From Halobacteriovorax marinus (GTDB lineage: Bacteria > Bdellovibrionota > Bacteriovoracia > Bacteriovoracales > Bacteriovoracaceae): a DNA stretch of 64,000 nt. Every line of letters starts with the position of its first letter. Within the stretch, counting starts at the first letter, position 1. The position numbers were made by a program, and so were the translations under genes. Shown in pieces: positions 1-64,000 of this stretch. The notes under the pieces are model-generated. The model was not told the DNA's origin. It did no database searches and saw only the letters and a list, made by a program, of their open reading frames with translations. Location of the stretch: assembly GCA_002163155.1 (NCBI GenBank), contig MAAO01000015.1:186001-250000 (forward strand). Reading direction: 5' to 3'.

Positions 1-938
1 GTACAATTGAGGGCACATCCACCAGCAATGATAAGATTCTCAACACCATCAAGAGAGTCCTTGATTTCAGTGACTAATTCTATAAATATCTTTTCAAATA
101 ACTCTTGAACAGAAGCCGCGAGATTTTGAAAATATTCCATTTCACTATCTGCTTCCCAGTCACTCTTACTCTTTCCCGTGTAAGCTCTGGTCCAATCAAG
201 AGAACTCAGCAACTCATCTGTGGAAGAGAAATTAAAACTCTTTCCAAAGGGAGCAAGTCCCATAACTTTTCCAGAGGCACGCTTAGAAGCAAAAATAAAC
301 TCTGCCACCTTTTCATAACAAGTTCCAAGACCTTCGCTGTAGAAGTGTTTTGGAAATTTTGAACTCTGCTTAAACTCTTGCCACTTCTTCCAAACAGGAG
401 TGAGCTTTCCATCCTCTAACAAATAAAGAGAACACTCCTCATGTAATTCACTATGTTCACTTCCAACCAGTGGAAAATCTAAGTGTTCACTTTGAAAATC
501 ACTTCCCTTTGAACCAGCTCCATCAATAATTAAAATAGCGGCCTTCTTAAAGGGTGACATATACTTTGCCACTTGAGCATGACAGTAGTGGTGTGAGAGA
601 AAATCTATATTTTTATTAAACTTCACGGAGAATTTATCTAGCTCTTTCTTAGTGAGATAGTCGTAGAAAGGAATCACCTTATTGAGTTTCTCTTCAAACT
701 CTGAAGGTTTTATCACATCTCTATTTTCACAAATGCGTTGTTCGCGTCCACTTAACTCTTGCTGCAATTTAGACAAAATGAGGTCCGGCCAATTTCCATC
801 AGCTTTCTTGCGGGAGTATCTCTCTAAGAGATAAGTTTTAGGGAATGCACTTATTTCAGGATCAAAGACGCAGACAGATGAGCTAAATAATGTCTTTCCT
901 AGTCCTATGAAAACAGGTGATTTCTTATTCATTTCCAT
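1..938 (-). CDS. Carbamoyltransferase, NodU/CmcH family (partial, C-terminus outside window)
   Basis: The reading frame runs from an ATG to the window edge without a stop (about 312 residues). Recognisable signatures are HHYCHA at residues 116-121 (the metal/active-site histidine motif of the family), IDGAG near 138-142, GKVMGLAPFG further on, and IIAGGCALNC at the edge. These are typical of the TsaD/Kae1-like half of NodU/TobZ-type O-carbamoyltransferases, which transfer a carbamoyl group from carbamoyl phosphate via carbamoyl-AMP to a sugar or secondary metabolite. A second in-frame ATG lies two codons downstream; neither start has a strong ribosome binding site. It follows the sugar-biosynthesis operon on the same strand after a 128-bp gap, so a role in decorating that sugar is plausible but inferred. 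Family call is confident; substrate unknown. Confidence 0.85.
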   Translation of the reverse strand, partial: MEMNKKSPVFIGLGKTLFSSSVCVFDPEISAFPKTYLLERYSRKKADGNWPDLILSKLQQELSGREQRICENRDVIKPSEFEEKLNKVIPFYDYLTKKELDKFSVKFNKNIDFLSHHYCHAQVAKYMSPFKKAAILIIDGAGSKGSDFQSEHLDFPLVGSEHSELHEECSLYLLEDGKLTPVWKKWQEFKQSSKFPKHFYSEGLGTCYEKVAEFIFASKRASGKVMGLAPFGKSFNFSSTDELLSSLDWTRAYTGKSKSDWEADSEMEYFQNLAASVQELFEKIFIELVTEIKDSLDGVENLIIAGGCALNC

Positions 939-1066
939 GACTTATATTATCCACTGATGGGCAGAAAAAGTAAACGAATTGCACCAGTACTAGCTAAGTA
1001 CTAAGAATAGCAGGGCCTAAAGGATTTCTCTAAGTAAGTAGTGCAAATTAAAGGAGGCGAAAAGGC

Positions 1067-2098
1067 CTATTCAAAATATAGAAGCTCAAAATCTCCGCAA
1101 TAACCAGAGCGATCAAAGATATGTTGCCACTCCCTCGGAGAGAAGAATGACTCACAAGTCAGTGCCCAACATTGTAAATTACTGAGTTCTGCTTCATTTC
1201 GGTAAGACTCAGTTGTAATATAGGAATCCTTAGCAACACGACTTATTTCAGAGAGACAGAACTCTAACTCTGGCAGCTCTAAATTGTGAATAGTCATAAG
1301 CGAAATGACCAAATCAAATTCTTTATAAGTGAAATCGAGGGTATTTCGAATGTCATGAATCTTTAGGTCTTTTCTAATTTCTTCTTTAGAATTCTCAATG
1401 GCATATTTAGAAATATCTAAGCCAACGATCTCTATTTCAGGAAGTAGTGAACGGATTTCAAATAGGAGAAAGCCTTTTCCACAACCAAGGTCCAATAATT
1501 TTGATGTATTTGTCAGGTGATAATCATTAATGAGTTTTTCAGCTAAAGACTTCCATCTCCCATCGTACTTGTAACCACCGTAGCCAAATCTTCTGTCCCC
1601 ATCCCAGTAATCTCTTGCGAATAACTTAGAGATTTGCATCTCATGGGCCTTAGCTGGACTCATGCGTTCAAAGTAGTTTCTTGAAGTTGAAGTATGTAAG
1701 CTTTTAAAGTAGGTCTTTTCTCTATTTCTTATATCAATCTTGGTCGCCATGAAGAAATCAAGAAGATCTGTCGTCTCATCTAATGAGTAATTTTCTAAAC
1801 AGAAGTGTAATTTAAGACTCTTTTCTTTTACTACCCTACTCAGTTCTTTAAGAGGTAGTATTTCTCCGCTAATAATATCTACAGAGTAGAATAGAAGATT
1901 GGTGCCATTTTCAACTTCGGACAGAAGAGAGTTTAGTACCTGCCAGCTGCCATCTAGGTTAACTTCTGTATTTCCCAAAGGAAACTCAACCCCTATGCGT
2001 TGACAATAATCTCGAATCACTAGATTCTGCACTTTATGGGGAACAAATGATCCTCTAATTGGTCTAGAAAAGAGGTAACTTGCAAATTTAAAGCTCAT
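1067..2098 (-). CDS. Fusion of a LIC12192-like sporadic-carbohydrate-cluster domain with a SAM-dependent methyltransferase
   Basis: 343 residues. The first ~115 residues (SRPIRGSFVPHKVQNLVIRDYC motif region, then a stretch ending LHFCLEN) resemble the 'sporadic carbohydrate cluster protein, LIC12192 family' as I remember it. From about residue 170 there is a class I methyltransferase, with the SAM-binding loop LDLGCGKG at 202-209 and a further acidic strand (IVGLDIS). I chose the ATG at 2098 rather than an in-frame ATG four codons upstream because GAGG lies six bases before it. It overlaps the end of the oxygenase gene by 11 bp, indicating translational coupling. The likely role is methylating a sugar or a nucleotide-sugar intermediate; the N-terminal domain has no known function. 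The fusion of the two is noteworthy. Confidence 0.75.
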   Translation of the reverse strand: MSFKFASYLFSRPIRGSFVPHKVQNLVIRDYCQRIGVEFPLGNTEVNLDGSWQVLNSLLSEVENGTNLLFYSVDIISGEILPLKELSRVVKEKSLKLHFCLENYSLDETTDLLDFFMATKIDIRNREKTYFKSLHTSTSRNYFERMSPAKAHEMQISKLFARDYWDGDRRFGYGGYKYDGRWKSLAEKLINDYHLTNTSKLLDLGCGKGFLLFEIRSLLPEIEIVGLDISKYAIENSKEEIRKDLKIHDIRNTLDFTYKEFDLVISLMTIHNLELPELEFCLSEISRVAKDSYITTESYRNEAELSNLQCWALTCESFFSPREWQHIFDRSGYCGDFELLYFE

Positions 2099-2813
2099 AA
2101 CTGGCCTCATAATTTAGCGCTAATCTTGTTTGAGTTCCCAATTTATAGGCTTCAAAGTAGCTTAATAATTTCTTATCATGATAAGGACTGAAGTAATTTT
2201 TAAATCTAATATTTAAACTCAGTCTTGTTTCACTATGTTCATTGACCTGATTTCCATGCATCAAAAAGGGAGAGAAGACTAAGGCCTCCCCTACTTTGAG
2301 TTCAATGAACTTCTTCTTTTTTAAATACTTCTTCTCAAGCTCACTTCTTGAAACATTTGCTCTAATATCTTCTTTAATAAGAGCAGAAGTTTCTAGATCA
2401 TAAACAAAGAATGACTTCGTATCATAGACATTAACAAAAGGAATCCATACAACCACTTCATAAGGGGAGTTTCCACAGAGAACGTCTGAATGAAAAGGTA
2501 TGAGAGACTGATCACAACCTGGAATTTGAATATTCACATTAATATTTTTTTGAATAGCAATTTCAGAACCAATCAAAGCATTAAGTTCATCATCAAGAGA
2601 TGAGTAGATGTGATCTTTAACTTCTTTATTTGAAAGGCCACTTATAATTTTAAGTCGCAAATCATTAATCTCAGAGGGTGTAACTAGTTCATGAATATTA
2701 TCAAAGTCTGAAAAACCTAAGATTTTAGACATCTTTAATTTTAAAGAATCAATCTCTTTAAATGAAACTTTAGCAAAACCATTTCTAGTGTAGTGATCAA
2801 TGAAATTATCCAT
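2088..2813 (-). CDS. 2-oxoglutarate/Fe(II)-dependent oxygenase of a carbohydrate cluster (PhyH-like)
   Basis: 241 residues with the facial triad visible: H108-S-D110 (in IPFHSD) and H186 (in FLMHGN), followed by R197 (ETRLSLN), the usual 2-oxoglutarate carboxylate anchor. This is the arrangement of phytanoyl-CoA-dioxygenase-like enzymes. A dedicated subfamily of such oxygenases occurs in the same 'sporadic carbohydrate cluster' as the LIC12192 protein, which fits the neighbours here. It probably hydroxylates or oxidises a sugar intermediate. It overlaps the upstream transketolase gene by 8 bp and the downstream methyltransferase by 11 bp. The substrate cannot be read from the sequence. Confidence 0.8.
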   Translation of the reverse strand: MDNFIDHYTRNGFAKVSFKEIDSLKLKMSKILGFSDFDNIHELVTPSEINDLRLKIISGLSNKEVKDHIYSSLDDELNALIGSEIAIQKNINVNIQIPGCDQSLIPFHSDVLCGNSPYEVVVWIPFVNVYDTKSFFVYDLETSALIKEDIRANVSRSELEKKYLKKKKFIELKVGEALVFSPFLMHGNQVNEHSETRLSLNIRFKNYFSPYHDKKLLSYFEAYKLGTQTRLALNYEASYEL

Positions 2814-3729
2814 CTATTCCCTCTAAGAGTTTCTTAGCTATAACTTCTGGTGTGACTCCGAAGAATTCTAACAACTCCTCTTGCCTTCCATATTCATGAA
2901 CATAATCTGTTCCTAAATGAAAATGTGCAAACTTTACAAAGATCTCTTTTTCAAACAAAGTTTGAGAAACAATTGATCCAAGTCCACCATATTTTAAGTG
3001 TTCTTCAACAACGACAACTTTCTTATGTGACTTTGCATAATGTTCTAGAGACTTATCATCTAAAGGTTTCACGGTAGAGTTATGTAGAACATGTGCCACA
3101 AGACCTTTTTCCGCAAGAATCTTTTGAATATCTAAACAGCGCTGAAGCATTATCCCTGTTGTCACCAGGAGAATATCACCACTCTCACTTTCACCAAAGT
3201 ACTGTGCCTTACCAATTTTAATATTCTTAGTTTTAGTCACAAGTGGATCGCCACCTTTTCCTAAACGAATATAAATAGGACCTTGATGAGTTAAGCTATC
3301 TTGCATGAGTGCTTGCATTTCAAACTCATCAGCGGGGGCGAGAACTGTAATATTTGGAAGACCTTGTAAAATAGCGAAATCATCGAGACAAGTATGAGTA
3401 TAACCTAGCGGTCCATAAACAAGACCACCACCATTTCCATACAGTCTCACATTGAGATTCTCCGCACAGATATCTATCGCCAATTGCTCTAAACTTCTCT
3501 TCACAAGAAATGTCGCAATGGTATTAACATAAACTATGTGACCATCCATCGAAAGTCCTGCGGCCATTCCTAAAACATGGGCCTCACTAATACCTTCCAT
3601 AAAGAATTGTTCTGGTCTTTCAGTTTTTAAATCTTCTAAAACACCTGGTCCTAGATCTGATCCTATAAAGATGACTTGATCATTCTTCTTTGCCATTTCT
3701 GAAATTGTTTTAAGACCCATTTTTCTCAT
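2806..3729 (-). CDS. Transketolase-like enzyme, C-terminal (pyrimidine-binding) subunit
   Basis: 307 residues corresponding to the pyrimidine-binding and C-terminal domains of transketolase/DXS. The catalytic glutamate is in EGISEAHVLGMAAGLS (about residues 46-60), and the C-terminal domain begins with GDILLVTTG. It works as a complex with the adjacent N-terminal subunit, binding thiamine diphosphate at their interface. Split transketolases of this kind are common in secondary-metabolite and surface-sugar clusters, where they move a two-carbon ketol unit. The start overlaps the upstream subunit's stop by 4 bp (ATGA), consistent with equimolar production. A general pentose-phosphate role cannot be excluded, but the context argues for a dedicated pathway enzyme. 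Confidence 0.9.
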   Translation of the reverse strand: MRKMGLKTISEMAKKNDQVIFIGSDLGPGVLEDLKTERPEQFFMEGISEAHVLGMAAGLSMDGHIVYVNTIATFLVKRSLEQLAIDICAENLNVRLYGNGGGLVYGPLGYTHTCLDDFAILQGLPNITVLAPADEFEMQALMQDSLTHQGPIYIRLGKGGDPLVTKTKNIKIGKAQYFGESESGDILLVTTGIMLQRCLDIQKILAEKGLVAHVLHNSTVKPLDDKSLEHYAKSHKKVVVVEEHLKYGGLGSIVSQTLFEKEIFVKFAHFHLGTDYVHEYGRQEELLEFFGVTPEVIAKKLLEGIDG

Positions 3730-4526
3730 TTTAGGCCTCCCAACAATTCATCTATGTCACTTTGATTTAATTTACTCTTATGATGCCAGGCTAAGTTACC
3801 TTCTAGTAGCTTATGACCTTGCCCTTTGATTGTGTGGCAAATAATTGCTGTCGGTTTTCCCTCAGTAGTTTTGAGGTGATCGATTAAGCTATCAGCTTCA
3901 TTAACCATATCAACTTCATGCACAGTAAAACCAAAACTCTTCCACTTATCTCCAAAGGGAGCAAGGGAGCAGACTTCATCAACAGGGCCGTAAGATTGAA
4001 ATTTATTGTGATCGATTAGAACAATGAGATTATCGAGACGATTCTTTGCGGCAGATAGAGCGGCTTCCCAAATTGTTCCTTCATTACATTCACCGTCACC
4101 AAGAACGACAGTGACCATTTTCTTAGATTGATTCTTCTTTAAAGAAAGCGCCATTCCAATTCCAACAGAAAGGCCATGACCAAGAGATCCCGTAGAAACT
4201 TCCACGCCAGGAACTTTTAATCTAGCAGGGTGTCCGCCTAGGATTCCTCCAACTTTACAAAACTTATGATATTCATCTTTTGAGATAAATCCTAAATCAC
4301 TTAGAATGGCATAGAGAGCGAGACAACCATGGCCTTTACTCAAAATTACGCGATCTCTATCTAGAGATGTAAAAGAATCTGGTGTCAGATTAAATTTCTT
4401 ATAATAGAGAGTGACTAAAATCTCAACAAGAGAAAAAGCCGAAGGAAGATGACCTCTGCCACCTTTGATAAATATGTCTAAGATCTCTTTTCGAATATCT
4501 AGGCATTTATTTTGAAAATCTTTCAT
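3726..4526 (-). CDS. Transketolase-like enzyme, N-terminal (thiamine diphosphate-binding) subunit
   Basis: 266 residues matching the PP domain of transketolase: GRGHLPSAFS near the N-terminus, SKGHGCLALYA, GSLGHGLSVGIGMAL, and the ThDP/Mg2+ motif GDGECNEGTIWEA (about residues 142-154) followed by a conserved DHN. Paired with the C-terminal subunit encoded immediately downstream. It overlaps the end of the HAD/kinase fusion gene by 20 bp. Its position between nucleotide-sugar enzymes and an oxygenase suggests ketol transfer onto or from a sugar; supply of erythrose 4-phosphate for the aro genes at the head of the same operon is an alternative. Confidence 0.9.
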   Translation of the reverse strand: MKDFQNKCLDIRKEILDIFIKGGRGHLPSAFSLVEILVTLYYKKFNLTPDSFTSLDRDRVILSKGHGCLALYAILSDLGFISKDEYHKFCKVGGILGGHPARLKVPGVEVSTGSLGHGLSVGIGMALSLKKNQSKKMVTVVLGDGECNEGTIWEAALSAAKNRLDNLIVLIDHNKFQSYGPVDEVCSLAPFGDKWKSFGFTVHEVDMVNEADSLIDHLKTTEGKPTAIICHTIKGQGHKLLEGNLAWHHKSKLNQSDIDELLGGLK

Positions 4527-5934
4527 TGATTAAATCTACTACCGTTTTATTCCAAGACCAATAGTCTAGACCTTGGTCTCTGTTACTTTCCATAATAGTA
4601 ACAAGGCTTTCAGATTTTGTTAAATTTTCAGGATTTTTAGCACAAATCAGCACCCATTCGAGGGCAATTAAGTCGTAGAATTTTACTACCCTATTCCAAA
4701 ATTGCTGATCTTTAATAGAAAGTTCATCAAAGAGGTCAATGAGCATCAAAAACTCTTCTCTTTTCAGAGTATTTCCCAAATGATGAACAGCGTTTAGAAA
4801 AGTTCGTGCAAGATCATCTAAACCAAATGACTCATAGTCGAATATGAGAAGCTCATTCCCTATTCTTCCGAAGTTATGCTTAAAGAAATCAGGTAAACAG
4901 AGGCTTCGTGGTATAGATTTCTTATTAATCGAAGTTTTCACTTTGATTTGGTCGAAAATATTTCTGACTCTCTCATGAAGTGAAGTACTCACAATCCCTT
5001 GCAACTCTATTAGCCGTCCCTCAATATTTGCGAAATAGCTCATTTCATTTGAAATTCCGTGAGTGGCCATGAATCCAATATCCCGACGACGTTCTTGTAG
5101 CTTTTGAAAAAAACTTAGATATTCATCACAAAACCATTGATCAATGTGGCCAATTTTTTCAAATTCAATAAATTCTTCCACAAGCATGTGATCACTTTGA
5201 AAAACCACGTTGGCATAATTTCTAATATCAAGAGAAAGAGATACCCTTTCTCTAAGAGATCGCTGCTTATTTATAAAAGTCTTAAAGAAGTACCTTTGAT
5301 CTTGGTTTTCTAAAATATATGAACTCTTTCCAAGGCCAGTCATAGATGTTGGAAAGAAATTAAACTTCTTAAAGAAGTTAAAGAGATCGAAGATCATCTC
5401 CCATGAACCTAGGGCAAAGTGGTCTTTTGAATAGTGAGCAAAGAGAATCTTAAAATTTATAGTTTTACTCTCTGCTAAGATTTCTTCAAGGTCATCGATG
5501 ACTACATCAAATTTACCGCGATTAAGATAATCACATTTATCACTGAAGCTATCAAAGAATTGAATAGAGTCTTCAGAGAGACCAATTTGTTTAATTTTCT
5601 TAAGGGCACTCTCTCTCAAGTTAAAACGCCCACAAAGACTCTTTTTAGACTTATGGCTAATGATTTCCACTTCAAAGCCCTGAGACTTGAAGTAGTTAAA
5701 GACTTTTAAAAAATCTCCTTCCTCTCCAGACTCTAGGATCAATTCACCGTAACAACGTCCTTGAACTTCAATCCATTTTTTAGGCCACTCGTATTCATTG
5801 GAGTTTTTAAGAAATATTTTAATTTCATTTTTAGAAAGGGATTTATCGATAGTTACATTTTCGAGGAGGCAAGCTTTATGAAAAAGCTCACTATAATCAA
5901 CAATGGTATTGTCAAAATCAATGGCAATTTTCAT
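4507..5934 (-). CDS. Two-domain protein: HAD-type phosphatase fused to an aminoglycoside-phosphotransferase-like kinase
   Basis: 475 residues. Residues 1-180 carry HAD motifs: motif I DFDNT with D6 and D8, a motif II serine in EIISHKS, and motif IV VVIDDLEE. From about residue 195 a kinase-like fold follows: GLGKSSYIL glycine-loop region, RYFFKTF with the likely ATP lysine, and a catalytic segment LPDFFKHNF then FDYESFG. Compared with the APH/choline-kinase consensus HGDxxxxN...D, the aspartate and asparagine are kept but the histidine-glycine pair is replaced by Leu-Pro. A phosphatase and a sugar kinase on one chain may swap the phosphate position of a sugar before nucleotidyl transfer. It overlaps both neighbours (17 and 20 bp). 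The precise reaction is unknown. Confidence 0.75.
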   Translation of the reverse strand: MKIAIDFDNTIVDYSELFHKACLLENVTIDKSLSKNEIKIFLKNSNEYEWPKKWIEVQGRCYGELILESGEEGDFLKVFNYFKSQGFEVEIISHKSKKSLCGRFNLRESALKKIKQIGLSEDSIQFFDSFSDKCDYLNRGKFDVVIDDLEEILAESKTINFKILFAHYSKDHFALGSWEMIFDLFNFFKKFNFFPTSMTGLGKSSYILENQDQRYFFKTFINKQRSLRERVSLSLDIRNYANVVFQSDHMLVEEFIEFEKIGHIDQWFCDEYLSFFQKLQERRRDIGFMATHGISNEMSYFANIEGRLIELQGIVSTSLHERVRNIFDQIKVKTSINKKSIPRSLCLPDFFKHNFGRIGNELLIFDYESFGLDDLARTFLNAVHHLGNTLKREEFLMLIDLFDELSIKDQQFWNRVVKFYDLIALEWVLICAKNPENLTKSESLVTIMESNRDQGLDYWSWNKTVVDLINERFSK

Positions 5935-6919
5935 CTATTTCTTTTTCACTTAGGTATTTAACATTGAAGTACTTATCGTCTTCAAATGAGTTGGGAATAA
6001 CTCCCTCTTTAAATTTTAAAATAAGATCAGCTACAGCTTCACGAATACTCTTCTTGGCCACAAATCCCAACTTCTCTTCAATTCTCTTTGAAGAGATATG
6101 ATAAGAGCGGATATCATCAGAGTGTTCCACAATAACTTTTTCTACATCAGCTTCTGTAGCTATCATATTAGCAAGTTCCAATACGGTATGGTTTTCTCCA
6201 CCCACATTGAAAACTTCTCCAGAAATTTTTCTAGTATCAACTTCTAACAATGAGAGATAACATCTCACCATATCATCAATATGAATATTTGGTCTCTTTT
6301 GGCTTCCACCAAAGACCTTAACAAGATCCTTATTCACTGCGAAGTTAGTCAGTATATTTACGACAACATCGAGTCTTAACCTTTCAGAATATCCACATAC
6401 TGTGGCAGGTCTAACTGCAACGGTAGTAAATTCTTCACTATTATATCTCATTAGAATCTCTTCACAGAGCGCCTTATATTTTGAGTAATCCGTTAAAGGA
6501 TCTAATGCTAGATCTTCAGTCACATGACTTTCTTCTTTAACACCGTAGACGCTGGAAGATGAAGCATAGATAAAACGACTAACGCCGCTCTTTTTGGCAA
6601 TTTTCACTATATCTTCGAAACAATCATAATTAATAGATTTAGAAAGTTTTGGATTTAAATCATAGGAAGGATCATTTGAGATACAGGCCAAGTGAATAAA
6701 ATCAGTACAGCCTAGTGTGGCTTTTTGAAGTTTATCAAGATCTCTAATATCTTCTTTATAACAAGTCACACGATCAGACATGGCATCAAAAACATCAGTA
6801 CCAATAAACCAAAACAGATCAAAGACGACGACGCTATAACCTTCGCTGTAGAGTTTTTTTACAAGCTCTACACCCACATAACCTGCGCCACCGGTGACGA
6901 GAACTTTTCTATTCTTCAC
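5918..6919 (-). CDS. NAD-dependent epimerase/dehydratase (extended SDR)
   Basis: 333 residues. The Rossmann motif GGAGYVG lies at residues 10-16, followed by an acidic strand end (VVFDLF), the active-site serine region YASSSSVYG and the YxxxK motif (YSKYK, about residue 147). Enzymes of this family act on nucleotide sugars: 4-epimerases, 4,6-dehydratases or 4-reductases. The YDLNPKLS segment differs from canonical GalE. It is one of two adjacent SDR genes in the coupled operon, overlapping the previous one by 11 bp. It probably supplies a keto- or epimerised sugar to the downstream transketolase and oxygenase. Confidence 0.85.
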   Translation of the reverse strand: MKNRKVLVTGGAGYVGVELVKKLYSEGYSVVVFDLFWFIGTDVFDAMSDRVTCYKEDIRDLDKLQKATLGCTDFIHLACISNDPSYDLNPKLSKSINYDCFEDIVKIAKKSGVSRFIYASSSSVYGVKEESHVTEDLALDPLTDYSKYKALCEEILMRYNSEEFTTVAVRPATVCGYSERLRLDVVVNILTNFAVNKDLVKVFGGSQKRPNIHIDDMVRCYLSLLEVDTRKISGEVFNVGGENHTVLELANMIATEADVEKVIVEHSDDIRSYHISSKRIEEKLGFVAKKSIREAVADLILKFKEGVIPNSFEDDKYFNVKYLSEKEIDENCH

Positions 6920-7910
6920 AATCTGTTCCTAGAAATTTAAACCACGACTTAGTCTCATCTACAATTTCAGAAGTGGACCAAACCTTAGCTTTCTTCCAAT
7001 AATCAATATTCTTTAAAATTTCTGCAACTCCATCAGCAAAGGACACTTCAGCGTGCCAATTGAGTTTATTTGCAATTTTGGAACTATCTCCGTGAGTACG
7101 ATCAGGTTCACCTGGTCTCTTGGGAATAAACTCTACTCCATGTCCATCTAAGAGAGAAATTAATGTATTTACGCTCTGAGGTTTCCCCGTGGCCACATTA
7201 AATATCTCTTGAAAGCACTTAGAAGTTGCAGCACTGAGAAAGGCCTTCGCTACATCAGTAACAAAGACAAAATCTCTAACTTGCTCTCCGTCACCCACTA
7301 CAGTAAAAGGTTTATTGGCCAATTTCTGTGCTAAGAAAACACCAAAAACCGCACCATAAGTTCCGTTTGTTCTAGATCTTGGACCATAGACATTAAAGAG
7401 TCTTAAAGAATTTACTTCAATATTATATATTTTTCCCCAGTGAAGAAGCGCCTCTTCACCCATTAGCTTGGTTTGCGCGTAGGGATATTCTGGCGAAAGA
7501 GCATCAGTTTCACTCGTTGGAAAATTTGTAGCTATTCCATAACAGCTTGAAGACGCCGCATAGACAACTCTCTTAATAGAATTAAATCTTGCCGCTTCGA
7601 GAACATTCACTGTTCCAGTAACATTCACATCAAAATATTTTTTTGGATTTTCCACAGAAGGAACAATATCTGCTTTTCCTGCCAAATGAAAAATCACATC
7701 ACAACCAACAGAGGCCTCAGACAAGCGATCAAAGTTTAAAATATCATCTTCAATAAAAGTAAAAGAGTTACTCTTTAAGGCATGAGATAGATTTTCAAGA
7801 TTCCCGTCGTCTAAGTTATCAAAGCAAATCACTTCAAACTTTTCTTCTAAGAGAAGATCAATAAGATGACTTCCGATAAATCCGGCACCACCAGTAACGA
7901 GTGCTTTCAT
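6909..7910 (-). CDS. NAD-dependent nucleotide-sugar epimerase/dehydratase (GalE/WbpP-like SDR)
   Basis: 333 residues starting MKALVTGGAGFIGSH, with a GKADIVPSVENP segment, AASSSCYG, YAQTK (catalytic Tyr/Lys, about residue 147), RLFNVYGPR and RDFVFVTDV. All are standard for UDP-hexose 4-epimerase-like SDRs. Start and stop overlap neighbours (1 bp upstream, 11 bp downstream). The combination with a dedicated nucleotidyltransferase gene just upstream implies that the sugar is activated first and then modified by the two SDRs. Confidence 0.88.
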   Translation of the reverse strand: MKALVTGGAGFIGSHLIDLLLEEKFEVICFDNLDDGNLENLSHALKSNSFTFIEDDILNFDRLSEASVGCDVIFHLAGKADIVPSVENPKKYFDVNVTGTVNVLEAARFNSIKRVVYAASSSCYGIATNFPTSETDALSPEYPYAQTKLMGEEALLHWGKIYNIEVNSLRLFNVYGPRSRTNGTYGAVFGVFLAQKLANKPFTVVGDGEQVRDFVFVTDVAKAFLSAATSKCFQEIFNVATGKPQSVNTLISLLDGHGVEFIPKRPGEPDRTHGDSSKIANKLNWHAEVSFADGVAEILKNIDYWKKAKVWSTSEIVDETKSWFKFLGTDCEE

Positions 7911-8413
7911 TATTTATCCTTTAAGTAATTATTTATAATATCTGTTGAACTGAGTTGGATATCATTGGTGTAGTGAATAATACCACCTGATGATTCCACT
8001 GACTCTACTTCTGCACCTATATTTCCCGTAGGATCCTTAGCGTGTTCAATATAGTCATTACCCTTAAAGTAGATATCAGGTTGAAACTTCTTTAACATTG
8101 CAATAGCGTGGGGAGAATTATTGATAAAACAATAATCGATATACAATAGAGATGCTAAGTATTCAATTCTCTCAATTTGTTTATAAAAAGGTCTTCCATC
8201 ACCTTTAATGACAAATTCATCAGGAGTGATGGAACAAAAGAGAATATCAACATTACTCTTGGCCTCTTGAAAATGTCTCAGGTGACCTAAGTGAATAAAA
8301 TCAAAAGTACCGTGGCATAATCCAACAGTTATCGATTTTTCTTTAAAAGACTTTCTCTTATAGATGGCATCATCTAAAGATAGATGCTTATTTTTTAGTT
8401 CACTAAGAATCAC
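7910..8413 (-). CDS. Cytidylyltransferase-like sugar-phosphate nucleotidyltransferase (RfaE domain II type)
   Basis: 167 residues with the HxGH signature in GTFDFIHLGHLRHF, and a later ISSTD segment (SSTDII) that serves nucleotide binding in this fold. The family joins CMP/ADP to a sugar or alditol phosphate (RfaE/HldE C-terminal domain, TagD). I chose the GTG at 8413 because GAGG lies nine bases upstream and the protein then begins MILSELKNK, as usual for RfaE-type domains; an ATG 17 codons upstream lies inside aroA and is less likely. It overlaps the aroA stop by 11 bp. There is no fused kinase domain; the downstream HAD/kinase fusion may play that part. Confidence 0.82.
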   Translation of the reverse strand: MILSELKNKHLSLDDAIYKRKSFKEKSITVGLCHGTFDFIHLGHLRHFQEAKSNVDILFCSITPDEFVIKGDGRPFYKQIERIEYLASLLYIDYCFINNSPHAIAMLKKFQPDIYFKGNDYIEHAKDPTGNIGAEVESVESSGGIIHYTNDIQLSSTDIINNYLKDK

Positions 8414-9641
8414 AATCAATAACCTCAAAGAAATTGCCAAAGGATTTAGAAACACAGTGGCCATTAGTTAGACTTCCCCCACCATTAGCTCTTAAGAAGA
8501 GATAAGAAATCATAACAATTCTATGATCGATGGGAGGAGTAAGTTCAAAGCTCTCTAATTGTGCAGCTCTCTGACCAGTAATTGTTAGAACATCAGCACT
8601 TTCATCATAAGAGTTTTTGATTTTATATAAATCAAGAAGGTGAATAATTTCTTTTAACCTATCACTCTCTTTATATTTCAATACATCAATATTTTTTAAT
8701 TTTGAGTCTCCCTCTATTTTTGAACAAAGGAAGGCAAGAGTCGGAACAAGGTCGGGACAATTTGCGCAATCAAAATCAATGGTCTCTGGAGATTCAGTTC
8801 TTTTAACTCGCAGTCCATCGCTAGCAAGCGACACCTGATGGTTCATTTGTTTTAGCACTTCAATTAAAATTGCATCAGCTTGAAAGTTGTCCACTTCTAA
8901 GCAATTTTTAACATGCACGCTTCCAAGTACAGCACCAAGTGCTAGAGGATATGACATGGAGCTAAAATCCACCGGCACAACAAACTCGCGCTGACCTCCG
9001 TTGAACTTATTAATCAAGTCCTTAGTCATTTCCCAGTAGCTAGTAGAGTACTTCATATTTTCAGGTTCAATATCACTCTTTCTAAGAGCGAGACTTAAGG
9101 CCGTTATATGCTGAGTAGTTTTCTCAGCATTTACTACAAGACTCTTTGGAATTTCACCAAAGGGCCCTTGAATACTCATCCAACCTTTCTCACCCAATGA
9201 AACAGCAACACCTAAATTCTTAAGAGTAACAGCAAGATCTTCGATGGGTCTCTCTTTCATTCGACCTTCGGGCTCAACAATATAGGTCTCTTGACCAAGC
9301 GCTAGAAAAGGAATGAGAAAACGAGTTGTTGTACCACCATCTCCTGTTTCTAATACAAGAGGAGAGCTGAGCTTTCTTTCACACTTTGGAAATGAGTTAG
9401 TCACAGTAAGACTATTCCCTTCTCGCTCTATATTGAGTCCTACTTTTCTTAAACAATTTATGAGATTTTCCACATCATGTGACAGAGGAATATTTGAGAC
9501 AACTACGGGTTCGTCTACCGTACAGGCCAAGATAAGAATTCTATTTGCTGCGGACTTAGAAGAGGGAACATCTAGAGTTCCATTATAGTCACGAGGCTTA
9601 ACTATCAATTGAGATTGTTTTAAGTTCATCAGCTGCCGCAT
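8403..9641 (-). CDS. aroA: 3-phosphoshikimate 1-carboxyvinyltransferase (EPSP synthase)
   Basis: About 412 residues. Diagnostic segments are VPSSKSAANRILILA near the N-terminus, GDGGTTTRFLIPFLAL, ESDRLKEI and DHRIVMIS near the C-terminus. It transfers enolpyruvate from PEP to shikimate 3-phosphate in the cytoplasm. An alternative ATG lies four codons inside (MNLKQSQ); neither has a clear ribosome binding site because the start lies inside the aroB 3' end, so coupled translation is likely. The canonical motifs appear intact, so a normal shikimate role is the simplest reading despite the unusual operon. Confidence 0.95.
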   Translation of the reverse strand: MRQLMNLKQSQLIVKPRDYNGTLDVPSSKSAANRILILACTVDEPVVVSNIPLSHDVENLINCLRKVGLNIEREGNSLTVTNSFPKCERKLSSPLVLETGDGGTTTRFLIPFLALGQETYIVEPEGRMKERPIEDLAVTLKNLGVAVSLGEKGWMSIQGPFGEIPKSLVVNAEKTTQHITALSLALRKSDIEPENMKYSTSYWEMTKDLINKFNGGQREFVVPVDFSSMSYPLALGAVLGSVHVKNCLEVDNFQADAILIEVLKQMNHQVSLASDGLRVKRTESPETIDFDCANCPDLVPTLAFLCSKIEGDSKLKNIDVLKYKESDRLKEIIHLLDLYKIKNSYDESADVLTITGQRAAQLESFELTPPIDHRIVMISYLFLRANGGGSLTNGHCVSKSFGNFFEVIDCDS

Positions 9642-10629
9642 TTAGTTTTGTATTAAGTTCATCAAATTTAAATTTCTTAACAATTGGTTTTCCAATTTCT
9701 TCTACTAAAACGAGATCTATATCTTCAAAAGAAGAAACTTTCTTATCCTTTTTTATATAGATCATCACATCTTCAAGAAGAAATGATTTATTCAACCACG
9801 GAGAATTACCCACAGTTATTTCAAGAGCAGATGAAAGAGCTCTTAAATGATCTTGCATTTTATTTTTTTGAAAGACTTTAGTTACAAGTAGTATTCCCCA
9901 AATAACAGAGACACCATGGCTAAGTCCATAGATCTTCTCAATGGCGTGTCCAATAGTATGACCAAAATTTAAAACTTTTCTCAATCCCTGTTCTTTAAAA
10001 TCACTTGAAACTATTTCTTTCTTATATTCTACGCAATCTTTAATAATTTCATTTAAAGGTTTCTTAGCGAGAATTTTATCGCTAATTACTTTAGACAAGA
10101 AACCGTATTTAATCATCTCGCCCATACCACTGAGATATTCATGAGCTGGAAGTGTTTCTAAGAATTCAGGGCAGATCCAGATATTACTTGGATGATGAAA
10201 AGCTCCAATTAAATTCTTTCCATGGGCAGAATTAATAGCAACTTTACCACCAACACCAGCATCAACCATTGAAAGTAATGTGGTAGGAATGACCGACCAT
10301 TCAATTCCTCTAAGAAGCATTGAGGCCACAAGACCAGCGAAATCACTAGTCGCCCCTCCTCCAATAGAAATCAAATGAGCATTCCTATGGATTCCTTTTG
10401 AAATAAAGAACTCTAAGGCAGAAGCAAGGTTAGTAAAATCTTTAACCTTCTCACCGTCGGGAGCTTTCCAAAAAAGAACCTTCTTACCTTCTATATTCAA
10501 TAAAGGCAGAGCTCGAGAGTACTCACTCCAAACATTTAAATCTGCCACAATGAGAATTAGCTCTGAGTCTATAGACTTTATCTTTTTAACGATGTCACTG
10601 ATTTCACAGTATTCAATATTACTATTCAT
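9598..10629 (-). CDS. aroB: 3-dehydroquinate synthase
   Basis: 343 residues. The NAD-binding loop reads GGGATSDFAG, followed by PTTLLSMVDAGVGGKVAINS, and zinc-site segments GEMIKYGFL and LNFGHTIGHAIE. These match true dehydroquinate synthases; the related deoxy-scyllo-inosose synthases share the fold, but nothing here points to them and aroA/aroC flank the gene. It converts DAHP to 3-dehydroquinate. I chose the ATG at 10629 (GGAG six bases upstream) over a GTG five codons earlier. It overlaps the end of aroC by 8 bp. Confidence 0.93.
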   Translation of the reverse strand: MNSNIEYCEISDIVKKIKSIDSELILIVADLNVWSEYSRALPLLNIEGKKVLFWKAPDGEKVKDFTNLASALEFFISKGIHRNAHLISIGGGATSDFAGLVASMLLRGIEWSVIPTTLLSMVDAGVGGKVAINSAHGKNLIGAFHHPSNIWICPEFLETLPAHEYLSGMGEMIKYGFLSKVISDKILAKKPLNEIIKDCVEYKKEIVSSDFKEQGLRKVLNFGHTIGHAIEKIYGLSHGVSVIWGILLVTKVFQKNKMQDHLRALSSALEITVGNSPWLNKSFLLEDVMIYIKKDKKVSSFEDIDLVLVEEIGKPIVKKFKFDELNTKLNAAADELKTISIDS

Positions 10630-11629
10630 TAAGAGCTCCGTCACCGTATGCTCTTTGACGAAGCAAGTGATCTGCGATTACACATTTAATCATCGCTTCA
10701 ACTACAGGAACCGCCCTTGGTAAGATACAAGGATCATGTCTTCCCGCTGTGGCCTTTTCTCCAATTGTTGAAGTTGGCTTAAAAGTTGTTGTCATGAAGA
10801 TATCATCTCCATTAGATATTCCACCTTCAATTCCACCAAAGTTTCCTCTGTTGCTTGAAACTTCACTTCCTTTTAAATTGGCCATCTCTTCACCTAGTCC
10901 AAAAGAAAATGAAACACAGGCTCCAATAGAAAGTAAGGACTTAGCAAAATCAGCTTTTAATTTATCAAAAGCCGGCTCACCTAACCCTGTGGGACAACCT
11001 TCTACTAAAATAGAAATTCTTCCGCCCACTGATTCTCCACTAGCTTTTAACTGCAAGAGATACTTCTTTATTTCAGTATTTTTTTCAGTTAGAGGAAAAT
11101 TATAGGGAGCTAAGTCATTTGAGTTTTTCAAATCATCTACACTTGATTCAAATGGACCCATCTTAGCAATATAGGCCGTAACTTTAATCTTAGGGATTAA
11201 CAGACCAGCAAAGTATCCAGCGATTACTCTTGCCAGAGTTTCTCTTCCACTTGAACGACCACCACCTCGGTGATCACGAAAACCATACTTATTCATAGTC
11301 GTCTCATCTGCATGACCAGGACGATATTCAGTTTTTAATTTATTGTAATCTTCACTTCTTTGATTTGTATTTTTAACAATGATGGCAATGGGTGTTCCAA
11401 GAGTTTTACCTTCAAAAACTCCAGATAAAACCTCAGCTTGATCACCCTCTTTTCGATTTGTTGTACCGGCCACTCTTCCAGGTGCTCTTCGGTCTAGTTG
11501 CCTTTGTAGTTCTTCAAGATCAACTTCTAGACCTGCGGGCACACCATCTAAAACAGTTCCTAGTGCATTTCCGTGGGACTCCCCAAATGATACAAATGAA
11601 AATAGCTTACCGAATTTATTGCCACGCAT
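10622..11629 (-). CDS. aroC: Chorismate synthase
   Basis: 335 residues beginning MRGNKFGKLFSFVSFGESHG, with the family signatures GESHG, RRAPGR, EYRPGHADETT, RDHRGGGRSSGRETLARV and, near the C-terminus, GRHDPCILPRAVPVVEAM. It catalyses the FMN-dependent conversion of EPSP to chorismate. It is the first gene of the long coupled operon; an AGAGAG sequence precedes the ATG. The promoter should lie in the ~137 bp shared with the divergent PilZ gene, but I cannot assign boxes confidently. Confidence 0.96.
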   Translation of the reverse strand: MRGNKFGKLFSFVSFGESHGNALGTVLDGVPAGLEVDLEELQRQLDRRAPGRVAGTTNRKEGDQAEVLSGVFEGKTLGTPIAIIVKNTNQRSEDYNKLKTEYRPGHADETTMNKYGFRDHRGGGRSSGRETLARVIAGYFAGLLIPKIKVTAYIAKMGPFESSVDDLKNSNDLAPYNFPLTEKNTEIKKYLLQLKASGESVGGRISILVEGCPTGLGEPAFDKLKADFAKSLLSIGACVSFSFGLGEEMANLKGSEVSSNRGNFGGIEGGISNGDDIFMTTTFKPTSTIGEKATAGRHDPCILPRAVPVVEAMIKCVIADHLLRQRAYGDGALNE

Positions 11630-11766
11630 TTTTTACTCTCTAGCAAGAATAGTTGCCACTTTTTTGCCCAACTACCTGATTTTTGATTCACCCTCATATT
11701 ATGCCAGAAGCTTGCGTATTTGTGGAAAAATGTTCTTAAGAATCTAACTCTAGGTGGGAGTCAAAG

Positions 11767-12465
11767 ATGGGTAAACGAAGGGCACTTGAATCACTTAATG
11801 AGATCACTGAAGTTCTGCAAAGTATCAGCGAACACGGCAATCATCTTGAATTGTGTCAGACAATTGGAGACTCGACCCACCGCAGCCTTTCATTGATTAA
11901 GAATATAAATGATTATTCAAATGATCTTGCTATTAGACCCAAGAATAAGCTCAATCAATTTAACTTCGATCCAGATATTCCTATCTTTGCTAAGAATGAA
12001 TTTGATAGTGTCGTCTTTCAATGTGAGATAAAGAAGCTAAATCACAAGAATCTTATTGTAGCGAACATTCCAGATCTCATGTATTTATTGAATACAAGAT
12101 CTTGTAATAGATATAACTTTGAAAATCTATCCCTTCCTGTCATTTTCAAAAATGACTCTGTTATCAATTACCAGAGGAAACATCTCTTCTTTGAAGGAAT
12201 CCTCATTGATATTAGCGAGAATGGACTCTCATATACTACGTACAATGATATTGCTTTTGAATATAAGTGGGGTGATCTTATCCAGTTCTCTACTATAAAT
12301 GGATATTCTCTGAGTCAAAAGATCACAGGAAGAATTGTCTATTTGAAAAATACTCATGAAAGCAACGGACAAATTAAAACAAAAATTGCCGTAAAATTTG
12401 ACAGACTAATCCCTATCAAGCAAATTTTAAAGTACATTGATAACCAAATATATATAAATGCTTGA
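11767..12465 (+). CDS. PilZ-domain protein, probable cyclic-di-GMP receptor
   Basis: 232 residues. The C-terminal half carries the PilZ signature: R111-SCN-R115 (RxxxR) followed by D148-I-S-E-N-G (DxSxxG), then beta strands ending IAVKFDRL. Residues 1-100 have no recognisable domain. The intact RxxxR and DxSxxG motifs predict real c-di-GMP binding. A GGGAG lies nine bases before the ATG. The next gene starts 6 bp downstream, so the two are probably cotranscribed. Cyclic-di-GMP controls predation and motility switches in Bdellovibrio relatives (established); this protein's target is unknown. Confidence 0.8.
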   Translation: MGKRRALESLNEITEVLQSISEHGNHLELCQTIGDSTHRSLSLIKNINDYSNDLAIRPKNKLNQFNFDPDIPIFAKNEFDSVVFQCEIKKLNHKNLIVANIPDLMYLLNTRSCNRYNFENLSLPVIFKNDSVINYQRKHLFFEGILIDISENGLSYTTYNDIAFEYKWGDLIQFSTINGYSLSQKITGRIVYLKNTHESNGQIKTKIAVKFDRLIPIKQILKYIDNQIYINA

Positions 12466-12471
12466 TAAATT

Positions 12472-13188
12472 ATGGAACATTACAAAATACTTATTGAATT
12501 ACAAGGTCATATAAAGAGTATTACTACTCATAGGGCCAATATTGAATCTCAAAACTCTCGCTTAGATCTAGTTAATAAGCATAGAACACTCAGAGAGAAT
12601 TCAAAAAATGAACTCATCCAAAAGAAGTCTACTTTGCACGATGAAAATCTGGCACATGAAAAGACTCTCTTTAAAAAAGAAAAAGATCTAGAGAAGGCGA
12701 ATGGTCATCTCACCATGGTGACAAATGATAATCAAATCAAGGCCCTTGAAAAAGAGGTTTCAGTACTGACTCCTCTCATCGATTCACTTCAAGAAAATGT
12801 CTTAGAAAATATGGAAACGATTGAAGGACTTGAGCAAGAAATTACAGATTGTACCAGTTTCATAGAAGGGTCTTTAGAATCATTAAAGGAACTTACTCTA
12901 GAAGTAGATTCAGAAGTAAAAAAAGAAAATCAACAAATCGAAAATTACCAATCAAGAGCTAAACTTCTCTTAGAATCCCTAGAAACGAATCAAAGGTCTC
13001 TTTTTCTCTCAGTGAAGAAAACGGTCAAAGATCATCAAGTGGTAGCTTTCTTACAGGGAAAGAATTGCTCTAGATGTAAATTTGAAGCACCTAGTTCTCA
13101 AGTAACAGAAGTTGAGAATGGAAGATCACTAGAGCTATGTTCTAATTGCGGAAGAATTTTAGTTCCCGCAACTATTAACGCTTTTTAA
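12472..13188 (+). CDS. Coiled-coil protein with C-terminal C4 zinc ribbon (DUF164-like)
   Basis: 238 residues. Nearly all of residues 1-180 is charged heptad-like sequence predicting a long antiparallel coiled coil; the C-terminus has a four-cysteine zinc ribbon (C199, C202, C223, C226). This is the layout of the widespread CT398/YbgI-neighbour 'C4-type zinc ribbon domain' family, proposed to act as nucleic-acid or secretion-related adaptors. It follows the PilZ gene closely and ends in a 4-bp stop-stop overlap with the convergent RND transporter gene. Confidence 0.75.
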   Translation: MEHYKILIELQGHIKSITTHRANIESQNSRLDLVNKHRTLRENSKNELIQKKSTLHDENLAHEKTLFKKEKDLEKANGHLTMVTNDNQIKALEKEVSVLTPLIDSLQENVLENMETIEGLEQEITDCTSFIEGSLESLKELTLEVDSEVKKENQQIENYQSRAKLLLESLETNQRSLFLSVKKTVKDHQVVAFLQGKNCSRCKFEAPSSQVTEVENGRSLELCSNCGRILVPATINAF

Positions 13189-16100
13189 TCTACTTTGACT
13201 TCATCTAATGAAGTCCTCTCACAATCGTTGTCATTTTTATCATTAAAAAAAGATTTTGTTTTTGTGTAGAGGGAGAAATAAACCCTATAAGTACATGGGA
13301 CAAAAATCAAAGTCACGAAAGTTGCAAATAATAATCCATAAGCAAAACTGATTGCCATAGGCTTAATAAAGGGATCTCCTCCAGTGGCCTCTGCGACGGG
13401 TAAGAGACCTGCAACTGTAGTAAAGGTCGTTAGTATGACGGGTCTAAAGCGCGCAATACACGCTGCGATTATCGCCTCTGTCTTATCTTTCATTTTATCA
13501 ACTTTAATATTAATAAAGTTCACAAGTACAATAGAGTCATTAACAACAACTCCTACAAGCCCAACAACCCCTAACATCGCCATGAAACTTAACGCCAATC
13601 CCTTAACTTTAAAGGCCATGACCACACCAATCATCCCCAGGGGAATAGCAAACATGATGATCGCAGGTTGAGCAAAACTCTGGAACATAACAACGAGAAT
13701 AAAGAAGATACAAATCATGGCAATACCAAAGGACTTTAATAATCCTCTCATAGATTCTTGTGTATCTTTATTCTCTCCCCCAAAGGCAAATTCGACAGAG
13801 GGATAGTCCTCTAGAATTTTTTCAATTTTTGGTCTCATATCTTTTGAGATTTTAAGAGGAGTGCTTACCGACTTATCCAGGATTCCCGACACTGAGAAAA
13901 CTCTCTTTCTATTAAGTCTTCTTATAACGAATGCACCCGGTTCTCTTTCAAAACTCACAACTCTTGAGAGAGGAATTCGTCTCCCTTGGTTGTTAGTTAG
14001 ATAGATGAGATCTAAACTCTTTAAATCAGTTCGCCACTTATCATCAAGTAAAAGTTTAATTTCAATATCTTCATCTGACTCACGAATTTCTGAAATAGAA
14101 TCCCCCGCTAGTACACTTCTCAATTTAGCGGCCACTTCAAGTACTGTTAATCCAAGACGACTTGCCTGTTCATCATCAACCTTGGCCACTAATTGTTTCT
14201 TACCGGATTCAAAATCAATTTCAGTTGTTGTTACCCCTGGTTGAACTTTGAGAATAGCTTCAGCCTTACGAGAAACTTCTTTTAATATTTCAATGGAATC
14301 TGCCATAAATTCAATTTCAACAGGCTTTCCTTTTGGTGGTCCACCTTCAACTTTCTTTACGGAGACATCAAAATTAGTGACTTCTTTTTTAACTCTCTTA
14401 ACTAAGTCATTAATGATTTCATCAGTTGAGCGCTCTCTTAGCGTAGGGTCAGTCAAATAAACAACTAACGATCCATAATGAGAACCTACTTTTACTCCAT
14501 GTTGCCCAATCAATTGACCAACCTGAGTTTTCACCTGAGTATACTCAACTTCATGTTCCATATTATCCATAGCAATATTTTCAATCTTCACCATGGCCTT
14601 ATCGGTAACGCGAAGAGGAGTTCCCACATCACCTTTAATCTGTAGAAAAACTGTTCTTACATCATCGCCAGGAAATAATTCAAATTTCATTCCTTTAGCT
14701 ACAAATCCAAAAAAGATTAGAGTAGCGAGAAATCCGAACATAACAAGTAGTGATCTCAAACCTGTTTTCAGTAAGACACTAAGAACTCTCTCATAGATTT
14801 TTAAAATAGGGTCATACCATCTCTTATCAGAAACCTTATGTTTCTTAGAAAGTTTTGCAAAGTCAGCGAGGTGAGAAGGAAGAATGAAGAAACACTCAAA
14901 GAGAGAGGCCATTAAACAGATAATAACAACTGCTGGCACTGGCCACAGAAATTTTCCCATGATCCCACCCATGAAAAAGAGTGCTCCAAAGGCTACAATG
15001 GTAGTGAGGATAGTAGCAGTTACCGGTTGAATCGTTTCAATCGCCGCTTCATAGGCTGCTTGCTTGGGGTCCATTCCCTCTTCTATTTTTTGATAGAAGT
15101 GTTCTGAAACGATAATGGAATCATCCACTAACATTCCTAGAACCAAGATAAGTCCAAACATTGAAATTAGATTTAGAGAAACGCCAAAGATTTGCATCAG
15201 TATAAATGAAACCATGAAGGCAAGTGGTGCACCTAAAGAAGTAATGACTGAAGTTGAGAAATTCAAAAAGAGTAAGAGGCAGATAAAGACTAACCCCATT
15301 CCCAGAAGGCCATTCCCCTTAAGAACATTTAATCTTCTTTTTACATAGAAAGATAAATCATCAGTATAAGAATAAGTAATGTGTGAGTATCTACTCTTCT
15401 CTTTAAAGAACTTAGTCACTAATGACTTTAAAGAATCAGTAGATTCAATAATATCAGCGGTTCGCTTTATAGAGACTTGTAGAAAAATGGCTTCTTTTCC
15501 CTGTGATCTTTGCAGTACAGAACCCACTTCTGGTCCTCTCACAACTCTTGCCACATCTCTAAGCCTTACGGCATTTCCTGAATCATTTGAACGGATGATC
15601 ACATTCTCAATATCAGAGACGGTGAGAAATTCAGCAACAGTTCGAACGAGAATATCACCGCTCTCGGCTTCAATTTTTCCTGCAGAGAGATTTAGGTTCC
15701 TATTTGTGATGGATTTTTTCACATCACCAATCGTAACTTCATCCCTATTCATTTTATCAAGATCTAGATAAATACGTATATCATCAACTCGGTATCCATT
15801 GAGGTTTACAAAGGAAATTCTCGATTCTTTTCTTTCAAGATAGTCTCGTAATTTTTTTGAGACTTCTTTTAGTTCATTATAGGTACCATTTGTTAAAGCA
15901 ATTTTAATTATCCCGCGACTATTGTTGGCCCTACTTTTAACAATGGGTTTTTCTGCTTCATTTGGAAGATCTGAAATTGAATTGATAGATCTATTTACAT
16001 CATCTAAGACATCATCCAATTTTGAATCAGGATCTACTTCTAGATAAATGAGAGACATTCCTTCTAGGGACAGGGCAGTTAAGTTTTTAATTCCCTCGAT

Positions 16101-16325
16101 GCCGCGAAGTTCACGCTCAATAGAAATGGTCACAAGCTTCTCAACATCTTCAGATGTTGTACCTGGATAGACCGTATTAATGGTAATGATGTCAAATTCA
16201 ACTTTCGGAAACATTTCTTTTTGAATTGTGTATAAAGAAAAACTACCGACAACGAAAATGATTACGGTAATAAGATTAACAATGAGAGATCTATTTATAA
16301 ACCATTCAATTAAGGATTTGATCAT
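13185..16325 (-). CDS. RND-family efflux transporter (AcrB/HAE1 type)
   Basis: 1046 residues, the full RND length. The first membrane helix is at residues 12-32, followed by the porter domain (YPGTTSEDVEKLV), then a helix block with the proton-relay pair D401-D402 (GMLVDDSIIV), equivalent to AcrB D407/D408, a second periplasmic domain, and a final helix block with VVNDSIVLVNF and TTVAGLLP. It exports substrates across the envelope with proton influx, in complex with an adaptor and an outer-membrane factor. The TolC-family gene ends up immediately upstream (10 bp), but no adaptor gene is adjacent. It overlaps the convergent zinc-ribbon gene by 4 bp. Confidence 0.93.
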   Translation of the reverse strand: MIKSLIEWFINRSLIVNLITVIIFVVGSFSLYTIQKEMFPKVEFDIITINTVYPGTTSEDVEKLVTISIERELRGIEGIKNLTALSLEGMSLIYLEVDPDSKLDDVLDDVNRSINSISDLPNEAEKPIVKSRANNSRGIIKIALTNGTYNELKEVSKKLRDYLERKESRISFVNLNGYRVDDIRIYLDLDKMNRDEVTIGDVKKSITNRNLNLSAGKIEAESGDILVRTVAEFLTVSDIENVIIRSNDSGNAVRLRDVARVVRGPEVGSVLQRSQGKEAIFLQVSIKRTADIIESTDSLKSLVTKFFKEKSRYSHITYSYTDDLSFYVKRRLNVLKGNGLLGMGLVFICLLLFLNFSTSVITSLGAPLAFMVSFILMQIFGVSLNLISMFGLILVLGMLVDDSIIVSEHFYQKIEEGMDPKQAAYEAAIETIQPVTATILTTIVAFGALFFMGGIMGKFLWPVPAVVIICLMASLFECFFILPSHLADFAKLSKKHKVSDKRWYDPILKIYERVLSVLLKTGLRSLLVMFGFLATLIFFGFVAKGMKFELFPGDDVRTVFLQIKGDVGTPLRVTDKAMVKIENIAMDNMEHEVEYTQVKTQVGQLIGQHGVKVGSHYGSLVVYLTDPTLRERSTDEIINDLVKRVKKEVTNFDVSVKKVEGGPPKGKPVEIEFMADSIEILKEVSRKAEAILKVQPGVTTTEIDFESGKKQLVAKVDDEQASRLGLTVLEVAAKLRSVLAGDSISEIRESDEDIEIKLLLDDKWRTDLKSLDLIYLTNNQGRRIPLSRVVSFEREPGAFVIRRLNRKRVFSVSGILDKSVSTPLKISKDMRPKIEKILEDYPSVEFAFGGENKDTQESMRGLLKSFGIAMICIFFILVVMFQSFAQPAIIMFAIPLGMIGVVMAFKVKGLALSFMAMLGVVGLVGVVVNDSIVLVNFINIKVDKMKDKTEAIIAACIARFRPVILTTFTTVAGLLPVAEATGGDPFIKPMAISFAYGLLFATFVTLIFVPCTYRVYFSLYTKTKSFFNDKNDNDCERTSLDEVKVD

Positions 16326-16335
16326 TTATTAAACC

Positions 16336-17736
16336 TTATTTAAAAACTGCTTCGTTTAATTTTCCGTGTAAATATGCCAGCTTACTCGTATAAGAATCTC
16401 TCCTAAATAAATAACGAACATAGGAAACTTGAGTTGAGATGAGATCTTCCTCAGCTCTAATGACCTGATCAAGAGTTGCTCTACCTCGAGAGTACAAACG
16501 ATTATACTCTTGTAGGGTTTTATTCGCCAAATCAAGTCTTTCTAAAGCCGATTCTATTAAGACATCAACTTCTCTTAATCTCTTCCCAAGAGCATCTTCC
16601 TCTTCTTTTAGTGAAAGTAGACTCTGCCTAGATTCCATTTTGGCTCTATTGAGAGAAATTGAACTTGATTCTCTTTGTAGCTTTTCCGAGTAAGATCCAA
16701 TATTCCAAGTGAGACTTAAACCTAGAGAAACTTGATTATTTGAGTTTCCAAGTGTTCCACCACTAATAGGACTTCCACTTTGCTTATATTCGTTAGTGGC
16801 GTAAGTTCCACTAAAGGCCAGTGTCGGGTAGAGGCCATTCTCTTTTTGAGTTAAAACATCTTTTAAATATTCAATTTGTTTTTTAGTTTGAATGAAACCA
16901 TTATTCTCTTCAATCTTACCGGCCACTAGTTCCAGCTCACTGCTTGACCCAAGTTTATAAGAGAGAACTTCTGTATTTTGTACTTTTCTATGAAGTTTCT
17001 TAGAAAGAGACTCCACACTCGTGTCAAAAGTAATCGTGTCAGACTTTAATTTTTCAATCGAAGCCAGCTCTTGAGTTCTTGCACTATAGAGATCGACTCT
17101 TTCACTTAGACCATCTTTCACTCTTCTCTTGATGAGGTTTAATCTCTTCTGTGCTCTCTTAACTGCCAGCTCTTGAAGATCTACAATCGCTCTGGCAACT
17201 TTTACATTTATATAATCAGTCACAAAGTTAAAAAGATTTGTTTCTATTTGAAAACGAGTTGATTGATCTTGATAGTTGTAAGTTTTTTCAGCTACAACTC
17301 TATCTAGATCATCATTACGACCTAGGAAGTTCTTCCATAGATCTTGAGTCAATGAAAGAGATTGGGTAAACCCCTTGTTATTTGTTGAAGGAAATAGATC
17401 GTTATCATAAGTTGAATAAGTATTTGAAAAAGTAAATTCTGTACCTGTGAAAAAAGATTTTGAAAGCTCCAAAGAATGAGAATTCGTTTGAGTTTGAGTT
17501 GAAAGAAAAGTTGAACTACTTTTTAATTTTGAATCTGTATTTAAAGTTGCTGCACTTAAGGCCCAGGCCTTAGATTCAAGAACTTGATTTTTTGTGAGTT
17601 GGTTAATTTTAAGACCTAATCTTTGATCCTCGTTATCGAAGCTTGAATTAAGATACTCTTTTGACAGTTCTGACAGAGCAGCCTGAGTCATTGATAGGTT
17701 TAAAAAAAATATCGTTGTAAGTAATAAGATTTTCAC
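16336..17736 (-). CDS. TolC-family outer-membrane efflux protein
   Basis: 466 residues with a signal peptide (hydrophobic core LLLTTIFFLNLSM, cleavage near TQA). The remainder is two repeats of long alpha-helical hairpins separated by beta segments rich in Ser/Thr/Asn (for example SLTWNIGSY), the pattern of the outer-membrane-factor family. It forms the trimeric outer-membrane tunnel for the RND pump encoded 10 bp downstream on the same strand; the two form an operon. No periplasmic adaptor precedes it; upstream is rnpB on the other strand. Confidence 0.88.
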   Translation of the reverse strand: MKILLLTTIFFLNLSMTQAALSELSKEYLNSSFDNEDQRLGLKINQLTKNQVLESKAWALSAATLNTDSKLKSSSTFLSTQTQTNSHSLELSKSFFTGTEFTFSNTYSTYDNDLFPSTNNKGFTQSLSLTQDLWKNFLGRNDDLDRVVAEKTYNYQDQSTRFQIETNLFNFVTDYINVKVARAIVDLQELAVKRAQKRLNLIKRRVKDGLSERVDLYSARTQELASIEKLKSDTITFDTSVESLSKKLHRKVQNTEVLSYKLGSSSELELVAGKIEENNGFIQTKKQIEYLKDVLTQKENGLYPTLAFSGTYATNEYKQSGSPISGGTLGNSNNQVSLGLSLTWNIGSYSEKLQRESSSISLNRAKMESRQSLLSLKEEEDALGKRLREVDVLIESALERLDLANKTLQEYNRLYSRGRATLDQVIRAEEDLISTQVSYVRYLFRRDSYTSKLAYLHGKLNEAVFK

Positions 17737-17873
17737 AAATATCCCTTATATAGTCTGTGTGCATTAATACAAGAGTTCTACCATAGTGCCTTAAGCTTTT
17801 CTAATTTTTAAATTCTTATACATCACTCAACCTATCAATTTTACAAAGCTTTTATTGAACTCCTCTTAATAGT

Positions 17874-17902
17874 TTGACTATGCTTCTAACTTATTGCATA
17901 AA
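17874..17902 (+). promoter_or_regulatory. Sigma-70-type promoter of rnpB
   Basis: TTGACT at 17874-17879 and CATAAA at 17897-17902 are separated by 17 bp, and the first base of the P1 stem lies seven to eight bases after the -10 box. Position and spacing are ideal; the -10 box is imperfect. Confidence 0.6.
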
Positions 17903-17909
17903 ATCAGTT

Positions 17910-18263
17910 CCGAGATGGGAAAGGCTGTCGCCGGTGAAGTTTACTTCACGGGAGGAAAGTCCGGACTCCACATAGCGATGTAGCGGGTAACGCCCGTCCA
18001 CCGTGAGGTGAGGACAAGTGCAACAGAAAGGATGTACAGGGGTTTGAGAATGTAAGGGGTAGCTTTGGCCGACCTTGCTTCGAATCATTCATTTGATACC
18101 TGCTGTAGTGAAAACAGGTAAACTCTACGTGGTGCAAGTCTAAATAGGTCTGTGTTAAGGGTAGCTAGCTCGTGCAGACGGGTAAGACGCTCGAGCCATG
18201 GAGCAATCCATGGCCTAGACGAATGACAGTTCTCGACAAGATCCGGCTTAATTCCCATCTCGG
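17910..18263 (+). ncRNA. rnpB: RNase P RNA, bacterial class A
   Basis: About 354 nt. Conserved blocks are visible in the right order: GAGGAAAGTCCGGACTCC, GGGTAACGCCC, GTGCAACAGAAAG, GGTAAACTCTACG followed by GCAAGTCTAAATAGG, and near the 3' end GGCCTAGACGAATGAC and ATCCGGCTTA. The ends pair perfectly: CCGAGATGGGAA at 17910-17921 with TTCCCATCTCGG at 18252-18263 (helix P1). It is the catalytic RNA that removes tRNA 5' leaders. A run of T follows directly, and the convergent hydrolase gene ends against it. Confidence 0.97.
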
Positions 18264-18270
18264 TTTTTTT
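18252..18270 (+). terminator. rnpB terminator (P1 3' strand plus T tract)
   Basis: The 3' strand of helix P1 is followed immediately by seven T residues at 18264-18270, so P1 itself or the preceding structure serves as the terminator stem. The T run overlaps the stop codon of the convergent gene. Confidence 0.6.
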
Positions 18271-19363
18271 ATTCGATGGTCGCGCTAATTCCAAAGTGAT
18301 CAGAAAGATTCATCTCTCTAGACTCATGTGAAAATTTAACATCTCTAGTTCTTCTAGGATCTAATGTCTGAGCATTCTTTACAAAGATATGATCAATCAT
18401 AATATCTTTTGTATTAGCAGGATTTAGCGCATTGCTTGAACAGAAAGTACAAACAGATGCTTCACTAACCATTCTATTTTCATAACCAGAATCTAAAATC
18501 TTTTGACAATTATCTTCCCAGTCTCCTTCTAAGTTTTCGGTAGAAAAGGCACAGTTAAAATCACCAGTAAGAACGACCTTAGAGGATTTTTCAGAAAGAG
18601 TATTTAAAAGAACTTCAATTTGTTTACTATTTTCTTCTTTCCAAGAAGAGAATTTTCCCGTGTAGGAAACAGAGTCTGCTAGGTTTGCCGTAAGATGTGT
18701 ACAAGCAACAGTTTCACCAGTTTCAAGAGTAACTAAAAGAGCAGCTCTCTTATTGAGATTCGAAATATCAGTAAAATCAATCATCTCTTTTTTAACAATT
18801 TTCTTCTTTGAAAGAACAAGCAGTCCGTTCCCGCCACCATAGGCAAAGAGACTAGACCCACGAAATGGATTAAAGACTTGAAAAAGAGCTGAAATGGTAG
18901 ACTTCCCAACTTGAGCGATAAGGCCAGCGGCACATTCACGGTTCTCATCTTTAAGTCGCTCCATGGATTCTCCACAAGTATTTAAAATACAAGCTGTGTG
19001 TTCATCGCCTTCTTTGCCTTTGCACTTATCTAAAATACAACTAACAAATTTCCCTTCGCCAAAGAGATTCTTTCTCTTACAAGTTGGACTCTTCTTTGAT
19101 CTTACTTGTTTAATTTTTGTAAAGTGAGCGTATGGGTAAATATCTTTAAGAGATTTTACAATTTCCTTTCTATCTTTCTTTTCCCAAATTTCTTGTAAGC
19201 AAATAACATCACTCTGTTTTTCTTTGAGATCTTTAATAATATAAGGAAGTCTTTCTTTAGCAAAAGGAACATAAGTGTGGGCAAGACCAGCGTTAAAAGT
19301 TTCAACTTTTAAACCTGCAGAGTAGGCACACATAGAGATTAAAAAGACCAATACGATTTTCAT
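18269..19363 (-). CDS. Secreted endonuclease/exonuclease/phosphatase (EEP) family hydrolase
   Basis: 364 residues with a signal peptide (VLVFLISMCAYSAG). The EEP superfamily active site is recognisable: TFNAGL (N), CLQEIWE (catalytic E), LTGDFNCAF (D and N), DHIFV, and a C-terminal SDHFGISA (DH pair). The fold covers DNase I, sphingomyelinases and inositol phosphatases. A central insertion of Cys-rich sequence (about residues 90-135) is unusual. As a secreted hydrolase it could act on nucleic acid or phospholipid outside the cell or in prey; specificity is not readable. It lies 13 bp after mutY, and AGGA precedes the start. Confidence 0.82.
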   Translation of the reverse strand: MKIVLVFLISMCAYSAGLKVETFNAGLAHTYVPFAKERLPYIIKDLKEKQSDVICLQEIWEKKDRKEIVKSLKDIYPYAHFTKIKQVRSKKSPTCKRKNLFGEGKFVSCILDKCKGKEGDEHTACILNTCGESMERLKDENRECAAGLIAQVGKSTISALFQVFNPFRGSSLFAYGGGNGLLVLSKKKIVKKEMIDFTDISNLNKRAALLVTLETGETVACTHLTANLADSVSYTGKFSSWKEENSKQIEVLLNTLSEKSSKVVLTGDFNCAFSTENLEGDWEDNCQKILDSGYENRMVSEASVCTFCSSNALNPANTKDIMIDHIFVKNAQTLDPRRTRDVKFSHESREMNLSDHFGISATIE

Positions 19364-19376
19364 TCTTCTTTCCTAG

Positions 19377-20420
19377 TTATAAACGTTCAAAGACTTTTAT
19401 GCTTGAAGTGGAGAAATTGCTCTTCTCACTATTTTTTAAATAGAACTTGTATTGAGATAAGTCGTATCCCATGTTTTCAAATTCTTCTTTTGATAGTTTT
19501 AATATGTAATTTTTAATTTTATACTTAGTGATGCTCGTCTTAAAATTAATGAGGGCATCTTTCTTAGCCTTGCTTATTTTCTTCTTTAGAGCTGGATATT
19601 GAATAAGTTTCTTATCTTCTGTTGCAATCACAAAAGTTGGAATTTCGACTTGACCGCGTAGCCACTGCTTTTCAGACTTTACGTAACCTAGCACGCGTCC
19701 TCGTTGCTCAACTACAACTCTTAGTAGATCTAAATCAAACTTTTCAACTTTCTTCTTTTCTACATTTGGAATTTTATGCACTAGGGACTTCTCAAAAGAC
19801 TGGCAGTCTTTTTTTATGGGACAGATCACACAGTCCGCCTTTCTTGCCTGACAGATGACTCGCCCTAAATCCATAAGTGCTTCATTAATGACTCTAGCAT
19901 TTCCATTTTTAATTTCTGGAAGAACTTCTTTAGCAAAGAATGCTTGGTAAATTTCTTTTTGCAGCTTTGGACCTTTTACAGTTTCTAAAGCATAGAGTCT
20001 CGCGATCACTCGTTCTAAATTCGCATCAACTGCGAGGGCCTTTTTGTTGGCACCAATTCCAACAATGGCATTAGCTGTGTAATCACCAATTCCTTTAATC
20101 GTTTTTAGAGTTTCAACATCTACCGGAATGATTCCAGCGAATTTTTCTTGAATTTCCTTAGCGGCATTTAAAAGATTGCGAGCTCTTCTGTAATAACCCA
20201 AACCTTTCCAGGCGATACAAACGTCATCTTCATTACTAGCAGCGAGAGTTTTAATATCTGGATATATTTTTAAGAATCTATCGATATGATTTACAACTGT
20301 GGAAACAGTTGTTTGTTGTAACATGATCTCAGAAACAAGTGTCACATAGAGAGATCTGTCTGTTCTCCAAGGTAAGTGTGAATGTTGTTCTTTTGACCAA
20401 GATAGTAGAGTTGTAAGCAT
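19377..20420 (-). CDS. mutY: A/G-specific adenine DNA glycosylase
   Basis: 347 residues from the ATG at 20420; a TTG two codons earlier is possible. It has SEIMLQQTTV with the catalytic glutamate, a helix-hairpin-helix LKTIKGIGDYTANAI, AVDANLERV with the catalytic aspartate, and a four-cysteine iron-sulfur loop C-x6-C-x2-C-x5-C (CQARKADCVICPIKKDC). The C-terminal Nudix-like 8-oxoG recognition domain appears short. It removes adenine mispaired with 8-oxoguanine. It sits in a putative operon after the vWA gene, with a gap of about 25 bp. Confidence 0.92.
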   Translation of the reverse strand: MLTTLLSWSKEQHSHLPWRTDRSLYVTLVSEIMLQQTTVSTVVNHIDRFLKIYPDIKTLAASNEDDVCIAWKGLGYYRRARNLLNAAKEIQEKFAGIIPVDVETLKTIKGIGDYTANAIVGIGANKKALAVDANLERVIARLYALETVKGPKLQKEIYQAFFAKEVLPEIKNGNARVINEALMDLGRVICQARKADCVICPIKKDCQSFEKSLVHKIPNVEKKKVEKFDLDLLRVVVEQRGRVLGYVKSEKQWLRGQVEIPTFVIATEDKKLIQYPALKKKISKAKKDALINFKTSITKYKIKNYILKLSKEEFENMGYDLSQYKFYLKNSEKSNFSTSSIKVFERL

Positions 20421-20445
20421 AAACAACTTTTACTAAATGAAATGA

Positions 20446-21210
20446 CTATTTGCAATATTTACTCACTGCGCCATCCATAAATTGCTGTAGATCTTTCATG
20501 GAATAGGCCCCAAAGTCGCCCCCATAGATTTGAGCTGAAATAGAAACAAGGAAATCTCGAAGTTCTATGGAATATTCATCGATATCTGTGATCAAATACA
20601 CGACTTTCGCATTGGAGTCTTTAATCCATTTAATCATTTTCTTTTGATTATTGAGTCCATAATTCTGACAAGAACCTGAAGCGACTCCAAGTTCCTTTTT
20701 CGCAGTATCAAAGATTTGAAAATTTATCTTTTCTCCGCAAGCATCTCTAACTTTTTTAACGATAGTTCTTCTTTCGCAAAACTGTGGATCCGAGTTGTAA
20801 TCAATATTTCTCATACTTGAGCTGGTATCAATCCAGACCTCAACTCCGGTTCTCCTAGATGGTCCACCGGTGGCCTTACCACAGAAAATATCGAAGTAAT
20901 TTCCTTTGTCACATTTAACAAGATCCACTTCGCTAGAGTTAATTGTCTTAAGTGGTTTTAAGATTTGATCTTTTTTTCCTGCGCCAGCATCACCTTCTAC
21001 AAAACCCAATTGAGGATGAAAACAGCCGTCTCCCATAGGGACACATTCAGTTTCATTAGCGGCAAGATAACTTCCACTTAAAATTGGGAAGAGATTAAAT
21101 CCTTCATAGAGAGAAGTTCTCTTTGGAGAAACAAAGAAGAAATGAACTTCATCCGGCACAGCAAGTGCTGAAACTGAAATTAGAAAATAGAGAAATAAAA
21201 TTTTTCTCAA
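20446..21210 (-). CDS. Secreted protein with a von Willebrand factor A-like domain
   Basis: 254 residues with a signal peptide (ILFLYFLISVSALA). After a Cys-containing N-terminal region, residues 124-132 read EVWIDTSSS: D128-x-S130-x-S132 is the MIDAS metal motif of vWA domains. VYLITDIDEYS fits a later MIDAS aspartate strand. The start is a TTG overlapping the regulator's TGA stop, so its translation is coupled to the XRE regulator. It presumably binds a protein or surface ligand in the periplasm or outside the cell. No family name can be given. Confidence 0.65.
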   Translation of the reverse strand: MRKILFLYFLISVSALAVPDEVHFFFVSPKRTSLYEGFNLFPILSGSYLAANETECVPMGDGCFHPQLGFVEGDAGAGKKDQILKPLKTINSSEVDLVKCDKGNYFDIFCGKATGGPSRRTGVEVWIDTSSSMRNIDYNSDPQFCERRTIVKKVRDACGEKINFQIFDTAKKELGVASGSCQNYGLNNQKKMIKWIKDSNAKVVYLITDIDEYSIELRDFLVSISAQIYGGDFGAYSMKDLQQFMDGAVSKYCK

Positions 21211-21866
21211 ACAATCATTCCCTTTTGGCGAAAGAATCTAAAGAGATCGTTACCTAAGTCCACAATCAAATCTTTTCCTTCCATATCCAAATTTAAAAAG
21301 TCACTCATATAGGCCCTTTGCCTCGGCGACAATTGTTCTAACTTTTCTTTGATAGTAAGCTCTTTCTTATTCCCTGCTTCAAAGGGAATTCTCTGAGTCT
21401 TTCCACCTACTTTTATTTTTGCTGTAACATTCTCTCTTGCTGTTCCACCACCTAGGGCATCAGCAAAATTGTCTTCAAAGCCTGTTCCACTTGGCGGCGT
21501 TGTAACTGGTCCAGCATTAGATGTTGCAGCAGCACTCTCTCCTGGTCCCCCGAGAGGGTCTTGTTCAATAGTGCTCTCACCTGCTTCTTCCTTATAAAAC
21601 TTAACTAGTCTTATAAAGTGGTCCGCATACTCCTCTTCGACAAAATCAATCATTTCATGAAGTGGGATATTGAGTTTAGCGGTTATTTTCGCTACCAACT
21701 GAGGGTTTATGTCTGTTGTCTTTTGGGCGAGGAATCTACTCATAGTAGAAACACCAATTCCTGTGACTACTGCAAGTTCCTTCTGTGACAGAGAGCCACG
21801 TACTTGCATGTACTTACGAACTACCCCAAGGTAATCTGCAATTTTGTCTTTGTTGAAACTGGCCAT
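21207..21866 (-). CDS. XRE/Cro-CI family transcriptional regulator
   Basis: 219 residues. An N-terminal helix-turn-helix (about residues 18-65: LSQKELAVVTGIGVSTMSRFL) is of the CI/XRE type; the middle is a Gly/Ala/Pro-rich linker (about 110-145), and the C-terminus ends with a short helical region (LSPRQRAYMSDFLNLD). I chose the ATG at 21866 because GGAGGG lies four bases upstream; a TTG four codons earlier overlaps that site. The divergent spacer is packed with TTGCAATT-like sites, suggesting autoregulation and control of the opposite gene. No LexA-like protease motif is seen. Confidence 0.82.
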   Translation of the reverse strand: MASFNKDKIADYLGVVRKYMQVRGSLSQKELAVVTGIGVSTMSRFLAQKTTDINPQLVAKITAKLNIPLHEMIDFVEEEYADHFIRLVKFYKEEAGESTIEQDPLGGPGESAAATSNAGPVTTPPSGTGFEDNFADALGGGTARENVTAKIKVGGKTQRIPFEAGNKKELTIKEKLEQLSPRQRAYMSDFLNLDMEGKDLIVDLGNDLFRFFRQKGMIV

Positions 21867-21897
21867 TACGCCCTCCAAGTTATTGATAATTCGTTAT

Positions 21898-22034
21898 TTG
21901 CAATTAATTTTGGACTTCTTTGTCCTTGTAATCATTATCGGAATTGCAAAAAAATTCCTTAATGCAATTTTAGCTCTTGACGCAATTGGTCAAGTAAGTT
22001 AAGATTTAATTGCGCAGCGCAATAACGTTGCAAC
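21898..22034. promoter_or_regulatory. Cluster of GCAATT/TTGCAA operator-like sites between divergent genes
   Basis: The intergenic region holds repeated versions of one motif in both orientations: TTGCAATT at 21898-21905, AATTGCAA at 21942-21949, ATGCAATT at 21962-21969, CGCAATTG inside the promoter spacer at 21981-21988, a 15-bp perfect palindrome ATTGCGC-A-GCGCAAT at 22009-22023, and GTTGCAAC at 22027-22034. The palindrome lies where transcription of the rightward gene should begin. Density and symmetry suggest operators for the adjacent XRE regulator (inference). Confidence 0.6.
21977..22005 (+). promoter_or_regulatory. Sigma-70-type promoter of the Cys/Asn-repeat protein gene
   Basis: TTGACG at 21977-21982 and TAAGAT at 22000-22005 with 17-bp spacing. 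Predicted start of transcription about 22012, inside the 15-bp palindrome, a classical position for repression. Confidence 0.65.
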
Positions 22035-22059
22035 CAACACAGACTCAGGGGTGACCGAC

Positions 22060-22587
22060 ATGAAAACTCTTACTCAATTCTTTAATCCTTTTTTGAATGA
22101 GTCCCAAGCAGATGCTCAGTACGAAGTTATTGAAAATATGACTTTAGATGCTAAGAATTTCAATGGGTTGAGTATTTCAGGTTCTCTCTTCTCTCTCACT
22201 ACCTTTAAGAATGTCACCTTTGAGTTCTGTGTTTTTTACGGGTCAAAAATGGAAAATTGCAAATTTGTGAATTGCAAGTTTAGCAATTGCGAATTTAAAT
22301 TTACAAGCATCTCACACTGCAATTTCACAGGGACAGAGTTTGAGAATTGCAATTGGGATTTTTCACCAATTAGAAAGTCAGAATTTAACTTCTCTCGCTT
22401 AGATGCAGTGACTATGCACTACGCCTCTAAAGAAGAGAATACCTTCAGCTCATGTATGAGCAATAACGATCTCACATGGGATCAGGCATTAGCGGCAGAG
22501 GAAGCCGAAGCTCAAGTAGTGAAGTTGCACACTGAAACGTTTACGGACCTTTTAGAGAACTTCTTATTTGGGAAACAAGCAGCTTAA
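22060..22587 (+). CDS. Pentapeptide-repeat-like protein
   Basis: 175 residues. The central part (about residues 30-110) is built of five-residue steps with repeated Asn-Cys and aromatic positions (ENCKFVNCKFSNCEFKF and similar), the pattern of right-handed quadrilateral beta helices of pentapeptide-repeat proteins. The C-terminus is helical and acidic (EEAEAQVVKL). I chose the ATG at 22060 (AGGGGTG upstream) over a GTG three codons earlier. It is divergent from the XRE regulator and probably under its control. Function unknown; known members inhibit gyrase or scaffold other proteins, but nothing here fixes a role. Confidence 0.7.
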   Translation: MKTLTQFFNPFLNESQADAQYEVIENMTLDAKNFNGLSISGSLFSLTTFKNVTFEFCVFYGSKMENCKFVNCKFSNCEFKFTSISHCNFTGTEFENCNWDFSPIRKSEFNFSRLDAVTMHYASKEENTFSSCMSNNDLTWDQALAAEEAEAQVVKLHTETFTDLLENFLFGKQAA

Positions 22588-22615
22588 TAAAAATTAGCGT
22601 GGAATATAGATCACT

Positions 22616-22752
22616 TTGCCTCAAGGATATATTCGCTTAAGACATATCTAACTTGATAGAGGCAACTTACCCTAATCTAGACAGGGCCTACGGATTGGCC
22701 CCCTAGACAACTCAAAATCCTACCTACTGATCTGGCACCTCCGGGTGCCAGA
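22616..22752 (+). ncRNA. Candidate structured RNA with three consecutive hairpins
   Basis: Three stems follow one another without coding potential. The first pairs TTGCCTC at 22616-22622 with GAGGCAA at 22659-22665 and is extended inside by AAG/CTT and GATAT/ATATC. The second pairs TCTAG + GGGCC with GGCCC + CTAGA at 22676-22707. The third is nine perfect base pairs closed by a TCCG tetraloop at 22731-22752. There is no T tract after the last stem, so it is not a plain terminator. It does not match tmRNA, SRP RNA, 6S or a riboswitch class I recognise. It lies between the repeat protein and a small gene; either a small RNA or a leader of the latter. Confidence 0.5.
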
Positions 22753-22789
22753 GCACATCTTCTAAAGGTTGGAATTATGGAGTCTTAGA

Positions 22790-22933
22790 ATGAAAGAACT
22801 AATAGCCTCACTTATACTCTCTTTTTTAATAGCCGATACTGCACAGGGAATTGTTCACCACTATAAGCACAATCTAGCACCGGAACTGATTCTTAATAAT
22901 CATCTCTCAACCTTAGAAAATGACTTGGAATAA
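22790..22933 (+). CDS. Small 47-residue protein with an N-terminal hydrophobic segment
   Basis: ATG preceded by GGAG (ATGGAG, eight bases upstream); 47 codons to TAA. Residues 5-15 (IASLILSFLIA) form a short membrane or export segment, and the rest is polar and His-rich (VHHYKH). The hydrophobic N-terminus and ribosome binding site support translation, but the gene is short and has no recognised family. It lies between two RNA-structure candidates. Confidence 0.4.
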   Translation: MKELIASLILSFLIADTAQGIVHHYKHNLAPELILNNHLSTLENDLE

Positions 22934-23006
22934 AGGCGTTCCCGTAGCTAAGTTACTGATAACTTGTGATATTTTTTAGTTACTGCTCTCGCAAAGGGGA
23001 TACCTT
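22933..23006 (+). other. Candidate RNA structure: long bulged hairpin
   Basis: AAGGCGTTCCC at 22933-22943 can pair with GGGGATACCTT at 22996-23006 (one C-A mismatch). Directly inside it GTAGCTAA at 22944-22951 pairs with TTAGTTAC at 22976-22983, leaving a 12-nt bulge on the 3' side and a small GTTA/TAAC stem in the loop. No T tract follows. It begins at the stop codon of the small gene and lies upstream of the 82-residue gene; function unknown. Confidence 0.35.
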
Positions 23007-23112
23007 AATAAAACTATAACTAACTGAAAATAATCGAAAAACTCATTTTTTTCTATTTATAAATGAATTCACATTAAAATATACTCATGGCACGTAAACG
23101 GAGGCTGATGCT

Positions 23113-23361
23113 TTGAGTAAGCAAGTTTTAGAAGATAGGATGTTTGACCGTTATAGAGACGAAGTCGAATTCACCTATTCAGAATGTATCCACACCGGAG
23201 AATTTTTTGCTGGAGAATTTAATAGTCATTTATTAGATATCTGGAAAGCAGCAAAGATTGATGGTTTAGCGGAGGAAGATTTTCAAGATATTGTGGAAGA
23301 GGTAGTCACTAAGTATGTTGACTTAATTTACTATCCTTTTTCAGTCGCCATAGCAGCGTAA
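23113..23361 (+). CDS. Small acidic protein, unknown function
   Basis: 82 residues, starting at a TTG that has GGAGG eight bases upstream; no upstream in-frame ATG exists. The sequence is acidic and helical (for example EEDFQDIVEEVVTKYVDL) with no signal peptide or metal motif. A nine-codon reading frame beginning ATG at 23087 ends in TGA overlapping the TTG start (TTGA), which could couple translation, but a TATACT box just upstream may start transcription inside it. A strong hairpin terminator follows. Confidence 0.6.
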   Translation: MSKQVLEDRMFDRYRDEVEFTYSECIHTGEFFAGEFNSHLLDIWKAAKIDGLAEEDFQDIVEEVVTKYVDLIYYPFSVAIAA

Positions 23362-23369
23362 AGATTCAG

Positions 23370-23398
23370 GGTATTCGCTTTTTTATTTAGCGAATACC
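23370..23398. terminator. Bidirectional terminator between the 82-residue gene and nadB
   Basis: Ten-base-pair perfect stem GGTATTCGCT / AGCGAATACC with a T-rich 9-nt loop, followed by TTTATT on the plus strand; on the minus strand the sequence after the stem is less T-rich. It separates two convergent genes. Confidence 0.75.
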
Positions 23399-23402
23399 TT
23401 TA

Positions 23403-24968
23403 TTAACTTTTAAGGTAGAAGCAACCTACTGATTCAGGATTTCTTCTAGAAGAGTTGAGAACCATGTATCCAACTTCTACTGCATTTCTAAGACCTATTA
23501 GACTGTCTTTCAACTCAGCATTTCTATAAAAGTGTTGTATCTCATTGTAGAGTTCACTAAACATGGCATCGGCCCTTTTTAAAAGGTGATACGATCTTGT
23601 GAGTCCTACGTAATTCCACATTGTGTGTTTTAGAGTTAACCAGTCCTGAGCAATGAGAGCATTGTCAGCTTCCAGATTTCCAGATTTCCAGTTTTGTATT
23701 TTAAGAGGATCGTAGCTAATAGCATGATCTATTTTCTTAGCAATATCTTCGGCAGCAATATATCCCCAAGTGAGTCCTTCTAAAAGAGAAGTTGAAGCTA
23801 AGCGATTTGCCCCGTGTAAACCAGTACAAGCGACTTCACCAACAGCGTAAAGACCTTTCAAATTTGTCTGACCTTTAATATTTGTTTTCACTCCACCACA
23901 AGTGTAGTGAGCAGCGGGAACGACAGGAATGGGATCAGCTGTTATATCCACATGTTTATCTTTACAGTGTTGATAAATAGTAGGGAATCTAGTCTTTAAC
24001 CATTCACAATCTTTATGAGAGATATCTAAGTAAACACAGTCGTGACGAGTTTCAATAATTTCGTCAGCAATCGCTCTAGAAACAATATCTCTAGGAGCAA
24101 GCTCTTTATCCGGGTGATACTTTTCCATGAAAGCCACACCATTGGAATTTATAAGACGCCCGCCCTCTCCTCTCACAGCTTCAGAAATGAGAAATCTACG
24201 GTGAGATGAACTATCGAAGAATGTCGTTGGGTGAAATTGAACAAATTCCATATTTGTAAGATTCGCTCCCGCCCTCTTCGCCATTGCATGACCATCACCT
24301 CTAGCACCTTCAGAATTAGAATGGTGAAGATAGAGACCGCCAATTCCCCCAGTAGCTAGTACTGTGAACTTAGAAAGAATTTTTACAACTTCCTTAGTCT
24401 CTTGGTTTAAAGCGTAAGCTCCAACAACAAGGTTGTCTTCGTAACGTTGTTGAATTTTTATGCCGTGATGAATGGGAGTAATTAAATCAATGGCCGTATG
24501 TTTCGTTAAGATTTGAACATTGGGAAATCTATTCTTATCCTTTAAATAATTTAATAAAGAAGTTTGAATTTCTTTTCCAGTATAATCTCCTTGATAAAGA
24601 ATTCTATCAAGAGAGTGAGCTGCTTCCCGAGTAAAGAGAAGTTTGCCATTTTCATCTTTAGCAAAGTTAGATTTAGCATTTTTAATTAAAATTTCTTCTA
24701 ATATATTTCCAGAACGATCCCGCAATATTTCAGCGGCCTGTAAGTTTGCCGTATTAGCAGATGCCTTATTAATATCACTTACAAGTTCATCATCACTAGA
24801 CTCAGAGTAAATGATTCCACCTTGAGCAAAATAAGTATTCGATATATTTGGGTCTTCTTCACGAGTAAGAATACCAATTTTCATACCAGACTCAGCAAGT
24901 TTCGCAGCGGTCGTTAACCCTGAAATTCCACAACCAATAATTAAGACATCAAATTGATAAACCGACAT
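23403..24968 (-). CDS. nadB: L-aspartate oxidase
   Basis: 521 residues. The FAD-binding motif DVLIIGCGISGLTTAAKLAE lies at the N-terminus, followed by TRAGRE-type and HRRF segments (SSHRRFLISEAVRGEGG), EFVQFHPT and TCGGVKTNIKGQT, as in NadB and fumarate reductase flavoproteins. It oxidises aspartate to iminoaspartate for quinolinate synthesis. Two bases separate it from nadC, so the pair is an operon; nadA (quinolinate synthase) is not in this window. Confidence 0.94.
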   Translation of the reverse strand: MSVYQFDVLIIGCGISGLTTAAKLAESGMKIGILTREEDPNISNTYFAQGGIIYSESSDDELVSDINKASANTANLQAAEILRDRSGNILEEILIKNAKSNFAKDENGKLLFTREAAHSLDRILYQGDYTGKEIQTSLLNYLKDKNRFPNVQILTKHTAIDLITPIHHGIKIQQRYEDNLVVGAYALNQETKEVVKILSKFTVLATGGIGGLYLHHSNSEGARGDGHAMAKRAGANLTNMEFVQFHPTTFFDSSSHRRFLISEAVRGEGGRLINSNGVAFMEKYHPDKELAPRDIVSRAIADEIIETRHDCVYLDISHKDCEWLKTRFPTIYQHCKDKHVDITADPIPVVPAAHYTCGGVKTNIKGQTNLKGLYAVGEVACTGLHGANRLASTSLLEGLTWGYIAAEDIAKKIDHAISYDPLKIQNWKSGNLEADNALIAQDWLTLKHTMWNYVGLTRSYHLLKRADAMFSELYNEIQHFYRNAELKDSLIGLRNAVEVGYMVLNSSRRNPESVGCFYLKS

Positions 24969-24970
24969 AT

Positions 24971-25822
24971 TTAAGCTCTCTCATATTTTAAAGACAGATC
25001 AACACTAGGAGCTCCGTAAGTGATAGATCCAATGCTTATGGCATCAAGTCCCTCAATCAAGTAACTCTCAATTGTTTCCAATTTGATTCCCCCAGAAGCC
25101 TCATAAGTCACGCCCGCAGGTTTTACTTTAACAGCTTCCCTAATTTGCTCAGGTGAAAAGTTATCGAGCATGAGGTGTTTGATTCCAAGATCAAAGGCCA
25201 TTTGTAATTCAGCAAGGTCGTGAATCTCAACTTCTATAGGAGTATAGAAGCCATTCATATTTCTAAAGAAATCGACTGCTTCTTTTACGCCGCCAAAGAA
25301 AGATTTATGATTATCTTTAACCATCCACACATCACTCTGACCCATGCGATGGTTAAAACAACCACCTAATCTTGTGGCATATTTTTCAAGACCTCTAAGT
25401 CCTGGAGTAGTTTTTCTTGTATCTAAAATTTTAATTCCCTTAGGAGTTGCAAGATCTGAGAACTTCTTAGCAAAAGTAGCTATTGAAGAAGATCTTTGTA
25501 AGAGATTAAGTGCGATTCTCTCTCCCGTTAAAGCAAGAGCAAAAGGAAGATCGAAATTGATGACAAAGTTATCTTGCTTAGAAAAAGTCTTTCCTTCAAA
25601 TTCAGAAAAGGCTTCATAATCTAATTCAGCACCTAAGAAATTAAAGGTCTCTACAAAGTAAGGTAGTCCCGCCAAAGTGAGATCATCTTTAATTTTCAAA
25701 GAACACTTAACAGTATCAACTGGTAAGGCGCTTATATAAGAGTGATTTCTATGTAAATCATCTTCACTGAAAAAGTGGGCCATATCTACTGCAATGGCCT
25801 TAGTAAAAAGAGTGTTCTTCAT
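24971..25822 (-). CDS. nadC: Nicotinate-nucleotide pyrophosphorylase (carboxylating)
   Basis: 283 residues from the ATG at 25822, which has AGAGGA seven bases upstream; longer frames upstream lack support and the family is about 280 long. Recognisable are ERIALNLLQRSSSIAT, DTRKTTPGLRGLEKYA with substrate-binding Arg/Lys, GGCFNHRMGQSD and LMLDNFSPEQ, EASGGI, AISIGSITY. It makes nicotinate mononucleotide from quinolinate and PRPP. It is the first gene of a nadC-nadB operon. Confidence 0.95.
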   Translation of the reverse strand: MKNTLFTKAIAVDMAHFFSEDDLHRNHSYISALPVDTVKCSLKIKDDLTLAGLPYFVETFNFLGAELDYEAFSEFEGKTFSKQDNFVINFDLPFALALTGERIALNLLQRSSSIATFAKKFSDLATPKGIKILDTRKTTPGLRGLEKYATRLGGCFNHRMGQSDVWMVKDNHKSFFGGVKEAVDFFRNMNGFYTPIEVEIHDLAELQMAFDLGIKHLMLDNFSPEQIREAVKVKPAGVTYEASGGIKLETIESYLIEGLDAISIGSITYGAPSVDLSLKYERA

Positions 25823-25984
25823 CATTATTCCTCTAATGTTAGTAAGCTCTTCATATCGCTTTATAAACAATAAGTTAAGACTAATGACTATCTGCACTTA
25901 AAAAATTGATCTCCCCTGAAAAGTCATTCGTAATTTCAATAACCTACAATTGCTATTAAGTGGAAGAATTGCACTCTAGGGCCC

Positions 25985-27085
25985 ATGGAACGACTCCGAC
26001 TCCCCTTTATATATTTAGTGACCATTATTCTCTTTATGATTTATTCAAATAAGACTCCAGCTTTTAGACCCACACGCATCTCACCTATCATTAAATCTCA
26101 CTTAAAAGTTATGAAGAAGTTGCAAACAAGAAATCAATTTGCCCTCACAAGGGCCTTTGTGATTGGAGACAAGAAGAGCTTAACTAAGAAGTTAAAAGAG
26201 ACCTTTAATAGGCTTCACCTAGTACATCTCTTCACTCCTAGCGGAATTCACTTCAGCTCCTTCTACATGTTCTTCATTCCCCTCTTTGCCTGGCTCAAAA
26301 AAAGAAAGAGGTATAAAACAAAGAAGTTTCTAGAAGTGCTTCTATGTACTCTGCCTTTCTTCTTAAATAAATTCTACTCTTTAAAGAGAATTTCTCTACT
26401 CAGAGTTTATGGTATGTTTACGAAATCTCTTAAGCTGAAAATAGATATCTACCAGATTTTTCTAGGAACATTTCTCATCGATTACCTCTTTGGAACTTTT
26501 GACAAGAGTCCTATGAGTTTTACTTTTAGCTTTCTCTTTCTGGGCTCACTGCTAAGTGCGAAGAAGTTTGAATCGAGAATGATCAACTTTCTCTGTGCAA
26601 ATCTTCTCATTTCATTTCTCACCATTTCAAAAGTAAATATCATTGGATTTGTTCTCGGTTTTTTTACAACTGCTATTTTCTCACTTCTCTTCCCTTTGAT
26701 ATTTGTCACCTATTGGCCCAGTTCAATTCTTGAAATAGACCTATCTTATCCCTTTGTTTATATCATCGAGTTACTTACAAATAGCTTTTCTACAGTGAGT
26801 AATTTCTGTCCCTTTTTAAGTTTAGACTTCTTTGGTCTCTTGCTCTTAATCGTTTTTATTTTTAAGAGAAAAGTACTTCTCTTAGTGATCGCGGTGCTCA
26901 TAAGTTCTGAAACGGTTTACAATCTTCCAAAGAAGAGACTCAGAAAAAAAGAAAATCATGTCACTATAGATAAAATGAATTGGAAGGTTCATCGTAGTTA
27001 TGAAGTCGCAAAGAACTCCAAGAGAAAGTGCAAGAGATTGATTTTAAGAAATGGACATCTTATAAGATGCAAAGAATTATTTTAA
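25985..27085 (+). CDS. ComEC/Rec2-like competence membrane protein lacking the metallo-beta-lactamase domain
   Basis: 366 residues, mostly membrane helices. Residues 52-95 contain ALTRAFVIGDKKSLTKKLKE then LVHLFTPSGIHFSSF, which corresponds to the ComEC core motif (GDR..L followed by H-L-x-x-S-G-x-H). About eight hydrophobic segments follow, and a Lys/Arg-rich tail ends the protein. Canonical ComEC is about 700-800 residues with an N-terminal OB domain and a C-terminal beta-lactamase domain; both are absent here. It may be a minimal DNA-translocation channel or a divergent paralogue. It overlaps the convergent giant gene by 9 bp. The ComEC link rests mainly on one motif. Confidence 0.6.
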   Translation: MERLRLPFIYLVTIILFMIYSNKTPAFRPTRISPIIKSHLKVMKKLQTRNQFALTRAFVIGDKKSLTKKLKETFNRLHLVHLFTPSGIHFSSFYMFFIPLFAWLKKRKRYKTKKFLEVLLCTLPFFLNKFYSLKRISLLRVYGMFTKSLKLKIDIYQIFLGTFLIDYLFGTFDKSPMSFTFSFLFLGSLLSAKKFESRMINFLCANLLISFLTISKVNIIGFVLGFFTTAIFSLLFPLIFVTYWPSSILEIDLSYPFVYIIELLTNSFSTVSNFCPFLSLDFFGLLLLIVFIFKRKVLLLVIAVLISSETVYNLPKKRLRKKENHVTIDKMNWKVHRSYEVAKNSKRKCKRLILRNGHLIRCKELF

Positions 27086-30000
27086 CTTTGAGACATCTTT
27101 CCCAGAGAGAGTTGATTTATCGATAATAAGTCTACCGGACATATCATTGTGGTGGTAACTCTCAATGGCCTGCTCAACTTGCTTCGCAGTCATTTTAACA
27201 TCACCAATTTTTGCTCCACTACTAGTGTACATATAGTAAACAACTTCTCCAGCCTCATTGTTTGGAACGAGGATAGCACTCTTAGCAAGACCTTGAGTTC
27301 CTTTAACTTGCACATCAACCAGTCCCTCACCTAATTTCATATTATTTATTTTTGTCGCTAATTCAATTTTTGATGCGCTCACTTCTAACTCAGTTGCGTT
27401 TCTAAAAATCTCTCCACCAACACCTTCACCTTGTCTAGCGAGCTCTCTGGATTGCTTTAGAAAATGCTTAGTCTTAGTAAGTTCATCAATACTGGAAATA
27501 CTTGATCTCTCCTTTATTAATTGTCTTAGTACATCTGGATTTTTACCATCTGAGTTCACAAAGGTATCAAGTTTTGATTGGTAAGCTTCTATGGCATTAT
27601 CTACTGCTCCCAATTCTCCCTTAGCACTTTTTTGTAGAGTTAGAATTTGTGATTTCTCACCACTGGTCACTAACTTCTCCATAGAGCTTAAACGTTTTGA
27701 GAGTTCAGGATTAATAACTCCCGAATTCATTTGCGTCTTAATATTGTTTAGACTTGTTTTGGCCTTAGCAATATCCCCATCAATAAGTGCTCTATGCAGT
27801 TGTAACTCTTTTAGCTTTAACATGTTGTCTGAAATACTTGGGTCGCCTGGACTCTTACTGGCCACATCGCTAATAAGATCAGATAACTTCTCCACATCTC
27901 TTGCTTCAACCAGACGCTCGCGCTCACTAAGAGCAACCTCAGTCCGTTTAAATATTCGAGAGATCTCATCTTTAGGATTTACTGCTTTAGTATAATCTCT
28001 TGGTGTTCCAACTTTATTGATTTCTTGTAAGAAGTTACTCTTGGTCTTTGCATGGGCGAGGGATTCAAAGTAATCAAGCCGATCAACAGTGGCAGCATCG
28101 ATGTTCTTAATCTTTTCAATTAAAGCTGTATTGAATTCAGCACTAGATAAACCTTTTGGTCCCACGGGAATCTCAAGTACGACACCAAGGTGTTCTACTT
28201 TTGCAAAGGTTCCGCCAGGTTTATTAATCGCGGTTACAGCAACTTCTCCGGAACTCACAAGTTCATCTAAATTCTTAAACCAACTGTGAGTTTGATTTGC
28301 CACATCTTCAGCAATTTGTATTTGTCCTCTAAGCTCATCTACAATACCTGCTCTCTGCGCCTTATAACGCTTCAATTGCTTAGTATCTGTAGTTGTCTCA
28401 ATAAGCTTATCAAGTTTATTTATAATTGAGATATCTTTAGTTATTCCACGATTAAATGTTTCCACTTCTTGCAAGGATTGAAATTTTCCATAACTACCAA
28501 AACCATGAGAGCTAATTCTCTTACTGCCTACAGCTTTCATAGATCCTGCTGCGAAAGGATGAGAAAGATCTCCAGCGTTACTCGCGTTAGTTAAGAGCAA
28601 GTGACCCAATTCATGATTAGTTGTTCCATCAATTACTAGATTTGTAATACTAGAATTTGAAAGAACTATTCTCTGAGGAGGTCCCGGTTGAAAAACTCCT
28701 CGCGCCTTATTTCTAAGTAAGTCTTGTGGAGAAATAACCAGCTGTGCCCCATTGGGAAGATCATCAGCCAACTTTCCTATTACAGAAGCCCTAGATCCCT
28801 TTGCAATAATTATTTCACCCTTAGCATTCTTACTATAGTTAACTCCATTTAGCTTTAAGTGTGATTCAACTTCACTCATATACTTCTTCATGATTTTTAA
28901 AAACTCTACAGGAGGAGGGTCAACTTGCGCCATTCTATGAAAAGAAGATAGTTCATCTCCGAGAGCTGTGATTTTACTATAGTGCTTATCGTAGAAGATA
29001 AATTCACTTGTGACTTCCGCGGCTTTAGAGATCTTCTTCCCGGAACTTGGATCAATTCCCCATTTCTTGGCAGCACTATTAATTCTTTGTTCATACTGCC
29101 CTAACGCCTTTGACTGAGCTCCAAACTTTGCTTGAATTTGAGCTTTAGTTGCACCACTTTTAGCAGAAAGAACTATTTCACTTTTAAGTATCTCTCTCTT
29201 ATTTTTTAAATCTTTTGAGAGATCTCTAAAATTATCTACATCTCCCAGAATACCATTTCTAATTGCCCACTCTCTGGTGGCGACATCAATATTGGCCTCT
29301 TTTGCGGTTCTCACTTTTCCAGATATATTTATAACTGACATTTCGTGGGCAGCGACCACTCCTTTACTAAGCTTATCTAAATCCTTTACGGTGTTTCCAT
29401 TTCTTCGCATCTGTTCTGCCACAATAGCTGTTCGCTCTTCATTAGAAAGTTTGGAAGCAATGTGCAGAGGAATTTTACTAATATCACCAAAGGCACTTTG
29501 TCCCTTAGCTGCTAGTTGTATTCTGGTGAGCAATTCAACATCACTGGTCTTTGGCATTTTCAATTTACCTTTCGAGCTTTTAATGAGTTTCTTTGCAATT
29601 TTCATTTTCTTATCAAAGCTAGTTTTTGAAAGCATGAGAGCTTCAAGTGTTTGCTCACTAGTAAATCCTGCTGCTTTAGAAGCTTTTATAATATCTTTAC
29701 CCTCTAAAGATTCTGAGAGTATTTTCATAAGTTCTTTCTTAGGTAACCTGGCTCCCTCATCTATCGCCTTTACAATATCTTTAGCACTAGCTCCATTTTT
29801 CTTGGCCACTCTCGCTAAACGGATAATATCTTCGACATCGTTTCCAGCATCTGCGATTCCCTCTATAGCAGAGATTTCTTTTCCCTTAGCTACTGCTTCT
29901 TGCATGACTTGTTTTGAACCACTAGCCGCGGCTTTTAACTTACTTACAGAATTTAGAGCACGTAAACCTTTTAAGAAGAAGACTCCATCAAGGGCGGCAA

Positions 30001-32320
30001 ACCCACCGTCCCAAAGGGCCTGTTTGAATTTTTCTTCAGATCCATCTAGTAATTTTTTAATTTTTTCCGCTTCTTCCGGATCATTTGACGAAAGTCCTGT
30101 TACATAAGAACTAAGAGTTGTTTCATATTCGTCTTGTAATTCTCTATGGCGAGAATAGTGATAGCCTGCACTGATTCCTCCTGCGACTAGTCCTACTCCC
30201 GATGTCACCAATACGCCAAGTACAGCAGCTCCGGCTAAAGCAAATCCCCCCGTAGCAATAACAAGCGCAACGCCAGCGATAATGGAACCAATCATCATCC
30301 AGCGATCCATTTCCTCATCACTGGCATTTTCTAATTTCTTTTTTTCAATGGCATTCTTAGTCAGCTTACAAATAAGTCCTGCCAACTCAGGATGTTCAGT
30401 CATCACTTGTGCTGCGATCTCAGGATTATAGTAGAGAGTGTCCGTGATAAATTCTTCAGGAGATTTATCATCGTACCACTCATCAACTTTATTCATATAC
30501 TCTTTACTTTGTGTTAGAAAATTTTCTAATCCTTGCCACATTTTTTTCTTATCAATTCCTTTCTTGTCACCACTACTAAATAACCTATTGCTACTGGTTC
30601 CAAGTCCCATGATGAATCTATTTCCAAGCAGTGGATCTCTAGCGACTTGTAGTTTCTTGTGACTCTTAAAGCTCTCTTCCAAGCCTAGCTTAGAGAGACT
30701 AATCCCAGCAGGAGTTCTCACATTTTCTTTTAAACTCGATGCGAACATGCTTTCCATATCTGCTACAGTGACGATGTCACTGCTCTTGCGACTTCTTACA
30801 TAATCTAAAAATTTTCTCTCCATGGCCTTATCTAGTTGTCCGGCGGCAACTTTACTTTGTTCAAGAATAGCTTCTCTATTCTTTCCATAAGAATTTTCAA
30901 ATACCTTGCCACCATTCATCATTTTATTCATAAAACTGAAGCGGTCTTTAGGCAGTTGATCTAGGTTGAAAATATCTCCTAAGTTATTTGCAATAAGTTC
31001 AGAGGAGCTTCCCTTCCTTAGAAAAAATGCACTATTCTTATAATCATTAGGAGTAATTCTTTGTACCTCTTTGCCGGACCCCTTCTTGGCCAGAACCATT
31101 TTAGAATCAGGATTTTCTCTATTATGTTTTTCAACTAGGTTGTAGAACATTTTCGTTCGCTCAGCGATGATTTCGACTTTCTGTTTTGCCTTCGACTTAG
31201 TAATACCTTCAAAATGACTTTTTAAATTTTCTTCTGCTCGGCTACAGGTTCGACCACTGGTACAACTCATTCTTCCGGCCAGTCTATGTTTCATAAGAAT
31301 GGGATTTCTAAAGCTAGACACCAATCTATCTTCTTCACTCATCGGACCTTGAAGTAAAACATTTGCAGGATCTCTTTGTAAGAATCCATTTACTGAATTC
31401 TTTTGTAATAATCTTCTCTCTTCACTCGTTAGCTTTCCAAGAGTATTTGAAGGCGTTGTTAAATCATCAAAGCTACTATTGAAACTACTAGCAATGGATT
31501 GGATTTTAGAATTTCGACTAGACTTCTTTGCGAGATTTATTAATTGCTCATTAGTGCTCTTATGCGTCTCTAAGAAGTTTTCTCCAGCAATCCCTAACTT
31601 ACTTCTTTTATGTTTTGGGATTCCTTCTAACTGCTTTAATAGATCCTTATCTAAGGACCCTCTATTCTTTCCAGAGACTTCTTTGATAATACTGGCAGGA
31701 TCTCCCATAGGTGAAACAAATTGAGTTTTAATAGCAGCGTAAGAAGAGATAATAGACTTTCTCTGTTTTTGGTAGAGCAGGTCTTTCAACTTTGAAAGAT
31801 CATTGGAGTTTGAGATATCTTGAGACTCAAAGGAGTTTTCAATTTTTCCAAGTAGCAGTGACATTTCTTCTAACTTCTCAAACATAACTTCTTCTGAATA
31901 CTGAGCGCAGGGAGAAGCTAGTAGTGCGTTGGAAATTCTTTCAGGTAAACCCTTTAAAGACTTTGGACATCCTGACAATTTTTCATTTAACTTATCTAAC
32001 CTGGCCAGTGGAGTGAGAATCTTCTTCTCAAGTGCCTTCGCCTTTTCTCCTTCACCATTTAATAAGTACTGATTTTTTAATTTTTGAACATTACCTAGAA
32101 TTTGTTTTATATCTTTTGGTTTAACTCGACCTCTGGCCGCCATCATCGAAAGGTATTGTGTAGAATTTATAACTGTATCAAGTAGCTTATCTTGCCCTTT
32201 TTCAATTGTGCTTGCTGAGACTTCGGGACAATAGAGAAGTGCAGTATTAAACCACAGTACATGGGCCAATAAAAAGCCCATCAACTTTCTCAATATTCCA
32301 AATTTTCTCTCTCTTCTCAC
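27077..32320 (-). CDS. Giant secreted protein with an HExxH metalloprotease motif
   Basis: 1747 residues. The GTG start has AAGG five bases upstream; a signal peptide follows (LMGFLLAHVLWFNTALLYC). Residues 40-650 are mostly helical. About residues 674-722 form a Gly/Ala-rich hydrophobic hairpin (IIAGVALVIATGGFALAGAA) suggesting membrane insertion. Residues 1236-1240 read HELGH inside TTNHELGHLLL, the zinc-protease consensus, with further candidate ligands after it (SHPFAAGS). The last 350 residues are charged helices. A short C-terminal domain with VVYYMYTSSGAKIG closes it. No named family was recognised. A toxin-like or prey-directed protease is a reasonable inference in a predator; the motif alone does not prove activity. 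Confidence 0.7.
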   Translation of the reverse strand: MRRERKFGILRKLMGFLLAHVLWFNTALLYCPEVSASTIEKGQDKLLDTVINSTQYLSMMAARGRVKPKDIKQILGNVQKLKNQYLLNGEGEKAKALEKKILTPLARLDKLNEKLSGCPKSLKGLPERISNALLASPCAQYSEEVMFEKLEEMSLLLGKIENSFESQDISNSNDLSKLKDLLYQKQRKSIISSYAAIKTQFVSPMGDPASIIKEVSGKNRGSLDKDLLKQLEGIPKHKRSKLGIAGENFLETHKSTNEQLINLAKKSSRNSKIQSIASSFNSSFDDLTTPSNTLGKLTSEERRLLQKNSVNGFLQRDPANVLLQGPMSEEDRLVSSFRNPILMKHRLAGRMSCTSGRTCSRAEENLKSHFEGITKSKAKQKVEIIAERTKMFYNLVEKHNRENPDSKMVLAKKGSGKEVQRITPNDYKNSAFFLRKGSSSELIANNLGDIFNLDQLPKDRFSFMNKMMNGGKVFENSYGKNREAILEQSKVAAGQLDKAMERKFLDYVRSRKSSDIVTVADMESMFASSLKENVRTPAGISLSKLGLEESFKSHKKLQVARDPLLGNRFIMGLGTSSNRLFSSGDKKGIDKKKMWQGLENFLTQSKEYMNKVDEWYDDKSPEEFITDTLYYNPEIAAQVMTEHPELAGLICKLTKNAIEKKKLENASDEEMDRWMMIGSIIAGVALVIATGGFALAGAAVLGVLVTSGVGLVAGGISAGYHYSRHRELQDEYETTLSSYVTGLSSNDPEEAEKIKKLLDGSEEKFKQALWDGGFAALDGVFFLKGLRALNSVSKLKAAASGSKQVMQEAVAKGKEISAIEGIADAGNDVEDIIRLARVAKKNGASAKDIVKAIDEGARLPKKELMKILSESLEGKDIIKASKAAGFTSEQTLEALMLSKTSFDKKMKIAKKLIKSSKGKLKMPKTSDVELLTRIQLAAKGQSAFGDISKIPLHIASKLSNEERTAIVAEQMRRNGNTVKDLDKLSKGVVAAHEMSVINISGKVRTAKEANIDVATREWAIRNGILGDVDNFRDLSKDLKNKREILKSEIVLSAKSGATKAQIQAKFGAQSKALGQYEQRINSAAKKWGIDPSSGKKISKAAEVTSEFIFYDKHYSKITALGDELSSFHRMAQVDPPPVEFLKIMKKYMSEVESHLKLNGVNYSKNAKGEIIIAKGSRASVIGKLADDLPNGAQLVISPQDLLRNKARGVFQPGPPQRIVLSNSSITNLVIDGTTNHELGHLLLTNASNAGDLSHPFAAGSMKAVGSKRISSHGFGSYGKFQSLQEVETFNRGITKDISIINKLDKLIETTTDTKQLKRYKAQRAGIVDELRGQIQIAEDVANQTHSWFKNLDELVSSGEVAVTAINKPGGTFAKVEHLGVVLEIPVGPKGLSSAEFNTALIEKIKNIDAATVDRLDYFESLAHAKTKSNFLQEINKVGTPRDYTKAVNPKDEISRIFKRTEVALSERERLVEARDVEKLSDLISDVASKSPGDPSISDNMLKLKELQLHRALIDGDIAKAKTSLNNIKTQMNSGVINPELSKRLSSMEKLVTSGEKSQILTLQKSAKGELGAVDNAIEAYQSKLDTFVNSDGKNPDVLRQLIKERSSISSIDELTKTKHFLKQSRELARQGEGVGGEIFRNATELEVSASKIELATKINNMKLGEGLVDVQVKGTQGLAKSAILVPNNEAGEVVYYMYTSSGAKIGDVKMTAKQVEQAIESYHHNDMSGRLIIDKSTLSGKDVSKLK

Positions 32321-32532
32321 TCTTACCTTTTCGTCATATTTAGCGATTTACTTGACTGTTTTTGTTGAGTTTTGCCGTAAATATATTTTACTTCCTAGGT
32401 GAGTTTTTTGAGGTTTTAAATATATAAGAAAGGTATTAGCGCCATATTATCAATGAGTTAGGACAGACATTCTTCTAAAGATGTGAAATTAGAAGGGAAA
32501 CCGGCTACACAGAAAGTACTCACTGGTGTGAG

Positions 32533-33468
32533 TTATTTGATTATTTTGAGGATTTCCTCTGCCAAGAGTTTGGAGGCAAAAGAATTGGGATGAGGATCAT
32601 AGGAGTTGATAGTCATTGCGGACTTTCTCTTTCCTTTATATACAGGGGACAAATCAAAAGCGCGCGCCCCCAATTTATTTAGAAGCTCTAATAATTGCTG
32701 ATGAATATGAAACAAGGGATAGTTATCAGAGTTTGCAAAAGGAATGGGAAGAATAAAGAATTTAATTTCTTGTTTATTTCTCTTAGAACTCTCAATCATC
32801 TTTTTTAGAAAAGTTGTATAGAGCGCTAGTTTTTTATTTTCTTTGCTATAGGCCCTATTAAAAACTTTCACTGATGACTTATTTGTCAGTTTTAAGAATT
32901 CAGCTAGTGGAGCGAGAAGACTTCTTTGAAAAAGTTCATAAACTAAGAATTTTGTTTCATGAATATCTTTAGAGGAGAAGTTTCTCTCCATATTCATTTC
33001 TAAAATATCATTGAGATGTAACAGCACCACAACTTCATCAATATCAAATTTAGGCAGCTCTTTTTCAATAGTATTGGAATAGTCTCTTACATTAAAACCT
33101 GGAATCGAAAAGTTTAAAACTTCTCCATTTATTTTCTTAGCGACTCGTTTTGGAATTGATTCTACTTCTTCAAATCCCCAACCAAAACCCCAAGAATCTC
33201 CAATGAAAGCCACTCTTCTCTTATGACTACTTTGTCTCTTCATAGTTTGATCTCTATAGCCAAATTGATTACTACTAATGAGGCTTCCAGCAAATTCTAT
33301 TTGCTGGAAATTCTTTTTAAGCTTGTAAGTATCGCCATGGTTTTCAAATAATAAATGAGCATTAGACTGATCTACCATTGGAACCAAATTGAAAGATCTC
33401 AAAATGACTTCAGAAATAACAAGAGAAATTGTAAGTGAAAATAGTATGAGAGTGATATTTTTTTTCAA
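32533..33468 (-). CDS. SGNH/GDSL-like hydrolase with N-terminal membrane anchor
   Basis: 311 residues from a TTG start (MKKNITLILFSLTISLVIS), giving a clean signal anchor. A longer frame from an upstream ATG would run through the terminator of the preceding gene and is rejected. Block I is FIGDSWGFGWG (nucleophile serine), a block III-like asparagine is in LLHLNDI, and the C-terminal DPHPNSFAS supplies the Asp-x-x-His pair. This is the arrangement of SGNH esterases that deacylate or acylate cell-surface glycans. It is not obviously in an operon. Confidence 0.75.
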   Translation of the reverse strand: MKKNITLILFSLTISLVISEVILRSFNLVPMVDQSNAHLLFENHGDTYKLKKNFQQIEFAGSLISSNQFGYRDQTMKRQSSHKRRVAFIGDSWGFGWGFEEVESIPKRVAKKINGEVLNFSIPGFNVRDYSNTIEKELPKFDIDEVVVLLHLNDILEMNMERNFSSKDIHETKFLVYELFQRSLLAPLAEFLKLTNKSSVKVFNRAYSKENKKLALYTTFLKKMIESSKRNKQEIKFFILPIPFANSDNYPLFHIHQQLLELLNKLGARAFDLSPVYKGKRKSAMTINSYDPHPNSFASKLLAEEILKIIK

Positions 33469-33481
33469 GACAGAAATTTCC

Positions 33482-33508
33482 AAAAAAAAAGGCCCACAAA
33501 AGTGGGCC
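33482..33508 (-). terminator. Terminator of the E1 dehydrogenase gene
   Basis: Seven-base-pair GC-rich stem GGCCCAC/GTGGGCC (33491-33508) with AAAA loop; on the minus strand nine T residues follow. It directly follows the stop of the dehydrogenase gene. Confidence 0.9.
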
Positions 33509-33516
33509 CTCATGAA

Positions 33517-35703
33517 TTAGTAATTTAAAAGTTTTTTAAGTTCTTGGTAAACGTCATCAACTTGAGGAAGAATATAATCTTCAGAAGTTGGACAATAAGG
33601 AACATAAGAATCCTTAGCGGCAACTCTTAAAATTGGAGCATCAAGAGCTTCGAAACATTCTTCGTTAACTCTCGCTGCAATTTCACCAGCAAATCCAGAT
33701 GTCTTAGTTTCTTCGTGAGCAACAAGAAGTCTATTCGTTTTAGATAGAGAAGTTTTAATTGCTTCCATATCAAAGGGAGCGAGCGTTCTAAGGTCAATAA
33801 CCTCAACACTAAATCCTTCACCTTCAAGTTTCTTTGCAGCATCAATTGATTTTTGAACAAGAGCTCCCCAAGCAACTACTGTTGCATCAGTTCCTTCTCT
33901 AGCGACACGCGCTTTCCCAAATGGAATCATATAATCTTCACCTGGCTCCGCAGTTCTATTGTAACCTTGGTAGTAGAGATGTTTATGCTCTAAGAAAAGA
34001 ACTGGATCATCAGCATGAATAGCCGTTCTTAAAAGTCCTGCAGCATCTTGTGCATTCGATGGGAATGCAACACAAATTCCAGGAATATGAGTAAAGAGAG
34101 ACTCTCCACATTGTGAGTGATAAATTGATCCACCTCTTAAGTAGCCACCAATAGGAACTCTAATCACCATAGGAGAAGTGAAATCCCCACCTGAACGATA
34201 TCTCGTCGTGGCCATTTCATTCTTAAGTTGCATGTAAGCAGTCCAGATATAATCAAAGAATTGAATTTCTACAACTGGCTTAATCCCTCTCATAGACATA
34301 CCAATGGCACGTCCAATAACATTGGCTTCAGCTAATGCTGAGTTGAAAACCTGTCCTTCTTTAGAAGCTCTTTGAACTCCTGAAGTTACTTTGAAAACTC
34401 CACCCTTACCTTTAAGGTCTGGGTTATCAAATTTCTCAAGCTGAGAGAAATCTGCAACGTCTTCTCCAAACATTCTAAGCAGAGGATTTTTTACGAATTC
34501 ATTTTTTAAAACACTATTAATAGCACCGGCCATTGGAACATCATCTTTTCCAGTAAACTCTGGCTCAGTGTCGAATTGACTTGAAGAGATATCAACATCT
34601 TCAGAGAAGATATGTTTCATAGCATCTTCTGGCTTAGGCCATTCCGTAGCAATCGCTTTATCCATGGCTTCACGAATTTCAACAGATACTTCTTTAAGTA
34701 GGGCATCAACTTCTTCTTGAGTCATGATTCCAGTTTCAATTAAAGTCTTAGGATAAGAATTAAAAACATCTAGAATTTTCTCTTCTGCTAACTCTTCTTT
34801 CGTTCTATACATTGATTGATCATCAGACAGAGAGTGAGAGTATGGTCTTGTTACATGAGAGTGAACAAGCGCTGGACCTTTTTTATTTCTTATATGCTTA
34901 ACAGCTTCAACAAAAACTCCGTAAGATTCGATTGGACAGTTTCCATCAACTTCAAAAACTTTAAGACCAGGAAATTCTTTCAAGGCCTTAGAGATTGAAC
35001 CACCAGGAGTTTGTACAAAAGTTGGAGTTGAAATGGCGTAACCATTATCTTCAACATGGAAAAGTACTGGTAACTTATTTACACAAGCTGTTGTAAACCC
35101 TTCCCAGAACTCTCCTTGAGAAGTTGTTCCATCACCACAAGAAGTATAAGTAACTTCGTCATCATGAAAAGCGATGTCACCAAGATCCTCACCATCGCAA
35201 GAGAGTTTCGTAAGATACTCACCAGCTTCAGCAACTCCACAAGCTTGAAGAAACTGAGTCCCTGTACATGAAGATTTTGAAACAATATTTAATTTCACAT
35301 TTCCCCAATGTGATGGCATTTGTCTACTGTGAGATGCCGTATCCCCAACGTTACCGTTGGCCTGACAAAGAATCTCGTATGGAGTCACTCCAAGACCAGT
35401 ACAAAGAGCTCTATCTCTATAGTAAGGAATGAACCAATCGTACTTTGGCTTCATGGCAAAGGCTGCAGCAGTTAGTACACCTTCGTGCCCTGCTCCAGAA
35501 ATTTGAAAGAAGGCCTTTGATTGCTTCTTCATTGTTATTTCTGCATCATCTAGCTTTCTTGAAACGTAGACGTTTCTCAGCATTGCTATTAGATCTTCTT
35601 TTTTTAATTTGAACTTCTTGGCCAGTTTTAGTTTTTCTTCGGCACTTAATTTCTTAGTATTTTTAGAACTCATATTCTTTGGTCCTTTAGTCTTATCGAG
35701 CAT
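33517..35703 (-). CDS. Fused alpha-beta E1 component of a 2-oxoacid dehydrogenase
   Basis: 728 residues from an ATG with GGAG six bases upstream. Residues about 25-370 are the alpha (ThDP) part: AFFQISGAGHEG, YYRDRAL, QMPSHWG and GDGTTSQGEFWEG near residue 190. Residues about 385-728 are the beta part: GEDVADF, RMYSE-like FNSALAEANVIG, PVVEIQFFDYIWTA, RVPIGGY and VIDLRTLAPFD. In most bacteria these are two proteins; the fused form is annotated as branched-chain 2-oxoacid or pyruvate dehydrogenase E1. Catalyses oxidative decarboxylation onto the lipoyl group of E2. E2 and E3 are not nearby. Leucine dehydrogenase 3 kb away suggests branched-chain substrates (inference). Confidence 0.88.
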   Translation of the reverse strand: MLDKTKGPKNMSSKNTKKLSAEEKLKLAKKFKLKKEDLIAMLRNVYVSRKLDDAEITMKKQSKAFFQISGAGHEGVLTAAAFAMKPKYDWFIPYYRDRALCTGLGVTPYEILCQANGNVGDTASHSRQMPSHWGNVKLNIVSKSSCTGTQFLQACGVAEAGEYLTKLSCDGEDLGDIAFHDDEVTYTSCGDGTTSQGEFWEGFTTACVNKLPVLFHVEDNGYAISTPTFVQTPGGSISKALKEFPGLKVFEVDGNCPIESYGVFVEAVKHIRNKKGPALVHSHVTRPYSHSLSDDQSMYRTKEELAEEKILDVFNSYPKTLIETGIMTQEEVDALLKEVSVEIREAMDKAIATEWPKPEDAMKHIFSEDVDISSSQFDTEPEFTGKDDVPMAGAINSVLKNEFVKNPLLRMFGEDVADFSQLEKFDNPDLKGKGGVFKVTSGVQRASKEGQVFNSALAEANVIGRAIGMSMRGIKPVVEIQFFDYIWTAYMQLKNEMATTRYRSGGDFTSPMVIRVPIGGYLRGGSIYHSQCGESLFTHIPGICVAFPSNAQDAAGLLRTAIHADDPVLFLEHKHLYYQGYNRTAEPGEDYMIPFGKARVAREGTDATVVAWGALVQKSIDAAKKLEGEGFSVEVIDLRTLAPFDMEAIKTSLSKTNRLLVAHEETKTSGFAGEIAARVNEECFEALDAPILRVAAKDSYVPYCPTSEDYILPQVDDVYQELKKLLNY

Positions 35704-35826
35704 AGAAAACTCCAATTCCGCCAAGCGGCATTATATTTGAAAAAATCAATTGAACAGTACCTAAGTGAGGGTCAAATGTCTAAAATGACACCGTGGGCAA
35801 CTTGTAAACATCTGATTTAATGTAGA

Positions 35827-36951
35827 TTAGAAACCGTAACTGATACTTACAGCGAATCTTCTGTCCTCTTTACCGCGAAACTCATTAGTTGTTGTGTCTA
35901 CCGCATAAGTGGTGAGATCAAATTCAAGGGTTTGTGACTTAATTCCAATTCCCCCAGATCCCCAACCATCACCATAACCGGCACGGATGAAAAAGGTTCT
36001 AGCGAAATCAAGCTCCATTCCGAGAGTGATTTTTCTATTAGTAGAAATTCCAGAGTACTTACCTGCAAAATCTTTATAATTAATTTCTAAATGCATTCTC
36101 ACAACTTTTCCAATTTGCGGCGTGAGTGAGAAGCCAAGATCGATAGAGTTTTTAATGTCGTTTGGTGCACCAGCAGTACTGCCCACAGAGAATTTCTGTT
36201 GAAGAGCATTATTCATCTTGGCTGAAAACGTGGGAAGAAATGTAATAGGAAGTGTGAGTTTCGTTCCGGCCACGACAATAACTGCAGAGCCCTTTTTTTC
36301 ATCACTAGAGGTAATGGCAAATTCAGTATTTGCATCCCTCTCGCCTTGTAATTCTTTTCGATTAAGATAAGTCGCCGAGCCACCCATCTTAAAAACTCCC
36401 CCAAAGAGAGAAAGGTTTAAAGCGACATAGGGACCATGGTCTCTACGATCAGCATATTCAAACTTGGCATCAGTCTCGTTTCCAATTGTTGATCTCGTTC
36501 TCTTAGAGAGTAAGTAACCAATACTAAAATACCTAGTGGTAAAGTTTGGAAGAAAATTAAACCTCTGATGAGAAATTGTTCCCTTATTATTTAAGAGTAA
36601 TTTCCTTTGCCCATTGAGATCAAAGCCATCCATAAAGTTAGAGGCCATAGTTCCAACACTTCCCTTTGTGGCTATATCAAGCCAGCCCTTATTGAGCTCA
36701 AAATGAAAGTTACTAATATGAAAGTGAGTTTTTCTAACTGTTCCAAGGCCGGCTGGATTGTAATAAACCGCCGCGACATCATCAACCTTAGCAATGTAGG
36801 CATTCCCCATAGCAAGAGCTCTCGCAGAAGAGGCCAGTTCAGGAAAGACAGCATCTTCAAAATCAATAGCAAGAGAGTTAGCGCTAAACGCTAATAATAA
36901 CAATGGAAGAATATATGATTTTAACCCTAGGTTTTTTACTCTAATCATCAC
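35827..36951 (-). CDS. Outer-membrane beta-barrel protein of the FadL/PorV type
   Basis: 374 residues with a signal peptide (ILPLLLLAFSANSLA). The N-terminus of the mature part reads SARALAMGNAYIA then AAVYYNPAGLG, the signature shared by PorV, PorQ and FadL-like barrels; amphipathic strands follow to a terminal aromatic (SISYGF), typical of outer-membrane barrels. It could be a channel for hydrophobic molecules or a surface-secretion partner. A second ATG directly follows the first. Confidence 0.75.
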   Translation of the reverse strand: MMIRVKNLGLKSYILPLLLLAFSANSLAIDFEDAVFPELASSARALAMGNAYIAKVDDVAAVYYNPAGLGTVRKTHFHISNFHFELNKGWLDIATKGSVGTMASNFMDGFDLNGQRKLLLNNKGTISHQRFNFLPNFTTRYFSIGYLLSKRTRSTIGNETDAKFEYADRRDHGPYVALNLSLFGGVFKMGGSATYLNRKELQGERDANTEFAITSSDEKKGSAVIVVAGTKLTLPITFLPTFSAKMNNALQQKFSVGSTAGAPNDIKNSIDLGFSLTPQIGKVVRMHLEINYKDFAGKYSGISTNRKITLGMELDFARTFFIRAGYGDGWGSGGIGIKSQTLEFDLTTYAVDTTTNEFRGKEDRRFAVSISYGF

Positions 36952-37091
36952 TCAATTCTATCAAGATTGAATAGCGATTCGAACAGGGCAAGATTGTATG
37001 CTTAAACAAAGGTCATTTCGTTAATTTCCCTAACGATGTTGACCTTTATAGTAAGCTATTACATTATTTCGGGCGGTTATAGGAATATAAA

Positions 37092-37541
37092 CTATTCCTG
37101 AATCCCATTGATTCTAACTTCCCCTCTTTCTTTTGCGTAATAGATAACGCCTACCTTAGTTTCTCCCCTTTTAACAAAGTTGAAACAAAGAACAAGAGGA
37201 AATTTTTCTTTTGCTGTGAAAGGAAAACTATCCAAGGTTTCATCATTACAGACGAAGGCCTTCTTGTAATCTTTCACTTCCAATAGCCACTTAGCAATTC
37301 TATCGGCTCTACTCGTGCTCACTGTTGCAGCGAGATTTGAGAATATACACTTTCTGTATTTCTTTATATCTTTCTTATCATTAGTACACTTTGTAAGCGC
37401 TTCAAAGTTTTTCACACCCTTTTTATAGTGATGCAAGCTTTGAACTTTTCTACTTATTATTTTCTTATTCATATGTTTTTCATTTGAAAAAATTGAAGAA
37501 GAGAAAAGTAGTAAACATGTAAGTAATAGTATTTTCTTCAT
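37092..37541 (-). CDS. Secreted protein, unknown function
   Basis: 149 residues from the ATG at 37541, which has GGGAG five bases upstream and starts a clear signal peptide (KKILLLTCLLLFSSSIFS). The mature part is Lys-rich with four cysteines that could form two disulfides. It starts 10 bp after the next gene's stop, so it is probably cotranscribed with the 365-residue secreted protein. No family recognised. Confidence 0.7.
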   Translation of the reverse strand: MKKILLLTCLLLFSSSIFSNEKHMNKKIISRKVQSLHHYKKGVKNFEALTKCTNDKKDIKKYRKCIFSNLAATVSTSRADRIAKWLLEVKDYKKAFVCNDETLDSFPFTAKEKFPLVLCFNFVKRGETKVGVIYYAKERGEVRINGIQE

Positions 37542-37551
37542 AGTTTCTCCC

Positions 37552-38649
37552 TTACTTCGACCAAGAATTTGAACTACCAGTTCCAAAGGAATCTGATCTT
37601 GAATAACTATATCCTGACTTTGCGCTTGGTACACCAAAATCACCTAACTTCTTTTCCTTACAACGAACAAGCACTGGTGATGCCTTTATTAAGCAATCAG
37701 GAGAAATCAATCTTGTCGAACACTCCATCTTTGCCATTTTCTTGCATTGATTAAAGTTTGCAGGACAAGACATTCCTTTTTGTTTCATTCTATTTTTAAA
37801 ATGTACACCTGCACTAGAAAGAGAGGCTTTATCAGACATAAAAGAAAGAAGAGAATCTCCCTCTAATAACTCCTTTTCCTGTCTAATATATGACGTCTTA
37901 TCGTAAGGGAACTTTGCTCTATAATACATGGAACAATTGATTCCTTCATCCCAACTATCGTTAACATAATCTGCCCAGTCAAAGTCTCTTAATATTTCGT
38001 ATGAACCGGTACTCTTATTACATGTTAGATACTTTCCCTCTCCGTGAAGAAGATTCATATAAAACTGCATGCCATTATATCCTGCGGCCATATCTGCGTA
38101 GGACTTAACACCTGAGGCACTAATTCCAAAAACATAATCTTCATAAGTATTACTAAGTTCAAAGGCCTTTTCTAGATTAGCCCCTTCATTGAGGTAGGCT
38201 GCTTCAAAAAGCTCGAACCCTTGGTCTGCAAAGTGACCAAGTTTATCAATTCCCACCACGTGACCATTTAAATTAAAGCTTGGATCGATACTCCATGGAG
38301 TCCCATACAAAGCTTGGTCACCCTTTGATTTAACCATTTTCTTACTATTTTGCACCCAATCTTCTAATGCGCCTTCAACCATTCCTCCGCCAAGAACTCT
38401 CTTCACTCGTGAATAAATTTCAGGTGGATTTTTTTTCATATCATCGACACAAGATCTCTTTCTATTAAACTCTTTTATGGCCGAATAGAAATATCTATTT
38501 GACTGATCATTGAGTCTATATAGATTCTGAGCTTTATCTTCGGGAGAAATCCCTAGGATTTCTTTTCTATTACTAAAGTCATCAACTTCCCACGCCTGAG
38601 TACTCAATGTCACAACGAGAGAGAGAAGAAATAATTTTCTAATATTCAC
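37552..38649 (-). CDS. Secreted protein of unknown function with a GIDKLGHF motif
   Basis: 365 residues with a signal peptide (LFLLSLVVTLSTQA). A central segment VVGIDKLGHFADQG followed by helices resembles the KLGHF motif in predicted periplasmic proteins of the DUF2279 type (similarity from memory, weak). Several cysteines and charged residues (CPANFNQCKKMAKMEC) suggest disulfides. It precedes the 149-residue secreted gene by 10 bp. Function unknown. Confidence 0.65.
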   Translation of the reverse strand: MNIRKLFLLSLVVTLSTQAWEVDDFSNRKEILGISPEDKAQNLYRLNDQSNRYFYSAIKEFNRKRSCVDDMKKNPPEIYSRVKRVLGGGMVEGALEDWVQNSKKMVKSKGDQALYGTPWSIDPSFNLNGHVVGIDKLGHFADQGFELFEAAYLNEGANLEKAFELSNTYEDYVFGISASGVKSYADMAAGYNGMQFYMNLLHGEGKYLTCNKSTGSYEILRDFDWADYVNDSWDEGINCSMYYRAKFPYDKTSYIRQEKELLEGDSLLSFMSDKASLSSAGVHFKNRMKQKGMSCPANFNQCKKMAKMECSTRLISPDCLIKASPVLVRCKEKKLGDFGVPSAKSGYSYSRSDSFGTGSSNSWSK

Positions 38650-38724
38650 ATAATCCCCTTATATTAGGATGTTTATTAATCTTGTCGGAATATGTGCTTG
38701 AAATCTTTAGCTTTAGAAATAAAA

Positions 38725-38745
38725 GGCCCTTCAGAATAAAGGGCC
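38725..38745 (-). terminator. Terminator of the leucine dehydrogenase gene
   Basis: Stem GGCCCTT/AAGGGCC with a 7-nt loop; on the minus strand TTTTATTTC follows. It lies just after the dehydrogenase stop codon. Confidence 0.8.
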
Positions 38746-38770
38746 CTTAAGTAATTAAAATATCGTTTAT

Positions 38771-39880
38771 TTAGCTTCTAGTTTTTCTACCTGGAAATCT
38801 ATGACCAAGGTTACCTAGGTACTTACCTTGGATATTCTTGATTGATTCAATCCTACTTTCTGCCAGTACGTCAGTTGCCTTATTTACTGGAATATTTTGT
38901 TCTTCAGAAATTGCGAAAACTCTTAAAGTCGTATCATAAATTGTATCAACCATTCTTGAAGATTTAGAATCAGACCATCCCTCAAATTCAATTGAAACAT
39001 TCATCAGACCACCAGCATTGATGAGGTAATCTGGTGCATAGAGAATTCCTTTCTGTCTTAAGATTTCTCCATGACGATCTTCTGCCAATTGGTTATTTGC
39101 AGCACCTGCTACAATTTTACATTTGATTCTATCAATTGTGCTGTCATTGATAGTCGCACCTAAAGCACATGGTGCGTAGATATCACATTCAACATCGTAG
39201 ATATCATTTACGCCTACGAGTTCAGCAGAAGGAACAACTTCTTTTAGAAGTTTTATATTTTTCTCATTAATGTCACAGAAAACAATCTTTGCTCCGGCTT
39301 CATCTAAGTACTCAGCAAGAAAACGTCCAACAGATCCAGCACCTTGCAGGGCAACTGTTTTTCCTTTTACAGAACGATCTCCGTAAACTTGTTTGCAAGC
39401 TGCTTCCATTCCTCTAAATACACCTTTCGCTGTATAAGGAGAAGGGTTACCAGAACCACCATGAATCTTAGCAACACCACAAACATTACTTGTCTCAGTA
39501 AATACATGCTCAATATCTTGAACACCAATATTTACATCTTCAGCTGTAATATAACGACCATTTAAAGATTCTAGAAATCTACCGTATGATCTAAAAAGTG
39601 CTTCTGATTTATCTTTATCTGGATCACCAATAATTACGGCCTTTCCACCACCAAGATTTAATCCTGACACTGCTGCCTTATAAGTCATTCCTTTTGAAAG
39701 TCTTAGAACATCATTAATAGCTTCTTCTTCAGAAGCGTATGGCCACATTCTAGTCCCACCAAGTGCAGGTCCGAGTACTGTGTTATGGATTGCAACTATT
39801 GCTTTTAGGTTACAACTTGGATCACTAAAGAAGATTACTTCTTCATGTCCATCTTTATACAATCTTTCAAAGCTTAACAT
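38771..39880 (-). CDS. Leucine/valine dehydrogenase (Glu/Leu/Phe/Val dehydrogenase family)
   Basis: 369 residues. PALGGTRMWPY near residue 38 and K68 (MTYKAA) and K80 (NLGGGKAVI) coincide with the substrate-binding and catalytic lysines of leucine dehydrogenase. An NAD-binding GAGSVGRF loop follows, then VAGAANNQL. Oxidatively deaminates branched-chain amino acids to 2-oxoacids, which the fused E1 enzyme could then decarboxylate. AAGGAG precedes the start. A single-gene unit closed by its own terminator. Confidence 0.92.
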   Translation of the reverse strand: MLSFERLYKDGHEEVIFFSDPSCNLKAIVAIHNTVLGPALGGTRMWPYASEEEAINDVLRLSKGMTYKAAVSGLNLGGGKAVIIGDPDKDKSEALFRSYGRFLESLNGRYITAEDVNIGVQDIEHVFTETSNVCGVAKIHGGSGNPSPYTAKGVFRGMEAACKQVYGDRSVKGKTVALQGAGSVGRFLAEYLDEAGAKIVFCDINEKNIKLLKEVVPSAELVGVNDIYDVECDIYAPCALGATINDSTIDRIKCKIVAGAANNQLAEDRHGEILRQKGILYAPDYLINAGGLMNVSIEFEGWSDSKSSRMVDTIYDTTLRVFAISEEQNIPVNKATDVLAESRIESIKNIQGKYLGNLGHRFPGRKTRS

Positions 39881-39986
39881 TTCCTAGCTCCTTGCCACGA
39901 TTTTAAACATTTAATTCAATTGAACCGAGAAGGTTCTATATACTTAAAAATTGACGAAACTATAGTCACTAAAGGATGGAATTCGT

Positions 39987-40334
39987 ATGCACACCGTGTC
40001 ACTTGTGAAAATTGCAGAGAGTGGAGAACCGATAAATGAAGAGTGTTTAACCTTTCAGGTTGAGGATGGAATGATCCTCTGGGAAGCCCTCGAAGTCAGT
40101 GGAGAAATACTTCCAAGTGGTTGCTTTGCAGGCTCCTGTGGAAGCTGCAGAATAAATGTAGTGGAAGGAGTAGAAAACCTATCCAAACTCAGCGTGATTG
40201 AAAACGATACTATTGAGCACCTAAAAGGTTCCTATACCGAATCTCATGGAGAGGACTGGACCAAAGAGAAGAATATTAGACTCTCTTGCCGCGCCAAAGT
40301 GAAAGGTGATTTGAAAATTCATATTTTAAAATAA
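39987..40334 (+). CDS. 2Fe-2S ferredoxin
   Basis: 115 residues. Plant-type [2Fe-2S] cysteines C46, C51, C54 (CFAGSCGSC) and C101 (LSCRAKV). Small soluble electron carrier; the partner is not indicated by the neighbours. GGATGGA lies upstream of the ATG. Divergent from the leucine dehydrogenase gene. Confidence 0.88.
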   Translation: MHTVSLVKIAESGEPINEECLTFQVEDGMILWEALEVSGEILPSGCFAGSCGSCRINVVEGVENLSKLSVIENDTIEHLKGSYTESHGEDWTKEKNIRLSCRAKVKGDLKIHILK

Positions 40335-40354
40335 GCTCTTCTAAGGAAGAGCTT
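40333..40354. terminator. Hairpin shared by convergent genes (possible bidirectional terminator)
   Basis: Nine-base-pair stem AAGCTCTTC/GAAGAGCTT with a TAAG loop, overlapping the ends of both flanking genes. The 3' tracts are mixed T/A rather than pure T, so efficiency is uncertain. Confidence 0.55.
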
Positions 40355-40751
40355 CCATTTTAGAGTTGATCAAAAGGAAGTCATCCCCTTCAATCCAGCT
40401 TTCATTAAAGTGAATTTCTTCACCTACTATTCTTAGTTTCAGTTTATAAACACCTTCAAGATAAGTTAGAATTATCTCGTTCTGTGAAATCTTTCCTACA
40501 ACATGACCTTGGTAGAATAACTCTCCCTGCAAAATCATAAACTGACTTGGCGGATACGAAGCTTGAATATCTCCACAAATATAACCACCATCTAAAATAT
40601 AGAAGAAGTCCTCAGTTTGTTTAAGTTGTAAGAAGACTTCCCTGCACTCTCCATCTCTTCTGTCTGTTTCAAATACTCCATCGCCACTCCACTTTCCAGA
40701 GAAGTTAGCAAGAGTAGAAAAAGAGAGAAAGAAAGCTAAAATGGTTTTCAT
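40341..40751 (-). CDS. Secreted protein, unknown function
   Basis: 136 residues with a signal peptide (TILAFFLSFSTLA). The mature part begins NFSGKWSGDG and is beta-rich, reminiscent of lipocalin-like or calycin folds, with two cysteines possibly in a disulfide. Its start overlaps the stop of the thioredoxin-reductase-like gene by 4 bp, so it is cotranscribed with it. No family recognised. Confidence 0.65.
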   Translation of the reverse strand: MKTILAFFLSFSTLANFSGKWSGDGVFETDRRDGECREVFLQLKQTEDFFYILDGGYICGDIQASYPPSQFMILQGELFYQGHVVGKISQNEIILTYLEGVYKLKLRIVGEEIHFNESWIEGDDFLLINSKMEALP

Positions 40752-41728
40752 GAATTTCTTTTCACTCTTCTAATTCTGGCATTAACATCATCAGCACTAT
40801 CAACACTAGTATCCCAGGCAGTATAAATTTGTTTCTTCATACCCGCTCTTAGGTCACCAGCAACATAGAGTTTATCAATATTGGTTTCACCTTTTTCATT
40901 CGTAAGTACAAAACCACGAGCATCAACTTCAGCCCCGAGAGACTTGGCGAGCTCATTGTAGACAATCATTCCAAGTGAAACAAAAGAGATATCAATCTCT
41001 ACAGGACCTGTTCCCTCAATTTCAAAGGCCCTAAGTTCTCCGGTTTTCTTGTCACCATCTACCGAAAGAATAGCTCCTTCAAAAACTTCAATACCATATT
41101 TTTTAATAAGCCCTTTAACTTCATCGTCAAACTCTGGCTTCTCACCATTAGTGAAAATTTTCATGGCCGGTGTATTATATCTCTCATGAAGCATCGCTGC
41201 GACCCAACCAGCTCCATTACCGTGTCCAATGATACCCGTCCTCTGATTGTAAACATGATGACCATCGCATCTTAGACAATAGTCTATGGATTGATTATTT
41301 GCGTAGGGAAAAAAGGGAGCCATCTCTCCTTGAATTTTTGCTTGGACATCCATAACTCCAGTACAAATAATGACATAACGAGACTGGTAAACATCGCCCT
41401 TATTGTCTGTAAGAGTAAAGAGTTCACCCTCTTTTGTAAGAGCAGTAATGCCACGATTTTTCTTCCAGTGAAACTTCTCTTTCAAGTCACATTCTGTTGC
41501 AAGCCAATCAAGAGATTCCTTATTAGGATTTTCAATACCCTTTTTATACTCAAGATGACCTGGCATATTTTCAACTTTAGTGACCCACATGGCCCTAGAT
41601 CTCTTCTTATCTTTTCCTGAACCTGGAAAGAGAATTGTTTCATCATTATTAAGAACACCTCTCAGCGCTCCCATAACTCCGGCAGACCCTCCGCCAATGA
41701 TGGCAAGATCATATATTTTTTCACTCAT
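40748..41728 (-). CDS. Thioredoxin-reductase-like FAD/NAD(P)H oxidoreductase
   Basis: 326 residues; the ATG at 41728 has GGAG six bases upstream. The FAD motif is IIGGGSAGVMGAL, a CxxC pair in YCLRCDGHH lies near residue 150 (CxxCDG in TrxR), an NAD(P) loop IIGHGNGAGWVA follows, and the C-terminal motif is LYVAGDLR. The CxxC and order of domains match thioredoxin reductase; sequence is divergent enough that the electron acceptor is uncertain. It could reduce a thioredoxin or a flavin-linked partner. Confidence 0.78.
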   Translation of the reverse strand: MSEKIYDLAIIGGGSAGVMGALRGVLNNDETILFPGSGKDKKRSRAMWVTKVENMPGHLEYKKGIENPNKESLDWLATECDLKEKFHWKKNRGITALTKEGELFTLTDNKGDVYQSRYVIICTGVMDVQAKIQGEMAPFFPYANNQSIDYCLRCDGHHVYNQRTGIIGHGNGAGWVAAMLHERYNTPAMKIFTNGEKPEFDDEVKGLIKKYGIEVFEGAILSVDGDKKTGELRAFEIEGTGPVEIDISFVSLGMIVYNELAKSLGAEVDARGFVLTNEKGETNIDKLYVAGDLRAGMKKQIYTAWDTSVDSADDVNARIRRVKRNS

Positions 41729-41738
41729 TTTAAACTCC

Positions 41739-41767
41739 AAAAAAAAGCTCAGTATTAATACTGAGCT
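41739..41767 (-). terminator. Terminator of the CorC/HlyC-family gene
   Basis: A 22-bp perfect palindrome AGCTCAGTATTAATACTGAGCT (41746-41767), read on the minus strand, is followed by eight T residues. Lies between two minus-strand genes, ending the upstream one. Confidence 0.88.
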
Positions 41768-41800
41768 CCAATTATAGTCTTAAATGATAAAAAATATAAG

Positions 41801-43180
41801 TTAGACAGGATAGGTTTTTTGAGATGAAACTTGATTTGAACGTTTTCCCTCAGGGTTTCCATCGCTCTGTGCAGTTGTAGCTTCTCGCTTAGAATAAAAG
41901 TGTTTTTCTCCATCGACATCTTGGATACGAATCTCTCTAATTTCATAGTCTTGTACTCTAACAAGTTCAAATGATAGTCCTTCCCAGACAATGATTTGCC
42001 CCTCTTCAGGAAAGTTATTTCCAAGCATATCTAAAATGAAACCGGAGACTGTAGAATAGTTATCGTTTAATGGAATCTTAATATTGAATTCACTATAGAG
42101 GTCTCGAAGAGATAATGTTCCCTCAATATAGATACCTGATTCAAGATCACTTTCTTGGTACTCTTTGCTGATGGACTCTTCTTCTTCATCGTGCTCATCT
42201 TGAATTTCACCAAAAATTTCTTCTACAATATCTTCAAGAGTAATAATACCAACGATCAATCCGTTCTCATCCTTAACAAGGGCCAAGTGAACTTTCTTTC
42301 TATTCATATGATCGAAAACCGCTTGAATCTTCATATGCTCATAAACAAAGAAAGGCTTCTTTAGATGCTTTTCAATATTAAATTTTTCTCTTTCTTCTTG
42401 CGCTAAGAACACAAGCTCTTTCACGTGAAGAAAGCCTTTCATATTTTCAAGCTCTCCATCACATACTGGAAATCTGGAGTGAGTATCTTCTTGAATAGTC
42501 TTTAAAACACTCTTATAGCTAGCATCAAGTTTTATGAATTTGATCTTTTGTCTTGAGATCATAATATCTTTCACTTTAATTTTAGGAAAATCTAAAACTG
42601 AGTGAAGAAGATCCACTTGCTTTGAATCAATCGTATTTTCTTTCTCTGCTTTTTGAACCATGTACTCAATATCAAGCTTAGTAACAAGCCTGCCCGTAAG
42701 TTCTGCATTCTCTCCGAGAAAACTCCTAATAAACCACACGATTCCTTTAATAATTGGAAAGAGACAAATATAGAACATTTGCAGAAAACGAATCGTTGGT
42801 ACTGACATTTTCTCAGCGTGAGTTCTAGCAAAGGTCTTTGGAATAATCTCACCAAAAATGAGAATGATGAAAGTTGTTAACCCGACAGCAATACCAATTG
42901 AGTCTGAAGAAAATATTCTCGCCGTAATAGTTGTCATAAGTGATGACGCGAAAATATTTACGACGTTATTTCCAACTAAGATTGTTGTTAAAAATTCATT
43001 GGGGCGCTCAATCATAAAGTCGAGAGCTTTACCTTTTGATCCACCTTCTTCAATAATCTGTTTCGCTCTATCTATATTAATAGACATAAGAACAGCTTCT
43101 GAACCTGAAAAAACACCAGAGAGGATAAAACAAGTTACCAATAACACGATTTCGTACGTTTCGATCATAGCGACGTACAT
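41801..43180 (-). CDS. CorC/HlyC-family membrane protein (DUF21-CBS-transporter-associated domain)
   Basis: 459 residues. Residues 10-170 are the DUF21 (CNNM) membrane domain, with FSGSEAVLMSI and FGEIIPKTFARTHA; about 200-330 are paired CBS domains (VKDIMISRQK, LEDIVEEIFGEI); residues 350-440 are the CorC_HlyC domain. Family members are implicated in Mg2+ or Co2+ handling. The leader upstream is 214 bp with no recognisable riboswitch. An alternative ATG lies four codons inside. Confidence 0.9.
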   Translation of the reverse strand: MYVAMIETYEIVLLVTCFILSGVFSGSEAVLMSINIDRAKQIIEEGGSKGKALDFMIERPNEFLTTILVGNNVVNIFASSLMTTITARIFSSDSIGIAVGLTTFIILIFGEIIPKTFARTHAEKMSVPTIRFLQMFYICLFPIIKGIVWFIRSFLGENAELTGRLVTKLDIEYMVQKAEKENTIDSKQVDLLHSVLDFPKIKVKDIMISRQKIKFIKLDASYKSVLKTIQEDTHSRFPVCDGELENMKGFLHVKELVFLAQEEREKFNIEKHLKKPFFVYEHMKIQAVFDHMNRKKVHLALVKDENGLIVGIITLEDIVEEIFGEIQDEHDEEEESISKEYQESDLESGIYIEGTLSLRDLYSEFNIKIPLNDNYSTVSGFILDMLGNNFPEEGQIIVWEGLSFELVRVQDYEIREIRIQDVDGEKHFYSKREATTAQSDGNPEGKRSNQVSSQKTYPV

Positions 43181-43394
43181 CCCGTTAAAGTTCTTGTAGG
43201 TAATGGATCAATGGATTCTGTAAGGGTGGCCTCAAGTATATGACCGGTGAAAGACGGAGGTTCTATGACCTGTTTCCTTGTTAAGTTAGTAAAGTGACAT
43301 CTCTTCTATAATTAAATAAACTAAATGTCTTTATATATAATACATCGCATTGGAACCTTTGTCCATCTACCCTGTAATTTCAACACATTAAGAG

Positions 43395-43847
43395 CTAGTG
43401 TTCTAGCTGAATTCCTTCGAAATCATGGTCAGAATAGACGATTCTGTCATTCATTTCATGATTGTAGCCATAAATATCTTTAATATTGGCTACGTTTCTA
43501 AAAATGGTGGTGCACTTGTAGCAAACAACTACTAGTGAAAGTTTTCTAAAGAGGAATAAGTCCAATGCATAGAGAACTATAAAAGACACACCGTAAGTCC
43601 AAATTGATAAAATAGCAGCGATCACAAATAGCGTCACTCCGATTTTTCTATTGAAGTCTTTTTGTGAATAGAAATCTTTTCTCTCACAACAAGGGCAATC
43701 TTTAAGAACACCCTCAACGTGATCATTAGTGAATTTAACTGGCGCTTCGTGAGCACAAACATCGCACTTGGCAATGGCAGCTTCCACAGCAGGTAGAACA
43801 TGTATTCCCGACCCGCATTCGCTACAAGTTAATGTCACTTCCATCAT
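43395..43847 (-). CDS. Double zinc-ribbon membrane protein
   Basis: 150 residues. Cysteine pairs CSEC (C8, C11) and CDVC (C28, C31), then CPCC near 51 and CYKC near 109 indicate zinc ribbons; between them are two membrane helices (KIGVTLFVIAAILSIWTYGVSFIVLYALDLF region). It starts at an ATGATG overlapping the upstream gene's TGA. Function unknown; similar small zinc-ribbon membrane proteins are common in these bacteria. Cotranscribed with the seven-helix and Nudix genes. Confidence 0.65.
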   Translation of the reverse strand: MMEVTLTCSECGSGIHVLPAVEAAIAKCDVCAHEAPVKFTNDHVEGVLKDCPCCERKDFYSQKDFNRKIGVTLFVIAAILSIWTYGVSFIVLYALDLFLFRKLSLVVVCYKCTTIFRNVANIKDIYGYNHEMNDRIVYSDHDFEGIQLEH

Positions 43848-44614
43848 ATTAATAATCCGTATTTAAAATATAAGTACGCTGACACAAGCTCACCTACGAG
43901 GACAAAAGTTGTCATGGCATAGAGAACACCTGTGGCACTTTGGGTTGATCTCATTTTCACTAGTTTCCAAGTAAAAATGCTCATTCCAAAGATGACAACA
44001 TAGCCCCAGCCAACACGCATCGTCAACAATAGCCAATTAAAAGCGTAGCCTCCACCAAGGGTGGTAAACTCCTTAAAAAATCCCCAATTATTATAAGTTT
44101 CCATGCCCGACCAAACCACCTTTACGGCCATTATCGCCCACAGAAAGAGTACAGATATTTTCAGGGGTTTTTCACTAAGTTTCGGCACAACGAGATAGTA
44201 GTGACCGAGAATCATAGCGTAGACAATAATCCCAAGCATAAGCGCAGAGGACAGTCCAAAACGAAACTGAGTGCTCCAGCCATTTTGAAAATCTAATAGT
44301 AAATAAAGAAGGGCTAAATTATGAGTAGCAAAGAGCGCCCACATGAAAATTGATTTCTCGTCTTTGTGGAATTGGTGAATGAGAAGGAAACTCAGGGCCG
44401 CAATATAGTAAATTATTGAAAGAGGATCAGAGAAGGTTCCATAAGTTAAGTGAATGATCAGGGCCATAACTGTAGAGCCAAGACAAACACTATTGATAAG
44501 TTTTTGAAATCCCGCACCAGTCAAACTAGAGCTGGCAATCCAAGTGAATAGCCCCACTCCCAAAGCGAGAGTTAGAAAAAAGAATTCTGCAATATTTAGG
44601 ATTTCCGCACCCAT
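43844..44614 (-). CDS. Multi-helix membrane protein, unknown function
   Basis: 256 residues with about seven to eight hydrophobic helices. A MILGHYYLVVPKLSEKPLK segment between helices contains a conserved-looking GHYYL, and there are further histidines (LIIHLTYG, ATHNLA) that might bind haem or metal; this is speculative. Overlaps both neighbours (19 bp upstream, 4 bp downstream). No family name. Confidence 0.6.
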   Translation of the reverse strand: MGAEILNIAEFFFLTLALGVGLFTWIASSSLTGAGFQKLINSVCLGSTVMALIIHLTYGTFSDPLSIIYYIAALSFLLIHQFHKDEKSIFMWALFATHNLALLYLLLDFQNGWSTQFRFGLSSALMLGIIVYAMILGHYYLVVPKLSEKPLKISVLFLWAIMAVKVVWSGMETYNNWGFFKEFTTLGGGYAFNWLLLTMRVGWGYVVIFGMSIFTWKLVKMRSTQSATGVLYAMTTFVLVGELVSAYLYFKYGLLI

Positions 44615-45048
44615 ATTTTCTCCAAAAGACCTGCGTCGATATGCTTCTTTATATAACTTATAAGATCATCAATTATTTCATAGTTCACTTCGGGAAGTCT
44701 TCCCTTATAACCAGCTGAACCACTAGAAAAATTAAAATCGTACCACTCACCATTCTTTGGTTGTGCACGTTCGCCTAGAGCAAAGTGCACATATAAACAA
44801 ACTGAACGATCTGGGTACTCGTGACTAACCATCTTGAATTGTTCGGCGTGAGCTAATCTAACTCCCGCCTCTTCAGCAAACTCACGAATAGCACAAGCAG
44901 CAGGAGTTTCACCGGGCTCAATCTTGCCTCCAGGAAATTCAAGCATTCCATCTAGCGGTCCTGATTCTGAACGCTTCTGCATCCAAAACTTACAGGACTC
45001 TGGAGTCACATCCTTAACGAGTATAATTATTGAGACAGGTATAATCAC
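44596..45048 (-). CDS. Nudix hydrolase (MutT-like)
   Basis: 150 residues. The Nudix box runs from G41 to V63 with all key residues: G-x5-E47, then R55-E56 and E59-E60. Length and position near the N-terminus fit MutT-type 8-oxo-dGTPases or related NTP pyrophosphohydrolases. It heads a three-gene overlapping unit with two membrane proteins. Substrate unconfirmed. Confidence 0.85.
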   Translation of the reverse strand: MIIPVSIIILVKDVTPESCKFWMQKRSESGPLDGMLEFPGGKIEPGETPAACAIREFAEEAGVRLAHAEQFKMVSHEYPDRSVCLYVHFALGERAQPKNGEWYDFNFSSGSAGYKGRLPEVNYEIIDDLISYIKKHIDAGLLEKIWVRKS

Positions 45049-45141
45049 TTATTTTCCAATTTTTGTGTTGAACCCTTTTAGCAAAAATAAAAAGTTCTCT
45101 CAAGTCTTGAGATTTTGACACCCTTGGTCTATAACTCATCC

Positions 45142-46131
45142 ATGCGTAATTTACCCTTTAAAGAAAGATCTATTCTCTTTGCCCCCATGGAAAGTGTGAC
45201 CGATGAGTCCTATCGTCTGGCCGTAAATAGAGTATTTCCGAAGTGGGATTATAATTGCACAGATTTTCTAAGAGTTCCCACCGTTGGCGGGTTTACTACT
45301 CAGAAAATTGTCGATCACTTGGGAACAAAAGTCATTAAAGATGAAAACCTCATGTCTAAAACTGGTTTTCAAATTCTCACCAGCCACCGCGCTCAAACAG
45401 AGGCCATGGTGAAGCAGATTGAGAACATAGAAGAAATACAACATCTTGATCTCAATCTTGGCTGCCCCTCTAGAAAAGTTAATGCTCACAAAGGTGGCGC
45501 TTACCTACTGAGTGAAATGGATGAGCTTAGAGAAATTATTCAAATTATAAGAAAGAATTTTTCAAAGTCCTTCACCGTTAAAATTAGAACAGGTTATAGA
45601 AATACTGATAAATTTGTCGATTCGCTCAAACTCTTTGAAGATGAAGGAGTCGATGCCATCATTGTTCACGCAAGAACAAGAGATGAACTCTACAAAGGTG
45701 TGGCGGACTGGGCCTATATAAAAAAAGCCGTTGAGACAGTTAATATTCCTGTCATTGGAAATGGAGACATCTGGACTTTATCTGACATTGATAAAATATT
45801 CAATGAGTGTGGATGCGATTCAGTCATGCTTGGTAGAGGAGCTTTAAAAACTCCTTGGCTCTCATCCCTCTATTACGAGCACCAAGGATTACATGATAAA
45901 CTTGACGCTGGTTTCTTATTGGAAGAGAGAAGAAAGAATCTGCAAATTTATTTTTCTGAACTTGAAAAAGAATTTAGACTCGCAGGTGCTGATGAAGTGA
46001 GAATTTTAAAACGATTTAAATCTTTTTCTCGTTATCTCTATGAAGATTTTCAAGATGGTGATGCCATTAAATCTAAATTACTCCGTACACCTTCTCTCGA
46101 CACTTTTAAAGAAATGGTCTCCAACCTCTAA
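45142..46131 (+). CDS. tRNA-dihydrouridine synthase
   Basis: 329 residues from ATG at 45142 (earlier TTG frames have no support). Dus hallmarks: [13 protein letters not shown], the catalytic cysteine in [51 protein letters not shown], and [12 protein letters not shown]. Reduces uridines in tRNA D-loops with FMN and NADPH. Which uridine cannot be told. Its stop codon TAA lies within the target duplication of the adjacent inverted-repeat element. Confidence 0.92.
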
Positions 46132-46132
46132 G

Positions 46133-46152
46133 GGTACGGGGGTACCTATCGT
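46133..46152 (+). repeat. Left terminal inverted repeat
   Basis: 20-bp arm of the miniature element, perfectly complementary to the right arm. Confidence 0.85.
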
Positions 46153-46363
46153 GATAACAATAAATTAGAGAATATCTTTTCTTGAATTTACTTAATAATC
46201 ACGAGGAATTTTAAAATATTGAATAAGAGTTGATCAATCATGAACAAACTGATGGATCAAATTTTCTTTAAACTAATTTACGAAATGATTCTTTCAAATT
46301 TGCTCATAAATACTAAAATTAACGATGGGAATCTAATCAACTAAGACATAAGCTCTTAATTTA

Positions 46364-46383
46364 ACGATAGGTACCCCCGTACC
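46364..46383 (-). repeat. Right terminal inverted repeat
   Basis: 20-bp arm of the miniature element; its outermost base forms part of the stop codon of the minus-strand gene. Confidence 0.85.
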
Positions 46384-46796
46384 TAAGATCTTCTATCATA
46401 GAGAAGCTTAAATCTCTTCCCATTAAAAACTAATTCAAAATAAAAAGAACCAAAAAGACTCGCAACAAACCATCCTTCATAACTTATGAGATAAGTGAGA
46501 AAAGAAATGATAATCGGAGGAATGGATCTTAGAAGGATTCGTAGAAAGAATTTTTCAGAAAAAGAAGCGAGGAAATTATCCACTCCATAAATAAGCCTTA
46601 AAAAAGAAAACTTATATCTTCTATGATCTAACTTACTTCTAAGGCTTGGAGCATGAATAGCGAAGTTCCAACAAAAGCCTAGGATAATAAAATTTAGCGT
46701 AGAGAAATTTAGATCAATTCCCCAAAGTAAAAGAGTCAGGACAAATAACGAAATAAGATTATTTAATAAATAGCGATTATCTTCATTTAAATTCAT
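46383..46796 (-). CDS. Small membrane protein, unknown function
   Basis: 137 residues with about three hydrophobic segments (NNLISLFVLTLLLWGI; LNFIILGFCWNF; IPPIIISFLTYLIS) and positively charged loops. No domain recognised. Its TAG stop uses the first base of the mobile element's terminal repeat plus the target duplication, and would read the same without the element. Convergent with the dihydrouridine synthase gene. Confidence 0.55.
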   Translation of the reverse strand: MNLNEDNRYLLNNLISLFVLTLLLWGIDLNFSTLNFIILGFCWNFAIHAPSLRSKLDHRRYKFSFLRLIYGVDNFLASFSEKFFLRILLRSIPPIIISFLTYLISYEGWFVASLFGSFYFELVFNGKRFKLLYDRRS

Positions 46797-46905
46797 TTAC
46801 TCAATTACCTATACAATAAATTTTATCCTTAATTAACTCTAACTTACTAAATACACTAAAACGATGAGAAATTCTTGCTACCTCTCAATTTAGGGGAAGC
46901 TACTT

Positions 46906-46911
46906 TATAAT
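46906..46911 (+). promoter_or_regulatory. Consensus -10 box upstream of the 149-residue secreted protein
   Basis: TATAAT perfect consensus 29 bp before the start codon; the region 17 bp upstream (CTCTCAA) is a poor -35 box. GGAGG at 46931-46935 is the ribosome binding site. Confidence 0.45.
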
Positions 46912-46939
46912 AAATCTATTCAAAAATCATGGAGGATTA

Positions 46940-47389
46940 ATGAAAAAGTTCATCGCACTTTGTGCTATTACTATGTCTTTTGGCGCGTATGCTAGTTGTA
47001 CAGAAGACTTCAATAAAGGTATTTCCGAATACGAATTTGCAATGAACTATTTCGACTCAGGAGCAAGTGCTTATCAAGCAGCTGTTGACGAATCAAGAGG
47101 ACAGGGAAGAAGAAGTGTTGTCTGTGCTAATCTCTTAAAATCTACTACTGGTTTTGATGTGGCAACAAAGTCATTCACAAATTGTACTTCTGCTTTTGGA
47201 TCTGCTGTTAATAGTTGTAGTGGACAATCATCGACAGTGGCAGGTGAAAACCAGGCCGTATGTTCTGGTAATTTAAATGTTGCAAGTAATAACTACAGAC
47301 AAGCTCTACTCACTTTAAAGAGAACATGTTTCATCTCTAAAAAGTCAGCGGTATCTGAAATTCAAGAAGAAATTGATTCAATAGAATAA
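46940..47389 (+). CDS. Secreted cysteine-containing protein, unknown function
   Basis: 149 residues. Signal peptide KKFIALCAITMSFGAYA, cleaved before SCTEDF. The mature protein has six cysteines, Ser/Asn/Ala-rich helices (FATKSFTNCTSAFGSAV region) and a charged tail. The strong ribosome binding site and -10 box suggest high expression. No family recognised; it may be a periplasmic helical-bundle protein. Confidence 0.65.
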   Translation: MKKFIALCAITMSFGAYASCTEDFNKGISEYEFAMNYFDSGASAYQAAVDESRGQGRRSVVCANLLKSTTGFDVATKSFTNCTSAFGSAVNSCSGQSSTVAGENQAVCSGNLNVASNNYRQALLTLKRTCFISKKSAVSEIQEEIDSIE

Positions 47390-47396
47390 TCTTACT

Positions 47397-47430
47397 GGCC
47401 TCTCTACTTTGAGGGGCTATTCTGTTTTTT
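47397..47430 (+). terminator. Terminator of the secreted-protein gene
   Basis: Stem GGCCTCTC/GAGGGGCT (two G-T pairs) with a TACTTT loop, followed by ATTCTGTTTTTT. It overlaps the stop codon of the convergent radical-SAM fusion gene. Confidence 0.65.
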
Positions 47431-49360
47431 CACAAAGAAGAGCAACACTTCTGGCCATAGATCTCACTTCATCAATATCCTTAGTCACGTCTATATCAAT
47501 TTTTAAAGTACTCATTAATATATCAAGGGAATCTAAGAAGAAGGCCTTACTATAGGAATATTTCTTGTCCGTATTTAAAAAAGGATTGAGGCGATCATCA
47601 CTACTAGCACCAGCACCTAACATGTCTTTCCACTTCCAAACACAATGAGCATTTCTAAGCGTGACAGGAATTGAATAGATTTGATGTTGCAATAATTTCT
47701 TGCTTAAAATCATCGCGCGGTCTGGAGCCTTACAATTTATATGAATTGAGGTACAACAGTCCCCGGCGCTATCCCTGGCGGCAATGATTTCAAAGTTATC
47801 ACCAATCTGACTTAACTCTTTTAGAAAGATCTCTTTTCTTTCACGGTAAGCCTCTTGAATTTTTGAAAGCTTTTCTAATTGCACTCTCATGATTGCCCCT
47901 GAAATATCAGACACTCGCATCGAGAGTCCAAGAAAGGGTTTTATCGTTGAGAATTCATCCTTATGTAGAGGATTAAAAGAATAACCGTGATCAGTAATGC
48001 ACAGAAGTTTTTCTCTTAGATCTGCTCTAGTCGTTGCTACTATTCCACCCTCACCACAAGAGAGAATTTTATCTCTATTTAATGAGAAACACCCTATGTC
48101 ACCAAAGGTTCCGAGATACTTACCATTGAATTTTCCACCCATCGCCTGAGCGACATCTTCGATTACGGAGAGATTATTTTTTGCTGCAAGTTCTACGATG
48201 GCTTCAATATCACATTGCACTCCATCCATATGAACAGGAATGATTGCCTTAGTTCTATCCGTGATGGCATTACTTATTTCCTCTAGTGAAATAGTCATAT
48301 CACTTTTAATATTTACAACCACAGGGATTGCTCCAACAGTTAAGACTGCCGCCGCTGTTGCAATATATGTATATGAGGGGATAATGACTTCATCTTTTGG
48401 ACCCACTCCAACGGCAAGTAACCCGGCAACTAGAGCATTGGTTCCACTTGTGATAATTATTGATTTTTCAAAACCAAGTTTTTCGCTAAACTCTCTTTCG
48501 AAAGCTGCACATTCACTTTCTTCCATTTGATAGCGATAGGTATTTCCTTTTTCAAAAACTCGCTTGATAGCTGCAAGCTCCTCATCACCTAAGAAGTGTT
48601 TATTGTTGGTTTTAATTTCTTTTTTCATATTCTTATCTATCCTGTCGCAATCTTTACAATTCTCGTAGAGATGTCGTTTTCCGTCTTTTAAATCTTTTCT
48701 AAATTCTTTGTATTCTAACGAATTCCAAATATCAATGACGTGAGTTTCGTTAACATTTCCAAGAACAAAGTTTTGCTCATAATCTTCAAAACAAGAAACG
48801 ACATTTCCCTTTAGAGTAATAGTTAAATTATTTGTTGGTATTGAACAAGGAAGATTAGAAGTATCTTCTTTAGAAGTTATAACTTCTAATAAACCTCCCC
48901 TATTATAGAGATCTATTTCATCAAAGTTTCTATACTCTATAAATGATGAGTCATCTCGACTTAGAGTTTTATAAACCTCATCAAATTTGTAATCCTCTTC
49001 ATTTTCATGTTTTGTTATATAGAAGTAATCAATTCCAGCATCCTGAATTTCTTTGAATTTTTCTTTAGACGTAATCTTTGTTCCGTTTGAATAGAGAACA
49101 AGTATTGCGTTAGGCAGCTTCTTTCTCGCAATTTTTGTGTAGTTTAAAAAGTTCCGACTTAGTAGAGGTTCGTTATAAAATTCAAAAGATATTTTACCGC
49201 TGTAATTATACTCTCCCAACTGATCCATAATACGGATAAAAGTCTTCTCTTCCATATCTCCTGTTTCAACTCTTTTAGAGATAGAGTTTGGACAATAGGA
49301 ACACTTCCTATTGCAGGCACTATTTATTTCAATTTCCACTAAATTGGGAAGACTCTTCAT
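47417..49360 (-). CDS. Fusion: radical SAM (SPASM/twitch, BtrN-like cysteine spacing) and DegT/DnrJ/EryC1 aminotransferase
   Basis: 647 residues. Residues 1-245 are a radical SAM domain with CxxxCxxC at C16, C20, C23 and an auxiliary cluster set C172, C190, C235, C238 (typical GNV...IW...R segment between). From memory, BtrN, the radical SAM dehydrogenase of 2-deoxystreptamine synthesis, uses C16/C20/C23 and C169/C187/C232/C235: the same spacings 18, 45 and 3. Residues about 255-640 are a sugar/cyclitol aminotransferase: GTNALVAGLLA, PSYTYIATA, EDVAQAMGG, and K431 in the SLNRDKILSCGEGG segment as the likely PLP lysine. A single chain could oxidise an alcohol and transaminate the ketone. No pathway genes are adjacent. 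Single gene. Confidence 0.85.
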   Translation of the reverse strand: MKSLPNLVEIEINSACNRKCSYCPNSISKRVETGDMEEKTFIRIMDQLGEYNYSGKISFEFYNEPLLSRNFLNYTKIARKKLPNAILVLYSNGTKITSKEKFKEIQDAGIDYFYITKHENEEDYKFDEVYKTLSRDDSSFIEYRNFDEIDLYNRGGLLEVITSKEDTSNLPCSIPTNNLTITLKGNVVSCFEDYEQNFVLGNVNETHVIDIWNSLEYKEFRKDLKDGKRHLYENCKDCDRIDKNMKKEIKTNNKHFLGDEELAAIKRVFEKGNTYRYQMEESECAAFEREFSEKLGFEKSIIITSGTNALVAGLLAVGVGPKDEVIIPSYTYIATAAAVLTVGAIPVVVNIKSDMTISLEEISNAITDRTKAIIPVHMDGVQCDIEAIVELAAKNNLSVIEDVAQAMGGKFNGKYLGTFGDIGCFSLNRDKILSCGEGGIVATTRADLREKLLCITDHGYSFNPLHKDEFSTIKPFLGLSMRVSDISGAIMRVQLEKLSKIQEAYRERKEIFLKELSQIGDNFEIIAARDSAGDCCTSIHINCKAPDRAMILSKKLLQHQIYSIPVTLRNAHCVWKWKDMLGAGASSDDRLNPFLNTDKKYSYSKAFFLDSLDILMSTLKIDIDVTKDIDEVRSMARSVALLCEKTE

Positions 49361-49406
49361 TAGAGTATTTTAATACACCTTCCATGATTTCTCATAGGTT
49401 TTTAAG

Positions 49407-49436
49407 TAAAAAAAAGGCCCCAAATTAATTGGGGCC
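49407..49436 (-). terminator. Terminator of rny
   Basis: Stem GGCCCCAA/TTGGGGCC at 49416-49436 with an A/T loop and, on the minus strand, at least eight T residues following. Located between rny and the radical-SAM fusion gene. Confidence 0.9.
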
Positions 49437-49470
49437 TCTTAAACTATGATAATTTGGTAACTTAATTAGA

Positions 49471-51030
49471 TTACTTAGCTACACCAATAGCTTTTGTCTC
49501 TCTAACAACCGTAATTTTGATTGTTCCAGGATAAGACATTTCTTCTTCAATTTTCTTGGCGATATCTCTTGAGAGCAGAATTGTTTGCTCATCACTCACA
49601 GAATTATTCTCAACGATAACTCTAACTTCACGACCACCAGAGATGGCGTAAGACTTAGAAACACCTTCGAAAGTATTTACGATATCTTCAATGTCAGTAA
49701 GACGTGAAACATATGATTCCATCATGGCTTTTCTTGCACCTGGACGGGCACCTGAAAGTGCATCTCCAGCAGCAACAATGTGAGCCAGAACAGATTCTGG
49801 TTTTTCATCATCGTGGTGAGCTCTAATGGCATGAACGATATCTGGGGCCTCTCCGTACTTCTTAGCAAAGTCAGCACCAGTTACAGCGTGAGAACCTTCA
49901 GCCGAAGCATCAAGAACTTTACCGATGTCATGTAATAAACCAGCACGTCTTGCTTGTTTAACATTCATACCCATTTCAGCGGCCATAGCTCCACAAATAA
50001 ATGCGGCCTCAATAGCATGTTGGTATTGGTTTTGAGTATATGAAGTTCTCCAGTTTAGAGCACCAATCAATTTTAAAATCTCTGGGTGAATACCGTGAAC
50101 ACCGATTTCCATTTGAGCTTTTTCACCAAGAGAAAGAAGTTGTTTTTCCATCTCTGATTTAGACTTGTCATGAAATTCTTCAATTTTTGCTGGATGAATT
50201 CTTCCATCAGCAATAAGTTTTAAAATTGTCTGTCTCGCAATTTCTCTTCTCACAACGTTGAAAGATGAAATCACAACAACTTCTGGAGTATCATCAATAA
50301 TTAAATCAACACCACAGATTTGTTCGAAGGCACGAATGTTACGTCCTTCTCTACCAATTAAACGACCTTTAACATCATCAGAAGGAAGCTCAACTGTTGA
50401 GATTGTTTTTTCAGCAACATGCTCACCGGCAAATCTTTGAATCGCAATTCCTACAATCTTCTTAGCAGTTTCTTCTGCTGTTTCTCTTGCTTCTTCTTCT
50501 AAACGAACAAGTCTCTTAGAAAAATCTACTTTCGCATCTTCTTCCATTAAACCAATTAGCTCTTCTTTGGCCTGATCTTCAGTAAGTCTACTTACTTCAG
50601 TTAGCTTAACAACAATCTCTTCTTGTTTAGCTTTGAATCTGCCACGTTCTTCATCAGCAGCACGTTTAGATTTTTCAAGATCAGCTTCTTTATCGGCCAT
50701 TCTTGCTTTTTCTTTGCTAGCTTCTTCAATCTTTGTTTCAAGCTTTGCTTCTTTTTGAGAAACTACTTTTTCTTGATCTTTAATTTCTTTTTGTCTTTGA
50801 GAAATTTCTTTATCAAGAGTCTGCTTTTCTTCTCTAGCAATTTCTTTAGCTTCTTTTCTAGCTTTGTAAGCTATATCTTTGGCCTTTTCTTTTGCGTCGT
50901 CGATGATTACATCACCTTTTGCTTTTCTTTCATTCACTTCTTTCGTCGCTTGAGAATTTCTTACGAAAAACCCTACACCTGCGCCTACGATAAGAAATAG
51001 AACGGATGCAAGAATTACTTCCATACTCAT
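49471..51030 (-). CDS. rny: Ribonuclease Y
   Basis: 519 residues, the usual length. An N-terminal membrane anchor (VILASVLFLIVGAGVGFF), a long charged coiled coil to about residue 190, a KH domain (GRLIGREGRNIRAFEQICGVDLIIDDTPE) and an HD domain (HAIEAAFICGAMA then LLHDIGK and RAHHDD). It is the membrane-bound endoribonuclease initiating mRNA decay. First-position ATG with a second in-frame ATG two codons on. Probably last gene of an operon with fau and zapA. Confidence 0.97.
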   Translation of the reverse strand: MSMEVILASVLFLIVGAGVGFFVRNSQATKEVNERKAKGDVIIDDAKEKAKDIAYKARKEAKEIAREEKQTLDKEISQRQKEIKDQEKVVSQKEAKLETKIEEASKEKARMADKEADLEKSKRAADEERGRFKAKQEEIVVKLTEVSRLTEDQAKEELIGLMEEDAKVDFSKRLVRLEEEARETAEETAKKIVGIAIQRFAGEHVAEKTISTVELPSDDVKGRLIGREGRNIRAFEQICGVDLIIDDTPEVVVISSFNVVRREIARQTILKLIADGRIHPAKIEEFHDKSKSEMEKQLLSLGEKAQMEIGVHGIHPEILKLIGALNWRTSYTQNQYQHAIEAAFICGAMAAEMGMNVKQARRAGLLHDIGKVLDASAEGSHAVTGADFAKKYGEAPDIVHAIRAHHDDEKPESVLAHIVAAGDALSGARPGARKAMMESYVSRLTDIEDIVNTFEGVSKSYAISGGREVRVIVENNSVSDEQTILLSRDIAKKIEEEMSYPGTIKITVVRETKAIGVAK

Positions 51031-51049
51031 TTCTAACTCCTTTTATATT

Positions 51050-51604
51050 TCAAACCTTGATCACTTCCTCGTCTGTGACTATCCAATTTAAAAAGCAATC
51101 ATGCTCTTCCATTTCGATACCATCGACGATTTGCTCAACAAGACCTAAACCTATGGTTATACCTTTATAGTTCTTTAAATACTTATCGTAATGACCACGA
51201 CCTCTTCCTAATCTTTCACCACGTTTGCCAAAGGCTAAACCTGGAATCAGAAGGACATCTGGCACCACTTCTTCGCTATCTAGTTCTGGTCCTAAAATTT
51301 CAACTCCAAAATACTTAGATACTACTAAGTTTTTAAAAGCTGCTTTTCTAAAAACCATTTCCCCTGCTTTATTCACGCTGGGAAATGCTAAATTATCTCT
51401 CCACTCAAGTATGCCGGTCATAAGATCCAGCTCATCTTGCATGGGTGCAAAAGTTCCTAAAATACATTTGTCGGAAAGAAGTTTCTCGGAGTGAAAAAGA
51501 TCAAATAATTGAGTAGCGCAATCTTTTGCTCTCAATTTCTTGTGCTCACTATCTGTACTAGATAGTATGTCTTTCATCTTTTTTCTTAGCTCTGACTTTT
51601 TCAA
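51050..51604 (-). CDS. 5-formyltetrahydrofolate cyclo-ligase
   Basis: 184 residues starting at a TTG (MKKSELRKK, usual for the family). Conserved end segment LLIPGLAFGKRGERLGRGRGHYDKYL identifies it. It converts 5-formyl-THF to 5,10-methenyl-THF using ATP. The order zapA-fau on the same strand is common in proteobacteria, where 6S RNA may lie between them; here the gap is only 34 bp, too small for 6S RNA. Confidence 0.92.
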   Translation of the reverse strand: MKKSELRKKMKDILSSTDSEHKKLRAKDCATQLFDLFHSEKLLSDKCILGTFAPMQDELDLMTGILEWRDNLAFPSVNKAGEMVFRKAAFKNLVVSKYFGVEILGPELDSEEVVPDVLLIPGLAFGKRGERLGRGRGHYDKYLKNYKGITIGLGLVEQIVDGIEMEEHDCFLNWIVTDEEVIKV

Positions 51605-51638
51605 AGCTCACCACTCATGTTGCGGGAGTCGAAAAAAA

Positions 51639-51944
51639 TTAGATTGTAGAGGGTGATACTTCTTCAATAAATTGAAGGGCATCGCAAGCAGTTGAATGCA
51701 GTTTGCTTATGTTTTGTTCAAAATCACGTTCAATTGTCAGTCTCTCATTTGCAATTTTGAGAGCTGCTAAGACGGCCACTTGACCGGCTTCCAACTGAGG
51801 TGATTTTAATCTTATTTCTTCAGCAATTTGTTGCACATAACCCACTGTCTCTTCAGCAGAAACTTGCGTTTCATCCTCTTGAGCCGTGAGCTTAATACTA
51901 TATCCTAATACATTAAATTCTTTTTCTTCTCTCATTCTTTCCAT
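51639..51944 (-). CDS. zapA: Cell division protein ZapA
   Basis: 101 residues. N-terminal beta part (FNVLGYSIKLTAQEDE) followed by a coiled-coil helix (LAALKIANERLTIERDFEQ). It stabilises FtsZ rings. Located between ftsY and fau on one strand. Confidence 0.82.
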   Translation of the reverse strand: MERMREEKEFNVLGYSIKLTAQEDETQVSAEETVGYVQQIAEEIRLKSPQLEAGQVAVLAALKIANERLTIERDFEQNISKLHSTACDALQFIEEVSPSTI

Positions 51945-51992
51945 CTTCTAAATAATAACCTTTACGAGGATTACAGTCAAACCCCTACCGCG

Positions 51993-53192
51993 TTAGTCAA
52001 GATCCAGAAGAGCATCTAGGTATTCATCTAATTTGAAGACATTTAAGTCTTCCACGTGTTCTCCAACACCTATGTACGCTATTGGTACTTTTAACTTGTC
52101 TACTATTCCAATTGCTGCCCCAGCTTTTGATGAACCGTCGCATTTTGTAAAAATTAATCCTGTTAGACCAAGTGTGTTATTAAATTCTTCGGCCTGGCGA
52201 ATGGCATTCTGACCAGTTATGGCGTCGATAACGAGCAATTTCTGATGGGGAGCCGTGTCATCCAACTTCTTTAAGACGTCATGACTCTTCTTTAGCTCGT
52301 CCATCAAATTACCTTTAGTGTGTAATCTTCCAGCAGTGTCCAGAATACAATAATCGGCCTTAGTATTTATTGCAGCTTGTAGTGCATCATAACCAACGCC
52401 ACTAGGGTTCGCCCCTTCTTTTGCACGAACCATTTCTGCTCCGGCCCTTTCACACCATACAGCTAATTGATCAACTGCTGCTGCTCTAAAAGTATCACAG
52501 GCACCAACGACAACTTTTGCACCCTGATTCGTAAGTTTTGTAGCGAGTTTTCCAATTGTAGTGGTTTTCCCAGCGCCATTTACGCCAACCACCATAATAA
52601 CTTTAGTCTTACCTTTATTGGCCTCATTAAATTCATAGAGATCGGGATCTACGTGAGATTGAGTTTCATCCATTTTCTGGTGAAGAAAACCTTTGAGAAA
52701 ATTCTTAAATTCATTTTGACCAAAGCCATCCTTCTTTGCTTCATTCTCCAATGATTCAATGAGTTCAGTGGCAATAGTGGGACCAATATCTGCCCCATAG
52801 AGTAACTCTTCAACTTCTTCTAACGTGTCATCATCAAGGCCTTTGCCCGTGAAGATATGTCCTAATTTTCCCCAAACCTCAGAGCTGGAGCGAGACAAGC
52901 CTTTCTTAAGGCGCTCTTTCCAAGTAGGTCCTTCAGGTTTTTTAACAACCTCTACAACCGGAGTAACAACGGCTGGAGCTTCAGGAGATACTTTTTCAGC
53001 AACTTGTTCAGTAGGTTCAGCTACCTTAGTAACCTCTTGTTCTCTAACTTCACCTTTATCAAGTAATTGATAGAAACTTAGGGCAATAATGAGGAAAACG
53101 AGAGAGACGCCGTAAACGTCACCTTCATTAACATTTGTATAATAACCAGCCGAGTCATACAGGCTTTGCAATATATTTATAATGCTATTCAT
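51993..53192 (-). CDS. ftsY: Signal recognition particle receptor FtsY
   Basis: 399 residues. N-terminal hydrophobic segment (YGVSLVFLIIALSFY), a Glu/Pro/Val-rich linker (about 40-95), then the NG GTPase: GVNGAGKTTTIGKLA (P-loop), DTFRAAA, DTAGRLHTK, TKCDGSSKAGAA. Binds SRP at the membrane. An unusual feature is the clear N-terminal membrane helix, as in some FtsY proteins. AGAGGA precedes the start. Divergent from the epmA-like gene. Confidence 0.96.
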   Translation of the reverse strand: MNSIINILQSLYDSAGYYTNVNEGDVYGVSLVFLIIALSFYQLLDKGEVREQEVTKVAEPTEQVAEKVSPEAPAVVTPVVEVVKKPEGPTWKERLKKGLSRSSSEVWGKLGHIFTGKGLDDDTLEEVEELLYGADIGPTIATELIESLENEAKKDGFGQNEFKNFLKGFLHQKMDETQSHVDPDLYEFNEANKGKTKVIMVVGVNGAGKTTTIGKLATKLTNQGAKVVVGACDTFRAAAVDQLAVWCERAGAEMVRAKEGANPSGVGYDALQAAINTKADYCILDTAGRLHTKGNLMDELKKSHDVLKKLDDTAPHQKLLVIDAITGQNAIRQAEEFNNTLGLTGLIFTKCDGSSKAGAAIGIVDKLKVPIAYIGVGEHVEDLNVFKLDEYLDALLDLD

Positions 53193-53214
53193 TAAAATTC
53201 CTCTTGTATTTAAT

Positions 53215-54261
53215 ATGTGGACATTGATATGTCATAGACACAAAGAAATCAATTCGTGGTGCGGTGAGAAAATAGTGAATGAAATAACTCGTCTAAATAA
53301 ATTAACAATGCTCTTTAAGGTCCAACAATATATTCGTGACTTTTTCACTGCAGAGCAGTTTTTAGATGTTTTAACTCCCCCCATGGTTGAAAACCCTGGC
53401 ATGGAAACTCATATCCATCCCTTTCAAGTTCGCTCAGCTAGAGATAAGTCAAACTTGGAAATGTATCTCCACACATCGCCAGAATTTCACATGAAAGAAT
53501 TGTTAGCAGAAGGAATAGAAAAATTCTTCACCCTATCTTATTGTTTTAGAGATGAACCCAAGTCCACTCACCATAGATCGCAATTCGTTATGCTTGAATG
53601 GTATAGGGCCAATGAATTTTATACAAAGATCATGAATGATGTGGAAGAGCTCTTTAGTTTTTGCGCAAAGAGATTCGTTGAAGATGGATTTCAAATTAAA
53701 GAGAGTTTAAAAAACTTTACTCCCATGCGCATGACCATTTCAGAAGTTTTTAGAGAAGTTTTAGATATAGAAATTTTAGATTTCTTAGATAAAGATTCCT
53801 TGGCACAAATGATTAGGGCCAATTTCAAAGATGTTCCCTTGCCACCGGAGAGAGAACATCACAAGCTAAGTTGGGATGATTACTACTTCCTACTCTTCTT
53901 AAATAAAGTTGAACCAAAACTTCGTGAGTATCCTTTCTTACTACTCTACGAGTTCCCCCACCAACTGAGCGCTCTCTCAACTATTAAGGAAAATGATCCT
54001 CGAGTTTGTGAGCGCTTTGAAGTTTATTGTCACGGTATTGAGCTTTGTAATTGTTTTAATGAGTTAACAGATCTTAAAATTCAAAGAGAGAGATTCAGCG
54101 AACAGGCCCAATTAAAAAGTAAATTGTATTCCTATGAGTTACCAGAACCTAATGAGTTTTATCAAACTATGGAGCGAGGAATTCCAAGAGCTAGTGGAAT
54201 AGCTCTTGGAGTAGAAAGACTCTTTATGGCCTTAACTGGTGTAGAAGATCCTTTCTACTAA
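53215..54261 (+). CDS. epmA: EpmA-like lysyl-tRNA synthetase paralogue (elongation factor P beta-lysylation)
   Basis: About 348 residues from an ATG at 53215 (MWTLICHRHK); the start has no good ribosome binding site and GTG at a later codon is possible. Class II aminoacyl-tRNA synthetase motifs: motif 2 FRDEPKSTHHRSQFVMLEWYRA and motif 3 GIALGVERLFMALTG. No N-terminal anticodon-binding domain, as in EpmA/GenX/PoxA, which attaches beta-lysine to EF-P. EF-P and EpmB are not in the window, so the biological role is inferred. Confidence 0.86.
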   Translation: MWTLICHRHKEINSWCGEKIVNEITRLNKLTMLFKVQQYIRDFFTAEQFLDVLTPPMVENPGMETHIHPFQVRSARDKSNLEMYLHTSPEFHMKELLAEGIEKFFTLSYCFRDEPKSTHHRSQFVMLEWYRANEFYTKIMNDVEELFSFCAKRFVEDGFQIKESLKNFTPMRMTISEVFREVLDIEILDFLDKDSLAQMIRANFKDVPLPPEREHHKLSWDDYYFLLFLNKVEPKLREYPFLLLYEFPHQLSALSTIKENDPRVCERFEVYCHGIELCNCFNELTDLKIQRERFSEQAQLKSKLYSYELPEPNEFYQTMERGIPRASGIALGVERLFMALTGVEDPFY

Positions 54262-55047
54262 TTACTGATTATTAGCGTTGAAGAGATTGTGGAGTTTAAT
54301 AATCACTTCAGATTTCACATGCTGAGTAGGAACAAAACTTCCCCACTTTCTATGTCGCTCTCTTGAAGTGCTCTTTCTGATTTTATTCTTAAAGTAGTTT
54401 GGATACTTCTTTGCAATTTCTGCAGAGAAAACCGCATACCAGTCGTAGAATAAATTAATATCTTTAAAAGCTAACTCATCTAAGACTTCAAGAGTTTGTT
54501 CAGTAAGCACTCTTTTTAAAGTGAAGAAATTTGTTTTCTCAATAGAATCTTTCTTTAAATTCTTATTTAAAAAATTATTCACATAGTACTTAGTAAAAGC
54601 AATTCCTGAGTCGGTCATGGGAGAATCATAATTTTCCATTCCAGCGTAAGTTCCATCTAGAACAAGAGCTCTGTAAACACCTTCTCGACTTCCACCTTGC
54701 TCCATGACATTCATCCATTTCGCAACGTCGTTATCATTGGGTTTAATTTTTCTAGTAGATTCATAAATTTCAAAGACAAAATTTAGGTTTGATTTCTCCA
54801 TTTGTTCTTTGGATATTTTATTCTTAGTTTTTTCTTTAAGTTCTGGGCGAATAGACTTTGCATCCTTATTAACTTTTGGAATTTCAGGAAGCTTAATGCT
54901 CTCTTCTTTTTCGCCAAAGAGCTTCACAGCGAATTCGGCACCGAGATATTTTTCCACGTAGGGTCTAATAGTATCTGAAAGTCCTTCAGCTTGAATTGGA
55001 GTTGACAATAGTGTTGCTAACAGAAGAATTGAGAATAGTTTTTTCAT
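54262..55047 (-). CDS. Secreted protein, unknown function
   Basis: 261 residues with signal peptide (LFSILLLATLLSTPIQA). The middle reads MNVMEQGGSREGVYRALVL, vaguely like DUF4214-type repeats, and the C-terminus is rich in Lys/Arg. It lies 13 bp after the 65-residue gene in a unit with the sigma-54 activator, so it may be a target or sensor partner of that regulator. No confident family. Confidence 0.6.
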   Translation of the reverse strand: MKKLFSILLLATLLSTPIQAEGLSDTIRPYVEKYLGAEFAVKLFGEKEESIKLPEIPKVNKDAKSIRPELKEKTKNKISKEQMEKSNLNFVFEIYESTRKIKPNDNDVAKWMNVMEQGGSREGVYRALVLDGTYAGMENYDSPMTDSGIAFTKYYVNNFLNKNLKKDSIEKTNFFTLKRVLTEQTLEVLDELAFKDINLFYDWYAVFSAEIAKKYPNYFKNKIRKSTSRERHRKWGSFVPTQHVKSEVIIKLHNLFNANNQ

Positions 55048-55060
55048 TTTTACTTACCTT

Positions 55061-55258
55061 TTATTTTTTGATGATTTCTTTCATTTCTTGCCAATCAGAA
55101 CTTAGAGTAATGAGTTTCTCTCTAGTAAGAGGTAACATCTTTTCTACAAGTTCAGGGTTCTCTTTCCAATTATCACTGATCAGATCAACCGCCTGTGAAA
55201 CTGCAGATATGGCTGCATTAATATCATGAATTAATTTGTTTTGATCTTTCTCACTCAT
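55061..55258 (-). CDS. Stand-alone histidine-kinase dimerisation (DHp/H-box)-like small protein
   Basis: 65 residues, two predicted helices. HDINAAISAVSQAVDLI with H11 resembles an H-box (HDxN) of HisKA domains, and the remainder forms the second helix. No ATP-binding domain is present. It overlaps the sigma-54 response regulator gene by 4 bp, so a phosphotransfer or regulatory role toward that receiver is plausible, but the assignment is based on a short motif. Confidence 0.5.
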   Translation of the reverse strand: MSEKDQNKLIHDINAAISAVSQAVDLISDNWKENPELVEKMLPLTREKLITLSSDWQEMKEIIKK

Positions 55259-56640
55259 TGATTCTTTAACCTTTCCATAATTCTATAAAATGAACTATTC
55301 GAAACTTTTAAGATACTTAATGTTTTTCGAACTTTTTCATCATTTTCTTTATAGAGAACTTTTAGCGCCTCTTCTTCTACTTTTTCAATAAAGGCCTTAA
55401 GTCCATTATGCCTGATGAATTCCACCTGAGAGTGACTTAATACTCCGCCTTGTACCATGGGAGAGAAATGCTCAATTGAGCTTTGCACTTCATTAGTAGT
55501 ATTTACTTTGAGCCCACTAATATGTTTTGGTAGGTCATTGACCTTAATCACTCCATGAGATTTAGACTGAAGCACTTCTATAACTTTTTGAAGCTCCCTA
55601 ATATTTCCTGGCCAATCGTAATTTGTGAGAAGGTTTTTCGCTTCTGCTGAGAGAACAATTCTTCGTCCACCCTTTCCGAGAAAGTGTTTTATCAAAAGAG
55701 GAATATCACCCTTTCTATTTTTTATGGCCGGAAGGTCTATATTGAATCCCTCTATTCTAAAATAGAGATCCTCTCTAAAAGACCCATCTTTCACCATCTC
55801 TTCTAAGTTTTCACAAGTGGCACTCACTAGCCTAAAATTAGATTTTATTTCCTTTTCACTGCCAAGGGGATAAAAGGTTTTCTCATCTATCGCTTTTAAT
55901 AACTTCTTTTGCAACATCATGGGCATAGTCGCAATTTCATCAAGAAATAGAGTCCCTCCATCCGCAAGTTCAAGTTTACCTTTCTTAGAACTCTCCGCTC
56001 CAGAGAAGGCTCCCTTTTCATAACCAAAGAGTTCAGACTCAAGTAAGTTTTCAGGAATTTCAGAACAATTTAAATGAATGAATTTCTTCATGTCATCAAA
56101 TACAAGTTCGTGAATAAGTTTAGAAATTAAAGTCTTTCCAGTTCCTGTTGGGCCTTTAATAAAAACAGGTTTATTGCTTCCTACAATCTCTTGCAGAATA
56201 TGTAAGTTGCCAATTAAACTCTCATCTTGCGTGACATATTTTCTGGAGAAGAACTTTCTAAGTTTTCCTTCACTTGAGAGAATTTTATATTTCCTAAGAA
56301 CTAGTAAGAGAGATTCCTTATCAAAAGGTTTTGAAAGATAATCTTCACAACCTCTATTGTAGGCTTCCTCTATATACTCATCTTCTTCTCTACCGGAGAG
56401 CACTACAGAGTAAGCGCCATTTCTTACGGCTTCAGGAACAACCTCAAGGCCAATCAGGTCAACTTCTAGATCAAGATCGATCCAGGCGATATCGAATGTC
56501 TCACTATTTAAATAATCAAAAGCTTCTTTAGAATTTCTAGCTTCTCGTACTAGGCCATGTTCTTTCAAGAGACTTACAAGATTTAATCTAGCTAAATCAT
56601 CATCTTCTAAAACTAAGAAGTTCAACGTTTTTTTACTCAT
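55255..56640 (-). CDS. Sigma-54-dependent response regulator (NtrC family)
   Basis: 461 residues. Receiver domain 1-120 with phospho-acceptor D55 (IDLDLE) and K104 (YLSKPF); AAA+ domain with Walker A GPTGTGKT at 163-170, GAFSGA at 210-215 (the usual GAFTGA has Thr, here Ser) and GTLFLDEI; a C-terminal helix-turn-helix (SNSSFYRIMERL). It activates sigma-54 promoters after phosphorylation. The partner kinase is not a full histidine kinase here; only the 65-residue protein adjoins. Confidence 0.9.
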   Translation of the reverse strand: MSKKTLNFLVLEDDDLARLNLVSLLKEHGLVREARNSKEAFDYLNSETFDIAWIDLDLEVDLIGLEVVPEAVRNGAYSVVLSGREEDEYIEEAYNRGCEDYLSKPFDKESLLLVLRKYKILSSEGKLRKFFSRKYVTQDESLIGNLHILQEIVGSNKPVFIKGPTGTGKTLISKLIHELVFDDMKKFIHLNCSEIPENLLESELFGYEKGAFSGAESSKKGKLELADGGTLFLDEIATMPMMLQKKLLKAIDEKTFYPLGSEKEIKSNFRLVSATCENLEEMVKDGSFREDLYFRIEGFNIDLPAIKNRKGDIPLLIKHFLGKGGRRIVLSAEAKNLLTNYDWPGNIRELQKVIEVLQSKSHGVIKVNDLPKHISGLKVNTTNEVQSSIEHFSPMVQGGVLSHSQVEFIRHNGLKAFIEKVEEEALKVLYKENDEKVRKTLSILKVSNSSFYRIMERLKNQ

Positions 56641-56935
56641 CTAAGTTCCTAATATTTTTCATTTTATCCTTAATAAATTGTATTCATGGAATGAATTTAG
56701 AGCAATGAATTGTTCTTTATTAAATCTTATTTATAGAAATTAACTTAAAATTGATTCACTCTTTTGGAGACCCAAGCAGTATTCAGCTATTTAGAGAGTT
56801 CTTAGCCCAAAATTGTTGGCGAATTTACTCAAGTTCTCCTGTTCTACTAGGCAAGTATTTCCACTTAACTCTTTATAATTAAAGGATTTAATCAAGTTCC
56901 TAAATATCTGAGTGAGAAATGTCGATAATAAGAAC

Positions 56936-59900
56936 ATGAAAACTTTATGGAAGATATCGACATTCACATTTATTTTATTCACTCTCACAGCTTGTATGCC
57001 CGACAGCTTAACAAAGTTCAAGGAAGCACCAGCTAAAGATGAGACCGCAAGTTCTGACGGCGGAAGTGGTGGTCCAGTAGTAGTGGTCCCTCCTTCAACA
57101 TGTGCTGTAGGTACAGATCCAGCTTGTACTCCTCCGGGAGCGATTACCTATGATGGAACTAAAGACTACACGTTCATTGGTCCAGACGATGATCTCTCAC
57201 TTGGAACTTATGAGCCTACTTATGCTAACTTTGTTTTAGGACAAGCTGCTTATTTAGCAATTCTTCCAGATACATCTTTTGCCACTGAAACAGGTTTCAC
57301 ATTTTCTGCCAATGGTGACTTCGAAGGTGATGTTGAAAAGTTTCTACCAAAATCTTCTTATTTAATTACTTCAACATATTCAACTCCTGAACTTCCGAGT
57401 GATGAAGTTGTGACTGATACCATTTACATAACAATGGCCACGAAGTTAACAGCGATCTCTTATCCTCATGCCATAGGACAGAAGCTTATTCTTGCAGTTG
57501 ATAATATTACTCCTTTCAGTATTGTGGCTGGTTTTAATTCAATCGCTACGGCAAATGGAGTGGTTGGACGAATTGATTATATCGATAGCGCCAACAAAGA
57601 ACTTCATATTGAAGTTACTGCAAACTCTGGAACAGGACTTTTTAGTACAGAAACTGGTAGTGAAGATGTTGATAACGCAACTTCATATTTTACTTCAAAA
57701 GCACAAGTGACAAGTATCTATCACGCCTTTGATAGAACAACTATGGTTCAATCTATGTTGGCACCATCAGTTTTAGGTGCGAGAGCAATAACAGCAACAG
57801 AAACTGAATCTTTTAGTTACTCAATTTTCCCATCTCTTCCTACAGGACTTCATTTCGATGAATCAAGAGGAACGATTGGAACCCTAAAGGCTTACCAAAC
57901 ACTAGACGACGGATCTATTACTGTAGTAGCAGGATTAAGAGCTGTAACAGGAATCGGAACAGCATTTCTTTCGCAACTTCAAGTTAATCAATCAATTGAA
58001 ATAAATGGTGAACTCCACCAAATTGAAACTATTACTTCTAATACAGACATGACAACTTACTTACCTTTTGCCGCCAATGGAACCCTACTAGCTAATTTTA
58101 AGAAAATTCTCTCAGGTAGTGTGACGCTTACAAATGGTAGTGCTGCAGTTGTGGGAGTGGGTACAAGTTTCACAAATGAAATTGTAACGACAAAGAATTT
58201 AGTTGTTGATGCTGTAGGAACTTTTACAGGTGCAAATATTGCAGTCACCACTGTAGGAACGGCTACAACTCTAACTCTAGGATCTAACTACACAGGAACC
58301 GCGCTTACTATACCTGAACTCAAGGCGACTGATTATACCATTTCAGCAAAGAATATTCTAGGCCAGTCTATTTCAACTATCATTAAAATTGGCCTACTAG
58401 ACACGATTCAACCTAAGACATTAACTAAGGTTCAATACGACTCTACCATCACAGATAAGATTATAATTCCAGCAACGAGTTCTAGTAGTTTCGTTGTAGG
58501 CGGATATATTTCCAACCCATATGGAACTATCGCTCTCGTTGATTATATTGATTCAGCAAATAATAATGTTCTAGCAACAGTTGTTGCTATTGGAAGTATT
58601 TGTACAGATATAATTTATACAACTTCGGGGACTTGTACTGGAGCTGGAGAGCTTTGGATTAATAAGAACTTTGAAGATAACGATGATTTAGATAATGCTT
58701 CGGCATTCTTCTCTGCGGAAACAACTGCAACGGCTGATGCCACTAGAATTTTCGCTGTATCAAATGTTGTTCCAGTGGCACTATCTCAAACAGTTATACC
58801 TACTCTAGGTGCGGTAGAACTAGCGAGTTTAGAGTATGCTATTTCTCCAGATATTTCTGCGGGACAAGGTTTTTGTGATAACGCTACTTATACTAATGAA
58901 TTTGATTGTACTAATAATGCTGGAAACTGGTCTCAAGGATTGCTCTTTGCCACAGTTGATCAGTGTTCAAATCCAGTGAATCTGACTATTGGTGCTTGTG
59001 TAGGACCAGGTGAAGTCTGGATATTAAAAGGTCAATTCTATGGATTAATCTCCACAGCATTCCCTCCTACAACTTTTACAGTAACGACAACAAACGTACT
59101 AGGAAACGCAGTCACTACACCAGTAATTATTTCAGTAAATGAAGCGCCTGCTGGTCTTGCGGCATCAAATAGTACTCTTTTACACGTACCAAGTTACTTT
59201 GCCTTTGAAATTGGTGATGCTATTTCTTCAATCAATGGAGCTATTGGTACAGTTACTGGTAAGTTTAAAACTTCAGCAACTCCCCCAGCAACAAATGCTA
59301 ACAAGGGAACTTTTGAATACTACTATTTAGAAGTAAAAGTCCTTGAAGGAACTTTTGCAGAATTTGATGATATTGATAATATCTCATCATTCACTTCACA
59401 AAAGACATATATCTTAGGTGAAGGTGCTTACCAATATAATACAAAAGTAAGTGCGGCCAGTACTGCAGGCTTTAAAGATCCTGATTATACTGTGTATGCT
59501 AAACACGACAACCTACTACAAGTTGGTGCTGTTGATAGGGCTAGAGTTATATTTAACGATGAAGTTAATGATAATCTCTACCTTACGGTTTACGATACAA
59601 CATTAAATGCAGGAAACTCAGATCCAGCGACTCTTTCTACTGGAGAGACACTGACTGCCGTTAATCTTGCGGCAGTAACCGCAACGGTAACTGCTCTTGA
59701 AGCCAATAACGTAATATTCAATTCAGCAATTGGAACATTTTCTTCATCGACAAAAGGAAATGATATTGCCACCACAGGTGATGTGGGAATTGGAATGTTA
59801 CATTCCTACGATCCTATAACTAGTAAAGTCTATGTCTCAGTTACAGAGGGAATTTTTACGGCCTCAACCAACTTTGACGATATCGCTCCCTTTGTGGGAA

Positions 59901-61663
59901 CAGTGGGAGCCACAGGACAAATCTCTAACGAAGCCGCTTTCTATTTCTACAGAGGCCAAGAAGGGACCATCAACTTCAACTTAGCCGCTAGTGATAGTGC
60001 AACCATTCTTACTTTAGATAAAGCACTACCTGCTGGATTATCTACATTCTCAGTATCAGGAGTTGTAGCAGGAATTGACGGAATACCAACGGGTCCTAGT
60101 TCAAAAGAAAAATACGTGCTAACTGCAACGAACTCTTTTGGCTCAACAACTTATGAATTCTTTATTAAAGTATATGATCATATATCTCTAGCAGATACGA
60201 CTGGTTCTTCTTCTTATATTCTGCATAAATCAGGGATAGCGAACGGAAGAACTCCTTGTCGCGTAACTGATGACCAAATGAATAACGGTGGAATAGAAGT
60301 TAAAGATATCACTTGTTACCTTGATGCGGGAGAAGATGAACTGCACTGGAATGGTGTTAAAATGAATATCTCAGTTGGTGATGGAATGTGCCAATTTGTG
60401 AATGAAACACCTTATACCTTCTGGCAATATGCCTCAGGAACTTCAACACCTGCAATGCAATTCACACACTCTGTTCCTGCTGCATGTACCATTGGAGCTC
60501 CTACAGTTGTAACTGGATTCTCAAGTGATGCTGCTGGAGTAACTGCATCTGTAACAAGTCTGCAGAACCTATGTACATTTGACTACGCGACTCAAAGGGC
60601 TGACCCTTCTTTACCAAATTGTGATGAAGGATCACCACAGTCTACTCAAATGACTTGGTCAGCTCAACCATTTGAATGTGTTGATACGAACTTAGCAAAT
60701 GCTGTTACAGCTGATGCAAGTGCTGCAGACTGTATTGCAAACAATGCAATGTGTACTGGTGGAGCTGCCACTGGAGCAGAAGATGAGGCAACTTGTTTAG
60801 CACTCGGTGGTGGAGAAATATGGAACTTAACAATAGGAAGTCATAATAATGCTGGTGCAAACGCAGCTGGAACCGTGCAAGAAGGAACTTGCTCAAGTGC
60901 AGCTGGTACAGTGTCTACTGCAACTTGCGGCGGAGTTGCTTACAATTGCCTCTCTGGTCCAAGAACAACTTGGAAATCACTTAATGGCAATGGTGGTTAC
61001 TTAACAGGTGCAACAACTATGGTTCACAATATTTCAGTCAGTGGATCTTCCACTAGTATTGAAGCGGATTATACTGATGGTTACAGTGGAACAGATTACC
61101 AAACAAATACTTTCTACTCTAACTATATTAAAACTTGTAGCTCAGGTAACTATGCTCCTGAAGTTCTAGATATTCAAAACTATGCTATAGCCACACTCTC
61201 TTCAGCCAGTCATATTGGTGGAGATGTGACAACTGCAACTTTCGCTACAACGACCTCTTCTAAACCGTTATACACTTACGTGTGTAAGAGTGGAGCGGGA
61301 ACTATTAAGGCCCGAATCAATATGGTTGTAAGAGACTTTGATAGAGATTTTAAAGTGAAGTTAGGTCTATGTGTGAACGCAACTTTCACCAATCAAATTG
61401 ACTGTGAAAATGGTGGTAGTACTTGGACTACAACTACAGGAATCGATAGACACGACCCTGATGACGCTGCAGCCTCAGCACTTGTTGGTGCCGCAGACGT
61501 AAGAAATTTCTTAAGTAATACGCAAACTGATGCGTTCTTAGATCCATACAATCGTTATGAAGAACCAGAGAACGCTTATACTGGTGGTACTTGTGTTGGT
61601 GGACCAGCATTTGACTTTGATCCAGGAGCACCGGTACAAATTCACCCAGAGCAACAGCTCTAG
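56936..61663 (+). CDS. Large repeat-containing lipoprotein with Cys-rich insertions
   Basis: 1575 residues from ATG at 56936. Signal peptide with lipobox LTAC, Cys20 lipidated, then a Gly/Ser linker. The body consists of repeated beta-sandwich-like modules; a recurring unit reads VDYIDSAN followed by ...DNA..F (modules near residues 220, 540, and degenerate ones at 790 and 960). Several Cys-rich inserts with pattern C..ATFTN..DC.N.G..W (about 646-665 and 1478-1498) interrupt them. Predicted anchored outside the cell; adhesin or prey-contact role is inference. It ends in a CTAG stop-stop overlap with rimO. Confidence 0.75.
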   Translation: MKTLWKISTFTFILFTLTACMPDSLTKFKEAPAKDETASSDGGSGGPVVVVPPSTCAVGTDPACTPPGAITYDGTKDYTFIGPDDDLSLGTYEPTYANFVLGQAAYLAILPDTSFATETGFTFSANGDFEGDVEKFLPKSSYLITSTYSTPELPSDEVVTDTIYITMATKLTAISYPHAIGQKLILAVDNITPFSIVAGFNSIATANGVVGRIDYIDSANKELHIEVTANSGTGLFSTETGSEDVDNATSYFTSKAQVTSIYHAFDRTTMVQSMLAPSVLGARAITATETESFSYSIFPSLPTGLHFDESRGTIGTLKAYQTLDDGSITVVAGLRAVTGIGTAFLSQLQVNQSIEINGELHQIETITSNTDMTTYLPFAANGTLLANFKKILSGSVTLTNGSAAVVGVGTSFTNEIVTTKNLVVDAVGTFTGANIAVTTVGTATTLTLGSNYTGTALTIPELKATDYTISAKNILGQSISTIIKIGLLDTIQPKTLTKVQYDSTITDKIIIPATSSSSFVVGGYISNPYGTIALVDYIDSANNNVLATVVAIGSICTDIIYTTSGTCTGAGELWINKNFEDNDDLDNASAFFSAETTATADATRIFAVSNVVPVALSQTVIPTLGAVELASLEYAISPDISAGQGFCDNATYTNEFDCTNNAGNWSQGLLFATVDQCSNPVNLTIGACVGPGEVWILKGQFYGLISTAFPPTTFTVTTTNVLGNAVTTPVIISVNEAPAGLAASNSTLLHVPSYFAFEIGDAISSINGAIGTVTGKFKTSATPPATNANKGTFEYYYLEVKVLEGTFAEFDDIDNISSFTSQKTYILGEGAYQYNTKVSAASTAGFKDPDYTVYAKHDNLLQVGAVDRARVIFNDEVNDNLYLTVYDTTLNAGNSDPATLSTGETLTAVNLAAVTATVTALEANNVIFNSAIGTFSSSTKGNDIATTGDVGIGMLHSYDPITSKVYVSVTEGIFTASTNFDDIAPFVGTVGATGQISNEAAFYFYRGQEGTINFNLAASDSATILTLDKALPAGLSTFSVSGVVAGIDGIPTGPSSKEKYVLTATNSFGSTTYEFFIKVYDHISLADTTGSSSYILHKSGIANGRTPCRVTDDQMNNGGIEVKDITCYLDAGEDELHWNGVKMNISVGDGMCQFVNETPYTFWQYASGTSTPAMQFTHSVPAACTIGAPTVVTGFSSDAAGVTASVTSLQNLCTFDYATQRADPSLPNCDEGSPQSTQMTWSAQPFECVDTNLANAVTADASAADCIANNAMCTGGAATGAEDEATCLALGGGEIWNLTIGSHNNAGANAAGTVQEGTCSSAAGTVSTATCGGVAYNCLSGPRTTWKSLNGNGGYLTGATTMVHNISVSGSSTSIEADYTDGYSGTDYQTNTFYSNYIKTCSSGNYAPEVLDIQNYAIATLSSASHIGGDVTTATFATTTSSKPLYTYVCKSGAGTIKARINMVVRDFDRDFKVKLGLCVNATFTNQIDCENGGSTWTTTTGIDRHDPDDAAASALVGAADVRNFLSNTQTDAFLDPYNRYEEPENAYTGGTCVGGPAFDFDPGAPVQIHPEQQL

Positions 61664-63036
61664 TTGATTGTAACTACGCGACCAACTAAATCATAATCTA
61701 AGACTTCGGTGATCTCAACTTTTACGAGATCACCTTCATTTAGACCTTCAATATCACTTTCATTGATTATAACTTTACCGTCAATATCTGGAGCTTGTCC
61801 AACGTGTCTTCCCTGGATGAGAAGTTCAGTTTCTTCGTGTTGTCCTTCAATTAGAACATCGATAACTTTTCCAAGGTAAACTTGGTTAAGCTCTCTTACG
61901 ATTTCTCTTTGTGTTTCAAAGAGTTGATCAAAGCGATCATCAATTGTTTCTTGATCAACTTTATCACCCAGTTTATAAGCAGGTGTTCCCTCTTCATCAG
62001 AGTATCTGAAAATTCCTAGGTGATTAAACTTAGCTTGTTGCACACCTGATAAAAGTTCTTGAAAATCTTCTTCAGACTCCCCAGGAAAACCAACAATGAT
62101 TGAAGTTCTAAGAACGATTCCTGGACTCTTCTCACGTAATCTTTCGATTCTATTCATGATTCTGTCACCAGTAATCTTTCTATTCATTCTTCTAAGCACA
62201 TGGTTAGAAAAATGTTGCACAGGCATGTCTAGGTAATTACAAATTTTCTTTGAACCTGCTATTTTCTCAATAACTTCATCAGTTAATTCATCTGGGTAGA
62301 AGTAGAATAGACGAATCCAATCGACTCCCTCTACCGCTTCAAGACCAGAAAGTAATTCAAAGAGATTATTCTCATCTTCAAGATCAACTCCGTAATCAGA
62401 GAGATCTTGAGAAATTAAATTAAGCTCTCTTACTCCACCTTCTGCTAACTTCTTAGCTTCAGCAATGAGCGAGGCTACAGTTCTTGATCTTAATCTTCCT
62501 CTTAGAGTTGGAATAATACAGAATGTACAATTTCTATTACACCCTTCAGAGATTTTTAACCAAGCAGTATAAAATGGTGACGTATTTAAACGCGGATCAA
62601 ATTCCGTGTGAATGAATTTTGGGATTTCAACAAATGACTTACTCTCAAGTTTTCCATCTTCTAGCGCTCTTAAAAGTTTTGTTATCTTATTATACTCTCC
62701 AGTTCCAATGAACATATCAACTTCTGGAAGAGACTCAACTAACTCATCAGAATATCTCTGCGCCATACAACCAGAAACAACTAACGCCTTACAGCTTCCA
62801 GCTTCCTGATCTTTATAGTCTGCTAAATCTAAAATCATCTCAATCGATTCTTGTTTTGCAGCTTCAATAAATGAACATGTATTAACAATAATAACTTCTG
62901 CTTCTTTAGGCTCAGGAACGATTTCAAAACCATCTAATCCCATATAACCAAGCATAACTTGCGAGTCGACTAAGTTCTTAGAGCAACCTAGTGAAGTGAA
63001 AAATACTGTTCTGTTTTCAAACTTTGTTGTTTGCAT
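61660..63036 (-). CDS. rimO: Ribosomal protein S12 methylthiotransferase
   Basis: 458 residues from ATG at 63036 (AGGA six bases upstream; an upstream frame adds no homologous sequence). N-terminal MTTase domain with three cysteines (SLGCSKNLVDSQ, NTCSF, SGCMAQ); radical SAM core CNRNCTFC; FYFYPDEL and DMPVQHFS typical for RimO; C-terminal TRAM domain. Adds a methylthio group to Asp of ribosomal S12. TRAM and motif order favour RimO over MiaB (GRLRSR in place of GREKSR). Confidence 0.93.
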   Translation of the reverse strand: MQTTKFENRTVFFTSLGCSKNLVDSQVMLGYMGLDGFEIVPEPKEAEVIIVNTCSFIEAAKQESIEMILDLADYKDQEAGSCKALVVSGCMAQRYSDELVESLPEVDMFIGTGEYNKITKLLRALEDGKLESKSFVEIPKFIHTEFDPRLNTSPFYTAWLKISEGCNRNCTFCIIPTLRGRLRSRTVASLIAEAKKLAEGGVRELNLISQDLSDYGVDLEDENNLFELLSGLEAVEGVDWIRLFYFYPDELTDEVIEKIAGSKKICNYLDMPVQHFSNHVLRRMNRKITGDRIMNRIERLREKSPGIVLRTSIIVGFPGESEEDFQELLSGVQQAKFNHLGIFRYSDEEGTPAYKLGDKVDQETIDDRFDQLFETQREIVRELNQVYLGKVIDVLIEGQHEETELLIQGRHVGQAPDIDGKVIINESDIEGLNEGDLVKVEITEVLDYDLVGRVVTIN

Positions 63037-63168
63037 TTTAAATCCTGAAAAAATTGAGTTTTGTTGTGCCCCTTTGTAGTACAAATTGCTCCAATTTTCA
63101 AAGGGTTGTGTAATTATTCACCATTTTTATGATTTGCCTTTAACAACATATCCCAATAGACTTAAGTC

Positions 63169-64000
63169 ATGGAAAATAAAAGGATTTTAAGCTATTTAGT
63201 CATTATCTCTCTCTCTACTTCATGTGCCACTAAGTTGCTTAGGGCCCCCAAGAAAGGTTTTTTAAACCTAACCGGTAAAGTTAAGCTGGAAGAACCGGAG
63301 ATATTGGCAAATAAATATCATAGAGCCAACCTAGAGTTGAAAGAAGGTTTCAATCAATTGGCCTGTGAGAAATTCGAAGAGTTATCTCTTATCGAAAATT
63401 TTCCTCTGCGTAAAATTTCTCACATCAAAGCGCTTAAGAGTTGTGATTGGACAGCAGACAAATTAATTTCCACTTGGAACGAAGCTAAAATTCCAAAATG
63501 GTTACAAGAAGAATACTTTGAGAGCTCACTTTCTATCGCTAAGAAGAAAAATATTAAGCTGTGGCAATCTAAACACAACTTCTCTCTCTACCCTTTTCAA
63601 AAAAGAAAAGATGAAAAAGAAAAATTCATTCATAGGGCCTTAAAAATTGCAGAGGACGAACAGTTTAGTGAACAGATAGTTATCTACAACGAAGAATTAA
63701 AAAAGATTTCTCCTCGCTACATAACTGCACCAACTTCTGAAGAGCTCTATAGTGTTGCCAGAGATTATGAACGTGCAAGAAATTTCAAACAGGCCATTTC
63801 TACTTATGAAGAAATTTTAAAATCAAAAGACATAGAACCAGATACAAAAATAAAATCTTGGCACAGGATCACTCGCGTATTTAAAAATCAAAGAAGAAGA
63901 GATCTCGCCCTTAGCTCTACTCACACTCTTGTAAAGTGGATCACTAAGAACAAAGTCATCTTTAGCGATAAGTACCAACAAGAATTAGTGGAAGCAAGAC
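63169..64000 (+). CDS. Lipoprotein with helical repeats, partial (C-terminus outside window); possibly lytic transglycosylase
   Basis: Frame open to the window edge, at least 277 residues. Signal peptide with lipobox SLSTSC (Cys at about residue 19). The rest is alpha-helical with TPR-like pairs (for example EELYSVARDYERARNFKQAISTYEE). Slt70-type transglycosylases have such an N-terminal superhelix, but the catalytic region is beyond the window, so that is a guess. Start is ATG; no strong ribosome binding site. Confidence 0.6.
   Translation, partial: MENKRILSYLVIISLSTSCATKLLRAPKKGFLNLTGKVKLEEPEILANKYHRANLELKEGFNQLACEKFEELSLIENFPLRKISHIKALKSCDWTADKLISTWNEAKIPKWLQEEYFESSLSIAKKKNIKLWQSKHNFSLYPFQKRKDEKEKFIHRALKIAEDEQFSEQIVIYNEELKKISPRYITAPTSEELYSVARDYERARNFKQAISTYEEILKSKDIEPDTKIKSWHRITRVFKNQRRRDLALSSTHTLVKWITKNKVIFSDKYQQELVEAR

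Follow-up and report, generated by a model that had tools for sequence, protein, structure and literature searches.

The DNA analyzed here (the window) is a 64,000-nucleotide stretch from Halobacteriovorax marinus. Within it, an RNA element of about 150 nt (22602 to 22752) lies immediately 3′ of a gene for a pentapeptide-repeat protein. A divergent HTH regulator gene stands on the other side of the protein gene, and a 47-aa open reading frame (ORF) follows the RNA. This arrangement agrees with the original prediction, in which the element was bracketed by a regulated repeat protein and a small gene. In relatives, the repeat-protein gene also comes with a conserved promoter-like element and leader and with a divergent HTH gene, and the pattern TTGAC[GA]C precedes it in 91 of 101 genes. 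The features of the locus are listed in Table 1.

Table 1. Features of the RNA and of its parent locus, in window coordinates
Feature	Position	Strand	Sequence and remarks	Basis
HTH regulator gene, divergent	21207–21866	−	Conserved neighbor; probable regulator of the parent gene	
Promoter-like element of the putative parent transcript	21977–22005	+	TTGACG, 17 nt, TAAGAT; also precedes the gene in relatives	Pattern scan
Inverted repeat	21977–21993		TTGAC-N7-GTCAA; overlapped by the promoter-like element	
Pentapeptide-repeat protein gene	22060–22587	+	Constant neighbor of the RNA; probable parent mRNA	ORF, Pfam pentapeptide, alignment A12, synteny 35/35
Pseudoknot stem S1, 5′ strand	22602–22608	+	GAATATA; partner 22628–22634	Own-species partners score above other-genus partners
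Pseudoknot stem S2, 5′ strand	22616–22622	+	TTGCCTC	Covariation
CsrA-type motif 1	22622–22627	+	CAAGGA; its C sits in the invariant S2 C-G pair	CANGGA in 35/35
Pseudoknot stem S1, 3′ strand	22628–22634	+	TATATTC	Own versus other-genus partner scoring
Pseudoknot stem S2, 3′ strand	22659–22665	+	GAGGCAA	Covariation
Hairpin 2	22676–22707	+	TCTAG...CTAGA with inner GGGCC/GGCCC	Strong covariation
CsrA-type motif 2	22690–22694	+	ACGGA; apical loop of hairpin 2	
Linker	22708–22730	+	Single-stranded, pyrimidine/A-rich, contains CTACCT; conserved in part	
Hairpin 3	22731–22752	+	TCTGGCACC-TCCG-GGTGCCAGA; UNCG-type tetraloop, terminator position	No T tract here

The original prediction placed three consecutive stems in the 137-nt segment from 22616 to 22752, the last one capped by a UCCG tetraloop. 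Stems do lie there, and the tetraloop is present; the architecture is really that of a pseudoknot followed by one ordinary and one terminator-like hairpin, and it starts about 14 nt earlier. The claim that such a fold is rare in random sequence was borne out: the minimum free energy of the 137-nt segment is −45.2 kcal/mol, versus −28.9 ± 3.5 kcal/mol for 200 dinucleotide shuffles (z = −4.7), none of which was as low.

We model stems S1 and S2 as a covarying H-type pseudoknot, half of which had been taken for the first hairpin. In S1, the sequence right after the stop codon pairs with the strand that follows the first GGA, and it does so with different letters across relatives (CCTGAC/GTCAGG, CCGGC/GCCGG, and GATTAGC/GCTAATC). 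With S1 located by best complementarity, without an independent alignment, own partners score 14.1, versus 10.96 for partners drawn from other genera (sd, 0.56; best of 1,000 draws, 12.7). For the apical stem of hairpin 2, found in 34 of the 35 sequences, the corresponding scores are 11.3 and 4.9 (sd, 0.74). In the alignment of 35 sequences, standard pairs fill 92.4% of the pair cells, versus 63.2% after shuffling, double (compensatory) changes occur at 29 of 32 pairs, and the covariation score is 0.713, versus 0.201 for shuffled and at most 0.205 for slid versions, all these figures being favored by an alignment that had been fitted to the tested structure. Pairing is clearly conserved in relatives, the point on which the original prediction had staked itself. 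An inner stem of hairpin 1 seen in the window's genus (GATAT/ATATC), which is part of the models, is kept in only 77% of cells and was replaced by S1. A pairing between linker and GGA loops failed in other genera; one between the linker and the sequence ahead of the small ORF was judged by eye, within the window's genus.

Hairpin 3 occupies the position of a terminator. The lack of a terminator T tract noted originally holds for the window, where none follows the hairpin, so that in this genus it lacks one mark of an intrinsic terminator, and where a pattern scan gave no terminator-like site near the RNA. A U-rich tail does follow hairpin 3 in several relatives, however, which marks the site as a terminator position.

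A DNA search found the region in all five genomes of the genus, that of the window included, and outside it returned nothing better than chance-level matches. A covariance model built from these five sequences (R1) and run on the 125 family genomes gave strong matches (E = 6e-14 to 8e-4) in 12 that belong to other genera. A second model (R2, 17 sequences) yielded 35 of 129 genomes at E ≤ 1e-4, with a single match per genome; the 129 genomes are an identical set for family, order, and class. The R2 matches in all 35 genomes sit just 3′ of the pentapeptide-repeat gene, weak ones away from it in G115 and G031 being excluded from the 35. A third model (R3, 35 sequences) was run unfiltered on 20 further loci, in which the gene was present and R2 negative or the gene was cut, and recovered 10 of them (E ≤ 1.4e-6), each with the RNA 3′ of that gene. 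The covariance search among relatives that had been proposed for this RNA was thus productive. In a named collection, the RNA occurs in 31 of 40 loci, including those of Bacteriovorax sp. BSW11_IV, DB6_IX, and MedPE-SWde. Across the phylum (368 genomes), strong matches are confined to the window's own family. R3 values in six genomes outside the family range from 5.5e-5 to 0.0084; the matches in G204, G223, and G294 have no pentapeptide-type neighbor by a simple motif scan, and all six may be chance matches. The one in G204 (locus L144; E = 5.5e-5) may be chance or a distant relative.

Comparison with Rfam, also proposed originally, found no family that fits: positions 22560 to 22960 are empty at E ≤ 5, and at that threshold the window has no match to the CsrB, CsrC, RsmY, or RsmZ family. 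No tRNA or tmRNA was detected. The view that the RNA belongs to no known class stands in this sense, but it overlooked CsrA/RsmA motifs in two of the loops. The sole gathering-level Rfam match in the window, far from the RNA, is a bacterial class A RNase P RNA (17911 to 18266, plus strand; 212.6 bits). A permissive scan of five relatives gave two sub-threshold matches, one to RsmY and one, considered fortuitous, to a microRNA family.

The position of the RNA relative to its neighbors is constant on one side. The RNA model begins 3 to 30 nt behind the stop codon of the pentapeptide-repeat gene, on the same strand, in all 35 genomes, directly after a coding gene as in 3′UTR-derived sRNAs; the coding sequence may nevertheless hold a promoter for the RNA. 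The downstream gene differs between genera (small ORFs, convergent genes, and others), and for this reason we assign the RNA to the upstream gene, with which it would be cotranscribed.

Two loops of the RNA carry CsrA-type motifs. CANGGA stands in the loop behind S2 in all 35 sequences (N = A in 26, T in 7, G in 1, and C in 1), the search pattern having required the C and the GGA and allowed A or C between them; the C takes part in an S2 pair that is C-G throughout (35 of 35). The loop of hairpin 2 contains ANGGA in 33 of 35 sequences, 31 of them from hairpin finding that was blind to the motif and two (G048 and G052) by inspection. Hairpin 2 lacks ANGGA in G119 and G047, which counts against the titration of CsrA proposed below. 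The distance between the motifs is 67 nt in the window and, in most other sequences, 61 to 79 nt. Motif 2 is exposed in an apical loop, and motif 1 lies in a pseudoknot loop, not in a simple hexaloop. The RNA thus has the ANGGA core of CsrA/RsmA-binding RNAs. CANGGA and ANGGA match the CsrA/RsmE consensuses given in the accessible text of PMC6692469, namely, (A/U)CANGGANG(U/A), RUACARGGAUGU in E. coli, and mAwGGAs in C. jejuni, and this agreement supports CsrA binding. The many GGA motifs of a CsrB/CsrC/RsmY/RsmZ-type sponge are found in G057 only; the window RNA has two.

The motif is also enriched behind the gene at loci that are not in the R2 set. Of 125 genomes, 102 have a match to the pentapeptide protein, and the 3′ side was taken for 101 genes (G065, a weak match, was left out), 100 of which have sequence; G082 has none downstream, and 65 of the 66 genes outside the R2 set were accordingly counted. 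These counts keep weak protein matches, which may be other pentapeptide proteins, and loci L085 and L093 contain runs of N. In the first 200 nt, the 35 R2 genes have 48 CANGGA, versus 9.3 (sd, 3.0) after shuffling, with at least one in every case. The 65 other genes, 10 of which carry the R3 fold, have 56, versus 14.1 ± 3.7 after shuffling, spread over 40 genes; among them, CA precedes NGGA 56 times, versus 30 for the next-best letter pair (N = A in 27, T in 14, C in 9, and G in 6). CANGGA occurs within 100 nt past the stop codon in 30 of 39 genera, which are related and not fully independent; the minus strand has it in 1 of 39, and the same strand at 300 to 400 nt in 8 of 39. Among the long reading frames of the window (open frames, uncurated), 3 of 47 have it within 100 nt. 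Textbook C(ANGGAN)G hairpins follow the gene in G055, G022, G074, and G030, all outside the R2 set. CANGGA is found after the gene in 4 of 18 members of the g36 lineage and 0 of 5 of g43, which counts against titration.

The motif is expanded in G057, in which five tandem 32-nt CAAGGATG units (unit, CAAGGATGAAGAAAATTGAGCAGGAAGCTCAC) come right after the orthologous gene (L149, 1760 to 1922) and are followed by an R3 match; 440 nt there hold 9 CANGGA and 17 GGA. Judged by its repeats, this is a CsrB-like array that falls outside the known Csr RNA families (against RsmY, E = 0.5 and 18.3 bits, where gathering is 57).

The proposed protein partner is present as well. The genome of the window encodes one CsrA, at position 35115 of contig C5, similar to solved CsrA and RsmE proteins, with FliW directly behind csrA; the ORF ahead of csrA appears to encode a flagellar-type, FlgL-like protein. 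CsrA was found in 116 of 125 family genomes, and because it is nearly universal, a test of its co-occurrence with the RNA is powerless. Among the 35 genomes with the RNA, CsrA was not found in G076 (listed as 100% complete) or G054, and a contig-end fragment was found in G127, which counts against titration.

Read together from sequence, these features make it probable that the RNA is a CsrA-binding 3′UTR RNA. It would form the untranslated 3′ tail of the mRNA for the pentapeptide protein, or be released from that mRNA as an sRNA, and would offer CsrA two predicted sites, the CANGGA in the pseudoknot loop beside the invariant C-G pair and the ANGGA at the tip of hairpin 2. By binding CsrA, it would withdraw the protein from other mRNAs, and expression of the locus would then relieve CsrA-controlled genes; flagellar genes are plausible targets because csrA adjoins fliW. 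We put the probability of titration in trans at roughly 60%. It is favored because of the G057 array and because no ANGGA is common to the start of the parent gene. The small number of sites (two in most species, versus many in CsrB) and their distance of 67 nt are points against it.

The main rival, to which we give a clearly smaller share of belief, is that CsrA binds the 3′UTR and acts in cis, governing how stable the pentapeptide mRNA is and how it is processed or terminated. The invariable association with a single gene and the presence of just two sites in most species speak for this, whereas the array expansion in G057 suits titration better. Of the parent-gene leaders, 12 of 32 contain ANGGA and 6 contain CANGGA (3 of 35 leaders were not located by pattern); with no ANGGA common to the leaders, ordinary CsrA repression at the parent start codon is not indicated, and effects at the 3′ end remain compatible. 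It is improbable that the RNA is a 3′UTR-derived base-pairing sRNA with the unpaired linker (CCUACCU or CACAUCU) as its seed and the GGA loops serving another purpose. The linker is pyrimidine-rich and partly conserved, and the 3′ hairpin is terminator-like, yet the linker is less conserved than both GGA motifs and varies between genera. Still less probable is a riboswitch or another ligand-binding aptamer at the transcript end, as the H-type pseudoknot with its invariant loop might suggest: outside the helices, the invariant part is essentially CANGGA and ANGGA, no downstream gene is constant enough to be its target, and Rfam gives no match. We consider it slightly less credible again that the RNA is only an elaborate terminator or mRNA-stabilizing structure; the terminal GC-rich hairpin and the U-rich tails of some genera would fit, but the invariant CANGGA and its enrichment outside the R2 set would be left unexplained, and the window's genus has no T tract. 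A leader RNA acting as a cis-regulator of the 47-aa ORF, which in the window's genus is conserved and has a plausible Shine-Dalgarno sequence, is largely refuted by synteny, the downstream gene being different or convergent across genera and the upstream gene constant in 35 of 35.

CsrB/CsrC and RsmX/Y/Z are sRNAs that act as CsrA sponges, RsmY being RF00195. The RNA described here resembles them in its ANGGA motifs in loops and, in G057, in its multicopy array; unlike them, it lies on the 3′ end of a protein gene, mostly has two sites, one of which is in a pseudoknot, and has no Rfam match. CsrA-antagonist RNAs and dual-function mRNAs are already known as kinds. According to the accessible text of PMC4894983, the flaA mRNA of C. 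jejuni, a bacterium that also has FliW, bears a pair of GGA sites and titrates CsrA; its sites belong to the 5′ leader, where neighboring hexaloops present them 21 nt apart, and the optimal spacing is given as about 18 nt, whereas here they lie in a 3′UTR, 67 nt apart, with one in a pseudoknot. SroC and other 3′UTR-derived sRNAs, as presented in the available part of PMC9438474, likewise are regulatory RNAs at an mRNA 3′ end with a terminator-like end, but SroC sponges an sRNA through base pairing, whereas the partner proposed here is the protein CsrA. From a predatory relative, Bdellovibrio bacteriovorus, the accessible text of PMC3627812 describes the noncoding merRNA, also a suggested sponge; it carries a c-di-GMP riboswitch, to which the RNA here has no match. 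The same text reports a sharp switch in Bdellovibrio between a fast-swimming attack phase and a nonmotile growth phase, and a conserved RNA built to bind CsrA, if confirmed, would offer a testable handle on the attack/growth switch.

No CsrA-antagonist RNA of predatory Bdellovibrionota is described in the literature searched: titles and abstract openings yielded nothing that joins Bacteriovorax with CsrA or Halobacteriovorax with a small RNA, and, by title, none of the papers on Bdellovibrio and CsrA concerns a CsrA-binding RNA. Nor did that literature, which covers few subscription journals, show a location behind a pentapeptide gene, presentation of a site in a pseudoknot, spread across the class, or expansion into an array. 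The combination of a constant protein gene, a pseudoknot-presented site, and an array in one lineage suggests a path from an mRNA tail to a stand-alone sponge RNA. We propose, tentatively and with rather less confidence than titration itself, that one pentapeptide-repeat mRNA bears in its 3′UTR a CsrA sponge that stays attached to its gene and serves as the CsrA antagonist RNA throughout this class of predatory bacteria. It would present one site in an H-type pseudoknot and would have grown into a CsrB-like array in one lineage or more, which would show how Csr sRNAs with genes of their own can originate in the tail of an mRNA.

The surroundings of the RNA hold further conserved features. The intergenic region at 21894 to 22059 is very conserved, with a TTGACGCAA-N-GTCAA palindrome over the −35 element and ATGCAATTTT blocks, and is likely an operator of the divergent HTH gene; the 5′ leader in it is apparently hairpin-capable, and a CACAGG-CTCGGGGG-type stretch stands ahead of the start codon. 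Behind the RNA, the 47-aa ORF (22790 to 22933, plus strand; MKELIAS..., with a hydrophobic N terminus) is found in all five genomes of the genus, and short hydrophobic ORFs that look unrelated take its place at loci L037, L060, L039, L040, and L066 of other genera. Farther on, an 82-aa protein without a Pfam match (23113 to 23361, plus strand) is conserved in the genus and carries AGEF and YPF motifs.

Follow-up and report, generated by a model that had tools for sequence, protein, structure and literature searches.

A BtrN-type radical SAM domain joined to a KdnA-related aminotransferase in Halobacteriovorax marinus and its predicted role in amino sugar synthesis

A single gene in the window (the whole 64,000-nucleotide stretch of Halobacteriovorax marinus DNA analysed here) encodes a BtrN-type radical SAM (rSAM) domain and a KdnA-related aminotransferase (AT) of the DegT family in one chain. 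We read the protein as a bifunctional alcohol-to-amine converter for a (di)amino sugar of a surface glycan, with a probability of about two in three; its most likely role is to decorate a surface glycan of the cell itself, and not to take part in antibiotic synthesis. BtrN is the model twitch dehydrogenase and is tied to butirosin. Its close sister group proves to be a family of the Bdellovibrionota, which is paired almost always with a different aminotransferase and is fused to it in nine genomes. The enzyme families themselves are known, and the novelty lies in the architecture and the pathway setting; a literature search found no paper describing an rSAM-DegT fusion.

Gene, domain layout and transcription unit

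The fusion gene (47417..49360, minus strand, as for all features below) is an uninterrupted open reading frame of 647 amino acids plus stop, with an ATG start and zero internal stops, and has full-length orthologues 42–52% identical in other genomes. Three Pfam domains are found in the protein: Radical_SAM (residues 11–123), SPASM/twitch (172–239) and DegT_DnrJ_EryC1 (260–550; PF01041, 239 bits against a cut-off of 19.8). The BtrN-type half comprises residues 1–241 (48638..49360) and the aminotransferase half residues 254–647 (47420..48601). The linker between them (residues 242–253, 48602..48637) overlaps the stretch of lowest confidence in the structural model and falls where the AT gene begins in relatives that encode it separately. 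The two domains in one chain, as originally proposed, are thus confirmed by the reading frame, the Pfam domains and sequence matches (given below for each half) that are not due to chance.

The AF2 model of the fusion, built from 76 input sequences, has a mean pLDDT of 94 and a pTM of 0.86 (with just four congener fusions as the input the pLDDT is 51.5). The matches listed in the whole-model comparisons with the PDB (Foldseek, VIA-align) cover the AT half only, so the fold assignment of the rSAM half rests on sequence.

In the window, the gene is flanked by rny (49471–51030) on one side and by a small putative secreted-protein gene on the other. A terminator-like stem-loop (49412..49440), detected by consensus scan only, lies between rny and the fusion gene, which would therefore form its own transcription unit. 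In this sense the gene does stand alone, as the original prediction had it; the second part of that statement, that it is far from sugar genes, holds for this genome only. Here a large polysaccharide operon lies 36–47 kb away (window 1–11629, continuing upstream; L042), and some of the relatives' fusions are found inside such loci.

The radical SAM half and its kinship with BtrN

In a search of all PDB sequences, the rSAM half matches BtrN (2-deoxy-scyllo-inosamine dehydrogenase of butirosin synthesis, PDB 4m7s/4m7t) with an E value of 3.6e-59 over residues 3–241 of the fusion (4m7s), and the next match is at 0.16. By pairwise mapping to 4m7s, 90 of 240 residues are identical (37.5%). Residues 1–283 contain exactly seven cysteines, at positions 16, 20, 23, 172, 190, 235 and 238, just where they had been placed originally. 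The first three carry the same numbers in BtrN, while C172, C190, C235 and C238 correspond to C169, C187, C232 and C235, so that the BtrN numbering given originally and its shift of three residues were both right. All seven cluster cysteines are invariant in a 14-sequence alignment that includes BtrN, and so is R154 (48899..48901) of the N-R motif. This residue is equivalent to BtrN R152, which we take to contact the substrate hydroxyl, and is a putative substrate contact here.

BtrN is a twitch enzyme with the SAM cluster at C16/C20/C23 (PMC9012708), and its auxiliary cluster is ligated fully by four cysteines and is a likely electron acceptor (PMC9012708; also PMC6231123). In the fusion, the CX3CX2C motif (49292..49315) offers the predicted ligands of the SAM-binding [4Fe-4S] cluster, and the four auxiliary-cluster cysteines sit at the BtrN positions in the twitch domain (residues 172–239, 48644..48847; SPASM E 4.7e-16). 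NeoN (neomycin) and HygY (hygromycin B) are also twitch rSAM enzymes and, as predicted for the fusion, have an aminoglycoside-type rSAM chemistry at hydroxyl-bearing or adjacent carbons, but they are epimerases, cited in PMC10991966 as dependent on an additional cysteine (the hydrogen donor). Among all cysteines of the window's rSAM half none is additional to the cluster ligands, and in the other fusions no extra cysteine of the H-donor type is conserved, some of them carrying extra, non-conserved ones. We infer dehydrogenase chemistry for the rSAM half, that is, a two-electron alcohol oxidation with two predicted [4Fe-4S] clusters; this reading is well supported by the BtrN homology and by the lack of a conserved extra cysteine as in epimerases of the NeoN/HygY type.

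The phylogeny places the rSAM half next to BtrN, as anticipated. In the rSAM tree (a quick tree, with rows collected by similarity to the family itself) clades of 48 and 46 rows (support 97 and 98, respectively) contain BtrN and the fusions. Besides BtrN and its relatives from Paenibacillus and the Clostridia, the 46-row clade holds a Bdellovibrionota group in which the fusions nest; the group with the fusion is sister to the BtrN/DOI-synthase clade. At four loci on the BtrN side (L086, L091, L093, L094) a DHQS-like synthase is accompanied by an aminotransferase of the BtrS clade, and these loci are, as read from these genes, butirosin-type clusters. BtrN and the fusion share the CX3CX2C motif, the four auxiliary cysteines and the invariant N-R motif, and occupy neighbouring clades. 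BtrN, however, stands alone beside BtrS and DOI synthase (L091, L094), whereas the fusion is joined to a different DegT type, occurs in another phylum and comes without a DOI-synthase candidate.

As a separate observation, position 191 (P0001 numbering), which directly follows the second auxiliary ligand, is aromatic in BtrN and the fusions but a cysteine in six outgroup rSAM proteins (L041, L101, L105, L115, L118 and L147). This cysteine may mark an epimerase type.

The aminotransferase half

The best solved sequence for the AT half is KdnA (8-amino-3,8-dideoxy-Kdo transaminase, PDB 5k8b), matched at full length with a phmmer E value of 1.5e-51; in the case of a split relative the values are 1.8e-62 for KdnA and 8e-44 for the next match. 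KdnA also ranks first for the fold of the AF2 model, both by Foldseek and by VIA-align (Z 48.9, rmsd 2.4, 385 residues, over 254–645; next Z 44.6). As the identity is only 28–29%, the match indicates kinship and does not prove the same substrate. In the AT tree, the fusion and split aminotransferases form their own 19-row clade (support 100) with KdnA as the nearest reference, and BtrS is in a separate 8-row clade (support 99). K431 (48068..48070), the predicted PLP Schiff-base lysine, aligns with the lysine motif of BtrS and KdnA (DKILSCGEGG / GKVLTAGEGG / VKTITCGEGG) and is invariant in the fusions, in agreement with the original assignment, and the PLP partner aspartate D402 is present and conserved.

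BtrS/BtrR (glutamine:2-deoxy-scyllo-inosose aminotransferase, PDB 2c7t) has the DegT fold and the same PLP motif and is the pathway partner of BtrN and a dual-function precedent; it differs from the AT half by its clade and by lower sequence and structure scores, as a relative scoring below KdnA together with a scyllo-inositol transaminase. The parallel with BtrS drawn at the outset was therefore not borne out. KdnA is a single-domain protein that works with the group III alcohol dehydrogenase (ADH) KdnB, in contrast to the fusion, in which a radical SAM enzyme serves as the in-chain oxidant.

In Clostridiaceae bacterium M8S5 (CP118523; L093:10001–15872) a BtrN homologue likewise has a DegT fusion as its neighbour. 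This fusion differs in having a BtrS-type aminotransferase joined to a PIG-L deacetylase, next to a DHQS-like synthase. The locus is possibly an undescribed 2-deoxystreptamine-type cluster in an anaerobe.

Distribution and origin of the fusion

Copies in relatives were found by an alignment-based scan of genome contigs. Full-length fusions are present in three of the four congeners (42–44% identity), in Halobacteriovorax bin.43 (L071), in two other Bacteriovoracaceae/Halobacteriovoraceae bins (L072, L073) and in G107, and in Bacteriovorax sp. DB6_IX (L106) the fusion is cut by the contig end. Altogether nine genomes of six genera, within one family, carry it, and its intact occurrence in independent genomes rules out an artefact or misassembly. 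In the rSAM tree the eight complete fusions group together in a single clade (support 96), as do all nine in the AT tree (support 92), with an internal order closely matching that of the rSAM tree, so a single origin suffices. Elsewhere in the phylum the rSAM and AT are separate genes. The conserved AT start lies 3 bases past the rSAM gene end in L088 and overlaps it by one base in L095; loss of a stop between such abutting genes would explain the fusion. The GC content of the two halves differs (31 vs 39%), but a recent join was rejected as the explanation, since the remaining fusions tend towards a difference in the same direction and the whole set falls into a single clade.

Co-occurrence with a zinc-dependent alcohol dehydrogenase

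Across the phylum (369 genomes) the rSAM, the KdnA-related AT clade and a Zn-dependent ADH co-occur almost perfectly. The rSAM is found in 30 genomes (counting matches of ~1e-85 or better and two that are cut short at contig ends), the AT clade in 34 and both in 29, where 2.8 are expected by chance; the ADH is found in 25, all of them with the AT (2.3 expected). For these counts the E cut-offs were chosen to separate the clades, and the p-values ignore relatedness. All three genes are present in 22 genomes, rSAM and AT only in seven, AT and ADH only in three, and AT only in two. The one rSAM genome lacking the AT is 56% complete. At the genus level 18 of 19 genera agree with the co-occurrence, and within genera the presence is patchy, the congener G004 having none of the three.

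The ADH is of the polyol dehydrogenase type (the best PDB match is a ketose reductase) and its Zn ligands are invariant. It adjoins the fusion in L029, L071, L072, L073 and L106, and in L033 it forms part of an overlapping operon rSAM-ADH-AT. In several genomes of the genus g58 the AT and ADH are adjacent, with the rSAM elsewhere, and the window's genome has two ADH orthologues elsewhere (C9:249527 and C6:161370).

Neighbourhoods and the likely destination of the product

In L031, L032, L123, L095 and L088 the genes abut or lie near two GT4-type transferases and a carbamoyltransferase, the nearest solved structures of the latter being 7xb6, followed by the novobiocin enzyme, GdmN and TobZ. An ABC ATPase and an ABC-2 permease are recurrent neighbours in relatives, in which the product probably becomes part of an O-carbamoylated surface glycan exported by an ABC transporter. 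This evidence comes mostly from split rSAM/AT versions; among the fusion loci only L031 and L032, from two genomes of this genus, are in a GT/carbamoyltransferase locus. The absence of adjacent partner genes at the window's fusion gene is a counterpoint to the proposed function.

The operon kdsB-like/pyrG/kdsA/HAD phosphatase/gpsA of L071 closes with the fusion and the ADH, and the start of the fusion gene overlaps the stop of gpsA. The kds operon is kept in other genomes, far from and without the fusion.

Nearly every carrier genome checked has one DHQS-family gene (the distant G201 has two), and none was found in G093 (78% complete) or G342. The single copy in the window's genome lies in the window beside AroA (EPSP synthase) and AroC (chorismate synthase), and for this reason it is taken to be AroB, not a DOI synthase. 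No DOI-synthase candidate and no inositol-phosphate synthase occur in any fusion genome (the latter is present only in the distant G341 and G342). A butirosin-like cluster is thereby rejected for the fusion genomes, and a substrate of the butirosin type, implied by the original prediction, becomes unlikely.

The polysaccharide/shikimate operon is an operon-like run (1067..11629) that continues upstream of the window and that, by its gene content, is related though distant. It unites the genome's only DHQ, EPSP and chorismate synthases with two NAD-dependent epimerases, a cytidylyltransferase, a methyltransferase and a transketolase split into N and C subunits. It also encodes a carbamoyltransferase, a glycosyltransferase of 934 aa and an unfused BtrN paralogue (window and L042); the upstream part holds the paralogue, a glycosyltransferase and the carbamoyltransferase. 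The paralogue, which has no AT, is at C6:181685–182410, 3.6 kb upstream of the window.

Proposed mechanism and alternative explanations

In the proposed mechanism, the first cluster would cleave SAM, and the 5'-deoxyadenosyl radical would abstract a hydrogen atom from the alcohol carbon of a sugar-like substrate. The four-cysteine auxiliary cluster would accept the second electron to give a ketone (or aldehyde), and the PLP-dependent half would exchange the carbonyl for an amine, with glutamate or glutamine as the donor. The separate Zn-dependent ADH, usually present and often adjacent, would carry out a second (or an alternative) NAD-linked oxidation; given this second oxidation the product may be a diamino sugar. 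By Rosetta-stone reasoning both halves would act on one molecule, presumably with direct hand-over of the carbonyl between them, and the product would be destined for a surface glycan. The sequences themselves show the homology and the catalytic residues, that the fusion is real and arose once, and also the co-occurrence and the neighbourhoods that support this mechanism. The bifunctional alcohol-to-amine converter remains the best reading, with a sugar as the candidate substrate and Kdo as one explicit candidate.

In a rival scheme based on Kdo as the substrate, the fusion, either alone or together with the Zn-ADH, would replace KdnB/KdnA and produce 8-amino-Kdo (Kdo8N) or another amino-Kdo for lipopolysaccharide. 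The closeness of the AT half to KdnA in all three comparisons, the kdsA-containing operon of L071 and the lack of a KdnB-type Fe-ADH in G000, G001, G003, G017 and G030 (with no PF00465 match in the fusion's own genome) speak for this route. However, KdnA is a distant relative, kdsA is equally present in G004, which has no fusion, and one would hardly expect Kdo to be partnered with GT4-type transferases and a carbamoyltransferase. We keep the route as a rather unlikely rival and do not adopt it, because just one of the fusion loci belongs to a kds operon. An aminocyclitol route as in butirosin, from 2-deoxy-scyllo-inosamine or an inositol-derived cyclitol to a diaminocyclitol, would fit the strong BtrN homology with its invariant N-R motif and other invariant positions, as well as the BtrS and scyllo-inositol transaminase among the lower-scoring AT relatives. 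It is nevertheless very unlikely, as the synthases are missing (the fusion genomes have a single DHQS-family gene each, except G093, where none was found, and the window's is AroB by linkage), unless the cyclitol is taken up, and the AT half falls outside the BtrS clade.

The two halves might also act on different molecules or at separate steps of a shared pathway, with co-expression as the reason for the fusion. Alternatively, the reaction of the rSAM half might be redox-neutral, for instance an epimerisation. Fusion alone is no proof of consecutive steps, and the g58 genomes with the rSAM apart from the adjacent AT and ADH suggest that the AT may primarily serve the ADH; the extra cysteines of some fusions would suit an epimerase. 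Against separate steps, the rSAM is nearly always accompanied by this AT clade (in 29 of 30 genomes), and against epimerisation, the extra cysteines are not conserved. We consider these possibilities, taken together, improbable, and prefer the alcohol-to-amine converter.

A more far-reaching version of the latter may be put forward tentatively, as possible rather than probable. A one-chain rSAM dehydrogenase and transaminase, with the Zn-ADH, would pass a reactive carbonyl from the Fe-S site to the PLP site and in this way make a (di)amino sugar that is as yet undescribed and might be an amino-Kdo. This sugar would characterise the surface glycan of predators of the Halobacteriovorax type, and the BtrN family would serve surface glycans outside antibiotic clusters in the Bdellovibrionota. 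If the proposed function is correct, the fusion offers a natural single-chain alcohol-to-amine route on a sugar, with no NAD at the oxidation step, and would be a useful biocatalyst. The identity of the amino sugar coating such bacteria would also become testable, and may matter for prey recognition or self-protection.

Other observations

In ~13 loci the BtrN-like genes have a further radical SAM protein beside them, whose twitch domain is N-terminal (L042:8566–9681, L030:6409–7557, L087:10719–11834 and others). One of the two Zn-ADH orthologues lies in the region L043:3247–13352 (G000:C6, ~153–163 kb), clustered with several radical SAM proteins, a GDSL-type protein and two DegT-like proteins. 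In L089 and L090 (Acetivibrio) and in L124 (Clostridia), with no DHQS-like gene in the fetched flanks, a BtrN-clade rSAM is located near aminotransferases.
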